Of a stretch of 64,000 nt of DNA, positions 1-64,000 are shown in pieces (within the stretch, counting starts at the first letter, position 1; each line of letters starts with the position of its first letter). The translations under genes and the position numbers were made by a program. The notes under the pieces were generated by a model. That model was not told the DNA's origin. It made no database searches and saw only the letters and a program-made list of their open reading frames with translations. The stretch comes from Immundisolibacterales bacterium (GTDB lineage: Bacteria > Pseudomonadota > Gammaproteobacteria > HK1), in NCBI GenBank assembly GCA_026712715.1, contig JAPOPW010000025.1, forward strand, positions 1 through 64,000, in the 5' to 3' direction.

Positions 1-150
1 GTGGGGGGCCCGCAGGCGTGCCCCCGGGGCCGCCGGCACAGCTGCGGGGTCGCGGCGGTCCCCGCCGGCGTCCCGCTCCCCACCGTCGCCGCGGTCCTGG
101 GGCACGCGTCGCTCACGACAACCGCGATCTACACCACCGCGATCGGGGCG
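1..150 (+). pseudogene. C-terminal remnant of a tyrosine recombinase (phage-type integrase)
   Basis: The first frame reads through the C-terminal catalytic signature of tyrosine recombinases: an R-H-S-x-G box near residue 12, then a helix ending in VLGHASLTTTAIYTTAIG, where the GHxxxxTT block and the nucleophilic Tyr (codon 130-132) are conserved. Family members have a further 200-300 residues upstream, which lie outside the window. The open frame continues to 234 but resembles no integrase past about residue 50, so the reading frame has probably run into unrelated DNA. It converges on the membrane acyltransferase gene, whose stop codon (129-131) lies inside this fragment. It could be the intact end of a live integrase or a decayed island end; the odd tail favours decay. 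Confidence 0.6.
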
Positions 151-1013
151 CAGGGGGGGTTGCGGGGCTGGGGGCCGGGGAGCCGGAGCCAGGCCCAGAA
201 GAGGGCGAAGAGGACCGGCTGGTGCAGCAGGTAGTACACGAGACTGTTGCGGCCGATGAAGCGCAGGAGCCGCCCGGCCCGGCCGTCGAGCCTCGGGCGC
301 GCCAGCACCTCGAGCAGTCCGCCCCGCGCGCACCACTTCGCGGCCGCGACCCCGAGCAGGACCGGCGCAAGCCACGGGAACACCGGCCGGAAGTCGCTCG
401 TCACCGGGGTGTCGCTCGAGAGGCCGATCCAGTACCAGGCGGTCGCGTCCGGCAACGCCCCGTGGACCGCGCGGTCGATCGCGAGGACCGCCACCGCCGC
501 CACCGCCGGCCCCCACCACGGAGCGCGCACGAACGCGAGCCCGACGACGCTCGCGACCGCGATCATGTGCAGGATGCCGAAGAAGATCCAGGACTTCGGC
601 GTCACGAACCAGGTGACGACGGAGATCGCGAGCGCGGCGAGGGCGACGGTGGCCAGGCGCCGGCCCCAGCGCGGCCAGCGAATGTCGCGAGGGTGCGCGA
701 GCACGAGGCTCGCCCCGGCGAAGAACAGGAAGCTCCCGGCCACGGTGGTGGCGAGGTGGCGCCAGTGCGGCTGATCCGCGTAGCCGCGCGCCTCGATGCC
801 GAAGAACTCGAGGTCGTAGGCGAAGTGAAAGACGGTCATGCCGACGAGCGCGGCGCCCCGGAGCCAGTCCACGATCGCGATGCGGGGAGCCGCGGCCGGC
901 GGGTCGGGCGGCCGGCGCCCCGCGCCACCTTCGGCCCGCGTTCCTCCCGGTCGATGGTGGGTCGTTCCCCGGCTCCTTCCCCTCCCTCGCTTCGCTCGTC
1001 GTGAACGCGCCAT
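129..1013 (-). CDS. DUF1624 / heparan-alpha-glucosaminide N-acetyltransferase-like membrane protein
   Basis: A 294-residue polytopic inner-membrane protein of the DUF1624 group, related to the acyltransferase that acetylates heparan glucosamine in lysosomes; bacterial members are thought to acylate envelope glycans or oligosaccharides, substrate unknown. A basic cytoplasmic N-terminus of about 43 residues precedes the signature IAIVDWLRGAALVGMTVFHF, which carries the family Asp-Trp-Leu-Arg-Gly and Phe-His elements. About six or seven further hydrophobic helices follow, ending with SLVYYLLHQPVLFALFWAWL. The start at 1013 has a GGAG-type ribosome site about 9 bp upstream. The last dozen residues are encoded by DNA overlapping the recombinase remnant on the other strand, so the natural C-terminus may have been altered at that junction. 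Confidence 0.75.
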   Translation of the reverse strand: MARSRRAKRGRGRSRGTTHHRPGGTRAEGGAGRRPPDPPAAAPRIAIVDWLRGAALVGMTVFHFAYDLEFFGIEARGYADQPHWRHLATTVAGSFLFFAGASLVLAHPRDIRWPRWGRRLATVALAALAISVVTWFVTPKSWIFFGILHMIAVASVVGLAFVRAPWWGPAVAAVAVLAIDRAVHGALPDATAWYWIGLSSDTPVTSDFRPVFPWLAPVLLGVAAAKWCARGGLLEVLARPRLDGRAGRLLRFIGRNSLVYYLLHQPVLFALFWAWLRLPGPQPRNPPCAPIAVV

Positions 1014-1085
1014 GAGGACGGCTCCTGCTCCCGTCAGGTTGCGGCGGTTGCGACACGCGGGCCGCCGGCCCGAGCATTGCGCCGG

Positions 1086-1487
1086 CTACGCAAGCAGCGC
1101 CACGCCCACGGCCGCGGCCGCCTCGTTCAAGCGGCGGTCCAGGCTCGCCAGCGGGCACCCTTCCCGGATCGCGAGAGCAAGGTAGCTGGCGTCATGGGCC
1201 GTCAGACCGTGGGCGCGCGCCAGGGCCATGACGTGATGGTCGTCCACTTCGCCCGGACAGCGGACCGGAAGCCGGCGAACCCGGGCCATGGAAGCGGCGG
1301 CATGGCGTTCGCCGATCCGCCCCCGGCGCTCGGCCGACAACAGAACGTTTCGAACTTCATGCCAGAAGAGACTCGGAACCTTCGCCGTCTCGTCGGCCAG
1401 ACGGTCGAGGGCGAGGTCGGCCAGCGCCGCATCCTCGTCCGGCAGCAGCCATGCGGCCGCGACCGAGGCGTCGGGCACGAACGCCAT
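1086..1487 (-). CDS. PIN-domain toxin (VapC-like ribonuclease)
   Basis: A 133-residue single-domain PIN protein, the toxin half of a type II toxin-antitoxin pair. The chosen ATG at 1487 gives the N-terminus MAFVPDASVAAAWLLPDE, with the first catalytic Asp in the usual place; the open frame extends 30 codons further but that stretch overlaps the antitoxin gene and looks non-coding. Other acidic PIN positions are visible: a Glu in WHEVRN, an Asp in HDASYLALA and a final Asp in LASLDRRL. Members cut RNA, often tRNA or rRNA, with Mg2+. The start codon overlaps the antitoxin stop (ATG at 1487-1485, TGA at 1489-1487), so the two are translationally coupled. Confidence 0.85.
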   Translation of the reverse strand: MAFVPDASVAAAWLLPDEDAALADLALDRLADETAKVPSLFWHEVRNVLLSAERRGRIGERHAAASMARVRRLPVRCPGEVDDHHVMALARAHGLTAHDASYLALAIREGCPLASLDRRLNEAAAAVGVALLA

Positions 1488-1729
1488 CAGCGGGGGTGTC
1501 CCTCGTGGCGCCAGGACAGGATCTCGGAGGTTGTCACGGCCCGCTGCTTCGCCCGTTCCCGACGCAGGGTCGCGCACAGCGCGGCATGCTCGTGCCGGCC
1601 ATCGATCCGCGTGACGTGGGCGATCGGCGTCGCGCCCCGGCAGATGACGAGATCCTCGCCGGCTTCCACTTCGGCCAGCAGCGCGGACAGGTGTGTCTTG
1701 GCCTCGCCGATCTTCACGTGACGGGTCAT
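1487..1729 (-). CDS. Phd/YefM-type antitoxin
   Basis: An 80-residue antitoxin of the Phd/YefM fold. Its N-terminus (VKIGEAKTHLSALLAEVEAG) matches the conserved opening of this family, where a beta strand and helix form the DNA-binding dimer, followed by a strand carrying ICRGATPIAHV. The last 30 residues are the region expected to wrap the toxin. It lies directly upstream of and overlaps the PIN toxin gene, the usual antitoxin-first order, and is expected to repress its own promoter, though I see no clear operator in the 180 bp before it. Confidence 0.85.
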   Translation of the reverse strand: MTRHVKIGEAKTHLSALLAEVEAGEDLVICRGATPIAHVTRIDGRHEHAALCATLRRERAKQRAVTTSEILSWRHEGHPR

Positions 1730-1907
1730 TTCTTCCGAGCTCCCTGCGCGGCCCCGTTCCGAAGGGCCAAGCGTGTATCGCGCCGGGCCTCGGCCGGCAT
1801 GCTAGGTTCGCGGCCGGGATTGGTCAAGCACTTGGTCTGTTCCATCGGCAACCCCGGGGCGGCGGGTTGGGTTTTCCTCTCCGCGAACGGGAAAATCGGC
1901 GCGCGGA

Positions 1908-2969
1908 TCAGGCGAGGAGGAGGAAGTCCTTCCCGGCGCAGCCCCGCGAACGGGCGCACACCTCGATGCCTTCGCGCGCGCCGTGGTCGTTGGTGTTGCC
2001 CTCGACGGTCGCGAACGCTTCCGGCCCCGCCTCGGCCACGATGCCGACGTGAACCCAGTCCGCCGGGGCCTTCCCGCGAACGACGAAGAGCGCGCCCGGG
2101 GGGACCCGCTCCACCCGTTCATCTGCGCCGAGCGCGTCCCCGTCGAGGAACCGTCCGTCCGCCTTCGCGTCCCGCACGAGCTGGTCCACCCCGACCCGGC
2201 GCGGGATCGGCGGCCCGGCCTCGCCCATCGCGTGCGCGGCCTGGGCGATGACGTGGCTCGCGAACCCCGCGCACCACGGCTGGTCGTCGCCCTCGCGCCC
2301 GTGCATGTAGAGCCGCACCCACGGCCCGCAGTTGCCCCGCCCCCGGACCTTGAGCTCGGTCGGCCGGACGGCGAGGTGGGCGCGGGCGGTCTCTAGCACG
2401 ACGTCGTGGATCGCCCGACCCCTCGCATCGGGGACCGGCTCGAGGGCGACCCGCATGGGGGCGGTCAGGGCCCCCCAGGTGCGCGCGTCCACCGTCCCGG
2501 ACTCGGGGAGGCCGCGCCGGCGCTGGAAGTCCCGCACCGCCGCCTCTGTCGCGGGGCCGAAGTCGCCGTCGATTTCCGTCCCCGATCCGCGAAGGGTCAG
2601 CCACTCCTGCACCCGCCACACCTCGCCCGGCCCCGCCCCAGTGTCCCGACGGCCGCGCCCGACCTCCCCCGGAGAATCGAGCTCCGCCCGGGCGTACGGG
2701 TCGAAAGCCGGGCGTGGCGCCGCGCCCGCCGGCGCCGTCGGAACGGATTCGGGCGGCCGGTCCGCCGGGCCATCCTCGGGGCCGCCGCCCGCCGCCGCCC
2801 CGCGCTCCGCGCGCCGCACCCAGTCGTGAAGCGTCCCCGCCGAGCAGTCGAGCCTCGACGCCACGGAGACGACGGCCGCCCACCTGGAAGCATGCGCGTC
2901 CCGGTCTTCCAGCACCAGCCGCACGGCCCGGTCCCCAAGCTCCTGGGAGTACCCTTCAGAGAAGTTCAT
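1908..2969 (-). CDS. IS3 OrfA-like HTH fused to peptidoglycan-binding and CHAP/NlpC-like hydrolase domains
   Basis: A 353-residue protein with an unusual order. Residues 1-55 look like the N-terminal helix-turn-helix of an IS3-family OrfA (HTH_Tnp_1): YSQELGDRAVRLVLED, WAAVVSVASRL and TLHDWVRRAE. A low-complexity Gly/Pro/Ala linker (about 56-115) leads into a peptidoglycan-binding domain (about 117-170: VQEWL, DGDFGPATEAAVRDFQRR). The C-terminal domain has cysteine-peptidase or amidase features: a Cys in QPWCAGFASH, a His in DWVHVGIV and an Asn in VEGNTND. There is no signal peptide, which is odd for a cell-wall enzyme. The upstream ribosome site (TGGAGCG) looks inherited from the insertion sequence. 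It may be a true chimera, or a hydrolase gene whose 5' end was replaced by a transposon fragment; the internal domains contain no plausible ATG before residue 170. Confidence 0.75.
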   Translation of the reverse strand: MNFSEGYSQELGDRAVRLVLEDRDAHASRWAAVVSVASRLDCSAGTLHDWVRRAERGAAAGGGPEDGPADRPPESVPTAPAGAAPRPAFDPYARAELDSPGEVGRGRRDTGAGPGEVWRVQEWLTLRGSGTEIDGDFGPATEAAVRDFQRRRGLPESGTVDARTWGALTAPMRVALEPVPDARGRAIHDVVLETARAHLAVRPTELKVRGRGNCGPWVRLYMHGREGDDQPWCAGFASHVIAQAAHAMGEAGPPIPRRVGVDQLVRDAKADGRFLDGDALGADERVERVPPGALFVVRGKAPADWVHVGIVAEAGPEAFATVEGNTNDHGAREGIEVCARSRGCAGKDFLLLA

Positions 2970-3106
2970 CGCTCCAGTGTGTCAGAAGTCGGAGCCCCCG
3001 GGAGACCCGGGGCGATTCGGCAGACGCAACCGCGGTCTCTCTCGCCCACGCGCTCGCCCCGGACCCACACTCGGTGTACAGGCGCGATCCGCACTCGTGG
3101 GACGGG

Positions 3107-4525
3107 TCAGAACTGACGCACGAAGCGAAGCTCGGCGGAGTTCCTGCGGTAGTCGTGGAGCTGCGCGTTGGTGTCCCGGGCCTCGCTCGTCACCGCGAGC
3201 TCGGGGCTGAAGCCGTAAAGGGTGAAGCGGCGGTGGTGGACCGAGGCGCTGAGGGTCCTCGTCCGGTCCTCGCGAAACTCTCCCGGGGGGGTGTGGGGGA
3301 TCCACTCCCCCTCGTAGTCCGTCCAGCGAAGCTGCGCGCTCGCCCCGAGGGAGAATCCCTTCGGCAGTGACTTCCGGACGCCTACTCGCACCCAGCGGCT
3401 CGTGTTGCGGTTGCGCACGAACGCGGGTCGCTCGGCGCCGTACCCGAGCGCCCCGTCGACGCGCACGGTCGGGGTCGCCACCCAGTTCCCGCTCAGCGAG
3501 AGGTCACGGACCGGACCGTCGAGGTTCCGGTTCACCCGGTACCGGCGGTCGTGCCACGAGGCATGGCCGGTGACGGACAACCGACGGGTGAGACGCCGGC
3601 GCGCCTCGAAGCGGCCCCCAAGAGCGTCGTAGTCCGCGCTCCCGTGAACGAGGCTTCGACGCGCGCTCCCGAGCACGCTCAAGTCCGTCCGCGCCCCCAC
3701 GAGCCAGCGCGGGCCCGCGTGCAAGCCGAGGTTGGTCTGGTCGTACCGAGCCGCCGCGTACTCGCGCCGCGAGAGATCCCCACCGGCGCGGAGCCGGACC
3801 CGCTCCCCCAACGGATGCTGGTACTCGCCGCCCGTCCAGAGCGAAAGCCCCAACCCCGAGGTGGTGAGCTCCTCCTGATCGCGACGGAACGAGAGTGGGA
3901 CGCCACCGACGTGGATCTGGATGAACCGCTCGTCCGACGCGGCCCCGATGTTGCTGTCCGGGGCAAGCGCCGCCCCGAAGTAGACGCTCCAGCGCTTGCG
4001 GGCGCGGATCCGGATGAGGAAGCGTTGCACGTTCGCGACCACGGCCGGGGGAAGGTCCCCGGCGAGGACCTGTTCGAAGTGCCGGCGGGCGAGCGAGTCC
4101 TTGCCCTTGAGAAAGAAGGCCCGCGCCATCTCCAGGCGGGCGCGAACCAGGCTGGGGTCCTGCACCAGCATGGCATGCAGGGCTTCGATGGCCGCGTCCA
4201 GCAGCGCGTCCCGCACCTCGTCGGACACGCCGGGTTGCCCGGATGCTTCGATTCCCGCAAGACCGACGAGGAAGAGCGCGTCGGGTTGGTGCGGGTGGCG
4301 CTCGACGACCGGCCGCAGGACCTTCAACGCCTCCAGAAACCGACCCTCCCTTATCAGCGAGCGCGCCCGGTCAACCCCGGCTGGACCAGTCTGCCCGGCC
4401 GCGGCGGGCGTTTGCGAGGACGGTGGCTGCTGCCCCTTCGCCGGTCCGGCCAGCACCAGGGCGGCGGCAACCGCCAGGACACCGGGGATGACGAGACGCC
4501 TCTTTCGGCAATGTTGACCACTCAT
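3107..4525 (-). CDS. Surface lipoprotein assembly modifier (Slam, DUF560) outer-membrane protein
   Basis: A 472-residue protein expected in the outer membrane, where Slam proteins move lipoproteins such as TbpB to the cell surface. The ATG at 4525 gives a basic then hydrophobic signal peptide (MSGQHCRKRRLVIPGVLAV...) ending near AKGQQ; a TTG six codons upstream is also open. Residues 50-165 are TPR-like helices (LIREGRFLEALKVLRPVV, PDALFLVGLAGIEASG, ARAFFLKGKDSLARRHFEQVL). From about residue 175 the chain is alternating amphipathic beta strands of a barrel, ending in Phe as outer-membrane proteins do. It sits downstream of two lipoprotein genes on the same strand, the usual Slam-plus-substrate arrangement. 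Family assignment is by pattern recognition and is fairly secure. Confidence 0.82.
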   Translation of the reverse strand: MSGQHCRKRRLVIPGVLAVAAALVLAGPAKGQQPPSSQTPAAAGQTGPAGVDRARSLIREGRFLEALKVLRPVVERHPHQPDALFLVGLAGIEASGQPGVSDEVRDALLDAAIEALHAMLVQDPSLVRARLEMARAFFLKGKDSLARRHFEQVLAGDLPPAVVANVQRFLIRIRARKRWSVYFGAALAPDSNIGAASDERFIQIHVGGVPLSFRRDQEELTTSGLGLSLWTGGEYQHPLGERVRLRAGGDLSRREYAAARYDQTNLGLHAGPRWLVGARTDLSVLGSARRSLVHGSADYDALGGRFEARRRLTRRLSVTGHASWHDRRYRVNRNLDGPVRDLSLSGNWVATPTVRVDGALGYGAERPAFVRNRNTSRWVRVGVRKSLPKGFSLGASAQLRWTDYEGEWIPHTPPGEFREDRTRTLSASVHHRRFTLYGFSPELAVTSEARDTNAQLHDYRRNSAELRFVRQF

Positions 4526-4707
4526 TCGTGCTGGCTTCCTCAAATCGCAACATCCGCAATCGGATCATTCACAGCAGGGCTCGGAAGCGGGTGCATGACA
4601 ACGCAAGCCCAACTCCGGCGGTACCCGCCGCCCGCATGCCGCCCGGCCCGCGCCTTCGGCGTGGACCCGCTCTAAACCCCCGTCCGTTTCCGGCCCGAAA
4701 CGGCCGG

Positions 4708-6048
4708 CTACTTGCCGGCGCCGAAGGCGCCCGCGACATGCGCGCCGGGGAAGTGAACGTCGAACCGGCCGGTGACATGGCTCGGCCGCGCGTTGGTCTC
4801 GGCTCCGTCCGTGCCGTGAAACCGCCCCTCCCAGGTGCCTTCCCCACGGCTGCCGGGGCCGACCTCTCCTCGGGTCTCTCCCGCGAAGGACGGCTCCCCG
4901 GTCGTCAAACCGGCCGACCCGAGCGTCACGCGCCAGCCCTCCATCGACCTTCCCGCCCCGTCCCGGAACGACTCGACCTCGCCCGTCACCTCCCCCGCGT
5001 CCAGGGCGCCGAAGAAGTTGGCCGTCAGCACCGCCTCCGCCGTGAACTCGCCCGCGCTCCCCGCCGTGACCCGGCCCCCGGAGACGTCCACCGTCACCCA
5101 GACCCCCGCCGCCGCGCCGTGGTAGGTCGCCGACCCTTCCATTGCCGCGCCGACGTTTCCCGCACCCGCAGGGAACCCCGCGCCACCCGAAAAGCTCTGG
5201 AAGCCGTACGAGCCGTCGTCCTCGTTCAGCCACCAGCCGAAGTACGCGTGCTCGTAGTCCGGGATCTGCACCATCGCGGTGCTGTCCGGTCCGAACACCC
5301 AGGCTCCGTCCATCGCCGTCGGCGCGCCACGGTCGTCGAGCGTCACCGAGCAGACCTCACCCGAGCAGCGGTATCTTCCCGACCCGCCCGCGAACGTGCC
5401 GGTGAACTCGAGTCCCGCATTCGCGCCGGTTCCTTCCGCCGGGTAGGTGATCGAGCCATCCGGGGGCGCGAATGCGAGAGAGGTCGACCGGACGACCGGG
5501 AACCAGCTCGTCTCAATGGCCAACCCGGGCGCTAGAACCGTCTCCCCGGTCAACCCGCTCACCTCACGCAGACGGTTGAGGTTGTCCGGGGTGAAGGCCG
5601 CCGCTTCCGGCTCGGCGACGTCGGTATACACGACCAGGTGCTCCGTCTCCTCGCCACGCCGGAACCGAACCCCGGTCCAGCCGGCGATTGCCGCGGGCCC
5701 TTCGTCCTGCTCCGCGAACCCGCCGGAGCGGGCAATCCCGTCCCGGGGCGTCCCGGACTCCGTCACCCCGACGGTGACCGTCGTGCCGTCGTGGCTCGCC
5801 ATCACCGTGGGGGCGACCGCATATTCCGCATCATCGAACGCGCCGTGACCGTCCGTTGCTCTGGCCGCCTCGAGCGCCGCCGACAGGGCGACCGATCTCT
5901 CCGTCGCCGCCGTGTCCTGCTCCGGATCCGGGTTTGGCTCTGGCTCCGGGACCGCTCCACCCCCACCGCCGTCGCCGCCGCAGGCCACAAGGCCAAGCGT
6001 GAGCGCTGCCGCACCAACGGCCGCAGTCAGGTTCCTGAACAAAGGCAT
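4708..6048 (-). CDS. Lipoprotein with TbpB-like C-terminal beta-barrel; candidate Slam substrate
   Basis: A 446-residue lipoprotein. The ATG at 6048 (GAGGGG about 10 bp upstream) opens a signal peptide whose lipobox is LVAC, Cys at residue 23, followed by a Gly run and a Pro/Glu/Asp tether as in surface-exposed lipoproteins. The remainder is beta-rich. The C-terminal part contains strands separated by Gly and Asp turns (TAEAVLTANFFGALDAGEV, then a final HVTGRFDVHFPGAHVAGAF), which resemble the eight-stranded barrel of transferrin-binding-protein-B-like proteins. The same closing motif ends the larger lipoprotein upstream. It precedes the Slam gene by about 180 bp. The ligand is unknown; TbpB-like barrels in this setting may bind metal carriers, haem or host proteins. 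Confidence 0.75.
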   Translation of the reverse strand: MPLFRNLTAAVGAAALTLGLVACGGDGGGGGAVPEPEPNPDPEQDTAATERSVALSAALEAARATDGHGAFDDAEYAVAPTVMASHDGTTVTVGVTESGTPRDGIARSGGFAEQDEGPAAIAGWTGVRFRRGEETEHLVVYTDVAEPEAAAFTPDNLNRLREVSGLTGETVLAPGLAIETSWFPVVRSTSLAFAPPDGSITYPAEGTGANAGLEFTGTFAGGSGRYRCSGEVCSVTLDDRGAPTAMDGAWVFGPDSTAMVQIPDYEHAYFGWWLNEDDGSYGFQSFSGGAGFPAGAGNVGAAMEGSATYHGAAAGVWVTVDVSGGRVTAGSAGEFTAEAVLTANFFGALDAGEVTGEVESFRDGAGRSMEGWRVTLGSAGLTTGEPSFAGETRGEVGPGSRGEGTWEGRFHGTDGAETNARPSHVTGRFDVHFPGAHVAGAFGAGK

Positions 6049-6368
6049 GTCACCGACCCCCTCAAGAAGACGTCCGCTACCGGGCTCGGGTTTCGCGCAC
6101 CCGGAATCGTACCGTTCCATGGGCACAAACGCACCGACCGCGAGAGGACCAACGCTGGCTCCGGACGACCAATCAAGACCGCCGCGCCGAGCACGCGAAA
6201 CGCAGGATGCCGGACCCGTTCAATTCGCCCGGCAAGCTCCGTGATGTCGTCGCGGGTCTGCATAGTCTCCTCGAGCCATGCCAGCCGCTCGCAGGTCGGA
6301 TCCTAACACCGCGGCCCCAGTTGGCCATGGACTTCCCGAAGGTTTGCCCGATCGCCCGTTCGGGCAGG

Positions 6369-6387
6369 CCACGTACCCGGTACGTGG
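6369..6387. promoter_or_regulatory. Perfect 19-bp palindrome, possible operator
   Basis: Two 9-bp arms, CCACGTACC and GGTACGTGG, flank a single C. It lies about 320 bp upstream of the 446-residue lipoprotein start in a spacer with no gene. Its length and symmetry suit a dimeric repressor of the TetR or similar type; it does not resemble a Fur or Zur box. No function is shown by the sequence alone. Confidence 0.4.
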
Positions 6388-6531
6388 ACAACGGCTCGAG
6401 CTTTGCGCCACGAATCCCTCCGGAAGCGCCTCCGTCGCAACGGCGTTTTCGTTCTTCCGAACTTTCGCCGCCGTCGGGATGAAAAGGGACTTGCCCTCCA
6501 AGCCTTCGATCAGGCTATACACACATGAAGA

Positions 6532-6560
6532 GGGCGGCGACCGATGCGGGGTCGCCGCCC
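6532..6560 (-). terminator. Second hairpin of a tandem terminator
   Basis: An 11-bp GC-rich stem (6532-6542 with 6550-6560) and a 7-nt loop, just beyond the T run of the first terminator in the minus-strand direction. What follows is TCTTC, a weak U tract, so this one alone is a poor intrinsic terminator but may act as a backup. Confidence 0.5.
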
Positions 6561-6561
6561 G

Positions 6562-6596
6562 AAAAAAAAGGAAGGGCGGCACGGGGCCGCCCTTCC
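6562..6596 (-). terminator. Intrinsic terminator of the large lipoprotein gene
   Basis: Reading the minus strand, an 11-bp perfect stem (6586-6596 with 6570-6580) with a 5-nt loop is followed directly by eight T residues. It lies 38 bp after the stop codon of the 905-residue lipoprotein gene. This is a textbook rho-independent terminator and indicates that the large lipoprotein is transcribed separately from the smaller lipoprotein and Slam genes. Confidence 0.92.
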
Positions 6597-6633
6597 TACG
6601 AATGGGGCGTTCACCCCAGTTGGGAGGGACTAC

Positions 6634-9351
6634 TCAATCCCGGGTGGCGTAGGCACCCGCGGCATGCCCATCAGTGAAGTGGGCTTCAAAGTTGCCGAAG
6701 AAGCCCGTCGGACGCTGGTTCTGAAGAGCGGTGTTGGGATCGTCATCGTGATCGATCGGTGCCGGACCAAAGCCCTGTGTTGACCAGTCGCCGGCTTGGC
6801 CAGATCCCTTCGCCACACCCAAAGTGCTCCCATCAACGTCAGTAAAGGTGGCGGTGGCAGCGAGCGCCCTCTCCCGAAGTGCTACCGACCAGTCGGGGTC
6901 GGTATTCATACTGCTCGCACTCTGGAAGTTCGAGACCGTCCCCTTCAGCGTGGGTGACGCCCCGAACCTCGCCGTGAGAGAGACGTCCGCTGTGAACGCG
7001 CCGGAGTAGATCGTCACCTGCTTGCCATCGTCATCGAAGGTCTTGTGTATGGACATGCCTGCAGCATCGCCAGAGTAGGTCGCCGTCTCGAACTCGGTCT
7101 CGCTGGCTGTTGCCACACCAAGCGCAAGGCTAGCCGTGTTGGCAGCGCTGGTAGCGTAGGTGTGGATGGTGACATCTCCCGTGCCATCGGGATTCGCCGT
7201 GGTAAGCCAGTGGCCCCAGCTGACGAAGCCGGTGTCTTGCACATACCCCGTCCCGTCCGCGTCCGCGATGTAGACGTTGGTCGTCGAAGTCGGACTGAAG
7301 TACCAACCACCGACCAGATCTCCGTCAGCATTCACCGAGCAACCGTCCGTGCCCCCTAGGCAGAACACCCTGCCCGGAATGCCCTTGTAGTTGATGTCGG
7401 TCTCGCCGTCGGGCGTTGCGTAAGCATCTGAGTACGCTCCGTCAGTCCCGCCTGTGGCACTCAGAGCAGACCCATCAGTGTCAAAGTCCATCGCCTCGCC
7501 ACTGATTGGCGCCACCAGTCGGACCGCGTCGTCAGTACCGATCCTCTCCCTCGCGACGTTGGCTTCGCCGACGATCATGGACCAGGTCATGCCGCTGCTG
7601 TCGTTGTCATAGAAGGTGCGCTCCATGAGGGCGGGGGCGTCGGCAGGCAGTTCGCTTACGGCGTCGTAGTGAGTCACCCTCCGCGCGGTGCCGTCGTGGT
7701 CAGCCACTGCGGTGTCGGGAACCGTGGGAAGCAGCGCCCCGCCGACGGCCATGGCTACACCCTCGCCGACATCAGTGGCGGTTTTCAGGTCATCCTTGTC
7801 CGTACCGGTGACCATCTCCACGTCCGCCTTCAGATTCACACCATCTTGGTTGACGGTGTCGTCGGCGTTCTTGGCGGTATCGATGGCCTTGGTGGCAGCG
7901 ATTTGAACTTCCGCCGCTGCAATGGCCGCATCAAGCGCCGCGACCACTTCGGTCTTCCCAGTGGTTCCGTCCGCGATGGCCTCGGCTTCGGTCTTGGCGG
8001 TCTCCGCGTCAGTCTTCGCCTTCTCGGCGTTCATGACGGCCTGGTCCACGGCGTCGTCGGCATCCAGCACCTTCTGCGCGTTCATCTGGGCGTCGTAGGA
8101 ATCGCCCTTGACACTCGCGACATCAAGCATGTCCGAGTACTTGGCCGCGTCCTTCACGGCCTGCGCCGCATCCGCGCCCGCGTCCGTGGCGGCCTTGGTC
8201 GCGTCGCTTGCGTCCTGATGCAGGTTGACGATCTGCTGGGAAGTTTCTCCCGCCTTGCGAATGGCAACCTGTTCCTTGACGCTTCCGAGGTCCACCTCGG
8301 CCGCCGCGATCTTGCCGTTCAGCTCCAACACTTCATCGGCGGTCAGCGTCGTTCCATCCATGACCGCCATCTTCGCCGCTGCGACCTTGTTCTCCGCGTC
8401 GGTGACTTCCGCATCGGTCGAGTTGATGTCCAGAGCGGCAATTGCCATCTCCGCCGCGGTAACCGCGCTGTTGGCTTCCGCAAGCTGATCCCTGTGCGTC
8501 CGGTAGCCGGTAATCGCCAACTCGATGGTACCGAGGTCCACCTTTGCGATTGCGATCTTGCCGTTCAGATCGGCAATCTCGGCCGACGTCAGCATCAACC
8601 CCGCAGCAACCATCGCCTCCGCAGTCGCAATTGCGGTCTTCGCCGCGGCGACCTCGTCGTCGGTGGACATGGCCGTCAGCGCGTCAACCGCATCCGTCGC
8701 CATGCCGACAGCTCCAGTGGCAGCCATGAGTTGGCCGGCATGCGTCCGGAAGTTCATGGCGGTCGTCGTCGCGGTAGCGAGGTCCATTTTGGCGGTCGCG
8801 ATGTCGCCATTCAGCATGGCCACCTCGTCAGTCGTCAGCATGGTCCCAGCCGTAACTGCCATCTCCGCCGCATCGATCGCGTCCTGCGCCGCCTGGAGGT
8901 CCGCATCGGTGGACATGGCGGTCAGGCCGCCAACCGCCATTTCCGCGTCGTCGACGGCGTCGTTGGCAGCCATGAGCTGCGCGGAATGCGTACGGTAGTT
9001 GGAGATGGTCATATTGGCCGTGTCGAGGGACATCTGGACGGTCGCGATTTCGCCTCTGAGCTCGAGCACTTCACTTCCCGACAGCAGCAGCACGCCGGAA
9101 AGGGCCGTGTTCGCAGCCGTGATTGCCATCTCCGCGGCGGCGACATCTTCGTCCGTGGACATGCCGGTCAATCCGCCGACAGCCGTTTCCGCGGCTTCAA
9201 TGGCACTGGCGACCATCATGCGCTCTTCTTCGGCCGTTGGGGGTGGGGGGTCCACCGGGCCGGCCGTTCCGCCACCTCCGCAGCCTGCCATGGCCAGAGC
9301 CAAGAACAAGACGGAGGCGGTCTTACCCAATTTGACTAGGTCAAAGTTCAT
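6634..9351 (-). CDS. Large repeat-bearing lipoprotein with TbpB-like C-terminal barrel; candidate Slam substrate
   Basis: A 905-residue lipoprotein. The ATG at 9351 has a GAGGAGAG site about 9 bp upstream; the signal peptide ends in AMAGC, Cys at residue 24, followed by Gly and Pro runs. Residues about 45-363 contain four copies of an 83-residue helical repeat with recurring YRTHxxQL, ALxxMSTDxEV and LNGKIAxAKVDLG elements; the first copy lacks the YRTH part. Residues 364-570 are Ala/Asp/Lys-rich and likely coiled coil. The final 320 residues are beta-rich and end in GNFEAHFTDGHAAGAYATRD, matching the closing strand of the smaller lipoprotein. The layout suggests a rod holding a barrel away from the surface. 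It has its own promoter candidate and a strong terminator. Confidence 0.78.
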   Translation of the reverse strand: MNFDLVKLGKTASVLFLALAMAGCGGGGTAGPVDPPPPTAEEERMMVASAIEAAETAVGGLTGMSTDEDVAAAEMAITAANTALSGVLLLSGSEVLELRGEIATVQMSLDTANMTISNYRTHSAQLMAANDAVDDAEMAVGGLTAMSTDADLQAAQDAIDAAEMAVTAGTMLTTDEVAMLNGDIATAKMDLATATTTAMNFRTHAGQLMAATGAVGMATDAVDALTAMSTDDEVAAAKTAIATAEAMVAAGLMLTSAEIADLNGKIAIAKVDLGTIELAITGYRTHRDQLAEANSAVTAAEMAIAALDINSTDAEVTDAENKVAAAKMAVMDGTTLTADEVLELNGKIAAAEVDLGSVKEQVAIRKAGETSQQIVNLHQDASDATKAATDAGADAAQAVKDAAKYSDMLDVASVKGDSYDAQMNAQKVLDADDAVDQAVMNAEKAKTDAETAKTEAEAIADGTTGKTEVVAALDAAIAAAEVQIAATKAIDTAKNADDTVNQDGVNLKADVEMVTGTDKDDLKTATDVGEGVAMAVGGALLPTVPDTAVADHDGTARRVTHYDAVSELPADAPALMERTFYDNDSSGMTWSMIVGEANVARERIGTDDAVRLVAPISGEAMDFDTDGSALSATGGTDGAYSDAYATPDGETDINYKGIPGRVFCLGGTDGCSVNADGDLVGGWYFSPTSTTNVYIADADGTGYVQDTGFVSWGHWLTTANPDGTGDVTIHTYATSAANTASLALGVATASETEFETATYSGDAAGMSIHKTFDDDGKQVTIYSGAFTADVSLTARFGASPTLKGTVSNFQSASSMNTDPDWSVALRERALAATATFTDVDGSTLGVAKGSGQAGDWSTQGFGPAPIDHDDDPNTALQNQRPTGFFGNFEAHFTDGHAAGAYATRD

Positions 9352-9412
9352 TTTCGAGGCTCTCCTCAAGTTGCTGCCGAAGAGGCCCCGCACAGAGGCC
9401 CCGACGGCGGGT

Positions 9413-9440
9413 ACGATACCACCTGCCAAACGGAATGCAA
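9413..9440 (-). promoter_or_regulatory. Candidate promoter for the large lipoprotein gene
   Basis: On the minus strand TTGCAT (9440-9435) and TATCGT (9418-9413) are separated by 16 bp, giving a start about 55 nt before the ATG at 9351. Each hexamer matches the sigma70 consensus only in part, but the pair stands out in very GC-rich DNA and is correctly placed. Confidence 0.4.
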
Positions 9441-9682
9441 CCCCGCGCCAGGCACTTTTTCCAGTGATCAGTGGCCCGCCCACCCCGTGTCGGAGGGGCG
9501 TGACACGAACGGGAAACGTCCTTTTCGGCGAGGGGGTGCGGGCCGGTTCCGGCTCCGCGAGTCAAGCAGAAACAACGCGCAAGTGCTCGGTGTTCGGATT
9601 GTCACGCGCATGAGCCGGATCATTGCCCGAGTGCATACTCCGGGTCAACCCTTTCGCGTGCCGCACCGGGTTTTTTCGGGAG
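9441..9682. other. Spacer with no recognised gene
   Basis: Between the large lipoprotein promoter and the next possible gene I see no coding signal, tRNA or clear repeat. A short CACT-GGAAAA-AGTG hairpin around 9460-9475 on the minus strand is the only structure noticed. Confidence 0.5.
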
Positions 9683-10225
9683 TCATGGCCCCCGCGGGCG
9701 CTCGGCGCGGGGTTGAGGGGACGGATTCAGCGGGCTGTCCCGACCCCGGGTCCAGGCATCGTCATAAGGGAAGCGCGTGCCGGCGTTCCTCCCACCTTGT
9801 GCCTCCGGGCTGGCGAACGGCAACGCACCGGCCTGCATTCGCCGACGGGTGCGCTCCGGCCCGTCCCGAGACGCGAGGCCTGCCGAGCCCGTGCATCCGG
9901 TCGAGCCGAACCCGCCATCAGGGCGGGCGGCGAGCCGGCTCCGCTCGGGGTCGTCGAATAGGTGCACCTGGCGCTTGCCGCCGCCGCGCTCGGTGAAGAA
10001 CACCCACCCGGCACGGCAGGGGTTTCCGACGGTGTCGATCGACATGGTCGCGACGCTCTCGTACACCGGTTGGCGCGGCAGCCACACCAACCGGTGGTGG
10101 TTTCGGTAGTGGTGCTCGGTGACGAGGAGCACGGCCGGGGCCGCGGTGCCGGCACACGCGCTTGCCCCGGCCGAGACCGGGAGCGCGAGACCGACGGGAA
10201 CGAGAATTCGAACGAGGGTTGCCAA
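9683..10225 (-). CDS. Hypothetical exported protein
   Basis: I do not recognise this gene. The frame is open from an ATG at 10312, but the first credible protein sequence begins near a TTG at 10225 and reads as a signal peptide (ATLVRILVPVGLALPVSAGA). It is followed by a His-rich segment (TEHHYRNHHRLVWLPRQPVY) and SIDTVGNPCRAGWVFFTERG. A good AAGGAAGGAG site lies upstream but about 18 nt from the TTG, so the start is unsettled. The last 80 residues look low in information and may be read-through beyond a decayed end. A similar GNPxxAGWVF peptide can be read on the plus strand near 1850, which hints at a shared fragment. Confidence 0.35.
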   Translation of the reverse strand: MATLVRILVPVGLALPVSAGASACAGTAAPAVLLVTEHHYRNHHRLVWLPRQPVYESVATMSIDTVGNPCRAGWVFFTERGGGKRQVHLFDDPERSRLAARPDGGFGSTGCTGSAGLASRDGPERTRRRMQAGALPFASPEAQGGRNAGTRFPYDDAWTRGRDSPLNPSPQPRAERPRGP

Positions 10226-10381
10226 ACTCGACGTCGGCGGGATGCTCCTTCCTTTATGACTGAACGGGGAAGAAGACCTGGTCGAGATGGCGGGAGAGGC
10301 CAAGGTCGTCATCGAGACGCCGGAGGCGAGCCCGCATCCTCCGGGCGGGCGGTACCCGCGACCTCGGCCGCGGACCCGAGA

Positions 10382-11380
10382 CTAGCCAGGAGACCCCCGG
10401 ACGCGGCGGAGGAAGTCGGCCTCGCCGGTGCACGCGAGCGCCGCCGCCATCAGCGCCTCGGCCGGCGGCGCGCCGGCGCGGGCCAGCGCCTCCTCGAACG
10501 TCGGGCTCACGTCGATTCCCCGCGCACCGAGCGCCGCGCGCACCATCGCGGCGCACCCCTCGCGCCGGCCTTCCGTGCGCCCCTCCTGACGGCCTTCGGC
10601 ACGGCCCTCGCGGATGAGTGAACGCGAGAGGGGGTCGTCCTCCGGGCCGGTGCCTTCGCGCGCGCCCATCGCCCGCGCCACCCGTTCCACCGCACGCCGC
10701 GTAGAGGCCGTCCACGGGTTCTCGGTCAGCGCGCCGAAGATCTCCTCCGCCCGCCACCCCGGCAGCGCGGCGCTCTCCGGCGACACCCGGTACGCCCCGC
10801 CGTCGAGCACGTGGACGGTCACCCGCGGCCAGCCCGCGCGCGACTGCGGCGTCACCAGCACCCACACCTCCGGAAAGCCCCCCTCCTCGTAGAGCGACAG
10901 TTTGCGACGGCGCACGTCCGTCGAGTGGTCCACCTCCAGCACCACGTCCGGCAACGGGCTCGCGCCGACCACGATCGCGCGCCCGTGCGGACGCGACCGC
11001 CCCGGGTGCAGATACAGAACCTGGTCCGCCTGCATCAGCCAGCGCTTGCGCCCCCCGACGTCCACGCGCACCAGGTCCGAAGCGCCCAGGCATTCGATGG
11101 GCGAGCCGCGCAATGCCGCGAGCTCCCGCGCCACCTGGGCCAGCACGTGCACCGGCCGCTCGTGGTGGATGGTGGTCGGCTCGCACACCTTCCACGCGGT
11201 CCCGGTGCGCCCGTCCCAGAATTCGAGACGCCCTTCGTAGCGGTCGAGCTCGCTCTCCGGGAGGTGGAACGACTCGCAGCCGGGGAAGTCCGCCGGGCCG
11301 TAGGGTGCGCTCGTGGCGGAAGAGCCCGCCGAGCGGGAGCGGCGCCGGGAAGGGGTCGCGGACGAGGGCGAATGCGCCAT
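10382..11380 (-). CDS. Uma2-family PD-(D/E)XK nuclease
   Basis: A 332-residue protein of the Uma2 (DUF820) group, predicted restriction-like nucleases of unknown target that are numerous in cyanobacteria and some proteobacteria. The ATG at 11380 has GGGAGAA upstream. The nuclease core is at about residues 40-220: LPDVVLEVDHSTDVRRRKLSLYEEGGFPEVWVLV holds the Asp-x-x-x-Glu-Val centre and the Lys and Tyr of the usual motif. After about residue 250 there is an EGRAEGRQEGRTEGRREG repeat, a tail common in Rpn/PD-(D/E)XK proteins, then a helical end. It stands alone between two spacers, with no methyltransferase or other restriction gene beside it. Confidence 0.75.
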   Translation of the reverse strand: MAHSPSSATPSRRRSRSAGSSATSAPYGPADFPGCESFHLPESELDRYEGRLEFWDGRTGTAWKVCEPTTIHHERPVHVLAQVARELAALRGSPIECLGASDLVRVDVGGRKRWLMQADQVLYLHPGRSRPHGRAIVVGASPLPDVVLEVDHSTDVRRRKLSLYEEGGFPEVWVLVTPQSRAGWPRVTVHVLDGGAYRVSPESAALPGWRAEEIFGALTENPWTASTRRAVERVARAMGAREGTGPEDDPLSRSLIREGRAEGRQEGRTEGRREGCAAMVRAALGARGIDVSPTFEEALARAGAPPAEALMAAALACTGEADFLRRVRGSPG

Positions 11381-11673
11381 GAGCTTCTCCCTTTGCTCGG
11401 GGCGAGGCGAGGACGGCGGTGGCCGCCGTCCGTCCATTGCGGACCGCCCGGACCGCGAACGGTCCGCCGCGCGGCGAAGGGTGCCACGGTCGAATGATCT
11501 CGATCAAGCTCGGACGGACCGGACCGGACCGGACCACTTCCCGGGCCGGGCCGGATCGCTTGATCCTTCACAAGGGGCGGCCCTGTCGGGACCTGGGGAT
11601 CGTCCGGCGGGAACGAGCCCGCCCGGCGACGCGGCTCTCGGGGCGGGCGGCGCCCGGGTCCGCCGGGCTTGGA
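11381..11673. repeat. Spacer with GGACC micro-repeats and an inverted repeat
   Basis: About 290 bp without a gene. It contains four perfect tandem copies of GGACC (11516-11535) and an 8-bp inverted repeat GATCAAGC (11502-11509) / GCTTGATC (11548-11555) bracketing them. The promoter of the Uma2 gene should lie here; none is obvious. Confidence 0.5.
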
Positions 11674-12204
11674 TCAGCGAGGTCCAGGCGGTTCGAGCAA
11701 TTCCTCCAGCGCATACAGCGTCTTGTGCGGGAGTCTTTCCCGCGGGTAGTAGCGCGTGACGACCTCGAGCGCCTTGCGATGGTCGGTGAGGTTGAGGTAG
11801 CGCAGGAGAAAACGTACGTCGTCCTCGTCATGGAATTCCGCGCCGAGGCGCATTGCGAGGCACTTCATCGCAAGCAGGTACTCCGGGCTTGCGGTCAACA
11901 CTCGCAGGTTGGAGAACTCCAGGAACGGATGGAAATCCTCCTTGTCGCTCAAGTACCCCTTGACCGCGTCATTGAGCCAGTCGCCCGGCAGCCCGGACGC
12001 GGCGGCCACCGCCCGTGCGGCCGCGCGCACCTCGTTCGCAGGACGAAAGTACGCGTCGATGTCACGGGTCGAAGGACGTGCGTCGAAGACGAGGCACATG
12101 ACCGCACCGCCCACCACGTACACCTCCCCGGTGATTGATCGGCGGGCGATCTCGTCGTTCAATCGCTCGAACAGGCGTTCGATGTCGTGCTTGGAGAATT
12201 CCAC
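11674..12204 (-). CDS. DUF6036-type nucleotidyltransferase, second gene of a toxin-antitoxin-like pair
   Basis: A 176-residue protein with a polymerase-beta-type nucleotidyltransferase core: VYVVGGAVMCLVF supplies the Gly-Gly loop and TRDIDAYF the Asp-x-Asp metal pair, followed by a helical part and YLLAMKCLAMRLG. The GTG at 12204 is chosen because it gives the N-terminus VEFSKHDIERLFERLN and shares its G with the TAG stop of the upstream gene; the longer open frame is a shadow of that gene. Proteins of this kind are often partners in toxin-antitoxin or abortive-infection pairs and may nucleotidylate RNA or proteins. Which member is toxic cannot be read from the sequence. Confidence 0.75.
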   Translation of the reverse strand: MEFSKHDIERLFERLNDEIARRSITGEVYVVGGAVMCLVFDARPSTRDIDAYFRPANEVRAAARAVAAASGLPGDWLNDAVKGYLSDKEDFHPFLEFSNLRVLTASPEYLLAMKCLAMRLGAEFHDEDDVRFLLRYLNLTDHRKALEVVTRYYPRERLPHKTLYALEELLEPPGPR

Positions 12205-12707
12205 TACACCCGCTGGCCGACGCTGCTGTCGATGAACAGGTTTCGGCGCCGGAACGGCGGCGGCGAGTGCGTGAGGAGATACAGTCGCAGGCTCTTCAGG
12301 GACGAAGCGAACCAGGGCCAATCGAGCGCCTCGACGTCGATCGTCCACCGGGGCGGTCGCACTCCCTTGATCGCGGCCGCCTGCTCGACCATCGCGGCCA
12401 GGTAGTTCGCCTCGAACGCGGGGAGTCGAGCTTCCGGAGCGTAGCGCACCGCCCGCACGAACTCGCTTCCGGTCAACCGGTGGAACCGGTCCTGAAGCTC
12501 GGCGAACGTGAACCGCCGCGCCTCCGGGCGCGACGCCAGCTCCCGGCACAGCGCCTGAAACTCGCGCTCGACAGGCGCAAGCACCTGATGCAGCACCCAC
12601 TTGGATACGTCCATTCCCGCACTTTCCGCTCGCGCTCCAATGAGCGCCTTGTCCTCCGCACTGATGCGGATCTGAAGCTGACGGGACTTGCTCACGCGAA
12701 CCACCAT
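12204..12707 (-). CDS. Ribbon-helix-helix-like DNA-binding partner of the nucleotidyltransferase
   Basis: A 167-residue protein whose first 50 residues (SRQLQIRISAEDKALIGARA, then MDVSKWVLHQVL) look like a ribbon-helix-helix or DUF1778/MobC-like DNA-binding segment; the rest is helical and unassigned. It overlaps the nucleotidyltransferase gene by one base (TAGTG), so the two are coupled. A 23-bp dyad lies 17 bp before the ATG at 12707 and contains a consensus TTGACA. With 16-bp spacing the matching -10 (TATGGT) covers the ATG itself, so the message may be leaderless and begin at a nearby GTG (12698 or 12695). The likely role is antitoxin and autorepressor. Confidence 0.6.
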   Translation of the reverse strand: MVVRVSKSRQLQIRISAEDKALIGARAESAGMDVSKWVLHQVLAPVEREFQALCRELASRPEARRFTFAELQDRFHRLTGSEFVRAVRYAPEARLPAFEANYLAAMVEQAAAIKGVRPPRWTIDVEALDWPWFASSLKSLRLYLLTHSPPPFRRRNLFIDSSVGQRV

Positions 12708-12723
12708 AGCCGCCTGGCGCCGT

Positions 12724-12746
12724 TTGTCAATACGTTGTACTGACAA
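12724..12746 (-). promoter_or_regulatory. 23-bp dyad operator containing a consensus -35 for the RHH/nucleotidyltransferase pair
   Basis: The element reads TTGTCA, one base, TAC, three bases, GTA, one base, TGACAA, so 9 of 11 positions in each arm are symmetric. On the minus strand its inner end supplies TTGACA, with TATGGT 16 bp further on. Occupancy by a dimeric ribbon-helix-helix protein would block RNA polymerase, the standard autorepression of toxin-antitoxin operons. Confidence 0.7.
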
Positions 12747-12888
12747 TCATCGGCCCTCGGTCGACTCACGGCCACACCGGGCCGTCGCGCCACGCGGCGG
12801 ACGCATGTCGTGCCGAAGCTTCGCGAACCGGCGGGGGGCGCGGGCGGGTGGGCAGGAGGGCAGGTGGGGGCGCCAGGTGCGGGCCGGA

Positions 12889-13767
12889 CTACTCCTCGGC
12901 GGCGCTCTCCGGATCGAGCCGTTCGAGGATCCCGTCGAGCTCGTCGAGGCTGTGGTAGCGGATCACCAGGCGGCCCGAGCCGCGCTTGCCGTGCCGGATG
13001 CTCACCTCGGTGCCGATGGCGTCGCCGAGGCGGGTCTCGAGGCGGCCGATGTCCGGGTCGCGCGCCGCGTCCTCGTCCGCCCCGGCCTCCGGCGCGCTCT
13101 GCATGCGGCGCACCAGCGCCTCGGTCTGCCGCACCGAGAGGCCCCGGTCGCCCACGATCCGGGCCGCTTCGCTCTGCACCGCGCCGGCCAGGGCGAGGAG
13201 CGCCCGCGCGTGCCCCATCTCGAGCTCGCCCGACTCGAGCCGCGCGCGAACGTCGTCGTTCAGGTCGAGCAGCCGGATCAGGTTCGAGACGGCGGGCCGC
13301 GACCGGCCCACCGCCTCCGCGACCGCGCCGTGCGTCATGCCGAACTCGTCGACGAGGCGGGCGACCCCCCGGGCCTCCTCGAGCGGGGTCAGGTCCTCGC
13401 GCTGGATGTTCTCGATGATCGCGATGCTGAGCGCGGCCTCGTCCCCGACCTCGCGCACCACCGCGGGCACGGTCGCGAGCCCGGCGGCCTGGGCGGCCCG
13501 CCAGCGCCGTTCCCCGGCCATGAGCTCGTACCGGTCGTCGCCGACCGGACGGACGACGATCGGCTGGAGCACCCCGTGCGCGCGTATCGAGCGGGTCAGG
13601 TCCTCGAGGGCCTCGGGATCGAGGGTGCGGCGCGGCTGCCAGGGACTGCGCGCGATCAGCTCCACCGGGATCTCGCGCCCCGGGGCGGTCGCCCCGCCCT
13701 CGGCCGGGCCGGGACCGAGCAGGGCGTCGAGCCCGCGCCCGAGGCCCTTGCTGCGCGGGCTAGCCAC
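12889..13767 (-). CDS. parB: Chromosome-partitioning protein ParB
   Basis: A 292-residue ParB, the CTP-dependent DNA clamp that loads at parS and works with ParA to segregate the origin. The conserved basic start (RSKGLGRGLDALLG) and the core are present: LQPIVVRP, the GERRWRAA box at residues 85-92 (CTP binding and arginine patch), ENIQRED at 119-125, and the helix-turn-helix at about 144-163 (MTHGAVAEAVGRSRPAVSN). The C-terminal dimerisation domain (GTEVSIRHGKRGSGRLVIRYHSLDEL...) closes it. It overlaps parA by 8 bp. I see no canonical parS in the window. Confidence 0.97.
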   Translation of the reverse strand: MASPRSKGLGRGLDALLGPGPAEGGATAPGREIPVELIARSPWQPRRTLDPEALEDLTRSIRAHGVLQPIVVRPVGDDRYELMAGERRWRAAQAAGLATVPAVVREVGDEAALSIAIIENIQREDLTPLEEARGVARLVDEFGMTHGAVAEAVGRSRPAVSNLIRLLDLNDDVRARLESGELEMGHARALLALAGAVQSEAARIVGDRGLSVRQTEALVRRMQSAPEAGADEDAARDPDIGRLETRLGDAIGTEVSIRHGKRGSGRLVIRYHSLDELDGILERLDPESAAEE

Positions 13768-14650
13768 CGGCCGGCCCCGGGTCGGGGATCGGATTCGGGC
13801 TCGGGCCGGGGGCCCGGCGCAGGCTCGGTTCCGGGCTCGGGCTGCGGTTGCGGCTCGAGCGCGGGCTCCCGTTCGGGGCGGAGCGGGTGTCGCGGGACAG
13901 GATCTCGGTGGCGAGCGCCACGTAGGCGCGGGCCCCCTTCGAGCTGCGGTCGTAGGCGAGGGCCGGAAGCCCGTGGCTCGGCGCCTCGGCGAGGCGTACG
14001 TTGCGCGGCACGACGGTCATGTAGACGCGGCTCCCGAAATACCGGACGAGCTGGGCGGACACCTGGTTGGCGAGGCGGTTGCGGCGGTCGAACATGGTGC
14101 GAAGGAGCCCCGCGATGCGCAGCCCGGGGTTGAGCCGCTCCTTGACCCGCTCCACCGTGTCGAGGAGGGCGGCCAGCCCCTCGAGCGCGAAGTACTCGCA
14201 CTGCATCGGCACCAGCACCGAGTCCGCCGCGCAAAGTCCGTTCACGGTGAGCGTGTTGAGCGCGGGCGGACAGTCCACGATGACGAAGCGATAGCGGGCG
14301 CGCGCCGGTTCGAGGGCGACGCGCAGCCGCAGCTCGGCGCCGGCTTCGCCGACGAGCCCCACCTCGGCGGCGGTCAGCTCGCCGTTGCTCGGCACGACGT
14401 CGTAGCCGCCGGGCGGCGCGGGGACGATGGCCCCGGCCACGGCGTGGTGCTCCATCAGCACGTCGTACAGGGTGTGCGCGACCGCGCGCTTGTCCACCCC
14501 GCTCCCCATCGTGGCGTTCCCCTGCGGATCGGCATCGACGAGCAGCACCGGGTGGCCGGCCGCGGCGAGGGAGGCGGCGAGGTTGACGCTCGTCGTCGTC
14601 TTCCCGACCCCTCCCTTCTGGTTGGCAACGGCGATCACCTCGGCTTCCAT
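13760..14650 (-). CDS. parA: Chromosome-partitioning ATPase ParA (Soj)
   Basis: A 296-residue deviant-Walker ATPase that drives origin segregation with ParB. QKGGVGKTTTSVNLAASLA carries the signature Lys and P-loop (residues 11-18); LLVDADPQGNATMGSG and VIVDCPPALNTLTVNGL are the A' and B motifs. The normal fold ends near residue 255; a Ser/Pro/Arg-rich tail of about 40 residues (RNRSPSPEPSLRR...) is extra and is encoded by low-complexity GC repeats. The gene starts at 14650 with GAGGAGA upstream. An AT-rich palindrome at 14679-14690 lies just ahead of that site. Confidence 0.96.
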   Translation of the reverse strand: MEAEVIAVANQKGGVGKTTTSVNLAASLAAAGHPVLLVDADPQGNATMGSGVDKRAVAHTLYDVLMEHHAVAGAIVPAPPGGYDVVPSNGELTAAEVGLVGEAGAELRLRVALEPARARYRFVIVDCPPALNTLTVNGLCAADSVLVPMQCEYFALEGLAALLDTVERVKERLNPGLRIAGLLRTMFDRRNRLANQVSAQLVRYFGSRVYMTVVPRNVRLAEAPSHGLPALAYDRSSKGARAYVALATEILSRDTRSAPNGSPRSSRNRSPSPEPSLRRAPGPSPNPIPDPGPAGG

Positions 14651-14852
14651 GCGGCGCTAGTCTCCTCGAGGGGCTGGGATCTTTAAAGATGGGTCAAGTC
14701 TGCAAGGCGATTTCGAGAACGAAACGAACGAGGCTGCTACCAAGAGAAATGCTTGCATTTCTCCCTCTGCGGAGCGGCCGGGTCTCGAACGGGGATGGGT
14801 GGCTTCGAACACGTCTCGTCGTTCCCAGGCGCAGCCTCGCTAGGTTACCCGA
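14651..14852. other. parA-rsmG spacer with two palindromes
   Basis: About 200 bp that are distinctly AT-richer than their surroundings. They hold a perfect 12-bp palindrome (ATCTTTAAAGAT, 14679-14690) and a 20-bp inverted repeat with 9-bp arms, GAGAAATGC/GCATTTCTC (14744-14763). Neither matches parS or a DnaA box. A parA promoter or a regulatory site is likely here. Confidence 0.5.
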
Positions 14853-15545
14853 TTATCGAAGGATCACGAGGTGCCGTTCGGCGTCGAGGCCCGGCACCCG
14901 AAGGGGCGCCACCTCGAAGGGGGCGCCGTCGAGCTCGGCGAGCTCGCGGGCGGGGTGGCGGCCCTTCATCGCGAGGACCGGGCCGCGGCAGCACGGGCGC
15001 ACGAGGGCGCGGATCCGGGCGAGGCTCCCCACCGCCCGCACGACCGCCGCGTCGAAGGGAGCGCAGGGCGCGAAGCCCTCCGCCCGGCCCTCGGCCACCT
15101 CGACGTTGGCGAGCCCGAGCGCGGCCACCGCGTGGCGGCAGAACCGGACCTTCTTGCCGTTGCCGTCGAGCAGCACGAAGCGAAGCTCGGGGAGGGCGAT
15201 GGCGAGGGGGATCCCGGGCAGTCCCGCCCCCGTCCCGAGGTCGAGGACCCGGGCGGCCGGCGCGTCGCGGTCCCCGCCCCCCGGCACGAGGTCCCGGAGC
15301 GGGGCCGCGATGCTGAGCGAGTCGAGAAGGTGGCTCGCCGCCCAGGCCGCATCGGGGGCGTCCGCGACCAGGTTGTAGGCGCGGTTCCAGCGGCGAAGCT
15401 CGGCGAGGAAGGAGAGGAGGCGCTCCTCGGCGCCCGGCGGAAGAGCGAGGCCGAGCGCGCCCGTCCCGGCCGCGAGCACGGCGCGGGTCCGAGCGCCCGC
15501 CCGGGCCGCGGCCGCCGCCGCCAGGCTCGCCGCGCCCGCCTCCAT
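14853..15545 (-). CDS. rsmG: 16S rRNA (guanine-527-N7)-methyltransferase RsmG (GidB)
   Basis: A 230-residue S-adenosylmethionine-dependent methyltransferase that modifies G527 of 16S rRNA; its loss gives low-level streptomycin resistance in many bacteria. The SAM site is VLDLGTGAGLPGIPLA, preceded by the family RWNRAYNLV and SHLLDSLSIA elements, and followed by VLLDGNGKKVRFCRH and VVRAVGSLA. The ATG at 15545 is chosen because it overlaps the mnmG stop (ATGA); the open frame continues far upstream only as a shadow of mnmG. An Ala-rich N-terminal extension of about 30 residues is unusual. Confidence 0.95.
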   Translation of the reverse strand: MEAGAASLAAAAAARAGARTRAVLAAGTGALGLALPPGAEERLLSFLAELRRWNRAYNLVADAPDAAWAASHLLDSLSIAAPLRDLVPGGGDRDAPAARVLDLGTGAGLPGIPLAIALPELRFVLLDGNGKKVRFCRHAVAALGLANVEVAEGRAEGFAPCAPFDAAVVRAVGSLARIRALVRPCCRGPVLAMKGRHPARELAELDGAPFEVAPLRVPGLDAERHLVILR

Positions 15546-17479
15546 CACGCCCCGCCGCGCGCGGCCCGGCGCCCTTCCTCGTCCCGCCGACCCTCCTCCC
15601 CGCGACGCTTCAGGTACACGAGCAGGAGGCTTACCGCGGCCGGGGTGACCCCGGAGACCCGGCCCGCCTGGCCGATGGTGGCCGGCCGGTGGCGCGCGAG
15701 CTTCTCGGAGACCTCCGCGGACAGGCCGCGCACGGCCGCGTAGTCGAAGCCGTCCGGGATCGGGAGGGCTTCGCGGGCGCGGTTGCGCGCGACCTCGTCG
15801 TCCTGGCGCTCGACGTAGCCCGCGTACTTCGCCTCGATCTCGAGCTGGGCCGCGATGCGCGCATCGGCGACGCCGGGCCCGGCGACGCGCATCAGATCCG
15901 CGTAGCGCACCTGCGGGCGCCGCAGGAGCTGCCACGCGCTCTGCTCGCGCCCGAGGGGGCGGCCGAGCACCTCGGCGACGACGGTCTCCGAAACGCGGCC
16001 GGGAACGAGGCGCAGGCCCTCGAGGCGCGCCCGTTCGCGTTCGAGGGCGCCGCGCCGGGCGCGGAACGCCGCGTGGCGCGCGTCGTCCACCAGCCCGAGC
16101 GCGCGGCCGGTCTCGGTGAGTCGCAGCTCGGCGTTGTCCTCGCGAAGGCGCAGCCGATACTCGGCCCGGCTCGTGAACATCCGGTACGGCTCGCTCGTCC
16201 CGAGGGTGGTGAGGTCGTCGATGAGGACGCCGATGTACGCCTCGTCGCGCCGCGGGCTCCACGGGGCGCGCCCGGCCACCCGGCGCGCGGCGTTGAGGCC
16301 GGCGACGAGTCCCTGGGCGGCGGCCTCCTCGTAGCCGGTGGTGCCGTTGATCTGGCCCGCGAACCAGAGCCCCTCGACGGCGCCCGTCTCGAGCGACGGA
16401 CGAAGGTCGCGGGGGTCGAAGTAGTCGTACTCGATGGCGTAGCCCGGCCGGGTGATGACCGCGTCCTCGAACCCCTCGATGGTGCGCACCAGCTCGTGCT
16501 GGACGTCGAAGGGGAGGCTCGTCGAGATCCCGTTCGGATAGACCTCGGAGGTGTCGAGGCCCTCGGGCTCGACGAAGACCTGATGCGAGGACCGGTCGGC
16601 GAAGCGCACCACCTTGTCCTCGACGGACGGGCAGTAGCGCGGCCCCGCCCCTTCGATGACCCCGGAGTACATGGGGGAGCGGTCGAGACCGCCGCGGATG
16701 ACGTCGTGGGTGCGCTCGTTGGTGCGGGCGATGTGGCAGGAGACCTGGCGGGGGCGCCCGGCCGGGGAAGGGAGCGGGTCGAACGAGAAGGCGGGGGGCG
16801 GATCGTCGCCCGGCTGCGCCGCGAGGCGCGCGTAGTCGATGGTGCGGCCGTCGAGGCGCGGCGGGGTGCCCGTCTTGAGGCGCCCGACCCGGAAGGGGAG
16901 CGCGCGGAGCTTCTCGGCGAGGGCGTTGGCCGGGGGGTCTCCGGCCCGCCCGCCCTGGTAGCTGCCGAGCCCGACGTGGATCCGCCCGCCGAGGAACGTG
17001 CCGGTGGTGAGCACCACCGCGGCGGCCCGCACGGCGAGACCCATGCGGGTCATCACCCCGGTCACCCGGCAGCTTCCCGCCCCTTCCTCGAGGAGCAGGT
17101 CGTCCACCGACTGCTGGAACAGGGAGAGGCGGGGGCAGGACTCGACGGCGCGGCGGATGGCGACGCGGTAGAGCTGGCGGTCGATCTGGGCCCGGGTCGC
17201 GCGCACGGCCGGACCGCGGCTCGCGTTCAGGGTGCGGAAGTGGATTCCGCAGCGGTCCGCGGCCCGCCCCATGATCCCGCCGAGGGCGTCGATCTCGCGC
17301 ACGAGGTGCCCCTTGCCGATGCCGCCGATCGCGGGGTTGCAGCTCATCTGCCCCAGGGTCTCGATGCTCTGGGTAAGGAGCAGGGTGCGGGCGCCGGCGC
17401 GGGCGGCGGCGAGGGCCGCCTCCGTCCCCGCGTGCCCGCCGCCGACGACGATGACGTCGAAGACCTGAGGATGGATCAT
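15545..17479 (-). CDS. mnmG: tRNA uridine-34 5-carboxymethylaminomethyl modification enzyme MnmG (GidA)
   Basis: A 644-residue FAD enzyme that with MnmE adds the cmnm5 group to U34 of certain tRNAs. The dinucleotide fold opens at residue 8 ([22 protein letters not shown]), and the MnmG signature [22 protein letters not shown] follows. [16 protein letters not shown] and [13 protein letters not shown] are also family blocks, and the helical C-terminus ends in [18 protein letters not shown]. The length matches the family. It leads the mnmG-rsmG-parA-parB block. mnmE, often the upstream neighbour, is absent here. Confidence 0.98.
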
Positions 17480-17699
17480 CGTTCGGGCTGCGCTCTTTGC
17501 GGGAAGCCGTCGAAGCCCTCGGCCACGGCCCGGACCGGGATCGAGCTCGGGAACGCGTTCGGGTTCGGGTTCGGGAACGCGTTCGGAGCCCGGCTCAGGG
17601 CCCGGCTCCGAACGGGGCGGGCATCGCGGAGGCCGGGCCGGCGGCCGGTGCCGGGTGCGCCGGCCGGGCGGGACACCGCGAGGGGCTTGCGGGGCCGGC
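17480..17699. repeat. Low-complexity GC repeat with an 11-bp hairpin
   Basis: Short GTTCGG/GGAACGC units repeat from about 17548, ending in a perfect inverted repeat CGTTCGGAGCC (17580-17590) / GGCTCCGAACG (17604-17614) with a 13-nt loop. No T run follows on either strand, so it is not a classical terminator, but it lies after the YdhR-like gene and before mnmG on the minus strand. Confidence 0.5.
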
Positions 17700-18014
17700 T
17701 CAGTCGGCCGCGGCGGCCGGCTCGAGCGCGTTGTCGACGATCACCGGCGTCTCGAAGTACGAGATCCGGGGCTCCGCGCCGTAGCGCTCGGTGATGAACC
17801 GCTTCCATGTGTCGTCGTAGAAGGACTCGGCCGCCTCCCGGCTCTCCCAGAGGTAGCAGCCGCCGCCGATGCCGGTCGCGGCGTCGAAGAGGTAGTACTT
17901 GCGAACGAGGCCGGCGAGCCCGCGGTACTTCGGGGCGCTCCCCTCGTAGGCGTCGCGGGCCTGCTCGAGGGTGGTGCCGTCCTTGAGCGGGAACTGGATG
18001 ATGGCGGTGATCAT
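17700..18014 (-). CDS. YdhR-like putative monooxygenase (ferredoxin-like fold)
   Basis: A 104-residue protein like the YdhR/ABM dimeric alpha-beta barrel group. [13 protein letters not shown] opens the first strand, [18 protein letters not shown] and [18 protein letters not shown] are the characteristic blocks, and it ends in [12 protein letters not shown]. Members are proposed heme- or cofactor-free monooxygenases acting on aromatic or quinone substrates, but no reaction is established. The ATG at 18014 has a strong GGAGAAGG site; the longer open frame to 18068 is less likely. It stands alone between mnmG and an efflux gene. Confidence 0.75.
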
Positions 18015-18156
18015 GGCCTTCTCCGGGCATTCGGACGAGAGGGCGCGAACCCTACCATACGCACGCACATGGACGGTCCCCCGTGCCCGCGACCCGGCGA
18101 ACGGGCGCCCGGTCCGGCGCGCGCGGCCCTCGCGGGGCGGAGCGGGGCGGGCCGGC

Positions 18157-19386
18157 TCAGGGCCGGCCGCGCCGCCGCGGACTTCCCCCGGCCCACCAGA
18201 TGGCGACGAGCATCCCGGCGCCGAAGACCGCGAACGCGCCGACCTGAGCGTACAGGGTGCCGTCGAAGCTCTGTCCGACGATGCCCCCGAGGGGCACCGC
18301 GATCAGGGTGGCGAGGGAGGCGACGACCGCCGCGCCGACCCCCGCGATGTGGCCGAGCGGCTCCATCGCGAGGGCGTTGAGGTTCCCGACGAGGAGCCCG
18401 ACGCACATGAACACGAAGAGGAAGTAGGCCATGAAGAGCCAGAACGGAAAGAGCCCGTCGACGGAGAAGAGTCCGAGCCAGGCGGCGGTCGAGACGAGCG
18501 CGATGGCGGTGGCGGCGATCGCCGAGAGGCGCCGCATCCCGTAGCGCATGACGAGGCGGCCGTTGACGATGGAGGCGGCTCCGATGACGAGGGCGAGGAT
18601 CGCGAACCAGGCGACGAAGAGATCGCGCACCCCGTAGCCCTGCTCGAACATCTGGGGGGCGGAGCTCAGGTACGCGACGAAGGGCGAGAACGCGAAGCCG
18701 GTGGCGATGGTGTAGCCGACGGCGGCCCGGATGCCGAGGACCTCGCGCACGGCCCGGGCGATGGTGCGAAGGGAGAACGGGCGGCGCCGCGCGGCGGGGA
18801 GCGTCTCCGGCTGGCGCAAGAGCAGCCACACGAAGGCGATGGCCGCGATGACGAAGAAGCCGATGAAGATCGACCGCCACCCGACGGTGCGAAGGACGAG
18901 GAGGCCCAGCGCCGGCGCGACCGCGGGGACGAGGATGAAGACGGCCATCGCGAACGACATGATGCGGGCCATCGGCCGGCCCCCGTACTGGTCGCGGACG
19001 AGGGCCACCATCACGATGCGCGGCGCCGCCACCCCGACGCCCTGAAGGACCCGGCCCGCGATCATCGCTTCGAACGTGGGCGCGACGACGGAGACGACGC
19101 ACCCGGCCATGAACACCGCGAGGCCGGCGTAGATCGCGGGCTTCCGCCCGATCCGGTCGGAGAGCGGCCCGAAGAGGACCTGGCCGAGCCCGAGCCCGAA
19201 GAAGAGGGACACGATCACGTACTGGACGTCGTTCGGGCGGGTCACCCCGAGGTCGTGCCCGAGCTCGGGGAGCGCCGGCAGCATGCCGTCGATGGCGAGG
19301 GCGACGAGGGAGAAGTGGAGCGCGACGAGCGGGATGAACTCGCCGGCGCGAAGCCGTTCTCCGGCCGTTTCTCCGACCGCGCTCAT
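18157..19386 (-). CDS. MFS drug-efflux transporter, Bcr/CflA type
   Basis: A 409-residue, 12-helix transporter of the major facilitator superfamily. FGPLSDRIGRKPAIYAGLAVF is the loop 2-3 signature with the D-R-x-G-R-K element, and the central loop (RQPETLPAARRRPFSLR) separates the two six-helix halves. The wording of the first half (LPALPELGHDLGVT, VGVAAPRIVMVALVRDQYGG) is like the Bcr/CflA multidrug group, probably proton-coupled export of small toxic compounds. The ATG at 19386 has GAGGAGGGGGAGCG before it. The C-terminal basic SPRRRGRP tail is cytoplasmic. Confidence 0.85.
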   Translation of the reverse strand: MSAVGETAGERLRAGEFIPLVALHFSLVALAIDGMLPALPELGHDLGVTRPNDVQYVIVSLFFGLGLGQVLFGPLSDRIGRKPAIYAGLAVFMAGCVVSVVAPTFEAMIAGRVLQGVGVAAPRIVMVALVRDQYGGRPMARIMSFAMAVFILVPAVAPALGLLVLRTVGWRSIFIGFFVIAAIAFVWLLLRQPETLPAARRRPFSLRTIARAVREVLGIRAAVGYTIATGFAFSPFVAYLSSAPQMFEQGYGVRDLFVAWFAILALVIGAASIVNGRLVMRYGMRRLSAIAATAIALVSTAAWLGLFSVDGLFPFWLFMAYFLFVFMCVGLLVGNLNALAMEPLGHIAGVGAAVVASLATLIAVPLGGIVGQSFDGTLYAQVGAFAVFGAGMLVAIWWAGGSPRRRGRP

Positions 19387-19608
19387 CGCTCCCCCTCCTC
19401 CGGCCCCGGCCGCGAGCTGCGCCCCGGGGGGCGCGGCGCCGGCGGCGGCCCGTCCCCTTCCCGGCGAGCGCGCATGGTACTCGCCCGCGCCCCGGCCGGC
19501 GCGCCTTCGCGCGCGTGTGCGGCTCACGGCCCGGCCGGGCGGGCGGCCGTGCGTCCGGGCAGCCACCGGGCGGCCACCCGGCGGCCATCCGGCGGGCCCT
19601 TCGCCCCG

Positions 19609-20838
19609 TCAGATCGCGACCCGTCGACGGGGGAGGATCAGGGTCAGCCCCAGCGCGACGACGGAAAGGACCAGCAGCGCGACGAACGCCCGGGTGTACG
19701 AGCCGTAGAGGTCGAAGACCGACGCGCCGACGAGCGCCCCCAGCCCGCCCGCCGCGTGGTGGACCATGGTGATGAGTCCGCTCACCGTGCCGAGGAGGGC
19801 GAGCCCCGCGCTCTCGCGGGCGAAGACGACCGCGAGCGGGGCGGTCATCCAGAAGGTCACCCCGTAGAGGAGGGCCGCCCCGACGATCACGGCCGTCTCG
19901 CCGCCCGCGAGCAGCAGCGCGCACAGCACGATGCGAAGGGCGAAGCACAGCGCGGTGGGGACCACGGGACCGAAGCGGTCGTTCAGCACCCCCGCGAGCA
20001 GCACCCCGACGAGGCCCGCGAGGCCCATGAACGCGAGCATGTTGCCGGCGACGAAGGTATCGACCCCCTCGTCGAGGGCGAAGGCCACCATGTGGGTCGC
20101 GACGAGGAAGTCCTGGAACCCGCAGACCGCGTAGATGACGAGGAGGAGCTGGAGGCGCCGGGAGGCGAGGGCCGCGCGGAGGGTTCGCGCGCCGTCCCCG
20201 GGCGCCGCGGCGGTCCGGGCGCCGCGGCCCGGGCCGGATGCGCGGCCCGGAGCCGGAGCCGGGGCCGGGGACCCCGCCCGCGCCATCGCGAAGACGAGCG
20301 GCAGCACGCACACCAGGGTCGCGATGCCGAGGGCGAGGAACGATCCCCGCCAGCCGAGGGTGGTGAGCTGGACCGCGAGCACGGAGATGATGAGGAGCTG
20401 GCCCACCCCCATGCCGGAGATGGCGATGCTGTTCGCCATCCCCATCCGGTGCGGATACCAGCGGCTGAGGAGCACCCCCACCGGGGTGACCGAGGTGCCC
20501 GCGCATCCGAGCGCGAACACCACGCCGTAGAACACGAGCGACTCCCACGGCTTCTCGATGAACCCCATCGCGACGAGGCCGAGGGCCGACACGAGCACCG
20601 ACGCCCCCAGCACGACGCGCGCGCCGTAGCGATCCACGAGCCGCCCGACCACGGGGAGGGCGCACGCGGAGAGCACCATGAACACGGTCACGCTGAGCGA
20701 GAGCGTGCTGCGGCTCCAGGCGAGGTCGTGCGCCATCGGGTGCAGGAGGAGCCCGATCGCGAAGCGCGCACCGCCGTTGAAGAGCAGCACGAGGAAGCAG
20801 ACCGCGAGCAGGAAGCGGGCGGCCGCGGCGTGATTCAC
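19609..20838 (-). CDS. MFS transporter, monocarboxylate/OFA-like
   Basis: A 409-residue 12-helix transporter. FNGGARFAIGLLLHPMAHDLAWSR and GRLVDRYGARVVLGASVLV fit the group that includes monocarboxylate and oxalate/formate antiporters; TSVTPVGVLLSRWYPHRMGMANSI is a further family block. The central cytoplasmic loop (about residues 190-225) is Ala/Pro/Gly-rich and poorly conserved. The substrate is unknown, an organic acid being likely. It is on the same strand as the Bcr-like gene, 222 bp upstream of it, and may or may not share its transcript. Confidence 0.82.
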   Translation of the reverse strand: MNHAAAARFLLAVCFLVLLFNGGARFAIGLLLHPMAHDLAWSRSTLSLSVTVFMVLSACALPVVGRLVDRYGARVVLGASVLVSALGLVAMGFIEKPWESLVFYGVVFALGCAGTSVTPVGVLLSRWYPHRMGMANSIAISGMGVGQLLIISVLAVQLTTLGWRGSFLALGIATLVCVLPLVFAMARAGSPAPAPAPGRASGPGRGARTAAAPGDGARTLRAALASRRLQLLLVIYAVCGFQDFLVATHMVAFALDEGVDTFVAGNMLAFMGLAGLVGVLLAGVLNDRFGPVVPTALCFALRIVLCALLLAGGETAVIVGAALLYGVTFWMTAPLAVVFARESAGLALLGTVSGLITMVHHAAGGLGALVGASVFDLYGSYTRAFVALLVLSVVALGLTLILPRRRVAI

Positions 20839-21077
20839 GAGCCTTCACTCCCGGCAAGGCCGCCGGCTGGCCGCACGTCAGCCGAAGGCGCCGTCGTGAC
20901 GGGGCGAATTCCTGCAAGGATCACGGCGAATTGCGCTATTCGAACCCAGTCCGACCGGGCATGCTGGATGCCGTGCGCGGACCGCGCCGGCGCCTTGGGG
21001 AGCATGCGCGGCTATGGTATCGTCGATCGCGACCCGGGTCCGCGCGAATCCGGACCGCTGCATGGAGGAGCCGGCCG

Positions 21078-21782
21078 ATGACTCAGCGCACACCCTCCCC
21101 CGCCGCCGTCGACTATCCGAGCGGTGACGGCAAGCCGTTGGCGGAGAACGACTGGCAGCTCCGGGCGATTTTCGATTCGTTCACGGCCCTCGACCACCAC
21201 TTCCGGGACCGCCCGGACGTGTACGTCTCCTCCGACCTCCTCATCTACCACGAGGAAGGGAACCCGCGTGCCCGGGCTGCGCCCGACGTGTTCGTGGTGT
21301 ACGGCGTGCCCAAGCACAAGCGCCCCGTCTACAAGCTGTGGGAAGAAGGGGTGACGCCCGCGTTCGTGCTGGAGGTGGCGTCGCGGGGGACCTGGCGCGA
21401 GGACGAGGGCCGCAAGGCGCAGCTCTACGAACGGCTGGGGGTGCGCGAGTACTTTCAGCACGATCCGACCGGGGAGTACCTCGGGCTGCGGTTGAAGGGC
21501 CGGCGCCTCGTGCGGGGCGCGTACGAGCCGCTGCGGGCCGTGGAGTACCTGGACGGCGCGTCGTTGCTTCGAAGCGACACGCTGTGCCTCGACGTCCGCG
21601 TCAAGGGCGAGGAGATCTGCTTCCTCGAGCCGGGAACCGGCCGGCGCATCCTCAAGTACGCGGAGCTCGACGCAGCGCGGCAAGCCGCCGAGTCGCGGGC
21701 CGAGACGGCCGAGTCGCGGGCCGAAGCAGCCGAAGCCCGCATCGCGGAGCTCGAAGCGCTCCTTCGCGCGCAAGGCGGCTGA
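21078..21782 (+). CDS. Uma2-family PD-(D/E)XK nuclease with coiled-coil tail
   Basis: A 234-residue protein, the second Uma2 member in the window. The ATG at 21078 has GGAGGAG eight bases upstream. The core holds [16 protein letters not shown], then [20 protein letters not shown] (acidic centre and Lys) and [17 protein letters not shown]. The last 40 residues form a heptad-like coiled coil with repeated AAESRAE units, probably for oligomerisation. It differs from the first copy in the N-terminus and tail, so the two are not recent duplicates. It lies just upstream of glyQ without obvious partners. Confidence 0.75.
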
Positions 21783-21857
21783 TCGCAGGGCGTCCCCTCC
21801 CGCCGTCGCGCCTCGCCCCGGCCGGACCGCGCCTTCGTTCCCCCGGGGCGGCGCCGC

Positions 21858-21863
21858 TATACT
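21858..21863 (+). promoter_or_regulatory. Candidate -10 element of the glyQS operon
   Basis: TATACT lies 41 bp before the glyQ ATG in otherwise GC-rich DNA. A matching -35 is weak (TTCGTT, 18 bp upstream). Confidence 0.4.
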
Positions 21864-21904
21864 TGCGGCCCCTCTCGCCCCGGCCGCCCGAACGCCTCCG
21901 AACG

Positions 21905-22838
<934 letters not shown>

Positions 22839-22846
<8 letters not shown>

Positions 22847-24944
22847 GTCCGATCGGCGCGACCTCCTGGCGGAGATCGGCACCGAGGAGCTCCCGCCGCA
22901 GAGCCTTCGGGGGCTCTCCGAGGCGTTCGCGTGCGAAGTGCGCGAAGGGCTCGCGAAGGCGGGTCTCGCGTGCCGCGAGGTCGAGCCCTTCGCCACCCCG
23001 CGCCGCCTCGCGCTCATCGCGCGCGGGGTGCCGTCCACGGTCCCCGGGCGCGCGCGCGAGCGGCGCGGGCCCGCGGTCGCGGCCGCCTTCGACCCGGCCG
23101 GGGAGCCGACCCGCGCGGCCCTCGGGTTCGCGCGCTCGTGCGGGGTGGACGTCGCCGCGCTCGGCCGGATCGAGACCCCGAAGGGGGCGTGGCTCGTGCA
23201 CCGGGTCGAGGAGCCGCCGCGCCCGGCGGCCGACCTCGTCCCGGGGGTCGTCGAGGCGGCGCTCGCCCGGCTGCCCGTCGCGCGCCGCATGCGCTGGGGC
23301 GACGGCGACGCCGAGTTCGTGCGGCCGGTGCACTGGCTGGTGCTGCTGCTCGGCGAGGAAGTGGTCGAGGCGACCGTTCTCGGGATCCGGTCGGGACGCG
23401 AGACCCGCGGCCACCGCTTCCATCACCCGGAGCCGATCGCGCTCGCCAACCCCGGGGAGTACCGCGACAAGCTCCGCCGCCCCGGGCGGGTGGTCGCCTC
23501 CTTCGCCGAGCGCCGCGGGCTCGTCGACCGGCTCGTCGCGCAGACCGCGGCCGAGCTCGGCGGGCGGGCGGTCCTCGACGACGGTCTCCTCGACGAGGTG
23601 ACCGCGCTCGTCGAGTGGCCGGTGGCGGTCGCGGGCCGCTTCGAGGCGCGCTTCCTCGACCTCCCGCGCGGGGTCATCGCGGCCACCCTGCAGGGACACC
23701 AGCGCTACTTCCCGGTCGAGGACGAGCACGGCCGGCTGCGAAGCTCGTTCATCACGATCAGCAACATCGAGAGCCGCCGCCCGGACGCCGTCCGGGCGGG
23801 GAACGAGCGGGTCGTGCGGCCCCGGCTCGAGGACGCGGCGTTCTTCGTCCGCTCGGACCTCGAGAAGCCCCTTCCGGCTTGGCGACCGGCCCTCGAAGGG
23901 GTCGTGTTCCAGGAGAAGCTGGGGTCGATGGCCGCGAAGTCGGACCGGGTCGCCGCCCTCGTCCGGCACGTGGGCCGGGCGGCCGGACTCGACGCGGAGC
24001 GAACGGGCGCCGCGGTGCGGGCGGCGGAGCTCTACAAGTGCGACCTGGTGACCGCGATGGTCGGCGAGTTCCCGGACCTCCAGGGCTACATGGGCGCCTG
24101 CTACGCGCGGGCCGCGGGGGAGCCGGAGGCGGTTGCCGGCGCCATCGAGGAAGCGTACCTCCCGCGCTTCGCCGGCGATGCGATCCCGCGCTCCGCGGCC
24201 GGGAGGGTGCTCGCGATCGCGGAACGGCTCGATACCGTCGCCGGCATCTTCGGGATCGGCCTCGGTCCGACCGGAGACCGGGATCCGTTCGCGCTGCGGC
24301 GAAGCGCGCTCGGGGTGCTCCGGATCCTCGTCGAGGCCGAGATCGACGCGGATCTCGAGGACCTGCTCCGCCACGCCGTCGCCGGGTACGGCGACACCCT
24401 CGACGCAGGCGCCGACCGGCTTGCCGCGGAGGTGTTCGAGTTCGTGGTGGAGCGGCTGCGGGGATGGTCGCAGGCGCCGCCCGACGTGTTCGCCGCCGTC
24501 CACGCCCGGCGGCCGGTCCGGCCCCTCGACTTCGTGCGCCGGATGAAGGCGGTGGAGTCGTTCCGGGCGCTCCCCGAGGCGGCGAGCCTCGCGGCCGCCA
24601 ACAAGCGGATCGCCAACATCCTGCGGCAGGTCGCGGAGCTCGATCCGGATGCGCAGGGCCGCCGGGCCGACGTGGACCCGGGGCTGTTCGCCGAGCCGGC
24701 GGAAGGCGGCCTCGCGGCCCGGGTCGACGAGGTGGCGCCGGGGGTGGAGGCGCGGCTCGCGCGCGGCGACTACGCCGGGGCGATGAGCACGCTCGCCGGA
24801 CTTCGCGAGAGCGTCGACTCGTTCTTCGACGAGGTGCAGGTCATGACCGACGACGCGGCGGTGCGCGCGAACCGGCTCGCCCTCCTCGCCAGGATCGGGG
24901 GTCTCTTCCTCGAGACCGCCGACATCTCGCGCCTTCAGGCCTGA
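22839..24944 (+). CDS. glyS: Glycyl-tRNA synthetase beta subunit
   Basis: A 701-residue beta subunit that binds tRNA-Gly. [22 protein letters not shown] is the family start; [48 protein letters not shown] and [13 protein letters not shown] follow in order, and the C-terminal anticodon-binding region carries [18 protein letters not shown]. The length is close to the usual 690. It is coupled to glyQ by an overlap, as in most proteobacteria. Confidence 0.98.
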
Positions 24945-25068
24945 AGCGTCGCACTTGTCCCCGCCGGTCGACCCGATCCCGGAGCCTGGTCCGAAGACCC
25001 CGCCCCCGAAGACCCCGCCCCCGAGGGCGACGGGTCAGGGGGCGGGGGCTCCGGGCGACGAGCCCCGG

Positions 25069-25830
25069 ATGGCCGCGGACGGACCCCCGGCGGGCTGGCG
25101 CCCCACCCTGCGCGAAGCGGCCGGCTCGGCCGCATTCTTCGCCGGGCTCGTCGTCTCGACCGTCGCCTTCGCCCTCGCCGCCCCGTTGAGCGCACCGTTC
25201 CCGTACCGTGCGCGCTATCGCTTCATCACCCGCTGGAGCCGGTTCAACCTCTGGTGGCTCGGGGTGACCTGCCGGCTGCATCACGTCGTGGAGGGGGCGG
25301 GGAACCTGCCGCACGAGCCCGCCGTCGTCCTTTGCCGCCACGAGTCGATGTGGGAGACGCTCGCCCTCCAGACCCTGTTCGCCCCGCAGACCTGGCTCCT
25401 CAAGAAGTCGCTCCTTCGGGTGCCGTTCTTCGGGTGGGGCCTCGCGCTGCTGCGGCCCATCGCGATCGACCGCGCCGCGGGGGTCGAGGCGATGCGGTCG
25501 CTCGTCCGCGAGGGCGCCCGGTGCCTCGAGGACGGGGCGTGGGTGGTGGTGTTCCCCGAGGGCACGCGGCTCGCGCCCGGAGAGTACCGGGGGTTCCGCC
25601 GGGGCGGAGCGCTGCTCGCCAAGCGCACCGGCCGGGCCGTCGTGCCGATCGCCCACAACTCCGGGGACTATTGGCGCCGACGCCGCTTCATCAAGCGGCC
25701 GGGGACCATCCGGCTCGTGGTCGGGCCACCCATCGCGCCGCGCGATGCGAGTCCGAGCGAGATCACGCGCCGCGCGGAGGGATGGGTGCGCGACGAGGTC
25801 GAATCGATCCGCGCCCGCCCGATGCGATAA
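25069..25830 (+). CDS. plsC: 1-acyl-sn-glycerol-3-phosphate acyltransferase (PlsC family)
   Basis: A 253-residue acyltransferase that converts lysophosphatidic to phosphatidic acid at the inner membrane. One hydrophobic helix (FFAGLVVSTVAFALAAPL) precedes the acceptor motif CRHESMWETLALQ, which is HX4E rather than the usual HX4D, as in the proteobacterial subgroup encoded next to glyS. VVVFPEGTRLAPGEYRGF is the second motif. The start is uncertain: the ATG at 25069 is used, but a TTG at 24955 just after glyS would add 38 residues, mostly a Pro/Lys repeat encoded by two 15-bp tandem units (24993-25022). gmhB, often between glyS and plsC, is missing. Confidence 0.9.
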   Translation: MAADGPPAGWRPTLREAAGSAAFFAGLVVSTVAFALAAPLSAPFPYRARYRFITRWSRFNLWWLGVTCRLHHVVEGAGNLPHEPAVVLCRHESMWETLALQTLFAPQTWLLKKSLLRVPFFGWGLALLRPIAIDRAAGVEAMRSLVREGARCLEDGAWVVVFPEGTRLAPGEYRGFRRGGALLAKRTGRAVVPIAHNSGDYWRRRRFIKRPGTIRLVVGPPIAPRDASPSEITRRAEGWVRDEVESIRARPMR

Positions 25831-25916
25831 TCGAAGGACAGGAAATTTTTCGTGTAACGAACTAAAGTACGGAAGCAGTGTCATCGGTCGACAAGCAGAC
25901 CTCAAGGAGCCTGAAT

Positions 25917-26864
25917 ATGAGCACGAACCACCGCCGCATCATCCTCGACTGCGACCCCGGGCGCGACGACGCCCTCGCCATCGCGATGGCGCTCGCCTCG
26001 TCCGCGGAGATCGAGATCGCCGGCATCACCACCGTCGCCGGCAACGTACCGCTCGAGGTGACGCATCGCAATGCGCGCTTCCTTTGCGAGCTGTGCGGAT
26101 TTCCCGAGACGCCGGTCCACGCCGGGGCGGCCCGACCGGTCGTGGGCGCGCCGGTGACCGCGACCCGGCACCACGGGGAGAGCGGACTCGAAGGGGTCGA
26201 GGTGACGACCCCGGTCGCCCCCGTCGAGTCCCACGGGGCGGTCGAGTTCATGGCGGACACGCTGCAGGCGGGCGCGAACGGCGAGATCACGATCGTCGCG
26301 GTGGGCCCGCTCACCAACGTCGCGCTGCTCGCCCTGGAACACCCCGGCCTCGTCGCGAAAGTGCGCGAGATCGTGGTGATGGGCGGCGCCTCGCAGGCCG
26401 GAGGCAACGTGACCCCGGCCGCGGAGTTCAACGTCTACGCCGATCCGCACGCCGCGGGGATCGTCCTCGACTGCGGGCGCCCGATCACCATCCACGGCCT
26501 CGACGTCACCCACCAGGTGCTCGCCACCCCCGCCCATGTCGAGCGCCTCGCGGATGCCGGCGGCGAGGTGGCCCGCCGGCTCGCCCCGCTGCTGCGGCCG
26601 GCGCAGGGGAGCCGGGGTGAGCGCTTCGGTCCGGACCGCTCGCCGATCCACGACCCCTGCACGATCGCCTGGCTGCTTCGCCCGGAGCTGTTCCGGACCG
26701 AGGAGGTCCCCGTCGCCTGCGAGACCGACGGAACGTACACCCACGGCGCGACGGTCGTCGACTGGTGGGGGGTGACCGGAGAGGAGCCGAACGCGCGGTG
26801 GGTCACCGAGGCGGACGGAGAGGCGGTGCTCGACCTCCTCATCGAGCGGATCGCCCGGCTCTAG
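25917..26864 (+). CDS. Inosine/uridine-preferring nucleoside hydrolase
   Basis: A 315-residue ribonucleoside hydrolase that cleaves the N-glycosidic bond to give ribose and base for salvage. IILDCDPGRDDALAIAMAL is the Ca2+-binding N-terminal motif (DTDPGxDDA in most members, here DCDPGRDDA). VAVGPLTNVALL, VMGGASQAGGNVTPAAEFN and the late HDP triad residue in SPIHDPCTIAWLL are also typical. The ATG at 25917 has AGGAG at the right distance; an upstream GTG at 25878 is less likely. Nicotinamidase, another salvage enzyme, is the next gene on the opposite strand. Confidence 0.9.
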   Translation: MSTNHRRIILDCDPGRDDALAIAMALASSAEIEIAGITTVAGNVPLEVTHRNARFLCELCGFPETPVHAGAARPVVGAPVTATRHHGESGLEGVEVTTPVAPVESHGAVEFMADTLQAGANGEITIVAVGPLTNVALLALEHPGLVAKVREIVVMGGASQAGGNVTPAAEFNVYADPHAAGIVLDCGRPITIHGLDVTHQVLATPAHVERLADAGGEVARRLAPLLRPAQGSRGERFGPDRSPIHDPCTIAWLLRPELFRTEEVPVACETDGTYTHGATVVDWWGVTGEEPNARWVTEADGEAVLDLLIERIARL

Positions 26865-27112
26865 CCGCAACAGGGTCACCGATTTCCCGCCGCAGACGCC
26901 AGTGTGCTCGCGGCGGCGAGCCGTGCTCCCCAACGTCGCTTCGACAGCGCGCAGCGCTAGTGTCGGCTACGCCTCGAGCGCCGTTCAGTCCGTTCGGACC
27001 GCCACAACGGCAGCTTGTCGCCCGGACCCGAAGAACCCGGAGCGTCCTTCGGGTGAACGGCGAGGTCGAAAGATTCGCAGAATTGTTCGAGCATGCAACG
27101 AAAATCGGTGAA

Positions 27113-27742
27113 CTATTGCGGCTGGAGATCGGCGGCGAAGACTCGGGCGACGTTCGCGGCGCGCATCTCGTCCCAGGCGGCGGCGAGCGAGCCGTCGAGG
27201 TCGATGGCGCGGCACGCGTCCTCGACCACCGCCGCCTCGAAGCCTTCCCGGGCCGCGTCGACGGCCGACCAGGCGACGCAGAAATCGGTCGCGAGCCCGG
27301 CGAAGCAGAGGCGCGTGATGCCGCGGCCCCGCAGGTACCCGGCGAGCCCGGTGGGCGTGCGCCGGTCGTTCTCGTGGAATGCCGAGTAGGAATCGATCCC
27401 GGGCCGGAAGCCCTTGCGAAGGACGAGGTCGGCCGCGTCGGTCGCGAGGCCGGGGTGGAAGGCGGCGCCGGCCGTGCCCTGCACGCAGTGGTCGGGCCAC
27501 AGGACCTGCTCGCCGTAGGCGAGCTCCGCCGTCTCGAACGGGGCGCGGCCGGGGTGGCTCGACGCGAACGATCGATGGCCGGGAGGATGCCAGTCCTGGG
27601 TCAGGATGCAGGCCGCGAAGCGGGGCGCGAGCCGGTTGACGATCGGCACCACCGCATCGCCATCCGGAACCGCGAGCGCGCCCCCCGGACAGAAGTCGTT
27701 CTGGACGTCGATCACCACCAGCGCCGCATCTTCGAACCGCAT
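27113..27742 (-). CDS. pncA: Nicotinamidase (pyrazinamidase) PncA
   Basis: A 209-residue isochorismatase-fold enzyme that hydrolyses nicotinamide to nicotinate in NAD salvage. ALVVIDVQNDFCPGGALAV contains the catalytic Asp; TQDWHPPGHRSFA gives the metal-binding Asp-His-His; VLRKGFRPGIDSYSAF gives the active-site Lys; and FAGLATDFCVAWSA the nucleophilic Cys. All are in family order. It converges on the nucleoside hydrolase with a 250-bp spacer in which I see no other gene. Confidence 0.95.
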   Translation of the reverse strand: MRFEDAALVVIDVQNDFCPGGALAVPDGDAVVPIVNRLAPRFAACILTQDWHPPGHRSFASSHPGRAPFETAELAYGEQVLWPDHCVQGTAGAAFHPGLATDAADLVLRKGFRPGIDSYSAFHENDRRTPTGLAGYLRGRGITRLCFAGLATDFCVAWSAVDAAREGFEAAVVEDACRAIDLDGSLAAAWDEMRAANVARVFAADLQPQ

Positions 27743-27950
27743 GGCTTCTCCTCGGCCGGCCTCCCCTCGATCTCACCCGTGCCACGCCGTCGTCGCCGGT
27801 ATCCCGGGCGCCCGGAACCGGCCGGACGGCGCGAACGAGCGGAGCCCTTCGCCGGCGCCCGTTCCGGACCGGACCGCCCGGGTCCGGGCGCCGTCGCATT
27901 CCGGGTCGGCCGCGGGCATCGACCGCCGGCGGCGCGCCGGCTCGACGCGC

Positions 27951-28355
27951 TCAGGCCTGCTCGATCTCGATGAGGGTCCCGCAGAAATCCTTCGGATGGA
28001 GGAACAGCACCGGCTTGCCGTGCGCCCCGATGCGGGGCTCGCCGTCGCCGAGCACCCGCGCGCCGCCGGCGACGAGGCGGTCGCGCGCCGCACGGATGTC
28101 GCTCACCTCGTAGCAGACGTGGTGCGGGCCGCCTTCCGGATTGCGTTCGAGGAAGCGGGCGATCGGCGAGCCGTCGCCGAGCGGCTCGATGAGCTCGAGC
28201 TTCGTGTTCGGGAGCTCGACGAACACGGTGGTCACCCCGTGCTCGGCGAGTGGGACCGGCTCGCTCACCTCGGCTCCCAGGGAGTCGCGGTAGACGGCCG
28301 CCGCCCGCGCGAGGTCCGGCACCGCGATCGCGACGTGGTTGAGTCGTCCGATCAC
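27951..28355 (-). CDS. mce: Methylmalonyl-CoA epimerase
   Basis: A 134-residue vicinal-oxygen-chelate enzyme that interconverts (2S)- and (2R)-methylmalonyl-CoA, linking propionyl-CoA carboxylase to the mutase. The GTG at 28355 is preferred because it gives the standard start (IGRLNHVAIAVPDLARAA) and length and has GGAAG before it; an ATG at 28397 would add 14 residues. VTTVFVELPNTKLELIEPLG, GGPHHVCYEVSDI and GAHGKPVLFLHPKDFCGTLIEIEQ carry the metal and catalytic residues. It is 5 kb from the mutase operon but on the same strand. Confidence 0.95.
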   Translation of the reverse strand: MIGRLNHVAIAVPDLARAAAVYRDSLGAEVSEPVPLAEHGVTTVFVELPNTKLELIEPLGDGSPIARFLERNPEGGPHHVCYEVSDIRAARDRLVAGGARVLGDGEPRIGAHGKPVLFLHPKDFCGTLIEIEQA

Positions 28356-28521
28356 GGCGCGCTTCCGGGGACCCCGCGGCCGGTCCGTGGTCCGCATCGG
28401 GCCGCCGCCGCGCGCCGCGCACCGCGACCGGAGCCGGGCCGGCCTCGCGTCTTCGCCGAAGCCGGCACGGCGCCCGCCGCGACCTTTCCGAGCATCACGG
28501 GAGCCGCACGCATTTCTCTCG

Positions 28522-29694
28522 TCAGGCAAGGTTCTCGTAGACCGCCTGCTCGAAGGCGAGGTAGAGCGGGAAGGAGCCGGAATCGATGAACGGAAGCACC
28601 TGGGTGAGGTAGGCGCCCCCGATCCCCTTCGCGGGATCGATCCAGAAGAAGGAGTTGGCGAGGCCCGCCCACCCGAGGCTCCCCGCCGAGCGCCCCGTCG
28701 GCGCCTCCTCGGCGTTGATCATGAAGGTGAGTCCCCAGGTCTTGGGCAGCCCGGGGAAGAACTCCGCGTCGTTCGAGAACGGCGGGATCGCGGGCTTGAG
28801 CTCGCGGACCAGCGTGTCGCCCATCTGGTTGCGGCACATCATGTCCACGGTCTCCGGGGCGAGGAGCCGCTCGCCGTTCGCCCGGCCCCGGTTGAGGATC
28901 ATGCGGATGAAGCTGAGGTAGTCGCCGACGGTTCCGTAGAGTCCGCCCCCGCCCATCTCGAACTCGGGCTCCTGCGGGATCTCGAGGTCCATCTGCGGCG
29001 CGAGCGAGCCGTCTTCGCCGCGCATGTGGATCTTGGCCAGACGCGCGCGCATCGCATCGGAGATCCGGAACGCGGTGTCGCTCATGCCGAGCGGCCCGAG
29101 CAGGTGGTCCTCGAGATACGCGCCGAGCTTCTGCCCGCTCACCGCCTCCACCATCTTCCCCGCCCAGTCGATGCCGATGCCGTAGTCCCAGCGCTCGCCG
29201 GGGTCGAACGTGAGGGGGGTGGTGAGGCAGGCGTCCCGGCACTCGATGATGCCCGGGGTCTCCGTCGCCTCCTGGTAGCGCACCATGTCTTCGTTCCAGA
29301 TGTCGTAGACGAAGCCGGAGGTGTGGGTGAGGAGGTGGCGCAGGGTGATCGGGATCCGCGCCGGGCGGGTCCGCGGAGTGCCGTCGTCGTCGAACCCCTC
29401 GAGAACGGGCACTTCGCCGAGGTCGGGAATCACCGCGGACGCGGGGGCGTCGAATTCGAGCCGCCCCTGCTCGACGAGCTGCATCGCGGCGGCCCCGGTG
29501 ATCGCCTTGGTCATCGAGGCGATCCAGCCGACCGTGTCGGGGGTCATCGCGTCGCCGGCCCCGGCCACCCGCTCGCCGAACCCGCCGAGGTAGACGTCCC
29601 CGTCGGCGTTCGTCACCCCGGCGACCACCCCGGCCGCCGCGCCGCCCGCAGTCCCTTCGGCGAGGATCGTGTCGATTCGGCTCTTCATGGACAT
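28522..29694 (-). CDS. Serine hydrolase of the class C beta-lactamase fold
   Basis: A 390-residue protein of the beta-lactamase/esterase EstB group. The nucleophile motif SxxK is seen in GWIASMTKAITGAAAMQLVE (about residue 60). A Tyr in WDYGIGIDWAG takes the YxN/YxG position, and LRHLLTHTSGFVYD and DHLLGPLGMSDTAF are family blocks. There is no signal peptide, so it is probably a cytoplasmic esterase or amide hydrolase rather than a resistance enzyme. It lies between an SDR and the epimerase in the same direction. The substrate is unknown. Confidence 0.85.
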   Translation of the reverse strand: MSMKSRIDTILAEGTAGGAAAGVVAGVTNADGDVYLGGFGERVAGAGDAMTPDTVGWIASMTKAITGAAAMQLVEQGRLEFDAPASAVIPDLGEVPVLEGFDDDGTPRTRPARIPITLRHLLTHTSGFVYDIWNEDMVRYQEATETPGIIECRDACLTTPLTFDPGERWDYGIGIDWAGKMVEAVSGQKLGAYLEDHLLGPLGMSDTAFRISDAMRARLAKIHMRGEDGSLAPQMDLEIPQEPEFEMGGGGLYGTVGDYLSFIRMILNRGRANGERLLAPETVDMMCRNQMGDTLVRELKPAIPPFSNDAEFFPGLPKTWGLTFMINAEEAPTGRSAGSLGWAGLANSFFWIDPAKGIGGAYLTQVLPFIDSGSFPLYLAFEQAVYENLA

Positions 29695-29770
29695 CGTCGT
29701 TCTCCTCGATCACGCTCGCGTTGCGCTCGATTGTACGCCGAATTCCCGCCCCCGCCCCCGCCCCCGCGGG

Positions 29771-30616
29771 TCAGCGGTAGGAGACGCCGGCGACCGGCGG
29801 CCACTCCTCGATGGGGGCCGGAACGGGCGCGCCGCCGCCGCCCATGACGGACTGGTCGAGGTCGAGGAACCCCGCGGTCATCATGCCCGACTCCTCGGAG
29901 GCGAGGTACGCGATCGTGCGCGCCACCTCGTCGGGCTTGAGCAGGCGCCCGAAGGGCATCTTCGCCTCCGCCGCGGCCAGCCAGTCCTTGCCGTCGCTGT
30001 GGTAGCGCCGCTGGATCACGTCTTCGCCGTCGGAGTCCATCCAGCCGAGGTTGATGACGTTCGCGCGGATGCGGTGGCGCACCACCGCGTAGGCCACGTT
30101 CTTGGTGAGCACGTTGAGCGCGCCCTTGGATGCCGCGTAGGGACACAGGAAGGGCTCGCTGCCGAAGGAGGCGATGCTCGAGACGTTGACGATCGAGCCG
30201 GCGACACCGTCGCGAATCATCAGCTTGATCGCGTCCTGCATCAGGAAGAAGGGCGCCCGCACGTTGACCGCCATCATCCGGTCGAAGAAGTCCGGGGTCG
30301 TATCCCAGATCGAGCCCCGTTCGGTGAGGGCCGCGACGTTGGCGAGAACGTGCAGGGTCCCGAAGTGCTCGTCGGCCGCGGCGATCACGCGGCGGCAAGA
30401 GTCGACGTCGGCCGCGTCGGCCTGGACGAACACCCCCCGGCAGCCGCCCCCGGTCAGGTGCTCGGCCACCGCGTGGCCGCGGTCGGCGTTGCGGCCGGTG
30501 ACAATGATGCCGGCCGCCCCGCGCTCCGCGAACAGCTCGGCGGCGGCGCGGCCGAGGCCCTGGGTGCTCCCGGTGATGACGGCGTACTTGCCGGCGAATG
30601 AGCTCGTGTCGGTCAT
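29771..30616 (-). CDS. Short-chain dehydrogenase/reductase
   Basis: A 281-residue NAD(P)-dependent oxidoreductase. [22 protein letters not shown] is the nucleotide-binding motif, NVAALTER the NNAG-equivalent, and [25 protein letters not shown] supplies Ser and Tyr-x-x-x-Lys. The end is long and Gly/Pro-rich. The ATG at 30616 has AGGAGGA eight bases upstream. It is head-to-tail with the serine hydrolase, and 85 bp from the RidA-like gene. The substrate cannot be named; sugar or polyol oxidation is common for such sequences. Confidence 0.85.
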
Positions 30617-30701
30617 CGATTCCTCCTGCCCGGTGCGCGAACGCGCACTCCTCGCGCCCAAGCGTACAACACGCGGCCCGAAGCGGCGCGCGCCCGGGGG
30701 C

Positions 30702-31481
30702 TCAGCCGATCACCCGCTCCACCGGCACGCCGCGCACGTCCATCTCGAAGGCGAGGCCCTCGACCGGCGGATGGGCGAAGGTCCAGGTGATGCCGTCCGG
30801 GGCGGCCCCGCGCGCGACGATCTCGTCGGCGAGAAAGCCGTGCACCTCGTGCACCGTGTACACCTGGCTCGCGCTGGCGTCCGCCCAGGCGAGGCCGAGC
30901 GCGCCCATCCGCCGCTCCATCGCGAGGAGCACGTAGCGCGCCTTCTCGCGCATCGCGTCCGGGGAGGTGTCGCCGAGGCGGATGATCCGTTCCCGGTACC
31001 CGCCCGGGCCTTCCGGCGCCTCCCCCGACCCCGCGATGACGAAGCTCTTCACCGCCGCGGCCGCGGCTCCGCCCGGCCCTTCCGGAACCGTGTAGGAGAA
31101 CGCGTGAAACGAGGGCTCCGGCGGGGGCCGGACCGGCGGGCACACGTTCGACCGGGCCACCGGGTTGTCCTCGTCGCGGAAGATGCCCCAGCGCTCGAGG
31201 GTCTGCACGTAGGCGCGGTTGAAGGCGATGAAGCCTTCCTCGGAGAACTGGCCGGGGGAGCGAAGCTCGCAGGCGCAAAACGCGGTGGGCGGCCGCCCGA
31301 GGCCGGCAAGGTGCGACTCGATCCGGCGGAAGCCCTCCTCGAGGGGTACGGGGCGGCGGAACCTCGCCCGCTCGATCGCGAATCCCGGCTCCGCCGCCAC
31401 CCCGCCCGAGTACTGGAACCGCCCGCGCACGTATCGATAGCCGCCGGGCCGGAAGACCGCCGTCTGCGCCATCTTCGCCAT
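30702..31481 (-). CDS. RidA-like putative deaminase (resembles CnbZ 2-aminomuconate-type deaminase)
   Basis: A 259-residue protein with a YjgF/RidA-like C-terminal half. [48 protein letters not shown] and FHAFSYTVP are shared, as far as I remember, with proteins annotated as CnbZ, a deaminase for 2-amino-5-chloromuconate; the true substrate may be another enamine or 2-aminomuconate. [20 protein letters not shown] and [12 protein letters not shown] are RidA-like helices and strand. The ATG at 31481 is used; MAQT nine bases later is possible. It is divergent from the D-amino-acid dehydrogenase, so the two may share a control region and act together on amino or imino compounds. Confidence 0.65.
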
Positions 31482-31708
31482 CTCGCATCCCGTTTGCACC
31501 GGCCGGGCGCCGGCTCCGATACAGTATGGGAACGGCGGCGTTGCAATCAACGTCGCGGCCGGCCCGGCCGCGGCCTTCGAAGCGGGGCTCTGCGGGCCGC
31601 GGCGCGTTCCCGGATCGACCGGGGAGCACGAGCCGGGGACGCGCGAGCCGGGGACGCGCAATGGCGGCCCGTCGGGCGGGCCCGGACGTTGACGAGGGAG
31701 GCGGCGGC

Positions 31709-32959
31709 ATGAAGGCGATCGTTCTCGGGAGCGGGGTCATCGGCACCGCGGCCGCGTGGTACCTCGCGAAGGACGGCCACGAGGTCACCGTCGTCGAGCG
31801 CCACGAGGCGCCCGGACTCGAGACGAGCTACGCCAACGCCGGTCTCGTGGCCCCCGGGCACAGCTACGCCTGGGCCTCGCCCGCCGCCCCGCGCATCCTC
31901 GCGAAGTCGCTCGTCACCGCCGACCAGGCCCTCAAGCTCCGCCCGCGGCTCGACCCGCGCATGTGGTCGTGGCTGTGGCGGTTCCTGCTCCAGTGCACCG
32001 ACGAGCGCGCCCGCGCCAACACGGCGCGCAAGCTCCGACTTTGCCGCTATTCCGCGGATCTCCTGACCGAGCTCACGGCCGAGACCGGGGTGCGGTACGA
32101 CGGCCTCGCGCGCGGGAACCTCTACGTCTATCGCTCCGACCGGAGCTTCGAGGCGGGGGTGCGCCGCACCCAGCTCCTGCGCGACGAGGGGCTCGCGCTC
32201 GAGGTGCTCGACCGGGAGGGGCTGTGCGCCCGCGAGCCGGCCCTCGAGCCGGTGAAGGAGACCCTCGCGGGCGGCATGTACTCGCCGACCGACCAGAGCG
32301 GCGACGCCCGGATGTTCAGCCGCGACCTCGCGCGGGTCGCGGCCGACGCGCACGGGGTACGGTTCCGGTTCGGAGTCACCGTCGAGGGGCTCGAGGCGGA
32401 CGGCGGCCGGATCTCGGGGGTGCGGACGAGCGAGGGCACCCTGCGCGCGGACGTCTACGTGCTCGCGCTCGGGTTCATGAGCCCGTTCGTGTCCGAGACG
32501 GTCGGGCTCAAGCTCCCCATCTACCCCGTCAAGGGGTACTCGGTGACCATTCCCCGGGAGTCTTCGAACCTCTCGCCGCAGATGGGCGTGTGCGACGAAG
32601 ACCGCCTGGTGGTGACCTGCCCGATGGGAGACCGGCTCCGCATCGCCTCCACCGCGGAGTTCGGCGGCTACGACAAGGACCATCGGCCGAGCGACTTCCG
32701 GGCGATGTTCGCCGCCGCCCGGAATCTCTTCCCCGCGGCCGGAAACTACGACCAGCCCGAGTACTGGGCCGGGCTGCGGCCCATGACCCCGACCACCGTC
32801 CCGATCCTCGGCCGCGCCCGCCACGAGAACCTGTACCTCGATACCGGCCACGGCCACATCGGCTGGACGATGGCCTGCGGCTCGGGGAAGGTGACCGCGG
32901 ACCTCATCGCCGGCCGCGACCCCGAGATCGACCTCGAGGGCCTCGTCCACAAAGACTGA
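31709..32959 (+). CDS. dadA: D-amino-acid dehydrogenase (DadA-like FAD oxidoreductase)
   Basis: A 416-residue membrane-associated flavoprotein that oxidises D-amino acids to 2-oxo acids and passes electrons to quinones. [20 protein letters not shown] is the FAD site, and [64 protein letters not shown] and [16 protein letters not shown] are all DadA blocks. The start at 31709 has GAGGGAGG upstream. An alanine racemase partner is not in the window. The HicB-like gene begins 13 bp after its stop. Confidence 0.88.
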
Positions 32960-32972
32960 GGACGACCACCCC

Positions 32973-33377
32973 ATGCGCTACGTATCCTTCATCCACCGCG
33001 ATGGCGATTCCGGCTACGGCATCAGCTTCCCGGACTTTCCGGGTTGCGTATCCGTCGGCGACACCGTCGACGACGCCATCCGCTGCGGCTGCGAGGCCCT
33101 CGCCTTCCACGTCGAGGGCCTGTCCGACGACGGGGAGCCCGTCCCGCCGCCGCGGTCGGTCGAGGCGATCAAGGCCGACCCGGACCTCGCCGACTGGCGG
33201 CACGGCGCCGACATCGTCCTGGTGCCGCTCCTCGTGGACCGGGGCTCCTCGCGACGCGTCAACATCTCGCTCGACCGCGGGCTGCTCGAAGCCATCGACG
33301 ACGAGGCAAGGCAGCGCCGGATGACTCGCTCGGCGTTCCTCGCCAGCGCGGCGCGGCGCGAGCTCGAAACCACGTGA
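32973..33377 (+). CDS. HicB-type antitoxin-like protein without adjacent hicA
   Basis: A 134-residue protein with the HicB partial RNase-H-like N-terminal domain (SGYGISFPDFPGCVSVGDTVDDAI, then EALAFHVEGLSDDGEPVPPP) and a C-terminal ribbon-helix-helix segment (VNISLDRGLLEAIDDEARQRRMTRSAFLASAARRE...). HicB normally neutralises the small double-stranded-RNA-binding toxin HicA, encoded next to it. No HicA-like sequence is seen on either side, so this is an orphan regulator or the remnant of a pair. It follows dadA closely and may be cotranscribed. A short frame overlaps its stop codon (GTGA). Confidence 0.8.
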   Translation: MRYVSFIHRDGDSGYGISFPDFPGCVSVGDTVDDAIRCGCEALAFHVEGLSDDGEPVPPPRSVEAIKADPDLADWRHGADIVLVPLLVDRGSSRRVNISLDRGLLEAIDDEARQRRMTRSAFLASAARRELETT

Positions 33378-33544
33378 CCCCGACCCCTCCGTTCGCGTCA
33401 CGGGAACTCGTCGCCATGATCGTTCCGCACGAACCCGAGCACTTGCCGGAACGGGACGTGGGCTTACTCGACGGCAAGGTCAAGGTCGAATTCATGGACG
33501 ACTTCGACCTGACGGAGTCGGAGGTGCTCGGCGTAGAGGTGTGA
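33374..33544 (+). CDS. Small hypothetical ORF coupled to the hicB-like gene
   Basis: A 56-codon frame beginning with a GTG that overlaps the hicB stop (GTGA), or 42 codons from an ATG at 33416. The product is acidic (LDGKVKVEFMDDFDLTESEV) and unlike HicA, which is basic. Its end overlaps the 3' end of meaB on the other strand by 53 bp. The coupling is suggestive but coding is unproven. Confidence 0.3.
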   Translation: MTPTPPFASRELVAMIVPHEPEHLPERDVGLLDGKVKVEFMDDFDLTESEVLGVEV

Positions 33545-34529
33545 GGAAGGCGTCGAGGAGGCGGCGGGCGGCGGCGGGCGGGGCGGCGCGTCCCGCCTCC
33601 ACCTCCTCGTCGAGCTCGGCGGCGAGGGCGGTGAGGCGGGGGTCCGCGCGCAGGCACTCGTGGACGCCGGCCTCGATCTCCTCGCGAAGCCACTCCTTCG
33701 CCTGGGCGGAGCGCCGGGCGGTCCAGTCGCCGGACGCCTCGAGGGCGGTGCGGCAGCCGGCGACCTCCCGCCACACTTCCGCGATGCCGGTCCCGGCAAG
33801 GGCGGAGCACGCTTCCACCTTCGGGGTCCAGGCCGGGGTGCGCGGGCGCATGAGGTGGAGCGCGTTCCGGTACTCGGCCACCGTCCGCCGGGCGGCGTCG
33901 GCCTGCGCACCGTCCGCCTTGTTGACGAGCACGAGGTCGGCGAGCTCCATCACCCCGCGCTTGATGCCCTGGAGCTCGTCGCCCGCGAGCGGGGCGAGGA
34001 GCAGGACGAAGACGTCGGTCATGCCGGCCACCGCGGTCTCGGACTGGCCGACCCCCACCGTCTCCACCACGACGACGTCGAAGCCCGCCGCCTCGCAGAG
34101 CACGATGGCTTCGCGGGTGCGGCGGGCGACCCCGCCCAGGGTCCGGCCGGCCGGCGACGGCCGGATGTATGCGTGCGGATGGTGCGAGAGCTCCGCCATG
34201 CGGGTCTTGTCACCGAGGATGGAGCCCCCCGCGAGCTGCGACGACGGGTCGACGGTGAGGACCGCGATGCGGTGGCCGGACCCGAGCGCATGCAGTCCGA
34301 AGGCTTCGATGAAGGTGGACTTGCCGACCCCCGGAGAGCCCGAAATCCCGATGCGAAGGGTGCCGCCGGGCGGGCGCAGCGCTTCGAGCAGATCGAGGGC
34401 GGCCGCGCGGTCGGCGGGGCGCGTGGACTCGGCGAGGGTGATCGCCTTCGCAAGCGCCCGGATCTCGCCCGATCGCACGCGCGCGGCGAGGGCGGCGGCG
34501 CTCGGGTTCTCGCGGGGACGGTGCTGCAT
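33492..34529 (-). CDS. meaB: Methylmalonyl-CoA mutase-associated GTPase MeaB
   Basis: A 345-residue G3E-family P-loop GTPase that gates loading and repair of adenosylcobalamin in the mutase. GISGSPGVGKSTFIEAFG is the P loop; TVDPSSQLAGGSILGDKTRM, VVVVETVGVGQSET and LVNKADGAQ are the switch, Walker B and base-specificity motifs. The C-terminal 25 residues are Pro/Arg-rich and overlap a small opposing ORF. It follows pccA by 37 bp, the last gene of the mutA-pccB-pccA-meaB operon. Confidence 0.95.
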   Translation of the reverse strand: MQHRPRENPSAAALAARVRSGEIRALAKAITLAESTRPADRAAALDLLEALRPPGGTLRIGISGSPGVGKSTFIEAFGLHALGSGHRIAVLTVDPSSQLAGGSILGDKTRMAELSHHPHAYIRPSPAGRTLGGVARRTREAIVLCEAAGFDVVVVETVGVGQSETAVAGMTDVFVLLLAPLAGDELQGIKRGVMELADLVLVNKADGAQADAARRTVAEYRNALHLMRPRTPAWTPKVEACSALAGTGIAEVWREVAGCRTALEASGDWTARRSAQAKEWLREEIEAGVHECLRADPRLTALAAELDEEVEAGRAAPPAAARRLLDAFLTPLRRAPPTPSGRSRP

Positions 34530-34566
34530 GGACGCTCTCGCGGGCGAAATGGCGCGCCGATTCCCG

Positions 34567-36720
34567 TCAGGGCGCCTCGAACTCCAGGATTGGCTGGTCC
34601 ACCGCGAGGCTCGACCCCGGCTCGGCGAGGACCGCGGCCACCGTTCCGTCCTGCTCGGCGCGAAGGACGTTCTCCATCTTCATCGCCTCCACCACCGCGA
34701 GCTCCTGGCCCGCCTTCACCGCGTCGCCCGGGCCGGCGGACACCCGCACGAGGAGGCCCGGCATCGGCGAGAGGAGGAAGCGCGAGAGATCGGGCGGGCG
34801 TTTCACCGGCATGAGGGCCCGCAGGGCGGCGGCGCGCCGGCGCAGCACCAGGTAGACGTCGCAATGGCCGGCGTGGGTGAGGCGGAACCCGTGGCCGCGG
34901 CGCTCGACCTGCGCCGCGATCGCGACTCCGTTCAGCGTCCCCTCGAAGCAGTCGAGTCCGGGGCGCCAGTCGCTCTCGACCCGGTACCGGGTCCGCTCCT
35001 CGCCCACTTCCACCTCGACCACACGGCCGGCGCCGCGGCGAAGCGAGACCGGATGGGCGCGCTCGTGGCGGTCCTCTTCCCCGGCCGCCGCCCCGCTTCC
35101 CACCAGCACGACATACTCGCGTTCCGCGCCGCTCGGGATCGCTCCTGCCCCGTCCGCGCCTCCGGCTCGCGCTCCCGCTCCGGAGGGCGATCCGACCGCC
35201 GCGTTCAGCCGGTCGATCTCCTGGCGCATCCAGGCCGCGACCACGACGGGGTGCGCGGGTTCCGGGGGGGCCACGCGGGCGGCCTCGAACCCGTCCGGGA
35301 AGTGCTCGTCGATGAACGCGGTGGAGAGATCCCCGGCCCGGAACGCGGAATGCCGGGCGAGCGCGGCGAGGAACGCGAGGTTGGTGGTGACGCCGCGCAC
35401 GGTGTAGCGATCGAGGGCCGTCTCGAGCCGGTCGAGCGCCTCGCCCCGGTCGCGGCCGGTGGTGACGAGCTTCGCGATCATGGGGTCGTACCACACCGCG
35501 ATCTCGCCGCCCTCCTCCACCCCGTCGTCGACCCGCACGCCGGCGCCCGGAGTGGACGGACCGTCGTCAGGGGTGACCCCACCCGGGGTTTCCTCCGCGC
35601 CGGCCGCGCCGGCGCCGGGGTCGGGACCGGGGCGCGGCGGCCGGTACCGCAGGAGCCGCCCCGTCGCGGGCAGGAAGTCGCGCTCGGGGTCCTCCGCGTA
35701 CACCCGCGCCTCCATCGCCCAGCCCATCATCCGCACGTCGTCCTGGGCGAACGGCAGCGCCTCGCCGGCGGCCACCCGGATCATCCACTCGACGAGGTCG
35801 AGCCCGGTCACCGCCTCGGTCACCGGATGCTCGACCTGGAGCCGGGTGTTCATCTCGAGGAAGTAGAACCGGCGCTCGGGGTCCACGATGAACTCGACGG
35901 TGCCGGCCGAGACGTAGCCGGCCGCGCGGGCGAGGGCCACCGCCTGGGCGCCCATCCGCTCCCGCATCGCCTCGTCCACGAAGGGGGACGGCGCTTCCTC
36001 GAGGACCTTCTGGTGCCGGCGCTGCACCGAGCACTCGCGCTCGCCGAGGTGCAGCACCGTGCCGTGCCGGTCGGCGAGCACCTGGATCTCGATGTGCCGG
36101 GGGCGTTCGACGTAGCGCTCGACGAAGATCCGCCCGTCGCCGAAGCTCGCGACCGCCTCGTTCGTCGCGCCGCGGAACCCCGCGCGCCCCTCGTTCTCGC
36201 CGGCCGCGATCCGCATCCCCTTGCCGCCGCCGCCGGCCGATGCCTTGAGCATCACCGGGTAGCCGATCTCGCGGGCGACGGTCACCGCCTCGTCGACGTC
36301 GGCGAGGGCGCGGTCCACCCCGGGGACCGTGTTCACCCCGGCCGCGGCGGCGAGCCGGCGCGACTCGATCTTGTCCCCCATCGCCCGGATCGCGGCGGGC
36401 GGCGGCCCGATGAAGGCGATCCCGGCCCGGGCGAGGGCCTCGACGAATTCCGCGTTCTCGGAGAGGAAGCCGAAGCCGGGGTGCACCGCGTCCGCGCCGG
36501 TGGAACGGGCCGCCTCCACCACCGCGCCGATGTCGAGGTAGCTCTCGGCCGACGGCGGCGGACCCACGCACACCGCCGCGTCCGCCATGCGAACGTGCGG
36601 CGCTCCCTCGTCGGCCTCGGAGTGGATCGCCGCTACGGAGATCCCCATCCGCCGCACCGTGCGCGCGATGCGGCAGGCGATCTCGCCCCGGTTCGCGATG
36701 AGGATGCGTTCGAAGCTCAT
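34567..36720 (-). CDS. pccA: Propionyl-CoA carboxylase alpha subunit (biotin carboxylase plus biotin carrier)
   Basis: A 717-residue subunit that carboxylates its biotin using ATP and bicarbonate. RILIANRGEIACRIARTVRRMG opens the biotin-carboxylase domain; KASAGGGGKGMRIA is the ATP grasp loop; ERECSVQRRHQKVLEE and FLEMNTRLQVEHPVTE are conserved. The biotinyl site is VVEAMKMENVL near the C-terminus. Two Gly/Ala/Pro-rich insertions are present, one of about 30 residues just before RVDDGVEEGGEIAVWYD, where family members usually have almost none, and another near residue 525. The ATG at 36720 is standard. Clustering with mutA and meaB favours propionyl-CoA over acetyl-CoA or methylcrotonyl-CoA. 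Confidence 0.93.
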   Translation of the reverse strand: MSFERILIANRGEIACRIARTVRRMGISVAAIHSEADEGAPHVRMADAAVCVGPPPSAESYLDIGAVVEAARSTGADAVHPGFGFLSENAEFVEALARAGIAFIGPPPAAIRAMGDKIESRRLAAAAGVNTVPGVDRALADVDEAVTVAREIGYPVMLKASAGGGGKGMRIAAGENEGRAGFRGATNEAVASFGDGRIFVERYVERPRHIEIQVLADRHGTVLHLGERECSVQRRHQKVLEEAPSPFVDEAMRERMGAQAVALARAAGYVSAGTVEFIVDPERRFYFLEMNTRLQVEHPVTEAVTGLDLVEWMIRVAAGEALPFAQDDVRMMGWAMEARVYAEDPERDFLPATGRLLRYRPPRPGPDPGAGAAGAEETPGGVTPDDGPSTPGAGVRVDDGVEEGGEIAVWYDPMIAKLVTTGRDRGEALDRLETALDRYTVRGVTTNLAFLAALARHSAFRAGDLSTAFIDEHFPDGFEAARVAPPEPAHPVVVAAWMRQEIDRLNAAVGSPSGAGARAGGADGAGAIPSGAEREYVVLVGSGAAAGEEDRHERAHPVSLRRGAGRVVEVEVGEERTRYRVESDWRPGLDCFEGTLNGVAIAAQVERRGHGFRLTHAGHCDVYLVLRRRAAALRALMPVKRPPDLSRFLLSPMPGLLVRVSAGPGDAVKAGQELAVVEAMKMENVLRAEQDGTVAAVLAEPGSSLAVDQPILEFEAP

Positions 36721-36852
36721 GCCCTCGCCTTCGGGCCGCCGGGGCCTAGCGCCCCGGCCCGGAGGCCCTGACCGTCCGCAACGATGGCCCTGACCCCGGG
36801 CCGCCACCGACCTGCTTGATTTTCAATCGACCGGAATCACTGTGCGGAGGTG

Positions 36853-38385
<1,533 letters not shown>

Positions 38386-38485
38386 GGTGTCGCGGTCGCC
38401 GGAGCGTTCCGTCAGGAGGCCGGCGGAGGGAACGGACGCACGCGGGCGGGCAGGCGGGCGGGGGCGCGGGAGGGACCGGCCCGGC

Positions 38486-40636
38486 TCAGGCCGCGAGGCG
38501 CCGGCCACGGACGAGGCCGAGGACCTCGCGGGCGGCGACCGGGATGGAGGTGCCCGGGCCGTAGATGGCGGAGACGCCGGCTCGCCGGAGCTCTTCGTGG
38601 TCCGCGGGGGGGATGCCCCCGCCGCACACCACGATCACGTCGTCGGCGCCGGCCGCCCGCAGCGCCTCGAGAAAGCGCGGCACGAGGGTCCGGTGCCCGG
38701 CCGCCTGGGTGGAGATGCCGACCACGTGCACGTCGTTCTCGACGGCCTGGCGGGCCGCTTCGGCCGGGGTCTGGAAGAGCGGCCCGATGTCCACGTCGAA
38801 CCCGATGTCCGCGAACGCGGTCGCGATGACCTTCGCGCCGCGGTCGTGGCCGTCCTGGCCGAGCTTCGCGACGAGGAGGCGCGGGCGGCGGCCCTCCGCC
38901 GCCGCGAACGCCTCGACCTCGCCGCGGATCCGGGCGAACGCCTCGTCGCCCGCGTACTCGGCGCCGTACACCCCGGCGATGGAACGCACCTCGGCCCGGT
39001 GCCGTCCCCAGACCTTCTCGAGCGCATCGGTGATCTCGCCGACCGTCGCCCGGGCGCGGGCCGCCTCGACGCCGAGCGCGAGCAGGTTGCCTGCGCCGCT
39101 CTCCGCCGAGCGGGTGAGAGTGTCGAGGGCGCGCCGGCAGGCGAGGTCGTCGCGCCGCCCGCGAACGTCGGCGAGGCGGCGCACCTGCGCTTCGCGCACG
39201 GCGGTGTTGTCGATGGAACGAAGCGCAACCTCGTCCTCGCGCTCCGCCCGGAAGCGGTTGACCCCGACCACCGTCTCCTCTCCCCGGTCCACCCGCGCCT
39301 GGCGCCGCGCCGCCGCCTCCTCGATGCGCAGCTTCGGCATGCCGGACTCGACGGCCCGGGTCATGCCGCCGAGGGCCTCGACCTCGTCGATGAGCGCGCG
39401 GGCGCGCGCCGCGAGGCTCGCGGTCAGGCTCTCGAGGTAGTAGGAGCCCGCGAGCGGGTCGACGGTGCGGGTGACGCCGGTCTCGTGCTGGAGGATGAGC
39501 TGGGTGTTGCGGGCGATGCGGGCCGAGAACTCGCTCGGGAGGGCGAGGGCCTCGTCGAAGGCGTTCGTGTGGAGCGACTGGGTGCCCCCGAGCACCGCGG
39601 CGAGCGCCTCGATGGTGGTGCGCACCACGTTGTTGTACGGGTCGAGGCTCGTCAGGCTCGCCCCCGAGGTCTGGCAGTGGGTGCGCAGCATGAGCGAGCG
39701 CGGGTCCTTCGGCGCGAACTTCTCCTCCATGAGGGTCGCCCAGAGAAGGCGCGCGGCCCGCAGCTTCGCCACCTCCATGAAGAAGTCCATGCCGATCCCG
39801 AAGAAGAACGAGAGCCGGGGCGCGAAGCGGTCCACGTCGAGGCCGCTCTCGAGGGCGGCGCGCACGTACTCGACCCCGTCCGCGAGGGTGAACGCGAGCT
39901 CCTGCACGCTCGTCGCCCCCGCTTCGAGCATGTGGTAGCCGGAGATCGAGATGGGGTTGAAGCGCGGCATGTGCTCGGAGGTGTAGCCAATGATGTCGGA
40001 CACGATCCGCATCGAGGGGGCGGGGGGATAGATGTAGGTGTTGCGGACCATGAACTCCTTGAGGATGTCGTTCTGCATGGTGCCGGAGAGGTCGGCGGAC
40101 GCGACCCCCTGCTCCTCGGCGGCCACCGCGTACATCGCGAAGACGGGGAGCACCGCGCCGTTCATGGTCATGGAGACGGACATCCGGTCGAGGGGGATCC
40201 CGTCGAAGAGGACCTTCATGTCCTCGACCGAGTCGATCGCGACCCCGGCCTTGCCGACGTCCCCCTCGACCCGCTCGTGGTCGGAGTCGTAGCCCCGGTG
40301 GGTCGCGAGGTCGAAGGCGACGGAAAGACCCATCTGCCCCGCCTCGAGGTTGCGGCGGTAGAAGGCGTTCGACTCCTCGGCGGTCGAGTAGCCGGCGTAC
40401 TGGCGGACCGTCCACGGCCGGCCCGTGTACATCGTCGCCCGCGGGCCGCGCACGAAGGGCGCGAGCCCGGGCAGGGTCCCGAGATGGGCGAGGTCGTCGA
40501 GGTCCGCCTCGGTGTACAGGGCCTTGACCGCGATCCCCTCCGGCGTCTCCGTCGCGAGGGCGTCGTCCGAGCCCCCCCGGGTCTCGCGACCGACGAGCGC
40601 GCGCCAGCCGTCCAGCGTCCCCGTCGCGTCCGTCAT
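38486..40636 (-). CDS. mutA: Methylmalonyl-CoA mutase, adenosylcobalamin-dependent, single-chain
   Basis: A 716-residue mutase that turns (2R)-methylmalonyl-CoA into succinyl-CoA. The TIM-barrel half has [21 protein letters not shown], the substrate tunnel block [18 protein letters not shown] and [19 protein letters not shown]. The C-terminal cobalamin domain has [20 protein letters not shown] (the DxHxxG His ligand), and [14 protein letters not shown] and [17 protein letters not shown]. The ATG at 40636 has GGGAGGGCGG upstream. It leads the four-gene operon. I see no cobalamin riboswitch before it. Confidence 0.97.
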
Positions 40637-40852
40637 CTTGCCGCCCTCCCCGTCGCTCGCGCCGCCCGCATCGCCCGCATCGCCCGCCTGCGCGCTGCCA
40701 AAGATAACCCGTTCCGCCCCGCGATCCATAGCCGGCCCCGGCACGGCCCGGCGCGGCGGCCGGTTCTGCGACAATGGCGCACGCAGCCGACTGCCGGGAG
40801 GACGTTTCGTCCCCCGGCGTCAATCCCCCCCTTGCTCCACCGGAGAAACCGC

Positions 40853-41350
40853 ATGCAGGCCACCATGAAGACGACCAAGGGCGCCATCCGACTGAATCTC
40901 TTCCCCGAACAGGCGCCGGTCACGGTGGCGAACTTCGCCAACCTCGTGTCGCGCGGCTACTACGACGGGCTCAAGTTCCACCGCGTGATCGCGAACTTCA
41001 TGATCCAGGGGGGCTGCCCGCGCGGCACCGGATCGGGCGGACCCGGCTACCAGTTCGAGGACGAGTTCGATTCTTCGCTTCGCCACGACCGGCCGGGACG
41101 GCTGTCGATGGCGAACGCGGGCCCCGGCACCAACGGCTCGCAGTTCTTCATCACCCACGTGCCGACCCCGTGGCTCGACGACAAGCACTCGATCTTCGGC
41201 GAGGTCGTCGGAAGCGCGGACCAGGCGGTCGTCGACACCATCGGCCAGGGGGACTCCATCGAGTCCGTCACCGTCGACGGCGACACCGCGGCCCTCCTCG
41301 CCGCCCAGGCCGACCGCATCACGGACTGGAACGCCCGCCTCGGCGGTTGA
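40853..41350 (+). CDS. Peptidyl-prolyl cis-trans isomerase, cyclophilin type
   Basis: A 165-residue cytoplasmic cyclophilin (PpiB-like) that speeds proline isomerisation. [66 protein letters not shown] and [12 protein letters not shown] include the catalytic Arg, Phe, Met and Gln positions. The ATG at 40853 has GGAGAAA. No signal peptide is present. It is divergent from mutA. Confidence 0.95.
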
Positions 41351-41446
41351 CCTGCCCTCTCCGTCATATGACCAACCTTGTTGTACACTTTCTGCTGGGG
41401 CAATGACCACCGCGCATCGACGACTGGGGCAAGAGACCAACGGACC

Positions 41447-41728
41447 ATGCAGCGCACCACGTTCAAGATCGCCGAGGCCCGGGCCCAATTCTCCAAGCTC
41501 TTGAACCGGGCCAGCGCGGGCGAGGAGATCGTCATCACCAAGGGTCGCGAGCCGTACGCCCGAATCGTTCCGCCAGTCGCGGCCGCGAGACGGGAGGATG
41601 GACCGCTTCGTCACCTTCGGCTGCCGGACGATCTCTTCGACCATGAAGATGCCGAACAGTCCGCGATTGACGCCGGTGACCACACCGACGCGCTCGGGAT
41701 CTGGCGCGAAGGCCCGGCCGATTCGTGA
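41447..41728 (+). CDS. Phd/YefM-type antitoxin
   Basis: A 93-residue antitoxin. TTFKIAEARAQFSKLLNRASAGEEIVITKGREPYARIV is the Phd fold, and the acidic C-terminal arm (LPDDLFDHEDAEQSAIDAGD) should clamp the toxin. It overlaps the PIN gene (GTGA). Upstream are a 10-bp palindrome GTCATATGAC (41363-41372) and TGTACA (41382-41387), which may form part of its operator. Confidence 0.85.
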   Translation: MQRTTFKIAEARAQFSKLLNRASAGEEIVITKGREPYARIVPPVAAARREDGPLRHLRLPDDLFDHEDAEQSAIDAGDHTDALGIWREGPADS

Positions 41729-42102
41729 GGCTGCTGCTCGACAGCCATGCCGTCTACTGGTGGATGACGGGAAGCGACAGGCTGTCCGCGGCGGCCGGGG
41801 ATCTGGTGCTCGACAGGTCAAACACGGTGCTGGTGAGCGCGGTTTCGATCTACGAAATCGAGCTGAAGGCCGCGCGGCGGCGGGTGAACCTTCCACCGGG
41901 CGAGTTTCGGGCCGCGCTTCGACGCAACGCCGTGGAGGAATTGACCGTTTCTCACGACCACGCGGAGCAGGCCGCCCACCTCGACTGGGACCACCGGGAC
42001 CCCTGGGATCGAATGCTGGCCGCCCAGGCACGGCTGGAGAATTGCGCGCTCGTGTCCGTTGACGAGGTCTTCGACGGCATCGGCATCGACCGCCGATGGT
42101 AA
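41725..42102 (+). CDS. PIN-domain toxin
   Basis: A 125-residue PIN ribonuclease. The start GTG at 41725 overlaps the antitoxin stop. RLLLDSHAVYWWMTG gives the first Asp, SAVSIYEIELKAARRR the Glu, HRDPWDRMLAAQA the second Asp and LVSVDEVFDGIGI the last. This subtype (LLLDSHAxxW) usually pairs with Phd-type antitoxins, as here. It converges on prpE. Confidence 0.87.
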   Translation: MRLLLDSHAVYWWMTGSDRLSAAAGDLVLDRSNTVLVSAVSIYEIELKAARRRVNLPPGEFRAALRRNAVEELTVSHDHAEQAAHLDWDHRDPWDRMLAAQARLENCALVSVDEVFDGIGIDRRW

Positions 42103-42145
42103 GTCGGGCGACGGCACACCGGACCCGCCGGCTGGCAGCGCCGCG

Positions 42146-44053
42146 TCAGGAAGCGGCTTCGGCGGGGTAGCCGATGGTGCGCAGGGCTTCGGTGATCTCG
42201 TCGAGGATGGCGGGGTCGTCGATGGTGGCGGGCATCCGCCACTCCTCGCCGTTCGCGATCTTCTGCATGGTGCCGCGGAGGATCTTGCCGGAGCGGGTCT
42301 TCGGGAGACGCTCGACGACGACCGCGGTCTTGAACGAGGCGACCGGGCCGATCCGGTCGCGGACTAGGGCGACGGACTCCGCGACGACCTCCGCCGGGCT
42401 CCGGTCGAAGCCCGCGTTGAGGACGAGGAAGCCGAGGGGGGCCTGACCCTTGAGGGCGTCGTTCACCCCGGCGACCGCGCACTCCGCGACGTCCGGATGG
42501 GCGGCGAGCACCTCCTCCATCGCGCCGGTCGAGAGGCGGTGCCCGGCCACGTTGATGATGTCGTCGGTGCGGGACATGACGTAGACGTAGTCGTCCTCGT
42601 CCATGTACCCGGCGTCGGCGGTCTTGTAGTAGCCCGGGAACTCGGCGAGATAGCTCTCGACGAAACGTTCCCCGGCGTTCCACAGGGTGGGGAAGGTCCC
42701 GGGCGGCAGGGGCAGCTTGACGACGAGGGCGCCGATCGTCCCCCGCTCGACCTCCTCCGCGTTCTCGTCGACCACCCGCACGTCCATGCCCGGAACGCCG
42801 CGGGTCGGCGACCCTTCCTTGACCGGCAGCGCCTCGATGCCGATGCAGTTCGCGCAGATGGACCACCCGGTCTCGGTCTGCCACCAGTGGTCGATCACCG
42901 GGACGCGGAGCTTCTCGCGCGCCCAGTGGAGGGTGTCCGGATCCGTCCGCTCGCCGGCGAGGAACAGGGTCCGGAAGGCGGAGAGGTCGTGGCGCCCGAT
43001 GTGCTCGCCGGCCGGGTCCTCGCGCTTGATCGCCCGGAAGGCGGTGGGGGCGGTGAACATCACCCGCACGTCGTGCTCGGCGATGATCCGCCAGAAGGTA
43101 CCGGGATCGGGGGTTCCGACCGGCTTGCCCTCGAAGAGGATCGTGGTGTTCCCGGCGAAGAGCGGGGCGTAGACGATGTAGGAGTGGCCCACCACCCAGC
43201 CGATGTCGGAGGCGGCCCAGAACACCTCCCCCGGCTCGACGCCGTAGATGTTCTTCATCGACCACTTGAGGGCCACGATGTGCCCGCCGTTGTCGCGCAC
43301 CACGCCCTTGGGCCGGCCGGTGGTGCCCGAGGTGTAGAGGATGTAGAGGGGGTCGGTGGCCGCGACCGGCACGCACTCGTGCGGCTCGGCGCCGGAGTGG
43401 AAGTCCTCCCAGTCGAGGTCGCGCGCCGGATCGAGGAGGCAGCGGTGCTCGGGGCGCTGGAGGATGACGCACCGGTCCGGGCGGTGGCGGGCGAGCTCGA
43501 TCGCCCCGTCGAGGAGGGGCTTGTACTCGACGGTCCGGCCCGGCTCGATGCCGCACGAGGCGCTCACGATGACCTTCGGCTCGCAGTCGTCGATGCGCCC
43601 GGCGAGCTCCTTCGAGGCGAACCCGCCGAAGACGACGCTGTGCACCGCCCCGAGGCGCGCGCAGCCGAGCATCGCGACGACCGCCTCCGGCACCATCGGC
43701 ATGTAGATGATGACCCGGTCGCCGCGGCCGACCCCGAGGCGGGCGAGGGCGCCGGCGAAGCGCGCGGTCGCGTCGCGGAGCGCGGCGTAGGTGAGGGTCG
43801 ACTTGCGCCCGGTGATGGGGCTGTCGTGGATGATGGCCGGCTGCTCGCCGCGGCCCGCCTCGACGTGCACGTCGACCGCGTTGTGGCAGGTGTTGACCTC
43901 TGCGCCCGCGAACCAGCGGTAGTAAGGGGGACGGCGATCGTCGAGGACCCGATCCCAACGGCGGTGCCAGGAGACGGCCTCGGCCGCCTCGCCCCAGAAC
44001 CCCTCGGGGTCGCGGAGGGAACGATCGAACACGGCGTCGAATCGGCTGCTCAT
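42146..44053 (-). CDS. prpE: Propionyl-CoA synthetase (PrpE-like acyl-CoA ligase)
   Basis: A 635-residue AMP-forming ligase making propionyl-CoA from propionate, ATP and CoA. LYILYTSGTTGRPKGVVRDNGG is the P-loop; DIGWVVGHSYIVYAPLFAG and GTMQKIANGEEWRMPATIDD are closer to PrpE than to acetyl-CoA synthetase; KTRSGKILRG contains the catalytic Lys, a target of acetylation in the family. The ATG at 44053 gives the standard start (SSRFDAVFDRSLRDPEGFW). It feeds the pcc/mut route encoded 2-8 kb away and is divergent from nrdJa. Confidence 0.92.
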   Translation of the reverse strand: MSSRFDAVFDRSLRDPEGFWGEAAEAVSWHRRWDRVLDDRRPPYYRWFAGAEVNTCHNAVDVHVEAGRGEQPAIIHDSPITGRKSTLTYAALRDATARFAGALARLGVGRGDRVIIYMPMVPEAVVAMLGCARLGAVHSVVFGGFASKELAGRIDDCEPKVIVSASCGIEPGRTVEYKPLLDGAIELARHRPDRCVILQRPEHRCLLDPARDLDWEDFHSGAEPHECVPVAATDPLYILYTSGTTGRPKGVVRDNGGHIVALKWSMKNIYGVEPGEVFWAASDIGWVVGHSYIVYAPLFAGNTTILFEGKPVGTPDPGTFWRIIAEHDVRVMFTAPTAFRAIKREDPAGEHIGRHDLSAFRTLFLAGERTDPDTLHWAREKLRVPVIDHWWQTETGWSICANCIGIEALPVKEGSPTRGVPGMDVRVVDENAEEVERGTIGALVVKLPLPPGTFPTLWNAGERFVESYLAEFPGYYKTADAGYMDEDDYVYVMSRTDDIINVAGHRLSTGAMEEVLAAHPDVAECAVAGVNDALKGQAPLGFLVLNAGFDRSPAEVVAESVALVRDRIGPVASFKTAVVVERLPKTRSGKILRGTMQKIANGEEWRMPATIDDPAILDEITEALRTIGYPAEAAS

Positions 44054-44287
44054 GGCGCAGGGCCTCGTGCGGATGTGCGGTTGCGGAAAGATAACGCGTT
44101 CGCTGCTCCCGGAGAACGCCTCGCCCCGGATGCGCCCGGGGGGCCGCCATCGCGCCGCACGGCCGCTCCCGGCTCGCGCCCGTGGACCGTGCCCCGCGCG
44201 CCGGGCACCGGGCACCGGGCACCGGCTCCGTCCCCACGTTTTCCACCGCGAATCGACGGGTTTGCGACAGACACTTCACCGGACAGG

Positions 44288-44303
44288 CCACAACATATGG
44301 GGG
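44288..44303 (+). promoter_or_regulatory. NrdR-like box 1
   Basis: The 16 bases match the invariant core of the published NrdR box (acaCwAtATaTwGtgt): C, A, A, AT, T and G are all in register (CaAcATaTgG). Its centre is 31 bp from box 2, the spacing normally seen for NrdR pairs. Confidence 0.65.
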
Positions 44304-44318
44304 GGCAGGGGTTCGGCG

Positions 44319-44334
44319 CCCCAACATGTTGACA
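44319..44334 (+). promoter_or_regulatory. NrdR-like box 2, overlapping the -35 hexamer
   Basis: CaAcATgTtG keeps every core position of the NrdR consensus, and the inner CAACATGTTG is a perfect palindrome. Its right end forms the TTGACA of the nrdJa promoter, so a bound NrdR would exclude polymerase. Confidence 0.7.
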
Positions 44335-44357
44335 TCTTCGGCCCACATCCGTATCTT
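44329..44357 (+). promoter_or_regulatory. Sigma70-type promoter of nrdJa
   Basis: A perfect TTGACA (44329-44334), a 17-bp spacer and TATCTT (44352-44357) predict a start near 44364, 26 nt before the ATG at 44390, which has GGAGAAGG. Confidence 0.75.
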
Positions 44358-44389
44358 TATCTGCCGTTTCGCCGGTGCCGGAGAAGGTC

Positions 44390-47300
44390 ATGGATGCGGC
44401 CGAGCACAACGTCCACCCGATCCGGATTGCGGATCGGCCGGCGGGGCTTGCGGAGATTTCGCTCCAGCCCGCTTCGCTCGACATCTGGGATTCCAAGTAC
44501 CGGCTCAAGACCAAGACCGGCGAGCCCATCGACGCCGACATCGACGATACGTACCGGCGGGTCGCCCGTACTCTGGCGGACGTCGAGGCGACCCCGGAGG
44601 CCCGCGAGCACTGGTACGGACGGTTCTGCGAGGCGCTCCGGCAGGGGGCGATTCCGGCCGGGCGGATCATCTCGAACGCCGGGGCGCGCCAACACAAGCC
44701 CGCCACGTCCACGATCAACTGCACGGTGTCGGCCGTCGTGCGCGATTCGATGGACGACATCCTCCGCAAGGTCCACGAAGCCGGCCTCACCCTCAAGGCG
44801 GGCTGCGGCATCGGCTACGAGTTCTCGACCCTCCGGCCCCGGGGGGCCTGGGTCAGCGGGGCCGGCGCGCAGACCTCCGGACCGCTCTCGTTCATGGACA
44901 TCTACGACGCGATGTGCTTCACCGTCGCTTCGGCCGGCGGGCGGCGCGGCGCGCAGATGGCGACGTTCGACGTGGGCCATCCCGACGTGATGGAGTTCAT
45001 CCGGGCGAAGCGCGAGGACGGGCGCCTTCGCCAGTTCAACCTCTCGCTCCTCATCACCCGGGAGTTCGTGGATGCGGTCCGCGACGACCGCCCCTGGAAG
45101 CTCGCCTTCCCGATGTCCGCTAGCGAGCACGAGCATTTCGATCTCGACGACGCCGAACAGGTCGTCTGGCGACACTGGCCCGCCCACTTCGACAGCTACA
45201 CCCGCGACGAGAAGGGGCGCGTCGCCTGCCGCGTCTACCGGACGCTCCCCGCGCGCCGGATGTGGGACGCGATCATGGCCTCGACGTACGACTTCGCCGA
45301 GCCGGGGTTCGTCCTCATCGACGAAATCAACGAGATGAACAACAACTGGTTCTGCGAGGAGATCCGCGCCACCAATCCGTGCGTGACCGGGGACACCTGG
45401 GTGCAGACCGCCGGGGGGCCCCGGCAGGTGGTGGACCTCGTCGGCCGGCCGTTCGACGCGGTCATCGACGGCACTGTGCATGCGTCCGACGCGCGCGGCT
45501 TCTTCCGCACCGGAACGAAGGCGGTCGTCTCCCTCGAGACCGAGGATGGCTATCGCCTGACCCTCACCCCCGACCATCGCGTTCGCCGGGTGGTGGAAGC
45601 CTCCCGCTACGCGATGTCGTCCGAATGGATCGAGTCGGGGAGCCTGCGTCCCGGCGACGAGATCGTGCTCAACGATCATCGCGACGCGCCGGCATGGGGC
45701 GGCGCCGGCACGGAGTCGGAGGGCTACCTGCTCGGCCTGCTGGTCGGCGACGGAACGTTGAAGGAAGAAGCGGCGGTGCTGTCCGCCTGGCCCGGCGCCC
45801 TCGCCGTCAACGGCGGCTACGAGCGCCCGGGAGTAGCGTCCGTGATGGACGCCGCATTGACGGCCGCGCGCGAGCTGCCTCACCGGAGCGACTTCCGCGG
45901 CTGGCATGCGGTGTCCGGGCGCGGCGAGTTTCGAATGAAGCTCGGGGCGCTGACTCTTCTCGCGAACGACTTCGGCCTTCGCCCCGGCCGGAAGACGGTT
46001 ACCGCCGCCATGCAACGTGCTTCCGCGGCGTTCCAGACGGGGTTTCTCCGCGGTCTCTTCGACTCGGACGGCAGTGTCCAGGGCGACCGGCGCAAGGGCG
46101 TGAGCGTACGTCTCGCGCAGAGCGACGAGAATCTCCTCGTCGAAGTCCAGCGCATGCTCCTTCGCCTGGGGGTCGTCTCGCGGCTCTACCGGAACCGCCG
46201 TGAAGCGGGCACTGCAAGCCTGCCCGACGGCCGGGGGGGATGGCGAGACGACGGCGTCAGGGCCCAGCACGAGCTGGTCGTCGCGCGCGAGAACCTCCCG
46301 CGGTTCCAGCGGACGGTCGGCTTCGAGGATTCCGACAAGGCGGGGCGGCTCGCGGTGGCCCTCGCCGGATTCCGCCGCAGCTTCAACCGCGAACGCTTCA
46401 CCGCGGTGGTGCGGTCGATCGAGCCTTCGGGAGAGGCGGCGGTCTTCGACGTCTCGGTTCCCGGAGTCAACGCGTTCGACGCCAACGGTCTCTATGTCCA
46501 CAACTGCGGCGAGCAGCCGCTGCCCCCCTACGGCTCGTGCCTGCTCGGATCGGTGAACCTGACCGGATTCGTGCGCGATCCGTTCACCGCGGACACGAGG
46601 TTCGACTGGGAGGGCTTCCGCGAGACGGTCGCCGTCTTCACCCGAATGCTCGACAACGTGGTCGAGATCAACGGGCTGCCCCTGGAGGCGCAGCGCGAGG
46701 AGATCACCTCCAAGCGCCGTCACGGCATGGGGTTCCTCGGGCTCGGCTCGACCCTCGCGCTGCTCGGGATGCGGTACGGCGGGCCGGAGTCGCTCAAGTT
46801 CACGGCGGACGTCAGCCGCGAGCTCGCCGTCACCGGCTGGAAGACCGCGCTCGCGCTCGCCGAGGAGAAGGGGCCGGCCCCGGTCCTCGAGGAGGAGTAC
46901 GAGGTCACCGCGGCGATGCTCGCCGCCCGCCCGGAGATGATGCGCGACGGCTTCCGGGTCGGGGACCGGGTCGCGGGCAGGGTCCTGCACGCGCGCTACA
47001 GCCGCTACATGCAGCGGATCGCGGAGATCGAGCCGGAGCTCATCGGACGACTCGCCGAGGTCGGCGCCCGCTTCACCCACCATTCGTCCATCGCGCCGAC
47101 CGGAACCATCTCGCTCTCGCTCGCGAACAACGCGAGCAACGGGATCGAGCCGAGCTTCGCGCACCATTACTCCCGCAACGTCATCCGGACCGGACGCAAG
47201 ACGAAGGAGAAGGTGGACGTGTGGTCGTTCGAGCTTCTCGCCTACCGCAAGCTCGCGGACCCGGAGGCTACGGGATTGGACGACCTGCCCGAGTGCTTCG

Positions 47301-47671
47301 TGAGCAGCAGCGACATCTCGCCGCGCGAGCACGTCGACGTGCAGGCGGCGGCCCAGTACTGGGTGGACTCGTCAATCTCGAAGACCGCCAACGTCCCCAC
47401 GGACTTTCCGTACGAGGACTTCAAGGACATCTACCTCTACGCGATGGACAAGGGCCTCAAGGGCTGCACGACCTTCCGCTTCAATCCGGAGGCGTTCCAG
47501 GGAGTGCTGGTCAAGGAGCAGGACCTCGAGAACACGACGTATCGCTTCACCCTGGACGACGGACGGGAGATCGAGGCGCGCGGAAACGAGGAGATCGAGT
47601 ACGACGGCGAGACGCACACCGCCGCGAACCTCTACGACGCGCTGAAGGAAGGCTATTACGGCAAGTTCTGA
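44390..47671 (+). CDS. nrdJa: Class II (adenosylcobalamin-dependent) ribonucleotide reductase large part NrdJa, interrupted by an intein
   Basis: A 1093-residue precursor; 718 residues remain after splicing. It reduces ribonucleotides to deoxyribonucleotides using a thiyl radical generated with adenosylcobalamin and needs no oxygen. Extein blocks include PAGRIISNAGARQHKPATSTINCTVS, KAGCGIGYEFSTLRP, RRGAQMATFDVGHPDVMEFI and EINEMNNNWFCEEIRATNP. After the intein come CGEQPLPPYGSCLLGSVNLT, HHSSIAPTGTISLSLANNASNGIEPSF and KGLKGCTTFRFNPEAFQG. The ATG at 44390 is chosen for its GGAGAAGG; a GTG at 44375 is open. The C-terminal TSCPD and Cys-rich part is encoded separately in nrdJb, as in Pseudomonas. 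Control by NrdR is likely from the boxes upstream. Confidence 0.95.
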   Translation: MDAAEHNVHPIRIADRPAGLAEISLQPASLDIWDSKYRLKTKTGEPIDADIDDTYRRVARTLADVEATPEAREHWYGRFCEALRQGAIPAGRIISNAGARQHKPATSTINCTVSAVVRDSMDDILRKVHEAGLTLKAGCGIGYEFSTLRPRGAWVSGAGAQTSGPLSFMDIYDAMCFTVASAGGRRGAQMATFDVGHPDVMEFIRAKREDGRLRQFNLSLLITREFVDAVRDDRPWKLAFPMSASEHEHFDLDDAEQVVWRHWPAHFDSYTRDEKGRVACRVYRTLPARRMWDAIMASTYDFAEPGFVLIDEINEMNNNWFCEEIRATNPCVTGDTWVQTAGGPRQVVDLVGRPFDAVIDGTVHASDARGFFRTGTKAVVSLETEDGYRLTLTPDHRVRRVVEASRYAMSSEWIESGSLRPGDEIVLNDHRDAPAWGGAGTESEGYLLGLLVGDGTLKEEAAVLSAWPGALAVNGGYERPGVASVMDAALTAARELPHRSDFRGWHAVSGRGEFRMKLGALTLLANDFGLRPGRKTVTAAMQRASAAFQTGFLRGLFDSDGSVQGDRRKGVSVRLAQSDENLLVEVQRMLLRLGVVSRLYRNRREAGTASLPDGRGGWRDDGVRAQHELVVARENLPRFQRTVGFEDSDKAGRLAVALAGFRRSFNRERFTAVVRSIEPSGEAAVFDVSVPGVNAFDANGLYVHNCGEQPLPPYGSCLLGSVNLTGFVRDPFTADTRFDWEGFRETVAVFTRMLDNVVEINGLPLEAQREEITSKRRHGMGFLGLGSTLALLGMRYGGPESLKFTADVSRELAVTGWKTALALAEEKGPAPVLEEEYEVTAAMLAARPEMMRDGFRVGDRVAGRVLHARYSRYMQRIAEIEPELIGRLAEVGARFTHHSSIAPTGTISLSLANNASNGIEPSFAHHYSRNVIRTGRKTKEKVDVWSFELLAYRKLADPEATGLDDLPECFVSSSDISPREHVDVQAAAQYWVDSSISKTANVPTDFPYEDFKDIYLYAMDKGLKGCTTFRFNPEAFQGVLVKEQDLENTTYRFTLDDGREIEARGNEEIEYDGETHTAANLYDALKEGYYGKF
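45380..46504 (+). mobile_element. Intein with LAGLIDADG homing endonuclease inside nrdJa
   Basis: A 375-residue in-frame insertion (precursor residues 331-705). It begins with Cys (CVTGDTWVQT, block A); block B is RLTLTPDHRV with the Thr-x-x-His pair; the endonuclease motifs are YLLGLLVGDGTL and FLRGLFDSDGSV, both with their Asp; the end is NAFDANGLYVHN followed by Cys of the C-extein (blocks F and G). All residues needed for splicing and for DNA cleavage are present, so the element looks active. It splits NP from CGEQPL, and that Cys is the presumed thiyl-radical residue. Confidence 0.95.
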
Positions 47672-47753
47672 GGCTTCGGAGACCGGGGCGGGGCCCCGGG
47701 TTCCGGACGTCCGGAAACATCGCTCGAAGGCGCGGTCGACAAAGGCACGGGTC

Positions 47754-48521
47754 ATGACAATCAAGTTGGATGGACGCATCGTCAAGTTCGCGGTAGGCGA
47801 GGATTCCGCGGCGCCGGAAGCGAAGTCGCCGGCGCCGGACGCACCGGCGAGCGAACAATCCGCGAAGGGCACTCGCGCGGACGGCAATTCCGCGAAGGGG
47901 GCACCGGATGGCGGCGCCCCGCGAAGCGCAGCGCCGCGCCCGAGCGCCGACGTCATCCAGATGCACGAGCAGCTCGAGCGGCCCGAAGAGCTGGTCGGCG
48001 CGACGTACAAGATCAAGACCCCGCTCTCCGAGCACGCCCTGTACGTGACCATCAACGACATCGTGCTCAACCCGGGGACGGAGCACGAGCTCCGGCGGCC
48101 GTTCGAGATCTTCATCAACTCCAAGAACATGGAGCACTTCCAGTGGATCGTGGCCCTGACCCGGATCATCTCCGCGGTGTTCCGGAAGGGGGGCGACGTC
48201 GCGTTCCTCGTGGAGGAGCTCCACTCCGTGTTCGATCCCGGGGGCGGCTACCTCAAGCGCGGGGGCAAGCGCGTGCCGTCGCTGGTGGCCGAGATCGGCA
48301 CCGTGGTCGAGGAGCACCTCGTCAAGCTCGGGCTCATGGAGCGCGACGAGCCCGACGAGATCCAGCGGCGCCACATCGACGAGATCCGCCGGAAGGTCGG
48401 CTGCGAAGACGGGCAGTTCCCGGCCGGCGCGGCGATCTGCGCGCGGTGCAGCACCAAGGCGGCGGTCATGATGGACGGGTGCATGACCTGTCTCAACTGC
48501 GGCGACTCCAAGTGCGGCTGA
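47754..48521 (+). CDS. nrdJb: Ribonucleotide reductase NrdJb (TSCPD and zinc-ribbon C-terminal part)
   Basis: A 255-residue protein supplying the C-terminal portion of the split class II reductase. Residues 1-12 (MTIKLDGRIVKF) are typical; an Ala/Ser/Pro linker follows to about residue 63. The TSCPD domain is near 80-190 (GATYKIKTPLSEHALYVTIND, PFEIFINSKNMEHFQWIVALTR). The end carries CARC, CMTC and CGDSKCG, the redox and zinc cysteines that re-reduce the active site. It starts 82 bp after nrdJa and is surely cotranscribed. Confidence 0.92.
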   Translation: MTIKLDGRIVKFAVGEDSAAPEAKSPAPDAPASEQSAKGTRADGNSAKGAPDGGAPRSAAPRPSADVIQMHEQLERPEELVGATYKIKTPLSEHALYVTINDIVLNPGTEHELRRPFEIFINSKNMEHFQWIVALTRIISAVFRKGGDVAFLVEELHSVFDPGGGYLKRGGKRVPSLVAEIGTVVEEHLVKLGLMERDEPDEIQRRHIDEIRRKVGCEDGQFPAGAAICARCSTKAAVMMDGCMTCLNCGDSKCG

Positions 48522-48779
48522 CCCGCCGCACCGTCCATGCCGGGGGCGCTCTCGCGCGCTGAGATTCGCCGCAACGGCCGGCCGGATACGGCCGCCGGCT
48601 CGAACAACGGGCGCCGGAAGGGAGTCCGGCTTTGGGCCCGTCGCTTCTCTCCGAGCGTGTGGCACGGCGGGAAGCGACGGGCCTCTTTTACCCCGCGCCC
48701 CGAGCCCCGACCGGCGCGCGGCGGCCGGCCCGGGCGGCACCGTCCGCGCAGCCGCCCTCAGTAGCCGAACGCCCGCGCG
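48522..48779. other. Spacer with no recognised feature
   Basis: About 260 GC-rich bases after nrdJb. I see no convincing terminator, gene or repeat. Confidence 0.5.
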
Positions 48780-48926
48780 ATGAAGCGTCCGGGCGCGAGC
48801 GCGAACCCGCCGGCCACGGCGGCGCAAGCCATGGTCCCCATCATGAAGCCGGACTTCCCGGCCGAGGTGGAAGCGCAGTTCGCGGGTCTCGTCGACGGCA
48901 TGGTTGCCAAGGGCCGACAATTGTGA
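48780..48926 (+). CDS. Small hypothetical ORF upstream of the DUF2283 pair
   Basis: A 48-codon frame whose second half (MKPDFPAEVEAQFAGLVDGM) looks protein-like. Its TGA overlaps the GTG of the next gene (GTGA), as real coupled genes here do. The first 17 codons are low-complexity, so an inner ATG (48831 or 48843) may be the start. No family is recognised; a short antitoxin or a gene remnant are both possible. Confidence 0.3.
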   Translation: MKRPGASANPPATAAQAMVPIMKPDFPAEVEAQFAGLVDGMVAKGRQL

Positions 48927-49174
48927 AGACGACGCCCTACTTCTACGAGCAGGTGCGCCGAAAGCGTCCCTACATCGAACCAGCTTGGTGCGTCGCCGTA
49001 ATCGCTTCACCGCTCCGGCGCGGGGAACAGTCCGATGGGCGCATTCGCTTCTGGGGAGAAGTCGCTCTCCCGGGTGAAAACGAGTCACGAATTCTCCGCG
49101 TCGTGACCCTGGACGACGGCGAAACGATCCACAATGCGTTCCTGGATCATGGCTTTCGGAGGAAAGTTCCATGA
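48923..49174 (+). CDS. Small DUF4258-like protein paired with DUF2283
   Basis: An 83-residue protein read from a GTG. TTPYFYEQVRRKRPYIEPAW, then GRIRFWGEVALPGENESRIL and VVTLDDGETIHNAFLDHGF resemble the small proteins found just upstream of DUF2283 genes (DUF4258-like), a pairing thought to be a toxin-antitoxin-type module. Its stop overlaps the next start (ATGA). No activity has been shown for the family as far as I know. Confidence 0.6.
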   Translation: MKTTPYFYEQVRRKRPYIEPAWCVAVIASPLRRGEQSDGRIRFWGEVALPGENESRILRVVTLDDGETIHNAFLDHGFRRKVP

Positions 49175-49386
49175 GACTGCACTACTACGCGGACACCGAC
49201 AGCCTGTATGTCGAATTCCGGGACGGACCGGGTACGGAGACGCGCGAGGTATCCGATGGACTCAACGTCGATCTCGATGCCGCGGGAAATGTCGTCGGTT
49301 TCGACATCGACAATGCTTCTCATCGGCTCGACCTGTCCACGCTGGAGGTCGAGGCGCTGCCTTTGCGTTCGTACAGGGTCGCCTGA
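49171..49386 (+). CDS. DUF2283 family protein
   Basis: A 71-residue protein. MRLHYYADTDSLYVEF and VDLDAAGNVVGFDIDNAS are the hallmarks of DUF2283, a short beta-rich fold. It overlaps the preceding gene by 4 bp. It is probably the antitoxin or stabilising member of the pair. Confidence 0.75.
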   Translation: MRLHYYADTDSLYVEFRDGPGTETREVSDGLNVDLDAAGNVVGFDIDNASHRLDLSTLEVEALPLRSYRVA

Positions 49387-49536
49387 TTTGAAGCGCCGAA
49401 TTCCGGGCCACCGGCATGGGCATCGACACGCGTTGGATGCACGATGAGACGACCTGGAAGGAAGCCGTGGCCTCGTGCGTGAGATCGGGACCGACGTGGT
49501 GGGGGTGAGAGCCGCGGAAACGGGAGGGCGGACGCG

Positions 49537-50973
49537 ATGACCGGGAACGTGCTGTTCCTGATGTCGGACGAGCACAGCCGGGAGATCGCCGGCTGTTACG
49601 GAAACCCGCTCGTGCGAACCCCCAATCTCGACGCCCTGGCGGCGCGCGGGGTCGTCTTCGACAACGCCTACTGCAACTCCCCGATCTGCGTTCCGTCGCG
49701 GGCGAGCCTCGCGACCGGCGACCACGTCCACCGCATCGGCTACTGGGACAGCGCGGCGGCCTACGACGGCCGGGTTCCGTCCTGGCATCACCGGGTGCGC
49801 GCGGCGGGCCACGACATGGTGGCAATCGGCAAGCTCCACTATCGGAGCGCCGACGACGACAACGGATTCTCCGCGGTGCAGCACGCGATGTACGTCTTGG
49901 ACGGCATCGGCGACACGCACGGGCTCCTTCGAAGGGACCGGCGGGTGCGCGAGGTCTCGCGCGAGCTGGCCGGGGAGGCGGGGCGCGGGATGTCCGTCTA
50001 CACCCGCTACGACACGAAGGTGGCGGACGCCACCGTCCGCTGGCTCCGCGAACGTGGGAAGAGCCGGGAAGACGGGAAGCCGTGGGTGCTGTTCTCGTCG
50101 ATGGTGTCGCCCCACTATCCGCTCATCGCGCCCGACGCGTTCTACGACCTCTACGCGGGCATCGAACTCCCGCGCCCGCGGTTCTACGGGGAAGCCGAGC
50201 GGCCGGATCACCCGGTGATCGACCACTACCGGGCGACCTGGAACTACGACGAACACTTCGACGAGGAACGGCTCCGGATCGGGCTCACGGCGTACTACGG
50301 TCTTTGCTCCTTCCTCGACTTCCAGATCGGCCGGATCCTCGCCACCCTCGAGGAGAGCGGATTCGCCGACGACACCCTCGTCCTCTACACCTCCGACCAC
50401 GGCGAGAACCTCGGCAACCGGGGCCTGTGGGGAAAGTGCGTCATGTACGAGGAGTCGAGCGGGGTTCCGCTGCTGATGGCGGGTCCCGGCGTCGCCGCCG
50501 GGGCCCGATGCGCCACCCCGGTCTCGCTGGTGGATATCTACCCGACGGTGGTCGAGTTCGCGTGCGGGGCGCTCGATGCCCGCGAGCGAGCGCTCCCCGG
50601 CAGGAACCTCGTCGGGCTTGTCGGGGAGCACCCGGCGGACCGCGTCGTCTTCGGCGAGATGCACGACGACGGCTCGATGACCGGTACGTTCATGGTGCGC
50701 CGGGGCGACTGGAAGCTCGTCCACTACGTGGGCGGTCCGCCGCAGCTCTTCGACCTCGCGGCCGACCCCTTCGAAGCGCGTGACCTCGCCGGGCGATCCG
50801 ATACGGCCGAGGTCCAGCGCCGCCTTTACGAGGAGCTGCACCGGATCGTGGACCCCGAAGCGGCCGACCGGCGCGCATTCGCCGACCAGGAGGCCCGGAT
50901 CGAGCGCCTCGGCGGGGTCGGGGCCATCCTCGCCCGACCCGACTTCAATTTCACTCCGCTCCCCGTCTCCTGA
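49537..50973 (+). CDS. Sulfatase (choline-sulfatase-like, formylglycine-dependent)
   Basis: A 478-residue arylsulfatase-superfamily hydrolase. NVLFLMSDEHSREIAGCYGN carries the first metal acids and SPICVPSRASLATGD the CxPSR motif, Cys51 being converted to formylglycine. VVAIGKLHY-type and LVLYTSDHGENLGNRGLWGKCVMYEESS blocks complete the site. The absence of a signal peptide, and the late YEESSGVPL block, suit cytoplasmic choline-O-sulfatase-like enzymes, which release choline and sulfate. A formylglycine-generating enzyme is not in the window. Confidence 0.87.
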   Translation: MTGNVLFLMSDEHSREIAGCYGNPLVRTPNLDALAARGVVFDNAYCNSPICVPSRASLATGDHVHRIGYWDSAAAYDGRVPSWHHRVRAAGHDMVAIGKLHYRSADDDNGFSAVQHAMYVLDGIGDTHGLLRRDRRVREVSRELAGEAGRGMSVYTRYDTKVADATVRWLRERGKSREDGKPWVLFSSMVSPHYPLIAPDAFYDLYAGIELPRPRFYGEAERPDHPVIDHYRATWNYDEHFDEERLRIGLTAYYGLCSFLDFQIGRILATLEESGFADDTLVLYTSDHGENLGNRGLWGKCVMYEESSGVPLLMAGPGVAAGARCATPVSLVDIYPTVVEFACGALDARERALPGRNLVGLVGEHPADRVVFGEMHDDGSMTGTFMVRRGDWKLVHYVGGPPQLFDLAADPFEARDLAGRSDTAEVQRRLYEELHRIVDPEAADRRAFADQEARIERLGGVGAILARPDFNFTPLPVS

Positions 50974-51127
50974 CCGCATCGCCGATGGCGGCCGGCGCGC
51001 CACGCAGACCGGGACCCGATTGCGCACGAGCCCCGGGATCCAAGGGTGGGCGCACCGGAGCCTCCCGGCCTCCCGGGAGCGTGGTTCGTGTCCGCAAGCG
51101 CAACCGGCGCGCGGACGTCCGAACGGG

Positions 51128-52639
51128 TCAGCGGGTGCTGATCCGGCCGTCCGTCTCCGGTGCCACCTCGCCCCGGGCCTCGATGTAGTCCATGACCATG
51201 GTCGCCATGAGGGTGGCTCCGGAAGCGTCGATCAACTGCCGGCCGTTCCCGAGCGATGCGTACCCGTCGCCGCCGCCCGCCATGTAGTCGTTGGTGGCGA
51301 CGGTGTAGGCCCGCGCGGGGTCGAGGGGCGCGCCGCCCACCTGAACCTCCGCCACGCGGCTCCCGGCGGGCGCTCCCGGGTCGTAGACGAAGGTGAGACC
51401 TGCGACCTGCGGGAACCGGCCGGCTCCGTCCTCGATCCGGGAAACCCCGTTCTCGAGCGCGGCCCGGAGGTCGGCTCCGGCAAGCTCCATCAGGACGACG
51501 GTGTTGCCAAAGGGGAGCTCGGTGAGGATGTCCTTGCGGGTGAGCTCGGTGCCTTGCGCGTAGGTGCGGTCGCCGCGGATACCGCCCCCGTTGGTGAGTC
51601 CGATCTCGGCCCCGACCCCCCGCCGCATGGCCTCGGCGATCAGGTTGCCGAGGTTCGTCTCCCCGGAGCGAACGCTCGCCCGGCGGCTGTCGATCTCCAC
51701 CGCGGTTCGGCCGATCACCACCCCGAGCTCCTCGTCGAGCCTGGCTTCGTACTTGTCGACGAGGGCCTGGACGTCCGGGTCCGGCGCCACCCCGGCGGTG
51801 GCGATCAGGCGCCACTCGGGGAGCACCGCGAGCGATTTCCTGCCCCGGCGCTCCACCCGTTCCACGCGCAGGTCCACGACCCCGAGGTAGTGCGCGTCGT
51901 ACCCCGCCTTGAAGATCGGCACCCCGCCCTCGTGGAACGCGATGGGCACGTGGTCGTGCCCGCCGAGGACGAGGTGGATACCCTCGACCGTGGCGGCGAG
52001 CTCCCGGTCCTCCGCGATGCCGAGGTGGGTAAGCGCGACGATGAGCTCCGCGCCGTCGGCCTTCAGGTCTTCGACCGCCTTGCGGGCGGTCTCGACGACG
52101 GGGGCGAAGGCGATCCCGCCACCAGGCGACGAGAGGACGTCCGTTTCCGGGGTGATCACGCCGAAGAAGCCGATCCGGAAGCCACCGCGCTCGAAGATCC
52201 GGCGCTCGACCAGCCCTGCGGCGGGCATGCCGTCCGCGCCGCGCACATTGGTGCCGAGCCAGGGGAACGTGGAGGCGGCGAAGTTCCGGGCCGCCACCTC
52301 GGGTCCGAAGTCGTACTCGTGGTTGCCGACGACGGCGATGTCGGTGCCGATGGCGTTCATCATCTCCACCATCTGCGCCCCCTGGGTGAGGCCCGACATC
52401 ACCGACGGCGAGAAGAGGTCCCCGCCGAAGGTGGTGACGGTGTGGGAGGACGCGGCCCGCTCGCGTGCGAGGAGAGTCATGAGCGGCGCGAATCCCCCCT
52501 GGCCGCGCTTCGGGGAGATCTCGTAGACGTCGTTGACGTGCAGGAAGGTGATGGTCGTCGGCTCGGCCGAGACGCCGGCCGACACCGCCAGCAGCGCGCC
52601 CGCAAGCAGGCGCATGAACGAAGTTCGCAAGGTTTTCAT
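51128..52639 (-). CDS. Periplasmic 5'-nucleotidase / UshA-family metallophosphoesterase
   Basis: A 503-residue exported enzyme with a signal peptide (residues 1-25, ending in AGVSA). The N-terminal metallophosphatase domain has FLHVNDVYEI, FGGDLFSPS, VVGNHEYDFG, VALTHLG and LVLGGHDHVP; the C-terminal nucleotidase domain has ETNLGNLIAEAMR, LTNGGGIRGD, and the substrate-stacking region VATNDYMAGGGDGYASLG. It probably hydrolyses nucleotides for salvage. The ATG at 52639 has GAGGATCC. It is last in a minus-strand run. Confidence 0.9.
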   Translation of the reverse strand: MKTLRTSFMRLLAGALLAVSAGVSAEPTTITFLHVNDVYEISPKRGQGGFAPLMTLLARERAASSHTVTTFGGDLFSPSVMSGLTQGAQMVEMMNAIGTDIAVVGNHEYDFGPEVAARNFAASTFPWLGTNVRGADGMPAAGLVERRIFERGGFRIGFFGVITPETDVLSSPGGGIAFAPVVETARKAVEDLKADGAELIVALTHLGIAEDRELAATVEGIHLVLGGHDHVPIAFHEGGVPIFKAGYDAHYLGVVDLRVERVERRGRKSLAVLPEWRLIATAGVAPDPDVQALVDKYEARLDEELGVVIGRTAVEIDSRRASVRSGETNLGNLIAEAMRRGVGAEIGLTNGGGIRGDRTYAQGTELTRKDILTELPFGNTVVLMELAGADLRAALENGVSRIEDGAGRFPQVAGLTFVYDPGAPAGSRVAEVQVGGAPLDPARAYTVATNDYMAGGGDGYASLGNGRQLIDASGATLMATMVMDYIEARGEVAPETDGRISTR

Positions 52640-52750
52640 GATGGATCCTCGTGCCGGGGACTCCGAACGGCGTCCCGGTGCGAACGCGGGGAGCATGACG
52701 GCCGCCACTCTCGTCGACATGGCGGACCTTCATCGACCCTCCACGGCGGT

Positions 52751-53218
52751 TCAGTCCTTGAGCTTGACGGTGACCTCGACCTCGACGGTGATGTTGTTCG
52801 GGAGCGATCCCATCCCCACCGCGGAGCGGGCGCCGATGCCCGCCTCTTCGCCGAACACGTCCACCATGAGGTCCGCGAACCCGTTGATGACCTTGGGATG
52901 CCCGCCGAAGTCGGGGTCGGCGTTGACCATGCCGAGGGTGCGGACCACGCACTCGACGTGGTCGAGGGACCCGAGGGCCTTGCGGAGCTGGGCGAGGGCC
53001 TGAAGGCCGCAGAAGCGCGCCGCCTCCACCGCTTCGTCCACCGTGCGCTCGCTCGGCACCTTGCCGATGACCGCGCCGTTTCCGTCCGGACGGCTCGGCC
53101 CCTGGCCGGATACGTGCGCGTATCCGCCCGCAATCCGCACCGGGATGTAGGTGCCAAGAGGCGTGCCGGCCTCCGGCAGGGTGATTCCGAGCTCTGCGAG
53201 TCGGGCTTCTGCACTCAT
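52751..53218 (-). CDS. ridA: RidA/YjgF-family enamine/imine deaminase
   Basis: A 155-residue member of the RidA superfamily, longer than canonical RidA, of the subgroup with PLGTYIPVRIAGGYAHVSGQGP. The C-terminal GIGARSAVGMGSLPNNITVEVEVTVKL holds the conserved Arg and the Pro-x-Asn-x-x-Val-Glu-Val end. It would clear reactive 2-aminoacrylate-like intermediates or a specific substrate. It lies 70 bp after the crotonase gene. Confidence 0.85.
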   Translation of the reverse strand: MSAEARLAELGITLPEAGTPLGTYIPVRIAGGYAHVSGQGPSRPDGNGAVIGKVPSERTVDEAVEAARFCGLQALAQLRKALGSLDHVECVVRTLGMVNADPDFGGHPKVINGFADLMVDVFGEEAGIGARSAVGMGSLPNNITVEVEVTVKLKD

Positions 53219-53288
53219 GCTCTGTCTCCGTTGGTCGTTGGGGGGGGCGAAAGCGCTCCCCGGCGGGGCTTTCCGCGGGCGGACCGAA

Positions 53289-54077
53289 TCAGCGGCCCTT
53301 GAATTCCGGGGTGCGCTTCTCGACGAAGGCGCGGGCGGCCTCCTTGTGGTCCTCGGTGAGGCCGGACCGGGTATGGCCCCACGCCTCGAGATCCATGCAG
53401 TCGGCGAGGGGCCGGCTCTCCGCCGCGTTGAGGTTGCGCTTCATGTAGCGAAGGGCGATGGAAGGACCGCCCGCGATGCGCTCCGCGGTCTTTTGCACCT
53501 CCGAGTCGAAGTCGTCGTCGGGGAACACCCGGTTGGCGATTCCGAGGGCGAGGGCCTCGTCCGCCCCCACCAGGTCCGACAGGTAGTAGAGCTCGCGCGC
53601 CTTCGCGGAGCCGACGAGCCGGGTCAGGAACCACGACCCACCGAAGTCCCCCGAATAGCCGACCCGGGCGAACGCGGTGACGAAGCGGGCGGAGGCGGCG
53701 GCAAGCCGGAGATCGCAGGAAAGGGCGATGGAGAGTCCGGCCCCCGCGGCCGCCCCGCGCACCGCCGCGACGGTCGGCTTCGGCGACTCGTGCAGGAGGC
53801 GCGCGATCTCCATCCGGTCGCGGAGCGACTGCGCCCGTTCCTCCAGGGTGCCGGCGAACTCCTCGTCGCGGGCCATCGCCTTGACGTCGCCGCCCGCGGA
53901 GAACGCGCGGCCCGCGCCGCCGACCACGATGCAGCCGACCGCGGCGTCGCGCGCGAGCCGCGGTATCGCTTCGAGCAGCCCGTCCATCATCTCGTCCGAA
54001 AGGGCGTTCAGGCTGTCCGGCCGGTTCAGGGTGAGGGTCGCGACGCCGTTCTCGCATCGCTCCAGCAGATCGCTCAT
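53289..54077 (-). CDS. Enoyl-CoA hydratase/isomerase family protein
   Basis: A 262-residue crotonase. RAFSAGGDVKAMA is the first oxyanion strand and GAAAGAGLSIALSCDLRLAA the second. The usual first catalytic Glu is not visible; GYSGDFGGSWFLTRLVG has an Asp near the second position, as in PaaG-like isomerases, so this may be an isomerase rather than a hydratase. It follows frmA by 231 bp. Confidence 0.85.
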   Translation of the reverse strand: MSDLLERCENGVATLTLNRPDSLNALSDEMMDGLLEAIPRLARDAAVGCIVVGGAGRAFSAGGDVKAMARDEEFAGTLEERAQSLRDRMEIARLLHESPKPTVAAVRGAAAGAGLSIALSCDLRLAAASARFVTAFARVGYSGDFGGSWFLTRLVGSAKARELYYLSDLVGADEALALGIANRVFPDDDFDSEVQKTAERIAGGPSIALRYMKRNLNAAESRPLADCMDLEAWGHTRSGLTEDHKEAARAFVEKRTPEFKGR

Positions 54078-54308
54078 CGTTGCTCCTGATTCACTCGTTC
54101 GCCAGCGCCGGAGGCGGTCCCGGCGCTCGGGCCCGCCGGTCGTGCCGGCCTGCGTGCCGCGTCGGTCCCCGACGCCTTGCCCCGGCCGCCGGATTGCGGC
54201 CTCTCGTCAATCGCCCGGCCTGCGCCGGGCAGCTCCGGGCGCATGGTCCGAACCCCGACGGTCTGTCCGGCTTCGGTCCTCACGCGACCGACCGTGCCGG
54301 CCGCGGTG

Positions 54309-55418
54309 TCAGAACGTCACCACGCTGCGGATCGACTCCCCGGCATGCATGAGATCGAAAGCCCGGTTGATGTCCTCGAGGGGCATGGTGTGGGTGATGA
54401 GATCGTCGATGTTGATCTTCCCCTCCATGTACCAGTCGACGATGCGGGGCACGTCCGTCCGCCCCCGTGCCCCCCCGAAGGCGGTCCCCCGCCACACCCG
54501 GCCGGTCACGAGCTGGAACGGTCGGGTCGCGATCTCCTGCCCGGCGCCCGCGACCCCGATGATGACGCTTTCGCCCCACCCCTTGTGGCAGCACTCGAGG
54601 GCCTGGCGCATCACGTCCACGTTGCCGATGCACTCGAAGGAATAGTCGGCCCCTCCGCCCGTCAGATCCACGAGGTGCGCGACGAGGTCTCCCTGCACCT
54701 CCTTCGGGTTCACGAAGTGGGTCATCCCGAACTTGCGTCCGATCTGCTCCTTGCCGGAATTGAGGTCGACGCCGACGATCATGTCCGCCCCGACGAGCCG
54801 AGCCCCCTGGATGACGTTGAGGCCGATCCCGCCGAGCCCGAACACCACCACGTTCGAGCCGGGCTCGACCTTCGCGGTGTTGATGACCGCGCCGATCCCG
54901 GTGGTCACCCCGCAGCCGATGTAGCAGACCTTGTCGAACGGAGCGTCCTCGCGGATCTTCGCGACCGCGATCTCGGGGAGCACCGTGTAGTTCGAGAACG
55001 TCGAGGTGCCCATGTAGTGGTAGATGGTCTCGCGTCCGAGCCGGAAGCGGCTGGTTCCGTCCGGCATCACCCCCTGGCCCTGGGTCACCCGGATGGCCTG
55101 GCAGAGGTTCGTCCGGCCGCTCGTGCAGTACTCGCACTCGCGGCACTCGGGCGTGTAGAGGGGGATGACGTGGTCGCCCGGCTTGACGCTCTTCACCCCT
55201 TCGCCGACGTCGACCACCACCCCGGCCCCCTCGTGGCCGAGGACGGCGGGGAACAGCCCTTCGGGGTCGGCCCCGGAAAGGGTGAACTCGTCGGTGTGGC
55301 AGATCCCGGTCGCGCGGACCTCCATCAGGACCTCGCCGGCCCCCGGGCCATCGAGCTGCAACGTTTCCAATGTCAGCGGGGCGCCCGCCTTGTGGGCGAC
55401 GGCGGCACGAGTTTCCAC
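54309..55418 (-). CDS. frmA: S-(hydroxymethyl)glutathione dehydrogenase / class III alcohol dehydrogenase
   Basis: A 369-residue zinc enzyme that oxidises the formaldehyde-glutathione adduct. The catalytic-zinc residues are in [14 protein letters not shown] and [13 protein letters not shown]; the structural-zinc cysteines in [16 protein letters not shown]; the NAD site in [21 protein letters not shown]. The GTG at 55418 is chosen for its perfect AGGAGG site, part of which overlaps the stop codon of the deformylase gene 2 bp upstream, so the two are tightly coupled. It acts on formaldehyde and possibly nitrosoglutathione. Confidence 0.94.
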
Positions 55419-55420
55419 GG

Positions 55421-55960
55421 CTAACCTCCTTCCGCGATGTAGCGGTTGAACTCTTCGTTGAATGCGAACAGCTTGGGATCGGCGAGGCGATCGACGTAGA
55501 GCACGCCGTCGAGGTGATCGAGCTCGTGCTGGAACACGGTGGCGAGAAAGCCTTCCGCGACGACCGTCGCCGGTTTCGCCGATTCGTCGAGATAGTCCAC
55601 CTGAACCCGGCGCGGACGCTCGACGAATCCCCGCATCCCGGGAACCGAGAGGCAGCCCTCCCAATAGCCGGCCGGCGTCGGGTCGAGCACCGTCGTGCGA
55701 GGGTTGAACACGGTGAACGAGGTCCGCTCCGCGTCGAGGTCGCGCTCCGCGTCGCCCGGGTCGAACTCGATGATTGCGACGCGCACCGACTCGTGCACCT
55801 GGGGGGCGGCGAGCCCGACCCCGTCGTACTCCGCCATCGTCTCGCGCATGTCGTCCACCAGCCGCCGCGCCACATGCGACCGGATCTCGGAGCGGGTCAG
55901 CTCGCGGCAGGGCGCGCGCAGGACCGGGTGTCCGAGGCGGGCGACCTTGCGTATCGCCAT
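55421..55960 (-). CDS. def: Peptide deformylase
   Basis: A 179-residue metalloprotease that removes the N-formyl group from new proteins. The three motifs are intact: [16 protein letters not shown] and QHELDHLDG. The ATG at 55960 overlaps the stop of the SDR gene (ATGA). The usual partner fmt is absent; it lies in a catabolic operon, and may be a second deformylase or act on small formylated molecules. Confidence 0.94.
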
Positions 55961-56733
55961 CAGAACCGGGTGCGGTGCGAGGCCCCGCCATCGATGGTGA
56001 TGATGGTGCCGGTGGTGTTGGCGGAGAGGTCCGAGGCGAGGAACGCGACCATGTCGCCGATGTGCTCGGGCTGGCCGGCCGGGTAGTCCTGGCTTGCCAC
56101 CTCGCGCCAGCGCTCCGGGTCGCCGAGGTCGCGCTCGGCGGTCGTGCGCAACATGGTGACGAGGCGCTCGGTCTCGATCTGGCCCGGGTTGATCCCCACC
56201 ACCCGGATCCCGTCGATGGTGCTTCCCCCTCCGAGGGCCCGGGTGAACGCCATCAGGCTCGCGTTGCCGGCCGAGCCGGCGATGTAGCCCGCAATGGGGC
56301 GCTCGCCGGCCGCCCCGATGACGTTGATGATGACCCCCTTGCCGCGCGCCTTCATGTTCCGGTAGGCGGCCCGGCAGGTGTTCTGATAACCGAACACCTT
56401 GAGGTCCCACGCCTCGCGCCAGGTCTCCTCCCCCACCGACTGGAGGTCGCCGCCCGGAATCGCCCCCGCATTGTTGACGAGGATGTCGACGTCGCGGCAG
56501 GTCTCGATGAGGCCGCGGGCCGCATCCCCGTCCGAGAGGTCCACGGCATGAATCTCGACCCCGACGTTGAATCGGCCCCGAATCCGGTCGCGGGCGGACG
56601 CGAGATCCGCCTCCGTGCGCGCCGCGAGATGCACGTTGCACCCTTCGCGCGCGAGGCTCTCCGCCGCCGCGTAGCCGATGCCCTTCGATGCACCGGTGAT
56701 GAGCGCCGTGCGCCCCGCGATTCCGAGATCCAT
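55960..56733 (-). CDS. Short-chain dehydrogenase/reductase with altered catalytic motif
   Basis: A 257-residue [23 protein letters not shown] binds the nucleotide and [13 protein letters not shown] is the NNAG block. The active-site region reads [24 protein letters not shown]: Tyr is present, but Ser is replaced by Gly and the Lys four residues on is Ser. Either catalysis is unusual or the protein works in another way. [17 protein letters not shown] ends the chain normally. It overlaps def and follows the fatty-acid gene by 81 bp. Confidence 0.85.
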
Positions 56734-56814
56734 CCGTCGAGTCCCCCTTGCTGACTGTCCGTTCCGACCTTCCGCCCTGGTCCGGCGGGCGCGCGGCGGG
56801 GCCGGCCCCCCGGG

Positions 56815-58896
56815 CTAGCGCGCGCCGATCCGTGCGCCTTCGCCCGCGACCCGCTCGAGGAGCGCGGCCGGACGCCACTCCTCGCCGTGCGCCGCTTCGA
56901 GCTCCTTCATTCTCGCCACGATCCGCTCGATCCCGACCTCGTCGGCGTGGAACATCGGCCCGCCCCGGTAGACCGGCCAGCCGTAGCCGTAGACCCACAC
57001 CACGTCGATGTCGCTCGCCCGGAGCGCGATCCCCTCGTCGAGGATCTTCGCCCCTTCGTTGATCATCGGGTAGACGAGGCGTTCGAAGATCTCGTCGCGT
57101 CCGATGTCGTCCCGGCGCCGGAGCTGGCGCTCCTCGGCGAACTTCCGGATGATGCCGTCGACGACCGGCGACGGCTTCGGAACCCGGCTTCCCGGCTCGT
57201 AGTCGTAGTAGCCGGCCCCGGTCTTCTGCCCGCGCCGGCCGGCCTCGCAGAGGCGCTCGCGGATCGTCGAACCGGTGGACGTCTCCGCGTTCCACCCGAG
57301 GTCGAGCCCCGCGAGATCGGCCATCGCGAACGGCCCCATCGGGAGCCCGAATTCGTAGAGCACCGCGTCGACCTCGTGCGCCGGCGCCCCCTCGAGGATG
57401 AGCCGGTTCGCCTCGCGCTGGCGGGCGAAGAGCATCCGGTTCCCGACGAAGCCGTGGCACACCCCGACCAGCACCGGCACCTTGCCGAGCCGGCGCGAGA
57501 GGGCCATCGCGGTCGCGACCGTCTCGTTGGCGCTCTTCTCGCCGCGGACCACCTCGACCAGGCGCATGATGTTGGCAGGGCTGAAGAAATGGGTGCCGAT
57601 GACGCTCTCCGGCCGAGCGGTGACGGCCGCGATCGCGTTCACGTCGAGGGCGCTCGTGTTGGTCGCGAGCACCGCGTGGCCGGGCGCGAGGGCATCGAGC
57701 CGGCGGAAGGTCTCCTGCTTGACCTCGAGCTCCTCGTACACCGCCTCGACCACGACGTCCGCCTCGCGGGCCGCTTCGAGGTCGAGGGTCCCGCTGATGA
57801 GGCCGAGGCGCTCCTCGACCTGCCCGGCGGTGATGCCGCCCCGCGCCGCGGTGTTCTCGTAGTTTCGGCGGATGGTGGCGAGACCGCGATCGAGCGCCTC
57901 GCGGCTCATCTCCACCATCGACACCGGGATGCCGGCGTTGGCGAAGCACATGGAGATCCCGCCGCCCATCGCCCCCCCGCCGACGACGACCGCCCGCTTG
58001 ACGTCGAGGGTGGCGGTGCCGCGGGGGATATCGGGGATCTTCGCCGCTTCGCGCTCGGAGAAGAAGAAGTACTGCTGGGCGCGGGCCTGCACCCCGCCCA
58101 TGAGCTGGCCGAAGATCTCCTGCTCGCGGTCCATCCCTTCGTCGAAGGGGAGCTCGACCGCCGCCTCGACGGTCCGGATGCACGCTTCGGGGGCCTCGAA
58201 GCCCCGCATCCGTCGCGCGCGCTTCTTGCGGAAGGCGTCGAAGAGGGCGGAATCGCCGCGCGCCGGGGCGACCTTGTCGTCGCGGTCCCGGATGCGCACG
58301 AGCGGGCGCCCCTCGGCCACCACGCGGCGCACGAAGGCGACGGCGCCTTCGGTGAGGTCGCCCTCGACGATCTCGTCGGCGAGGCCGTGGGCCAGGGCTT
58401 CGGGCGCGCCGATGGGGTTGCCGACGACGATCATCTCGAGAGCCTTCTCCGGCCCCACCACCCGCGGCAGGCGCTGGGTGCCGCCCGCGCCCGGGCACAG
58501 GCCGAGCTTGACCTCCGGCAGCCCGAACCGGGCGGAGGGGGCGGCGACCCGGAAGTGACACGCGAGGGCGGTCTCGAGCCCGCCCCCGAGCGCGGTGCCG
58601 TGGATCGCCGCGACCACCGGCTTCGGCGAGTCGTCGAGGACGTCGATCATCTCGAGGAAACCGGGGGGCTGGAGCGGCTTGCCGAACTCGGTGATGTCCG
58701 CCCCGGCGATGAACGTGCGGCCCGCGCAGGCGAGGACGACGGCGGTCACCGCCGGATCGCCGGCCGCCTCGCGCATCTTGTCGCAGAGTCCCTGGCGGAC
58801 GTGCCGGCTGAGGGCATTGACGGGGGGATTGTCGATGGTGATGACGGCGATGCCGTCACGTACATCGAGCTGAACGGAATCCGGTTTCGCGGCCAT
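56815..58896 (-). CDS. Bifunctional enoyl-CoA hydratase / 3-hydroxyacyl-CoA dehydrogenase (FadJ/peroxisomal type)
   Basis: A 693-residue enzyme carrying two steps of beta-oxidation. The N-terminal crotonase (about 1-190) has FIAGADITEFG, GTALGGGLETALACHFRVA and FGLPEVKLGLCPGAGGTQRLPR with both Glu residues. The dehydrogenase begins near 300 (AVVVGGGAMGGGISMCFANAG), has the catalytic His in ESVIGTHFFSPANIMRLVEVV, and a duplicated C-terminal domain (FVGNRMLFARQREANRLI; YPMINEGAKILDEGIA). This single-chain type works with various acyl-CoAs. It heads the minus-strand operon. Confidence 0.93.
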   Translation of the reverse strand: MAAKPDSVQLDVRDGIAVITIDNPPVNALSRHVRQGLCDKMREAAGDPAVTAVVLACAGRTFIAGADITEFGKPLQPPGFLEMIDVLDDSPKPVVAAIHGTALGGGLETALACHFRVAAPSARFGLPEVKLGLCPGAGGTQRLPRVVGPEKALEMIVVGNPIGAPEALAHGLADEIVEGDLTEGAVAFVRRVVAEGRPLVRIRDRDDKVAPARGDSALFDAFRKKRARRMRGFEAPEACIRTVEAAVELPFDEGMDREQEIFGQLMGGVQARAQQYFFFSEREAAKIPDIPRGTATLDVKRAVVVGGGAMGGGISMCFANAGIPVSMVEMSREALDRGLATIRRNYENTAARGGITAGQVEERLGLISGTLDLEAAREADVVVEAVYEELEVKQETFRRLDALAPGHAVLATNTSALDVNAIAAVTARPESVIGTHFFSPANIMRLVEVVRGEKSANETVATAMALSRRLGKVPVLVGVCHGFVGNRMLFARQREANRLILEGAPAHEVDAVLYEFGLPMGPFAMADLAGLDLGWNAETSTGSTIRERLCEAGRRGQKTGAGYYDYEPGSRVPKPSPVVDGIIRKFAEERQLRRRDDIGRDEIFERLVYPMINEGAKILDEGIALRASDIDVVWVYGYGWPVYRGGPMFHADEVGIERIVARMKELEAAHGEEWRPAALLERVAGEGARIGAR

Positions 58897-59137
58897 GGGG
58901 GCTCCCGTGCTGTACCGTCACTGGGCGGGAGCGCTCCCACCGACCCGTGATCGTATCACCGGGCGGACGGGCGGGGTCATTCCTCCCATCGAACCTGCCG
59001 AAGGAAGACGGCTCGAAGGTCGATCCCCCACGAACCGACGAGCGGTATACTGACGGCCGTCGTCCCGCGGAGCGGATGCTGCGATGACGCGAAGCACATA
59101 TCATTCCGGGCACGCTGGCCGCAACGAGCGAAGCCGC

Positions 59138-59374
59138 ATGCCTGCCGTCGCCTGTACCTTCGACACCCTCGCCGCCGCCAAGGAACTCGAGACGGCCGGC
59201 GTCGACCGCGAGCAGGCCGAAGCCATCGTGGCACTCCACGTCAGGAGCGGCGAACTGCTCGCGACGAAACGCGACCTCGAGCCTCTGGCCACCAAGGCGT
59301 TCGTGTTGCAGGTGGCGATCGGGATCGTGCTCGCCAACGCCTCGCTCACAGTCGCGCTCGTCAAGCTGCTCTGA
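59138..59374 (+). CDS. Small DUF1640/CCDC90-like membrane protein, copy 1
   Basis: A 78-residue protein. FDTLAAAKELETAGVDREQAEAIVALHV is a short helical region, LATKRDLEPLATK a link, and AIGIVLANASLTVALVKLL a single C-terminal membrane helix. It resembles the bacterial DUF1640 group related to the mitochondrial MCUR1/CCDC90 coiled coils, of unknown bacterial role. A TATACT -10-like sequence lies at 59046-59051. It is a diverged tandem copy of the next gene. Confidence 0.65.
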   Translation: MPAVACTFDTLAAAKELETAGVDREQAEAIVALHVRSGELLATKRDLEPLATKAFVLQVAIGIVLANASLTVALVKLL

Positions 59375-59575
59375 CCCCCTTTCCCCGAGCTGAGCCCCGG
59401 TTCGACGGGGAGAGTCGTGGCTCCGGACCCGGGAGCGACGACAGGGCGACTTCCCACGTCCCTCGAGCCATTTGCCGACACGTTCCGTCGCGCCCCGATG
59501 ACGACGCGGGCACGTTGCAACCCTACCCTTTCCGCAGTAGCCTTCAGCCGCACGGCAGGGAGCCGATTGAAACCC

Positions 59576-59854
59576 ATGCGCGATACGCTCTCCGCCCTTC
59601 GCGACCTCGAAGCCGCCGGTATCGATTCCATGCACGCCGAAGCCATCGTCGGAGTAGTTGCCAGGGCACACGAGGAGCTTGCGACGAAGGACGACCTCGC
59701 GGCCGCCGTGGCCGCGACGAAGGCCGACCTTGCGGCTCTCGAGGCGCGTATCGAAGCGCGCATCGAGGCGTGCATTGAGCGAGCAATGAATCGCAACCTG
59801 CTCGCCACGATCGCGGTCGGGGGCGTCGTCATCGCCGCCGTCAAGCTGCTCTGA
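59576..59854 (+). CDS. Small DUF1640/CCDC90-like membrane protein, copy 2
   Basis: A 92-residue protein with the same layout as copy 1: RDTLSALRDLEAAGIDSMHAEAIV, LATKDDLAAAVAATKADLAAL, a longer coiled coil (EARIEARIEACIERAMN) and the membrane helix LLATIAVGGVVIAAVKLL. The start at 59576 aligns with copy 1; the frame is open further upstream. The tandem arrangement implies duplication, with the coiled coil shortened in copy 1. Confidence 0.68.
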   Translation: MRDTLSALRDLEAAGIDSMHAEAIVGVVARAHEELATKDDLAAAVAATKADLAALEARIEARIEACIERAMNRNLLATIAVGGVVIAAVKLL

Positions 59855-59902
59855 CGCAAGTCCCGGGCCACCGGCCCGGGCGGGCGGAGACGGGTTCCAG
59901 GT

Positions 59903-60451
59903 TCAGGTAGCGCGGCGCTCCGACACGGAGAAGACCGGCTCGCCCCGCTCGTGGGCGAGGAGCCGCGCCTTGCGGTCGAGCCCGCCGCCGTAGCCGACGA
60001 GCCGGCCGTCCGCCCCGATGATCCGGTGGCAGGGGAGGACGATCGCGACGGGATTCGCGCCGTTCGCCGCGCCGACCGCGCGCGCCGCCCCCCGGGAAAG
60101 GCCCGCGCGCCGGGCGAGCTCGCCGTAGCTCCATGTCTCGCCGTAGGGGACTTCGGCGAGCGCCGCCCACACCCGCCGCCGGAACGCGGTTCCCTCCGGC
60201 TCCACCGCCATCTCGAACTCGCGAAGCTCGCCCGCGAAGTAGGCTTCGAGCTCCCCCACCTCGCGCGCGAGCCCGGCGTCGTCCCGCCGCCAGCCGGGCT
60301 CGGGCTCAGGCTCGGGCGGGCGCGCGCCGCCCGGCCGCGGGGCGTCGGGACGCAACGGATCGCGGTCCGGGATCGAGACATGGCGCACGGCCAGGTCGTC
60401 CTTCGCGACGAGGAGCCGTCCGATGGGCGACTCGTACCGGGTGTAGCGCAT
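59903..60451 (-). CDS. ogt: Methylated-DNA-protein cysteine S-methyltransferase
   Basis: A 182-residue suicide repair protein that takes methyl groups from O6-methylguanine. FRRRVWAALAEVPYGETWSYGELA is the helix-turn-helix with the Tyr and Arg finger region, AVGAANGANPVAIVLPCHRIIGADG has the acceptor Cys in PCHR, and GGLDRKARLLAHE ends the domain. A Pro/Glu/Gly insertion (about residues 35-55) enlarges the N-terminal domain. The ATG at 60451 has GGAG. Confidence 0.95.
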   Translation of the reverse strand: MRYTRYESPIGRLLVAKDDLAVRHVSIPDRDPLRPDAPRPGGARPPEPEPEPGWRRDDAGLAREVGELEAYFAGELREFEMAVEPEGTAFRRRVWAALAEVPYGETWSYGELARRAGLSRGAARAVGAANGANPVAIVLPCHRIIGADGRLVGYGGGLDRKARLLAHERGEPVFSVSERRAT

Positions 60452-60624
60452 CGTGGTTGCTCCTTCGACGCCTCCCCTCCGTCGCATGCCGTCGCCTCCG
60501 GTCCTGATTGCCGGCGCGAGCTCCCGCACCGTGTCCGGGCCGACTCCGGAGCCCGCCGGCCGCCGAATCCCGGCCGCCCGAGACACCACTCGCGCGCCGC
60601 CCGGCAGGACGCGAACGGCGGCGC

Positions 60625-61731
60625 TCAGGCGTTGCCGGCGCGGGCGGCGACCTCGTCCGCGATCGCGAGCGCCGCGGTGAGACCGGGCGATTCGATCCCG
60701 TAGAGGTTCACGAGGCCCGGGACTCCGTGCGTCTCGGCCCCCTGGACGACGAAGTCCGGCTGCGGCTCGTCCGGCCCGTGCAGCTTCGGCCGGATCCCGG
60801 AGTAGTCGGGCTGCAGGCTCCCGTCGCGAAGATCGGGGTAGAACGTGCGCACCGCGGCGTAGAAGCGCTCGGCGCGCTCCGGGTCCACCGAGTAGTCGAT
60901 CTCGTCCACCCATTCGAGGTCGGGACCGAAGCGGCACCGGCCGGCGAGGTCGAGGCCCACGTGCACTCCGAGCACCGACGGTCCGGGCATCGGATACACG
61001 AGGTGCGAGAAGGGCTGCGCTCCGGAGAGCGAGTAGTAGTTGCCCTTGGCGAGGTGCTGGGGCGGTATGGTCTCGGGAGGAACTCCGGCGAGCGAGCCGG
61101 CCACCTCCTGGGCAAAGAGACCGGCGCAGTTCACCGCGGTCCGGCAGGCGAGCTCCGTCGGCGACGCCCCCCCGACCCGGAGCACGATCCGGTCGTCGTG
61201 GACCTCCCCGCCCTCGACGGGGCTGCGAAAGGCGATCATCGCCCCCGCGTCGGCCGCGTCGCCCTCGAAGGCGTGCATGAGGCGGTGGCTGTCGACGATG
61301 CCCGTGGAGGGCGAGAAGAGCCCGGCGACCGCCCGCACCGCGGGCTCGAGCCGCTCGACCGCGTCCCGGCTGAGGCGACGCAGATCGTCCACCCCGTTCG
61401 CCGCCGCCCTCGCCTGGAGGGCGTGCAGGCGCGGCACCTCGCTCTCCTCGGTGGCGACGATCACCTTGCCGACGTTCGCGTACGGAACCCCGTGCTCCTC
61501 GCAGTAGCGGTAGAGGGCGCGGCGGCCGTCGACGCAGGCCCGGGCCTTGCGCGAGCCGGCGGGGGAGTAGATGCCGGCGTGCACGACCTCGCTGTTGCGC
61601 GAGCTCGTGTGGCTGCCGACGATCCCTTCCGCTTCGAGAACGATGACCTCGCGCCCGGCCATCGCGAGGCGGCGGGACACCGCGAGCCCGACCACCCCGG
61701 CCCCGATGACGACGCAATCGACCGATTCCAC
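60625..61731 (-). CDS. FAD-dependent oxidoreductase, L-2-hydroxyglutarate oxidase-like
   Basis: A 368-residue flavoprotein of the DAO/LhgO group. CVVIGAGVVGLAVSRRLAMAGREVIVLEAE binds FAD; SHTSSRNSEVVHAGIYSPAGS and GKVIVATEESE are family blocks, and PPQHLAKGNYYSLSG and VNLYGIESPGLTAALAIADEVA complete it. LhgO oxidises L-2-hydroxyglutarate to 2-oxoglutarate and passes electrons to quinone; other 2-hydroxy acids are possible. It is followed by DUF1445 and RraA-family genes on the same strand upstream, suggesting a shared catabolic role. Confidence 0.82.
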   Translation of the reverse strand: MESVDCVVIGAGVVGLAVSRRLAMAGREVIVLEAEGIVGSHTSSRNSEVVHAGIYSPAGSRKARACVDGRRALYRYCEEHGVPYANVGKVIVATEESEVPRLHALQARAAANGVDDLRRLSRDAVERLEPAVRAVAGLFSPSTGIVDSHRLMHAFEGDAADAGAMIAFRSPVEGGEVHDDRIVLRVGGASPTELACRTAVNCAGLFAQEVAGSLAGVPPETIPPQHLAKGNYYSLSGAQPFSHLVYPMPGPSVLGVHVGLDLAGRCRFGPDLEWVDEIDYSVDPERAERFYAAVRTFYPDLRDGSLQPDYSGIRPKLHGPDEPQPDFVVQGAETHGVPGLVNLYGIESPGLTAALAIADEVAARAGNA

Positions 61732-61882
61732 TTCGAGACGTCTCCTTGCGGGGTCCGGACCCGGGGCTCCGCGGGGCCGGCGGTCCCGGGACGTGGAAGG
61801 CGGACGGTGAAGGGGCCGGACCCGCCCCGCCGTCGCGCCCTTCGGTCCGTCCTGGCCCGGGCCGCTGGGCCGCCCGGCCGGC

Positions 61883-62725
61883 TCAGCCGACCCCGAGCGA
61901 GGCGTTGCGCACGTCCGTCACCAGCATGTGCGCGGGGGTGTGGGTAATCGCGATGGGCGGGCGCGCGGAGCGCACCGCCACCTGGGGGGTCACCCCGCAG
62001 GCCCAGAACACCGGCATCTCCCCGGGCGCGATGATCGGATCGTCGCCCTGCCAGGCCCGCCCGACGTCCTCGATCCCGATGCGCTCCGGCATCCCGAGAT
62101 GGATGGGCGCCCCGTGCACCCGCGGATAGCGGCTGGTGATCTGGACCGCCCGGATCGCGTTCGCCGGGGTGAACGGCCGCATCGACACGACCATCCGGCT
62201 GTGGAACCGCCCGGCCGGAGCGCACTCGATGTCGGTGAGGAACATGGGGCACACGCTGCCGTCCTCCCAGTGCCGGATCGGGAGGCCGGCATCGACCAGG
62301 GGCTCCTCGAAGGAGAACGAGCATCCGAGGGCGAAGGCGACGAAGTCATCCTGCCAGTGGTCGCCGATGCTGCGAACGTCGCCGTCCAGCTCGCCGTCGC
62401 GGAAGACCCGGTAGCTCGGAAGGTCCGTCCGCAGGTCGAGGTCCTCCCCGAGCTCCGGCAGGCGGGGATCGCCCGGCTCGGACATCGCGAGGAGCGGGCA
62501 CGGCTTCGGGTTGCGCTGGCAGAACCGGGCGAACTCCGCCGCGTAGTCGCCCGGCAGGATGGCGAGGTTGGCCTGGACGAAGCCCCTCGCGAGCGCCCCC
62601 GTGTGACCGCGGTACTCGCCCGCGCGGATGCGGCGCCGGACCTCGACGGGGTCCGCGGTGTTCCAGTCGAGGCCGAGGCCATGGGTCGTTTCGACGGGGG
62701 CGGCTGCGGCTGCGATCGCGCTCAT
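61883..62725 (-). CDS. DUF1445 putative hydro-lyase (D-glutamate cyclase-like)
   Basis: A 280-residue protein of the DUF1445/YcsI group, related to mammalian DGLUCY, which interconverts D-glutamate and 5-oxo-D-proline. VQANLAILPGDYAAEFARFCQRNPKPCPLL, FALGCSFSFEEPL, MVVSMRPF and VFWACGVTPQVAV are family signatures. The flanking RraA and LhgO-like genes are compatible with amino- or hydroxy-acid breakdown. The substrate is not established. Confidence 0.85.
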   Translation of the reverse strand: MSAIAAAAAPVETTHGLGLDWNTADPVEVRRRIRAGEYRGHTGALARGFVQANLAILPGDYAAEFARFCQRNPKPCPLLAMSEPGDPRLPELGEDLDLRTDLPSYRVFRDGELDGDVRSIGDHWQDDFVAFALGCSFSFEEPLVDAGLPIRHWEDGSVCPMFLTDIECAPAGRFHSRMVVSMRPFTPANAIRAVQITSRYPRVHGAPIHLGMPERIGIEDVGRAWQGDDPIIAPGEMPVFWACGVTPQVAVRSARPPIAITHTPAHMLVTDVRNASLGVG

Positions 62726-62902
62726 GGCGGCTCCTCTCCCGGTGCTCCGGGCACGGTGAACGGCAAGGCGGAAAGTCTATCGCGCGCGCCGCGCCGGCGC
62801 ACCGGCGCGCGCCCGCTCCGGAAGGAGGTCCCCTCTCCGGGAGGAGCTCCTGCCGGACCGCGGACCGAAGACGCCTCCCGTCCGCAGCCGGATCGAGTCG
62901 GA

Positions 62903-63604
62903 TCAGTGGATGTCCGCGGAGTCCGACATGGCCTGCCGCAGCCGCTCGATGTCGAACCCCGGGCTGCGGGCGCACTCGAGGATCACCGCCTCGCGCCGGG
63001 TGAGGAGATCCACCGCGGCGGGAAGCTCCGTCACCACCTCGGGGGGAATGACGACCGCTCCGTGCCGGTCCGCGTGCACGATGTCGTCGTTCCGGACGGC
63101 CATCCCGCACACGTTGACGGGCTGGCCGAAGTCCACCACGTGAACGTGGGCGTGGCTCGGCCCCACCTCGCCGGCGAGGAGCTGGAACCCCGGCGCGCAG
63201 TCGTCGAGATCGCGCATCGAGCCGTTGGTGACCGCGCCGAGCGAGCCGAGCCCCTTGTGGACCGCGGTGTTCACCTCCCCCCAGAAGGCCCCGAACCCGG
63301 GCTCGGGGTCGATGTCCTGGATCACGGTGACGGTGGAGCCCGCCCCGCTCGCGACATGCTCGTAGTAGGCGATCCGGGCCTTGCGCAGCTCCGCGGCGCT
63401 CCGGGAGGGGGTGTCCATCGCCCGGATGGTGGCGGTGCGGGCCCGGCCGACGATGGGCTTGCGCGCGGGATCGAGGCAGACCATGGGCCGTACCGTGAAG
63501 CCGGTGGCCCGGCGGTGGGGCGCCACCAGCTCGAGGGCGTTGCAGATGGTCGGGGTATCCCAGGTGGTGAGAAGCTCGAGGTCGGCATCGGTGAAGTCGG
63601 TCAT
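62903..63604 (-). CDS. RraA-family protein (HMG/CHA aldolase-like)
   Basis: A 233-residue member of the RraA/4-hydroxy-4-methyl-2-oxoglutarate aldolase family. DTPTICNALELVAPHRRATGF opens it, SLGAVTNGSMRDLDDC holds the conserved Arg-Asp pair and metal site, and VVDFGQPVNVCGMAVRNDDIVHADRHGAVVIPPEV is the best-conserved block. It may be an aldolase, an oxaloacetate decarboxylase, or a regulator of RNase E, the last being unlikely for this length and context. The ATG at 63604 is used. Confidence 0.85.
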   Translation of the reverse strand: MTDFTDADLELLTTWDTPTICNALELVAPHRRATGFTVRPMVCLDPARKPIVGRARTATIRAMDTPSRSAAELRKARIAYYEHVASGAGSTVTVIQDIDPEPGFGAFWGEVNTAVHKGLGSLGAVTNGSMRDLDDCAPGFQLLAGEVGPSHAHVHVVDFGQPVNVCGMAVRNDDIVHADRHGAVVIPPEVVTELPAAVDLLTRREAVILECARSPGFDIERLRQAMSDSADIH

Positions 63605-64000
63605 CGGGGGTCCTCGGTACGGGCGAAGGGGTTTCGAATGGTGGAGGCCCGATATTTTGCACGCCTGCGCCCCGGTTCGCCTCGCTCGGCGCTTGCGCGG
63701 ATCCACCGAGCGCACCGCGCCCCTTCGTCCGCGCGGCCGACGGGACCGCGGATGCCGGCGATGTCCCGGCGCGGTGCCGGCGTGGATCCGGCGCGGTGCC
63801 GGCGCCGTGCCGGCGCGGCCGGGCACGCGCGACGGGATATGATCGGTCCCGCGGGAGGCTCGGGCGCGCGAGCGCGCCCGCACGCGGGCGAACCGGCTCG
63901 GCGGCGTGTGGACCGCGTGGCTCTTCCTTCGAGGATGGAACCGGTCCGAGACAGGAACCGCAGGGCGCGAAGCGGCGCGGGGCGGGGCGGTGCCGCGCGG
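63605..64000. repeat. Gene-free end of window with short GC tandem repeats
   Basis: No gene is supported in these 396 bp. A 17-bp unit is repeated exactly at 63766-63782 and 63788-63804 (22-bp period), with a degraded third copy after it. Confidence 0.55.

Follow-up and report, generated by a model that had tools for sequence, protein, structure and literature searches.

A Slam (type 11 secretion) exporter locus and its two predicted cargo lipoproteins, which share a handle-barrel head

The window, by which we mean the whole stretch of 64,000 nucleotides that was analyzed, comes from a relative of marine-sponge symbionts. We consider it likely that the Slam (type 11 secretion) locus in it comprises an exporter and, as its cargo, the two lipoproteins SLP1 and SLP2. 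Based on their predicted structures, both proteins almost certainly have the fold of Slam cargo. Slam-dependent display at the cell surface is very likely for SLP1, given its fold, the family-wide linkage to Slam genes and its adjacency to the exporter gene, and quite likely for SLP2, for which we draw on the fold and the family-wide linkage. Sequence comparisons and models together suggest that the two proteins belong to a new, hitherto unnamed family of Slam-dependent surface lipoproteins.

The exporter and the arrangement of the genes

The SLP2, SLP1 and Slam genes are arranged head to tail in that order, all on the minus strand (Table 1), and a TTGAGG-type Shine-Dalgarno sequence precedes the ATG of each open reading frame. 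This arrangement agrees with the original prediction of an exporter gene downstream of two lipoprotein genes, and the open reading frames were found at the positions it had given. The SLP1 gene is directly upstream of the Slam gene with a gap of 182 bases, and SLP1 lies between the SLP2 and Slam genes, which are not adjacent. Because there is a strong intrinsic terminator behind it, the SLP2 gene is probably its own transcription unit; the number of terminator sites in the region was four, versus a mean of 4.0 in shuffled sequences, and the SLP2 site has by far the longest stem. The SLP2 gene also differs in GC content, 0.63 (0.76 at third positions) versus 0.71 (0.86 at third positions) for the SLP1 and Slam genes, and given this lower value it was perhaps acquired. 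The third-position GC of parA/parB, 0.94–0.96, is above that of all three genes.

Table 1. Features of the Slam locus, with positions in the window
Feature	Coordinates	Strand	Basis
SLP2, predicted surface lipoprotein, 905 aa	6634..9351	-	lipobox MAGC (C24), homology to SLP1, AlphaFold2
SLP2 rod, four 82-residue repeats, aa 45-372	8236..9219	-	self-identity, helix spacing, spectrin-repeat matches
SLP2 further helical segment, aa 373-498	7858..8235	-	AlphaFold2 model
SLP2 head, handle and barrel, about aa 531-905	6637..7761	-	structure matches
SLP2 tail motif GNFEAHFTDGHAAGAY	6649..6696	-	sequence
Intrinsic terminator behind SLP2	6569..6597	-	12-pair stem, T-rich tail
SLP1, predicted surface lipoprotein, 446 aa	4708..6048	-	lipobox LVAC (C23), AlphaFold2
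SLP1 handle or pedestal, about aa 71-303	5140..5838	-	structure alignments start at aa 58-91
SLP1 C-terminal eight-strand barrel, about aa 304-446	4711..5139	-	DSSP strands 304-323 ... 436-445
SLP1 tail motif GRFDVHFPGAHVAGAF, last barrel hairpin	4723..4770	-	strands 424-433, 436-445
Slam, type 11 secretion outer-membrane protein, 472 aa, Sec signal peptide	3107..4525	-	SlipAM PF04575
Slam N-terminal TPR region, aa 52-157	4055..4372	-	TPR_14, TPR_19
Slam SlipAM (DUF560) membrane barrel, aa 179-472	3110..3991	-	SlipAM profile match

The exporter had been described as a TPR-plus-barrel protein of the Slam type, and the search against the DUF560 profile bore this out, with a match to SlipAM (PF04575) at 8.6e-24 that covered model positions 1–288 of 288 and scored 85 bits against a cut-off of 22. 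Its TPR region was identified by TPR_14 (30.3 bits, cut-off 23.5) and TPR_19 (30.4 bits, cut-off 25), while the score with the specific TPR_Slam model, 16.3 bits, was below the cut-off of 35.2. There are two SlipAM genes in the genome. The second, on contig C30 (G000:C30:22166-22897; locus L033, 12167-15332, minus strand), belongs to another group (29% identity to the Slam of the window), and its neighbor encodes a lipoprotein in which two TbpB_B_D domains (8.7e-21) and an FHBP_C match were identified. Because the C30 Slam is of that other group and is located beside the protein with two TbpB_B_D domains, we designate these, by sequence, as one classical Slam-cargo pair and, in the window, a divergent pair.

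Other open reading frames of the window, all on the minus strand, included one of 353 aa at 1908-2969, an odd fusion that begins like a transposase helix-turn-helix (0.0074), the rest resembling a peptidoglycan-binding protein (1.1e-13). At 1089-1729 a PIN-domain toxin (4.3e-13) was identified with an overlapping Phd/YefM-type antitoxin frame, and at 11677-12746 a DUF6036/AbiEii-like nucleotidyltransferase overlaps a NikA/TacA1-like ribbon-helix-helix frame, perhaps a second toxin-antitoxin pair.

Predicted structures of the two lipoproteins

That both proteins are lipoproteins, as originally predicted, could be read directly from their lipoboxes, and in each the lipobox Cys is followed by Gly at +2 (LVAC-G in SLP1, MAGC-G in SLP2). 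The C-terminal motif GxFxxHFxxxHxAGAx that had been noticed in the pair is present as GRFDVHFPGAHVAGAF in SLP1 and GNFEAHFTDGHAAGAY in SLP2, within about 290 homologous C-terminal residues. A single comparison of the two proteins aligned 286 residues at 31% identity (E 2e-12), and a search of the genome with a family profile that contained SLP1 and not SLP2 found the two at 4e-104 and 2e-33, respectively. Given this alignment and the recovery of both proteins by the profile, we judge from the sequences that the shared motif is no chance match. In SLP1, residues H432 and H437 of the motif are predicted to be opposed across the last barrel hairpin, as argued from the strand register, and are possibly a metal site; within the SLP1 clade, the final 36 residues include three invariant His and a fourth that is nearly invariant. 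The pair is kept in most of that clade and in the subclade of SLP2, and is replaced in most of the wider family. We considered the tail as a metal motif that defines the SLP1–SLP2 pair and rejected this, since most family members lack these His.

The AlphaFold2 model of SLP1, derived from an alignment of 36 family members, had a mean pLDDT of 79 (approximately 90 in the barrel) and a pTM of 0.76, and consists of a handle followed by the barrel. Within the handle, the Cys pair C228 and C233 is invariant in the 36 sequences. The best match among solved structures was hemophilin HphA (8gm3_A; Z 15.2, rmsd 4.3, 192 residues aligned), followed by fHbp (Z 14.6), the TbpB C-lobe (13.6), NHBA (12.6) and HpuA (12.4). 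HphA, fHbp, TbpB and HpuA are known Slam cargo, and most of the matches to Slam cargo aligned over both handle and barrel. The original prediction of a TbpB-type barrel therefore held: a handle and barrel as in the TbpB C-lobe were apparent in the predicted structure, whose lack of such a barrel had been named as grounds for abandoning the prediction, but neither SLP1 nor SLP2 matched Pfam TbpB_B_D (PF01298) at E<=1. No relevant Pfam or NCBIfam model matched either protein, and when PDB sequences were searched with the family profile, all matches were attributable to chance and most fell within the helical stalk. Relatives in the head family gave weak TbpB_B_D matches (E 0.0037–0.045; 14.7–18.2 bits versus a cut-off of 26), and family members and Slam-linked relatives do reach TbpB_B_D or FHBP_C by sequence. 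SLP1 and SLP2 differ from the two-lobed TbpB and LbpB in that each has one lobe, and their contig has no plug match.

For SLP2, the AlphaFold2 model had a pLDDT of 70 and a pTM of 0.37, and that of the head is of low confidence before residue 640. The large lipoprotein had been predicted to be a repeat stalk with a barrel head, and both parts were recovered. Sequence and model agree in pointing to a true repeat in the rod: self-identity at an offset of 82 is 42% over 295 positions, versus a mean of 11% for offsets 60–109, and the predicted long helices start at residues 92, 174, 256 and 338, that is, every 82 residues. Each of the four repeats is composed of a short helix, another short helix and a long helix, and reads like AEMAVGGLTAMSTDADLQAAQDAI...LNGDIATAKMDL...FRTHAGQL. 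The modeled head matched NHBA (Z 11.9), fHbp (11.8), HphA (10.4) and the TbpB C-lobe (10.3). The modeled N-terminal half matched spectrin repeats at Z 11–12 (11.7), values that may reflect only a common helical-bundle arrangement, and kinship of the rod with eukaryotic spectrin was rejected as Z-scores of this size are common for helical bundles. Searches for the stalk repeat in 54 related genomes and in 397 further genomes from the phylum were negative. It also had no sequence match in the other family members that were fetched and no Pfam match, and a PDB sequence search with the stalk alone found nothing.

Distribution of the head family and its linkage to Slam

A scan of 84,980 species genomes for the head family used two short patterns from five closer sequences, and therefore finds close relatives only. 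It identified 27 loci in 15 named MAGs, labeled as Alpha- and Gammaproteobacteria, Nitrospinae, Bryobacterales (Acidobacteriota), Chloroflexi and Saccharibacteria; the last of these labels may result from binning errors. All 15 MAGs apparently come from sponges, an origin that is documented for seven of them and assigned by bin names only for the other eight. The SB0662 bins are a set that we take to be from sponges. Ircinia sponges are the source of the jk18x bins (PMC9531527), and the sponge Aplysina aerophoba is that of bin107 (PMC5649159); these bins make up the seven documented MAGs. Judging from names, CAR would fit Carteriospongia and RHO would fit Rhopaloeides, each of them sampled in PMC8163846, and p16x60 fits the Ircinia set. 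In even samples, the head-family profile had no match in 368 further genomes from the class and matched two of 397 further genomes from the phylum, weakly and over the barrel part only, and no relatives of SLP1 were found in 72,556 plasmids.

Six of the 27 loci that were retrieved with the head alone (L066, L074, L078, L079, L085 and L089) have a Slam gene directly beside the head gene on the same strand, and searches with Slam added three more pairs (L100, L101 and L102). Besides the window, at least nine loci pair the head family with a Slam. The full-length Slams of these pairs are one group, 49–56% identical to the Slam of the window. At L101 (6872-8327) and L079 (9441-10174) the Slam gene beside the head gene is split over overlapping frames, owing either to breakage or to sequencing errors. 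Many other family members in the relatives are located away from any Slam. Copy number can be high: a related genome (G010) gave 27 matches, counted as 19 head-family genes, for two Slams. All of these copies share the handle-barrel head, the invariant Cys pair and an FGWW-type core. Some of the G010 genes (L005-L014, L061-L064, L094-L099) are in tandem, and the copy closest to SLP1 is not beside a Slam. The regions N-terminal to the head, many of them rich in Ala, are between about 80 and 770 residues long, and stalk length varies freely.

In the family tree, SLP1 of the window groups with copies from alphaproteobacterial MAGs, to which it is up to 75% identical, and stands apart from the copy in its genome's own family (61% identical), whereas SLP2 is on a very long branch. 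The placement of SLP1 fits exchange between symbionts, although it may also stem from misbinning. We speculate, with some doubt, that a multi-copy system, in which one or two Slams display many lipoproteins with one conserved head and interchangeable stalks, is shared and exchanged among sponge symbionts from different phyla and serves to recognize or hold the host. If so, a set of T11SS cargo would be tied to one of the oldest animal–microbe symbioses; a literature search found no paper that joins T11SS and sponges.

Proposed function and comparison with known systems

In the mechanism that we propose, SLP1 and SLP2 would be made with a Sec/SPII signal and lipidated at C23 and C24, respectively. 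Gly instead of Asp at +2 of a lipoprotein leads to the outer membrane via Lol, and based on their sequences and this established pathway both proteins would be sorted there. The C-terminal handle-barrel domain would be kept unfolded in the periplasm and recognized by the Slam, which, in keeping with the known mechanism (PMC9090332), would pass the head through the outer membrane. Folding would take place on the outer side, and the lipid anchor would end up in the outer leaflet. SLP1 would display its head near the membrane and SLP2 would hold a similar head away from it on the rod of four three-helix repeats, with the stalks setting the reach of the heads.

As the main role of SLP1 and SLP2 we tentatively favor adhesion or host interaction, ranked ahead of heme or metal capture, and the target of attachment or recognition would be a host or community surface, such as the sponge matrix, glycans or other cells. 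Attachment appears the likeliest role because of the analogy with NilB–NilC of Xenorhabdus, the varied stalks and the sponge distribution. NilB–NilC, a Slam-type exporter and a lipoprotein, is a T11SS pair for host colonization (PMC9100927); it is our favored functional model (host colonization and not metal uptake), likened by role, and its host is a nematode.

An alternative is that SLP1 and SLP2, in the manner of HphA or TbpB, depend on Slam for display and capture heme or metal to feed a TonB receptor encoded elsewhere. This would account for the best structural match of SLP1 being HphA, albeit tied with fHbp, and for the cross-strand tail His pair in most of the SLP1 clade and the SLP2 subclade, but that pair is replaced in most of the wider family. 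The original prediction had noted that no TonB receptor is beside the lipoproteins, and this proved correct: there was no plug match on contig C2, and a search for the TonB plug domain identified two genes in the 5.05 Mb genome, on contigs C60 and C4. A TonB receptor is present in 120 of 185 published Slam clusters (PMC5449769). Furthermore, HphA binds heme by two His in an N-terminal clamp (PMC8560813), whereas the handle of the SLP1 clade is without an invariant His (H86 and H137 vary), as judged by conservation within the clade. Given the few TonB plugs, none of them on C2, and this handle, piracy of metal or heme is less likely than attachment, and we regard it as unlikely.

It is improbable that, of the two, this Slam exports SLP1 alone, with SLP2 a chance neighbor that faces the periplasm or is exported otherwise. 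The terminator, the lower GC content and the very long branch of SLP2 would be in keeping with such a neighbor; however, its head is homologous to that of SLP1 (2e-12) and folds like known cargo, and distance from a Slam is also seen for many family members in relatives and for known Neisseria cargo (PMC5449769). We also considered whether the C-terminal domain, instead of being a soluble surface barrel, is embedded in the outer membrane as an Ail/OmpX-type barrel, given that Ail and OmpX tie with the cargo over the SLP1 barrel alone (residues 302-446, Z 12.6–14.1). These matches cover only the barrel, whereas those of Slam cargo include the handle, and the sequence matches to TbpB_B_D and FHBP_C in the family and its Slam-linked relatives also count against it. 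Bam substrates usually end in an aromatic residue, but SLP1 ends ...GAFGAGK, without one, and it has a lipobox and a Gly-rich linker. A porin-like membrane barrel was rejected on these grounds as highly improbable.

Previous work on T11SS rested on pathogens, animal commensals and one marine Rhodobacteraceae cluster that rarely had barrel cargo (PMC12282271). If export holds for SLP1 and SLP2, then Pfam-based surveys miss Slam cargo, and the family would offer a direct way to test surface proteins that sponge symbionts aim at their host.

Among the known systems, Neisseria Slam1–TbpB (PMC5449769, PMC8406197, PMC9090332) has the same TPR and SlipAM exporter, the same gene adjacency and the same type of lipoprotein with a handle and a C-terminal eight-strand barrel. 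In contrast, the heads reported here are below Pfam detection, have a single lobe and no nearby TonB receptor, and are found mostly in sponge-associated bacteria, with many copies per genome in a relative. HphA with HsmA (PMC8560813) provides, in a tie with fHbp, the closest solved fold of SLP1, although here no handle His is invariant in the SLP1 clade and there is no adjoining TonB receptor. The Pls–TepS system of Haemophilus parahaemolyticus (PMC12282271), for which export of the Pls-like cargo by its T11SS OMP was shown in E. coli, has the same helical-repeat N-terminus, pedestal and C-terminal barrel in a lipoprotein. SLP2 is likewise helical before the barrel, over residues 45-498, with period-82 repeats at residues 45-372; however, the Pls-like repeats are EEARKA helices related to staphylococcal Pls, a motif that is absent from the SLP2 sequence, and those of SLP2 are 82-residue three-helix repeats. 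Since such helical-repeat cargo was already described (PMC12282271), the original claim of a new architecture was only partly right, and what stands of it is the novelty of the repeat sequence and of the head family. Slam loci with several cargo genes are also known, in nine clusters (PMC5449769), and with the helical-repeat barrel cargo (PMC12282271) they make the locus one of a kind already known. New in it are the heads that escape Pfam, the 82-residue repeat of the rod, for which no match was found, the number of copies and the occurrence of the family in sponges.
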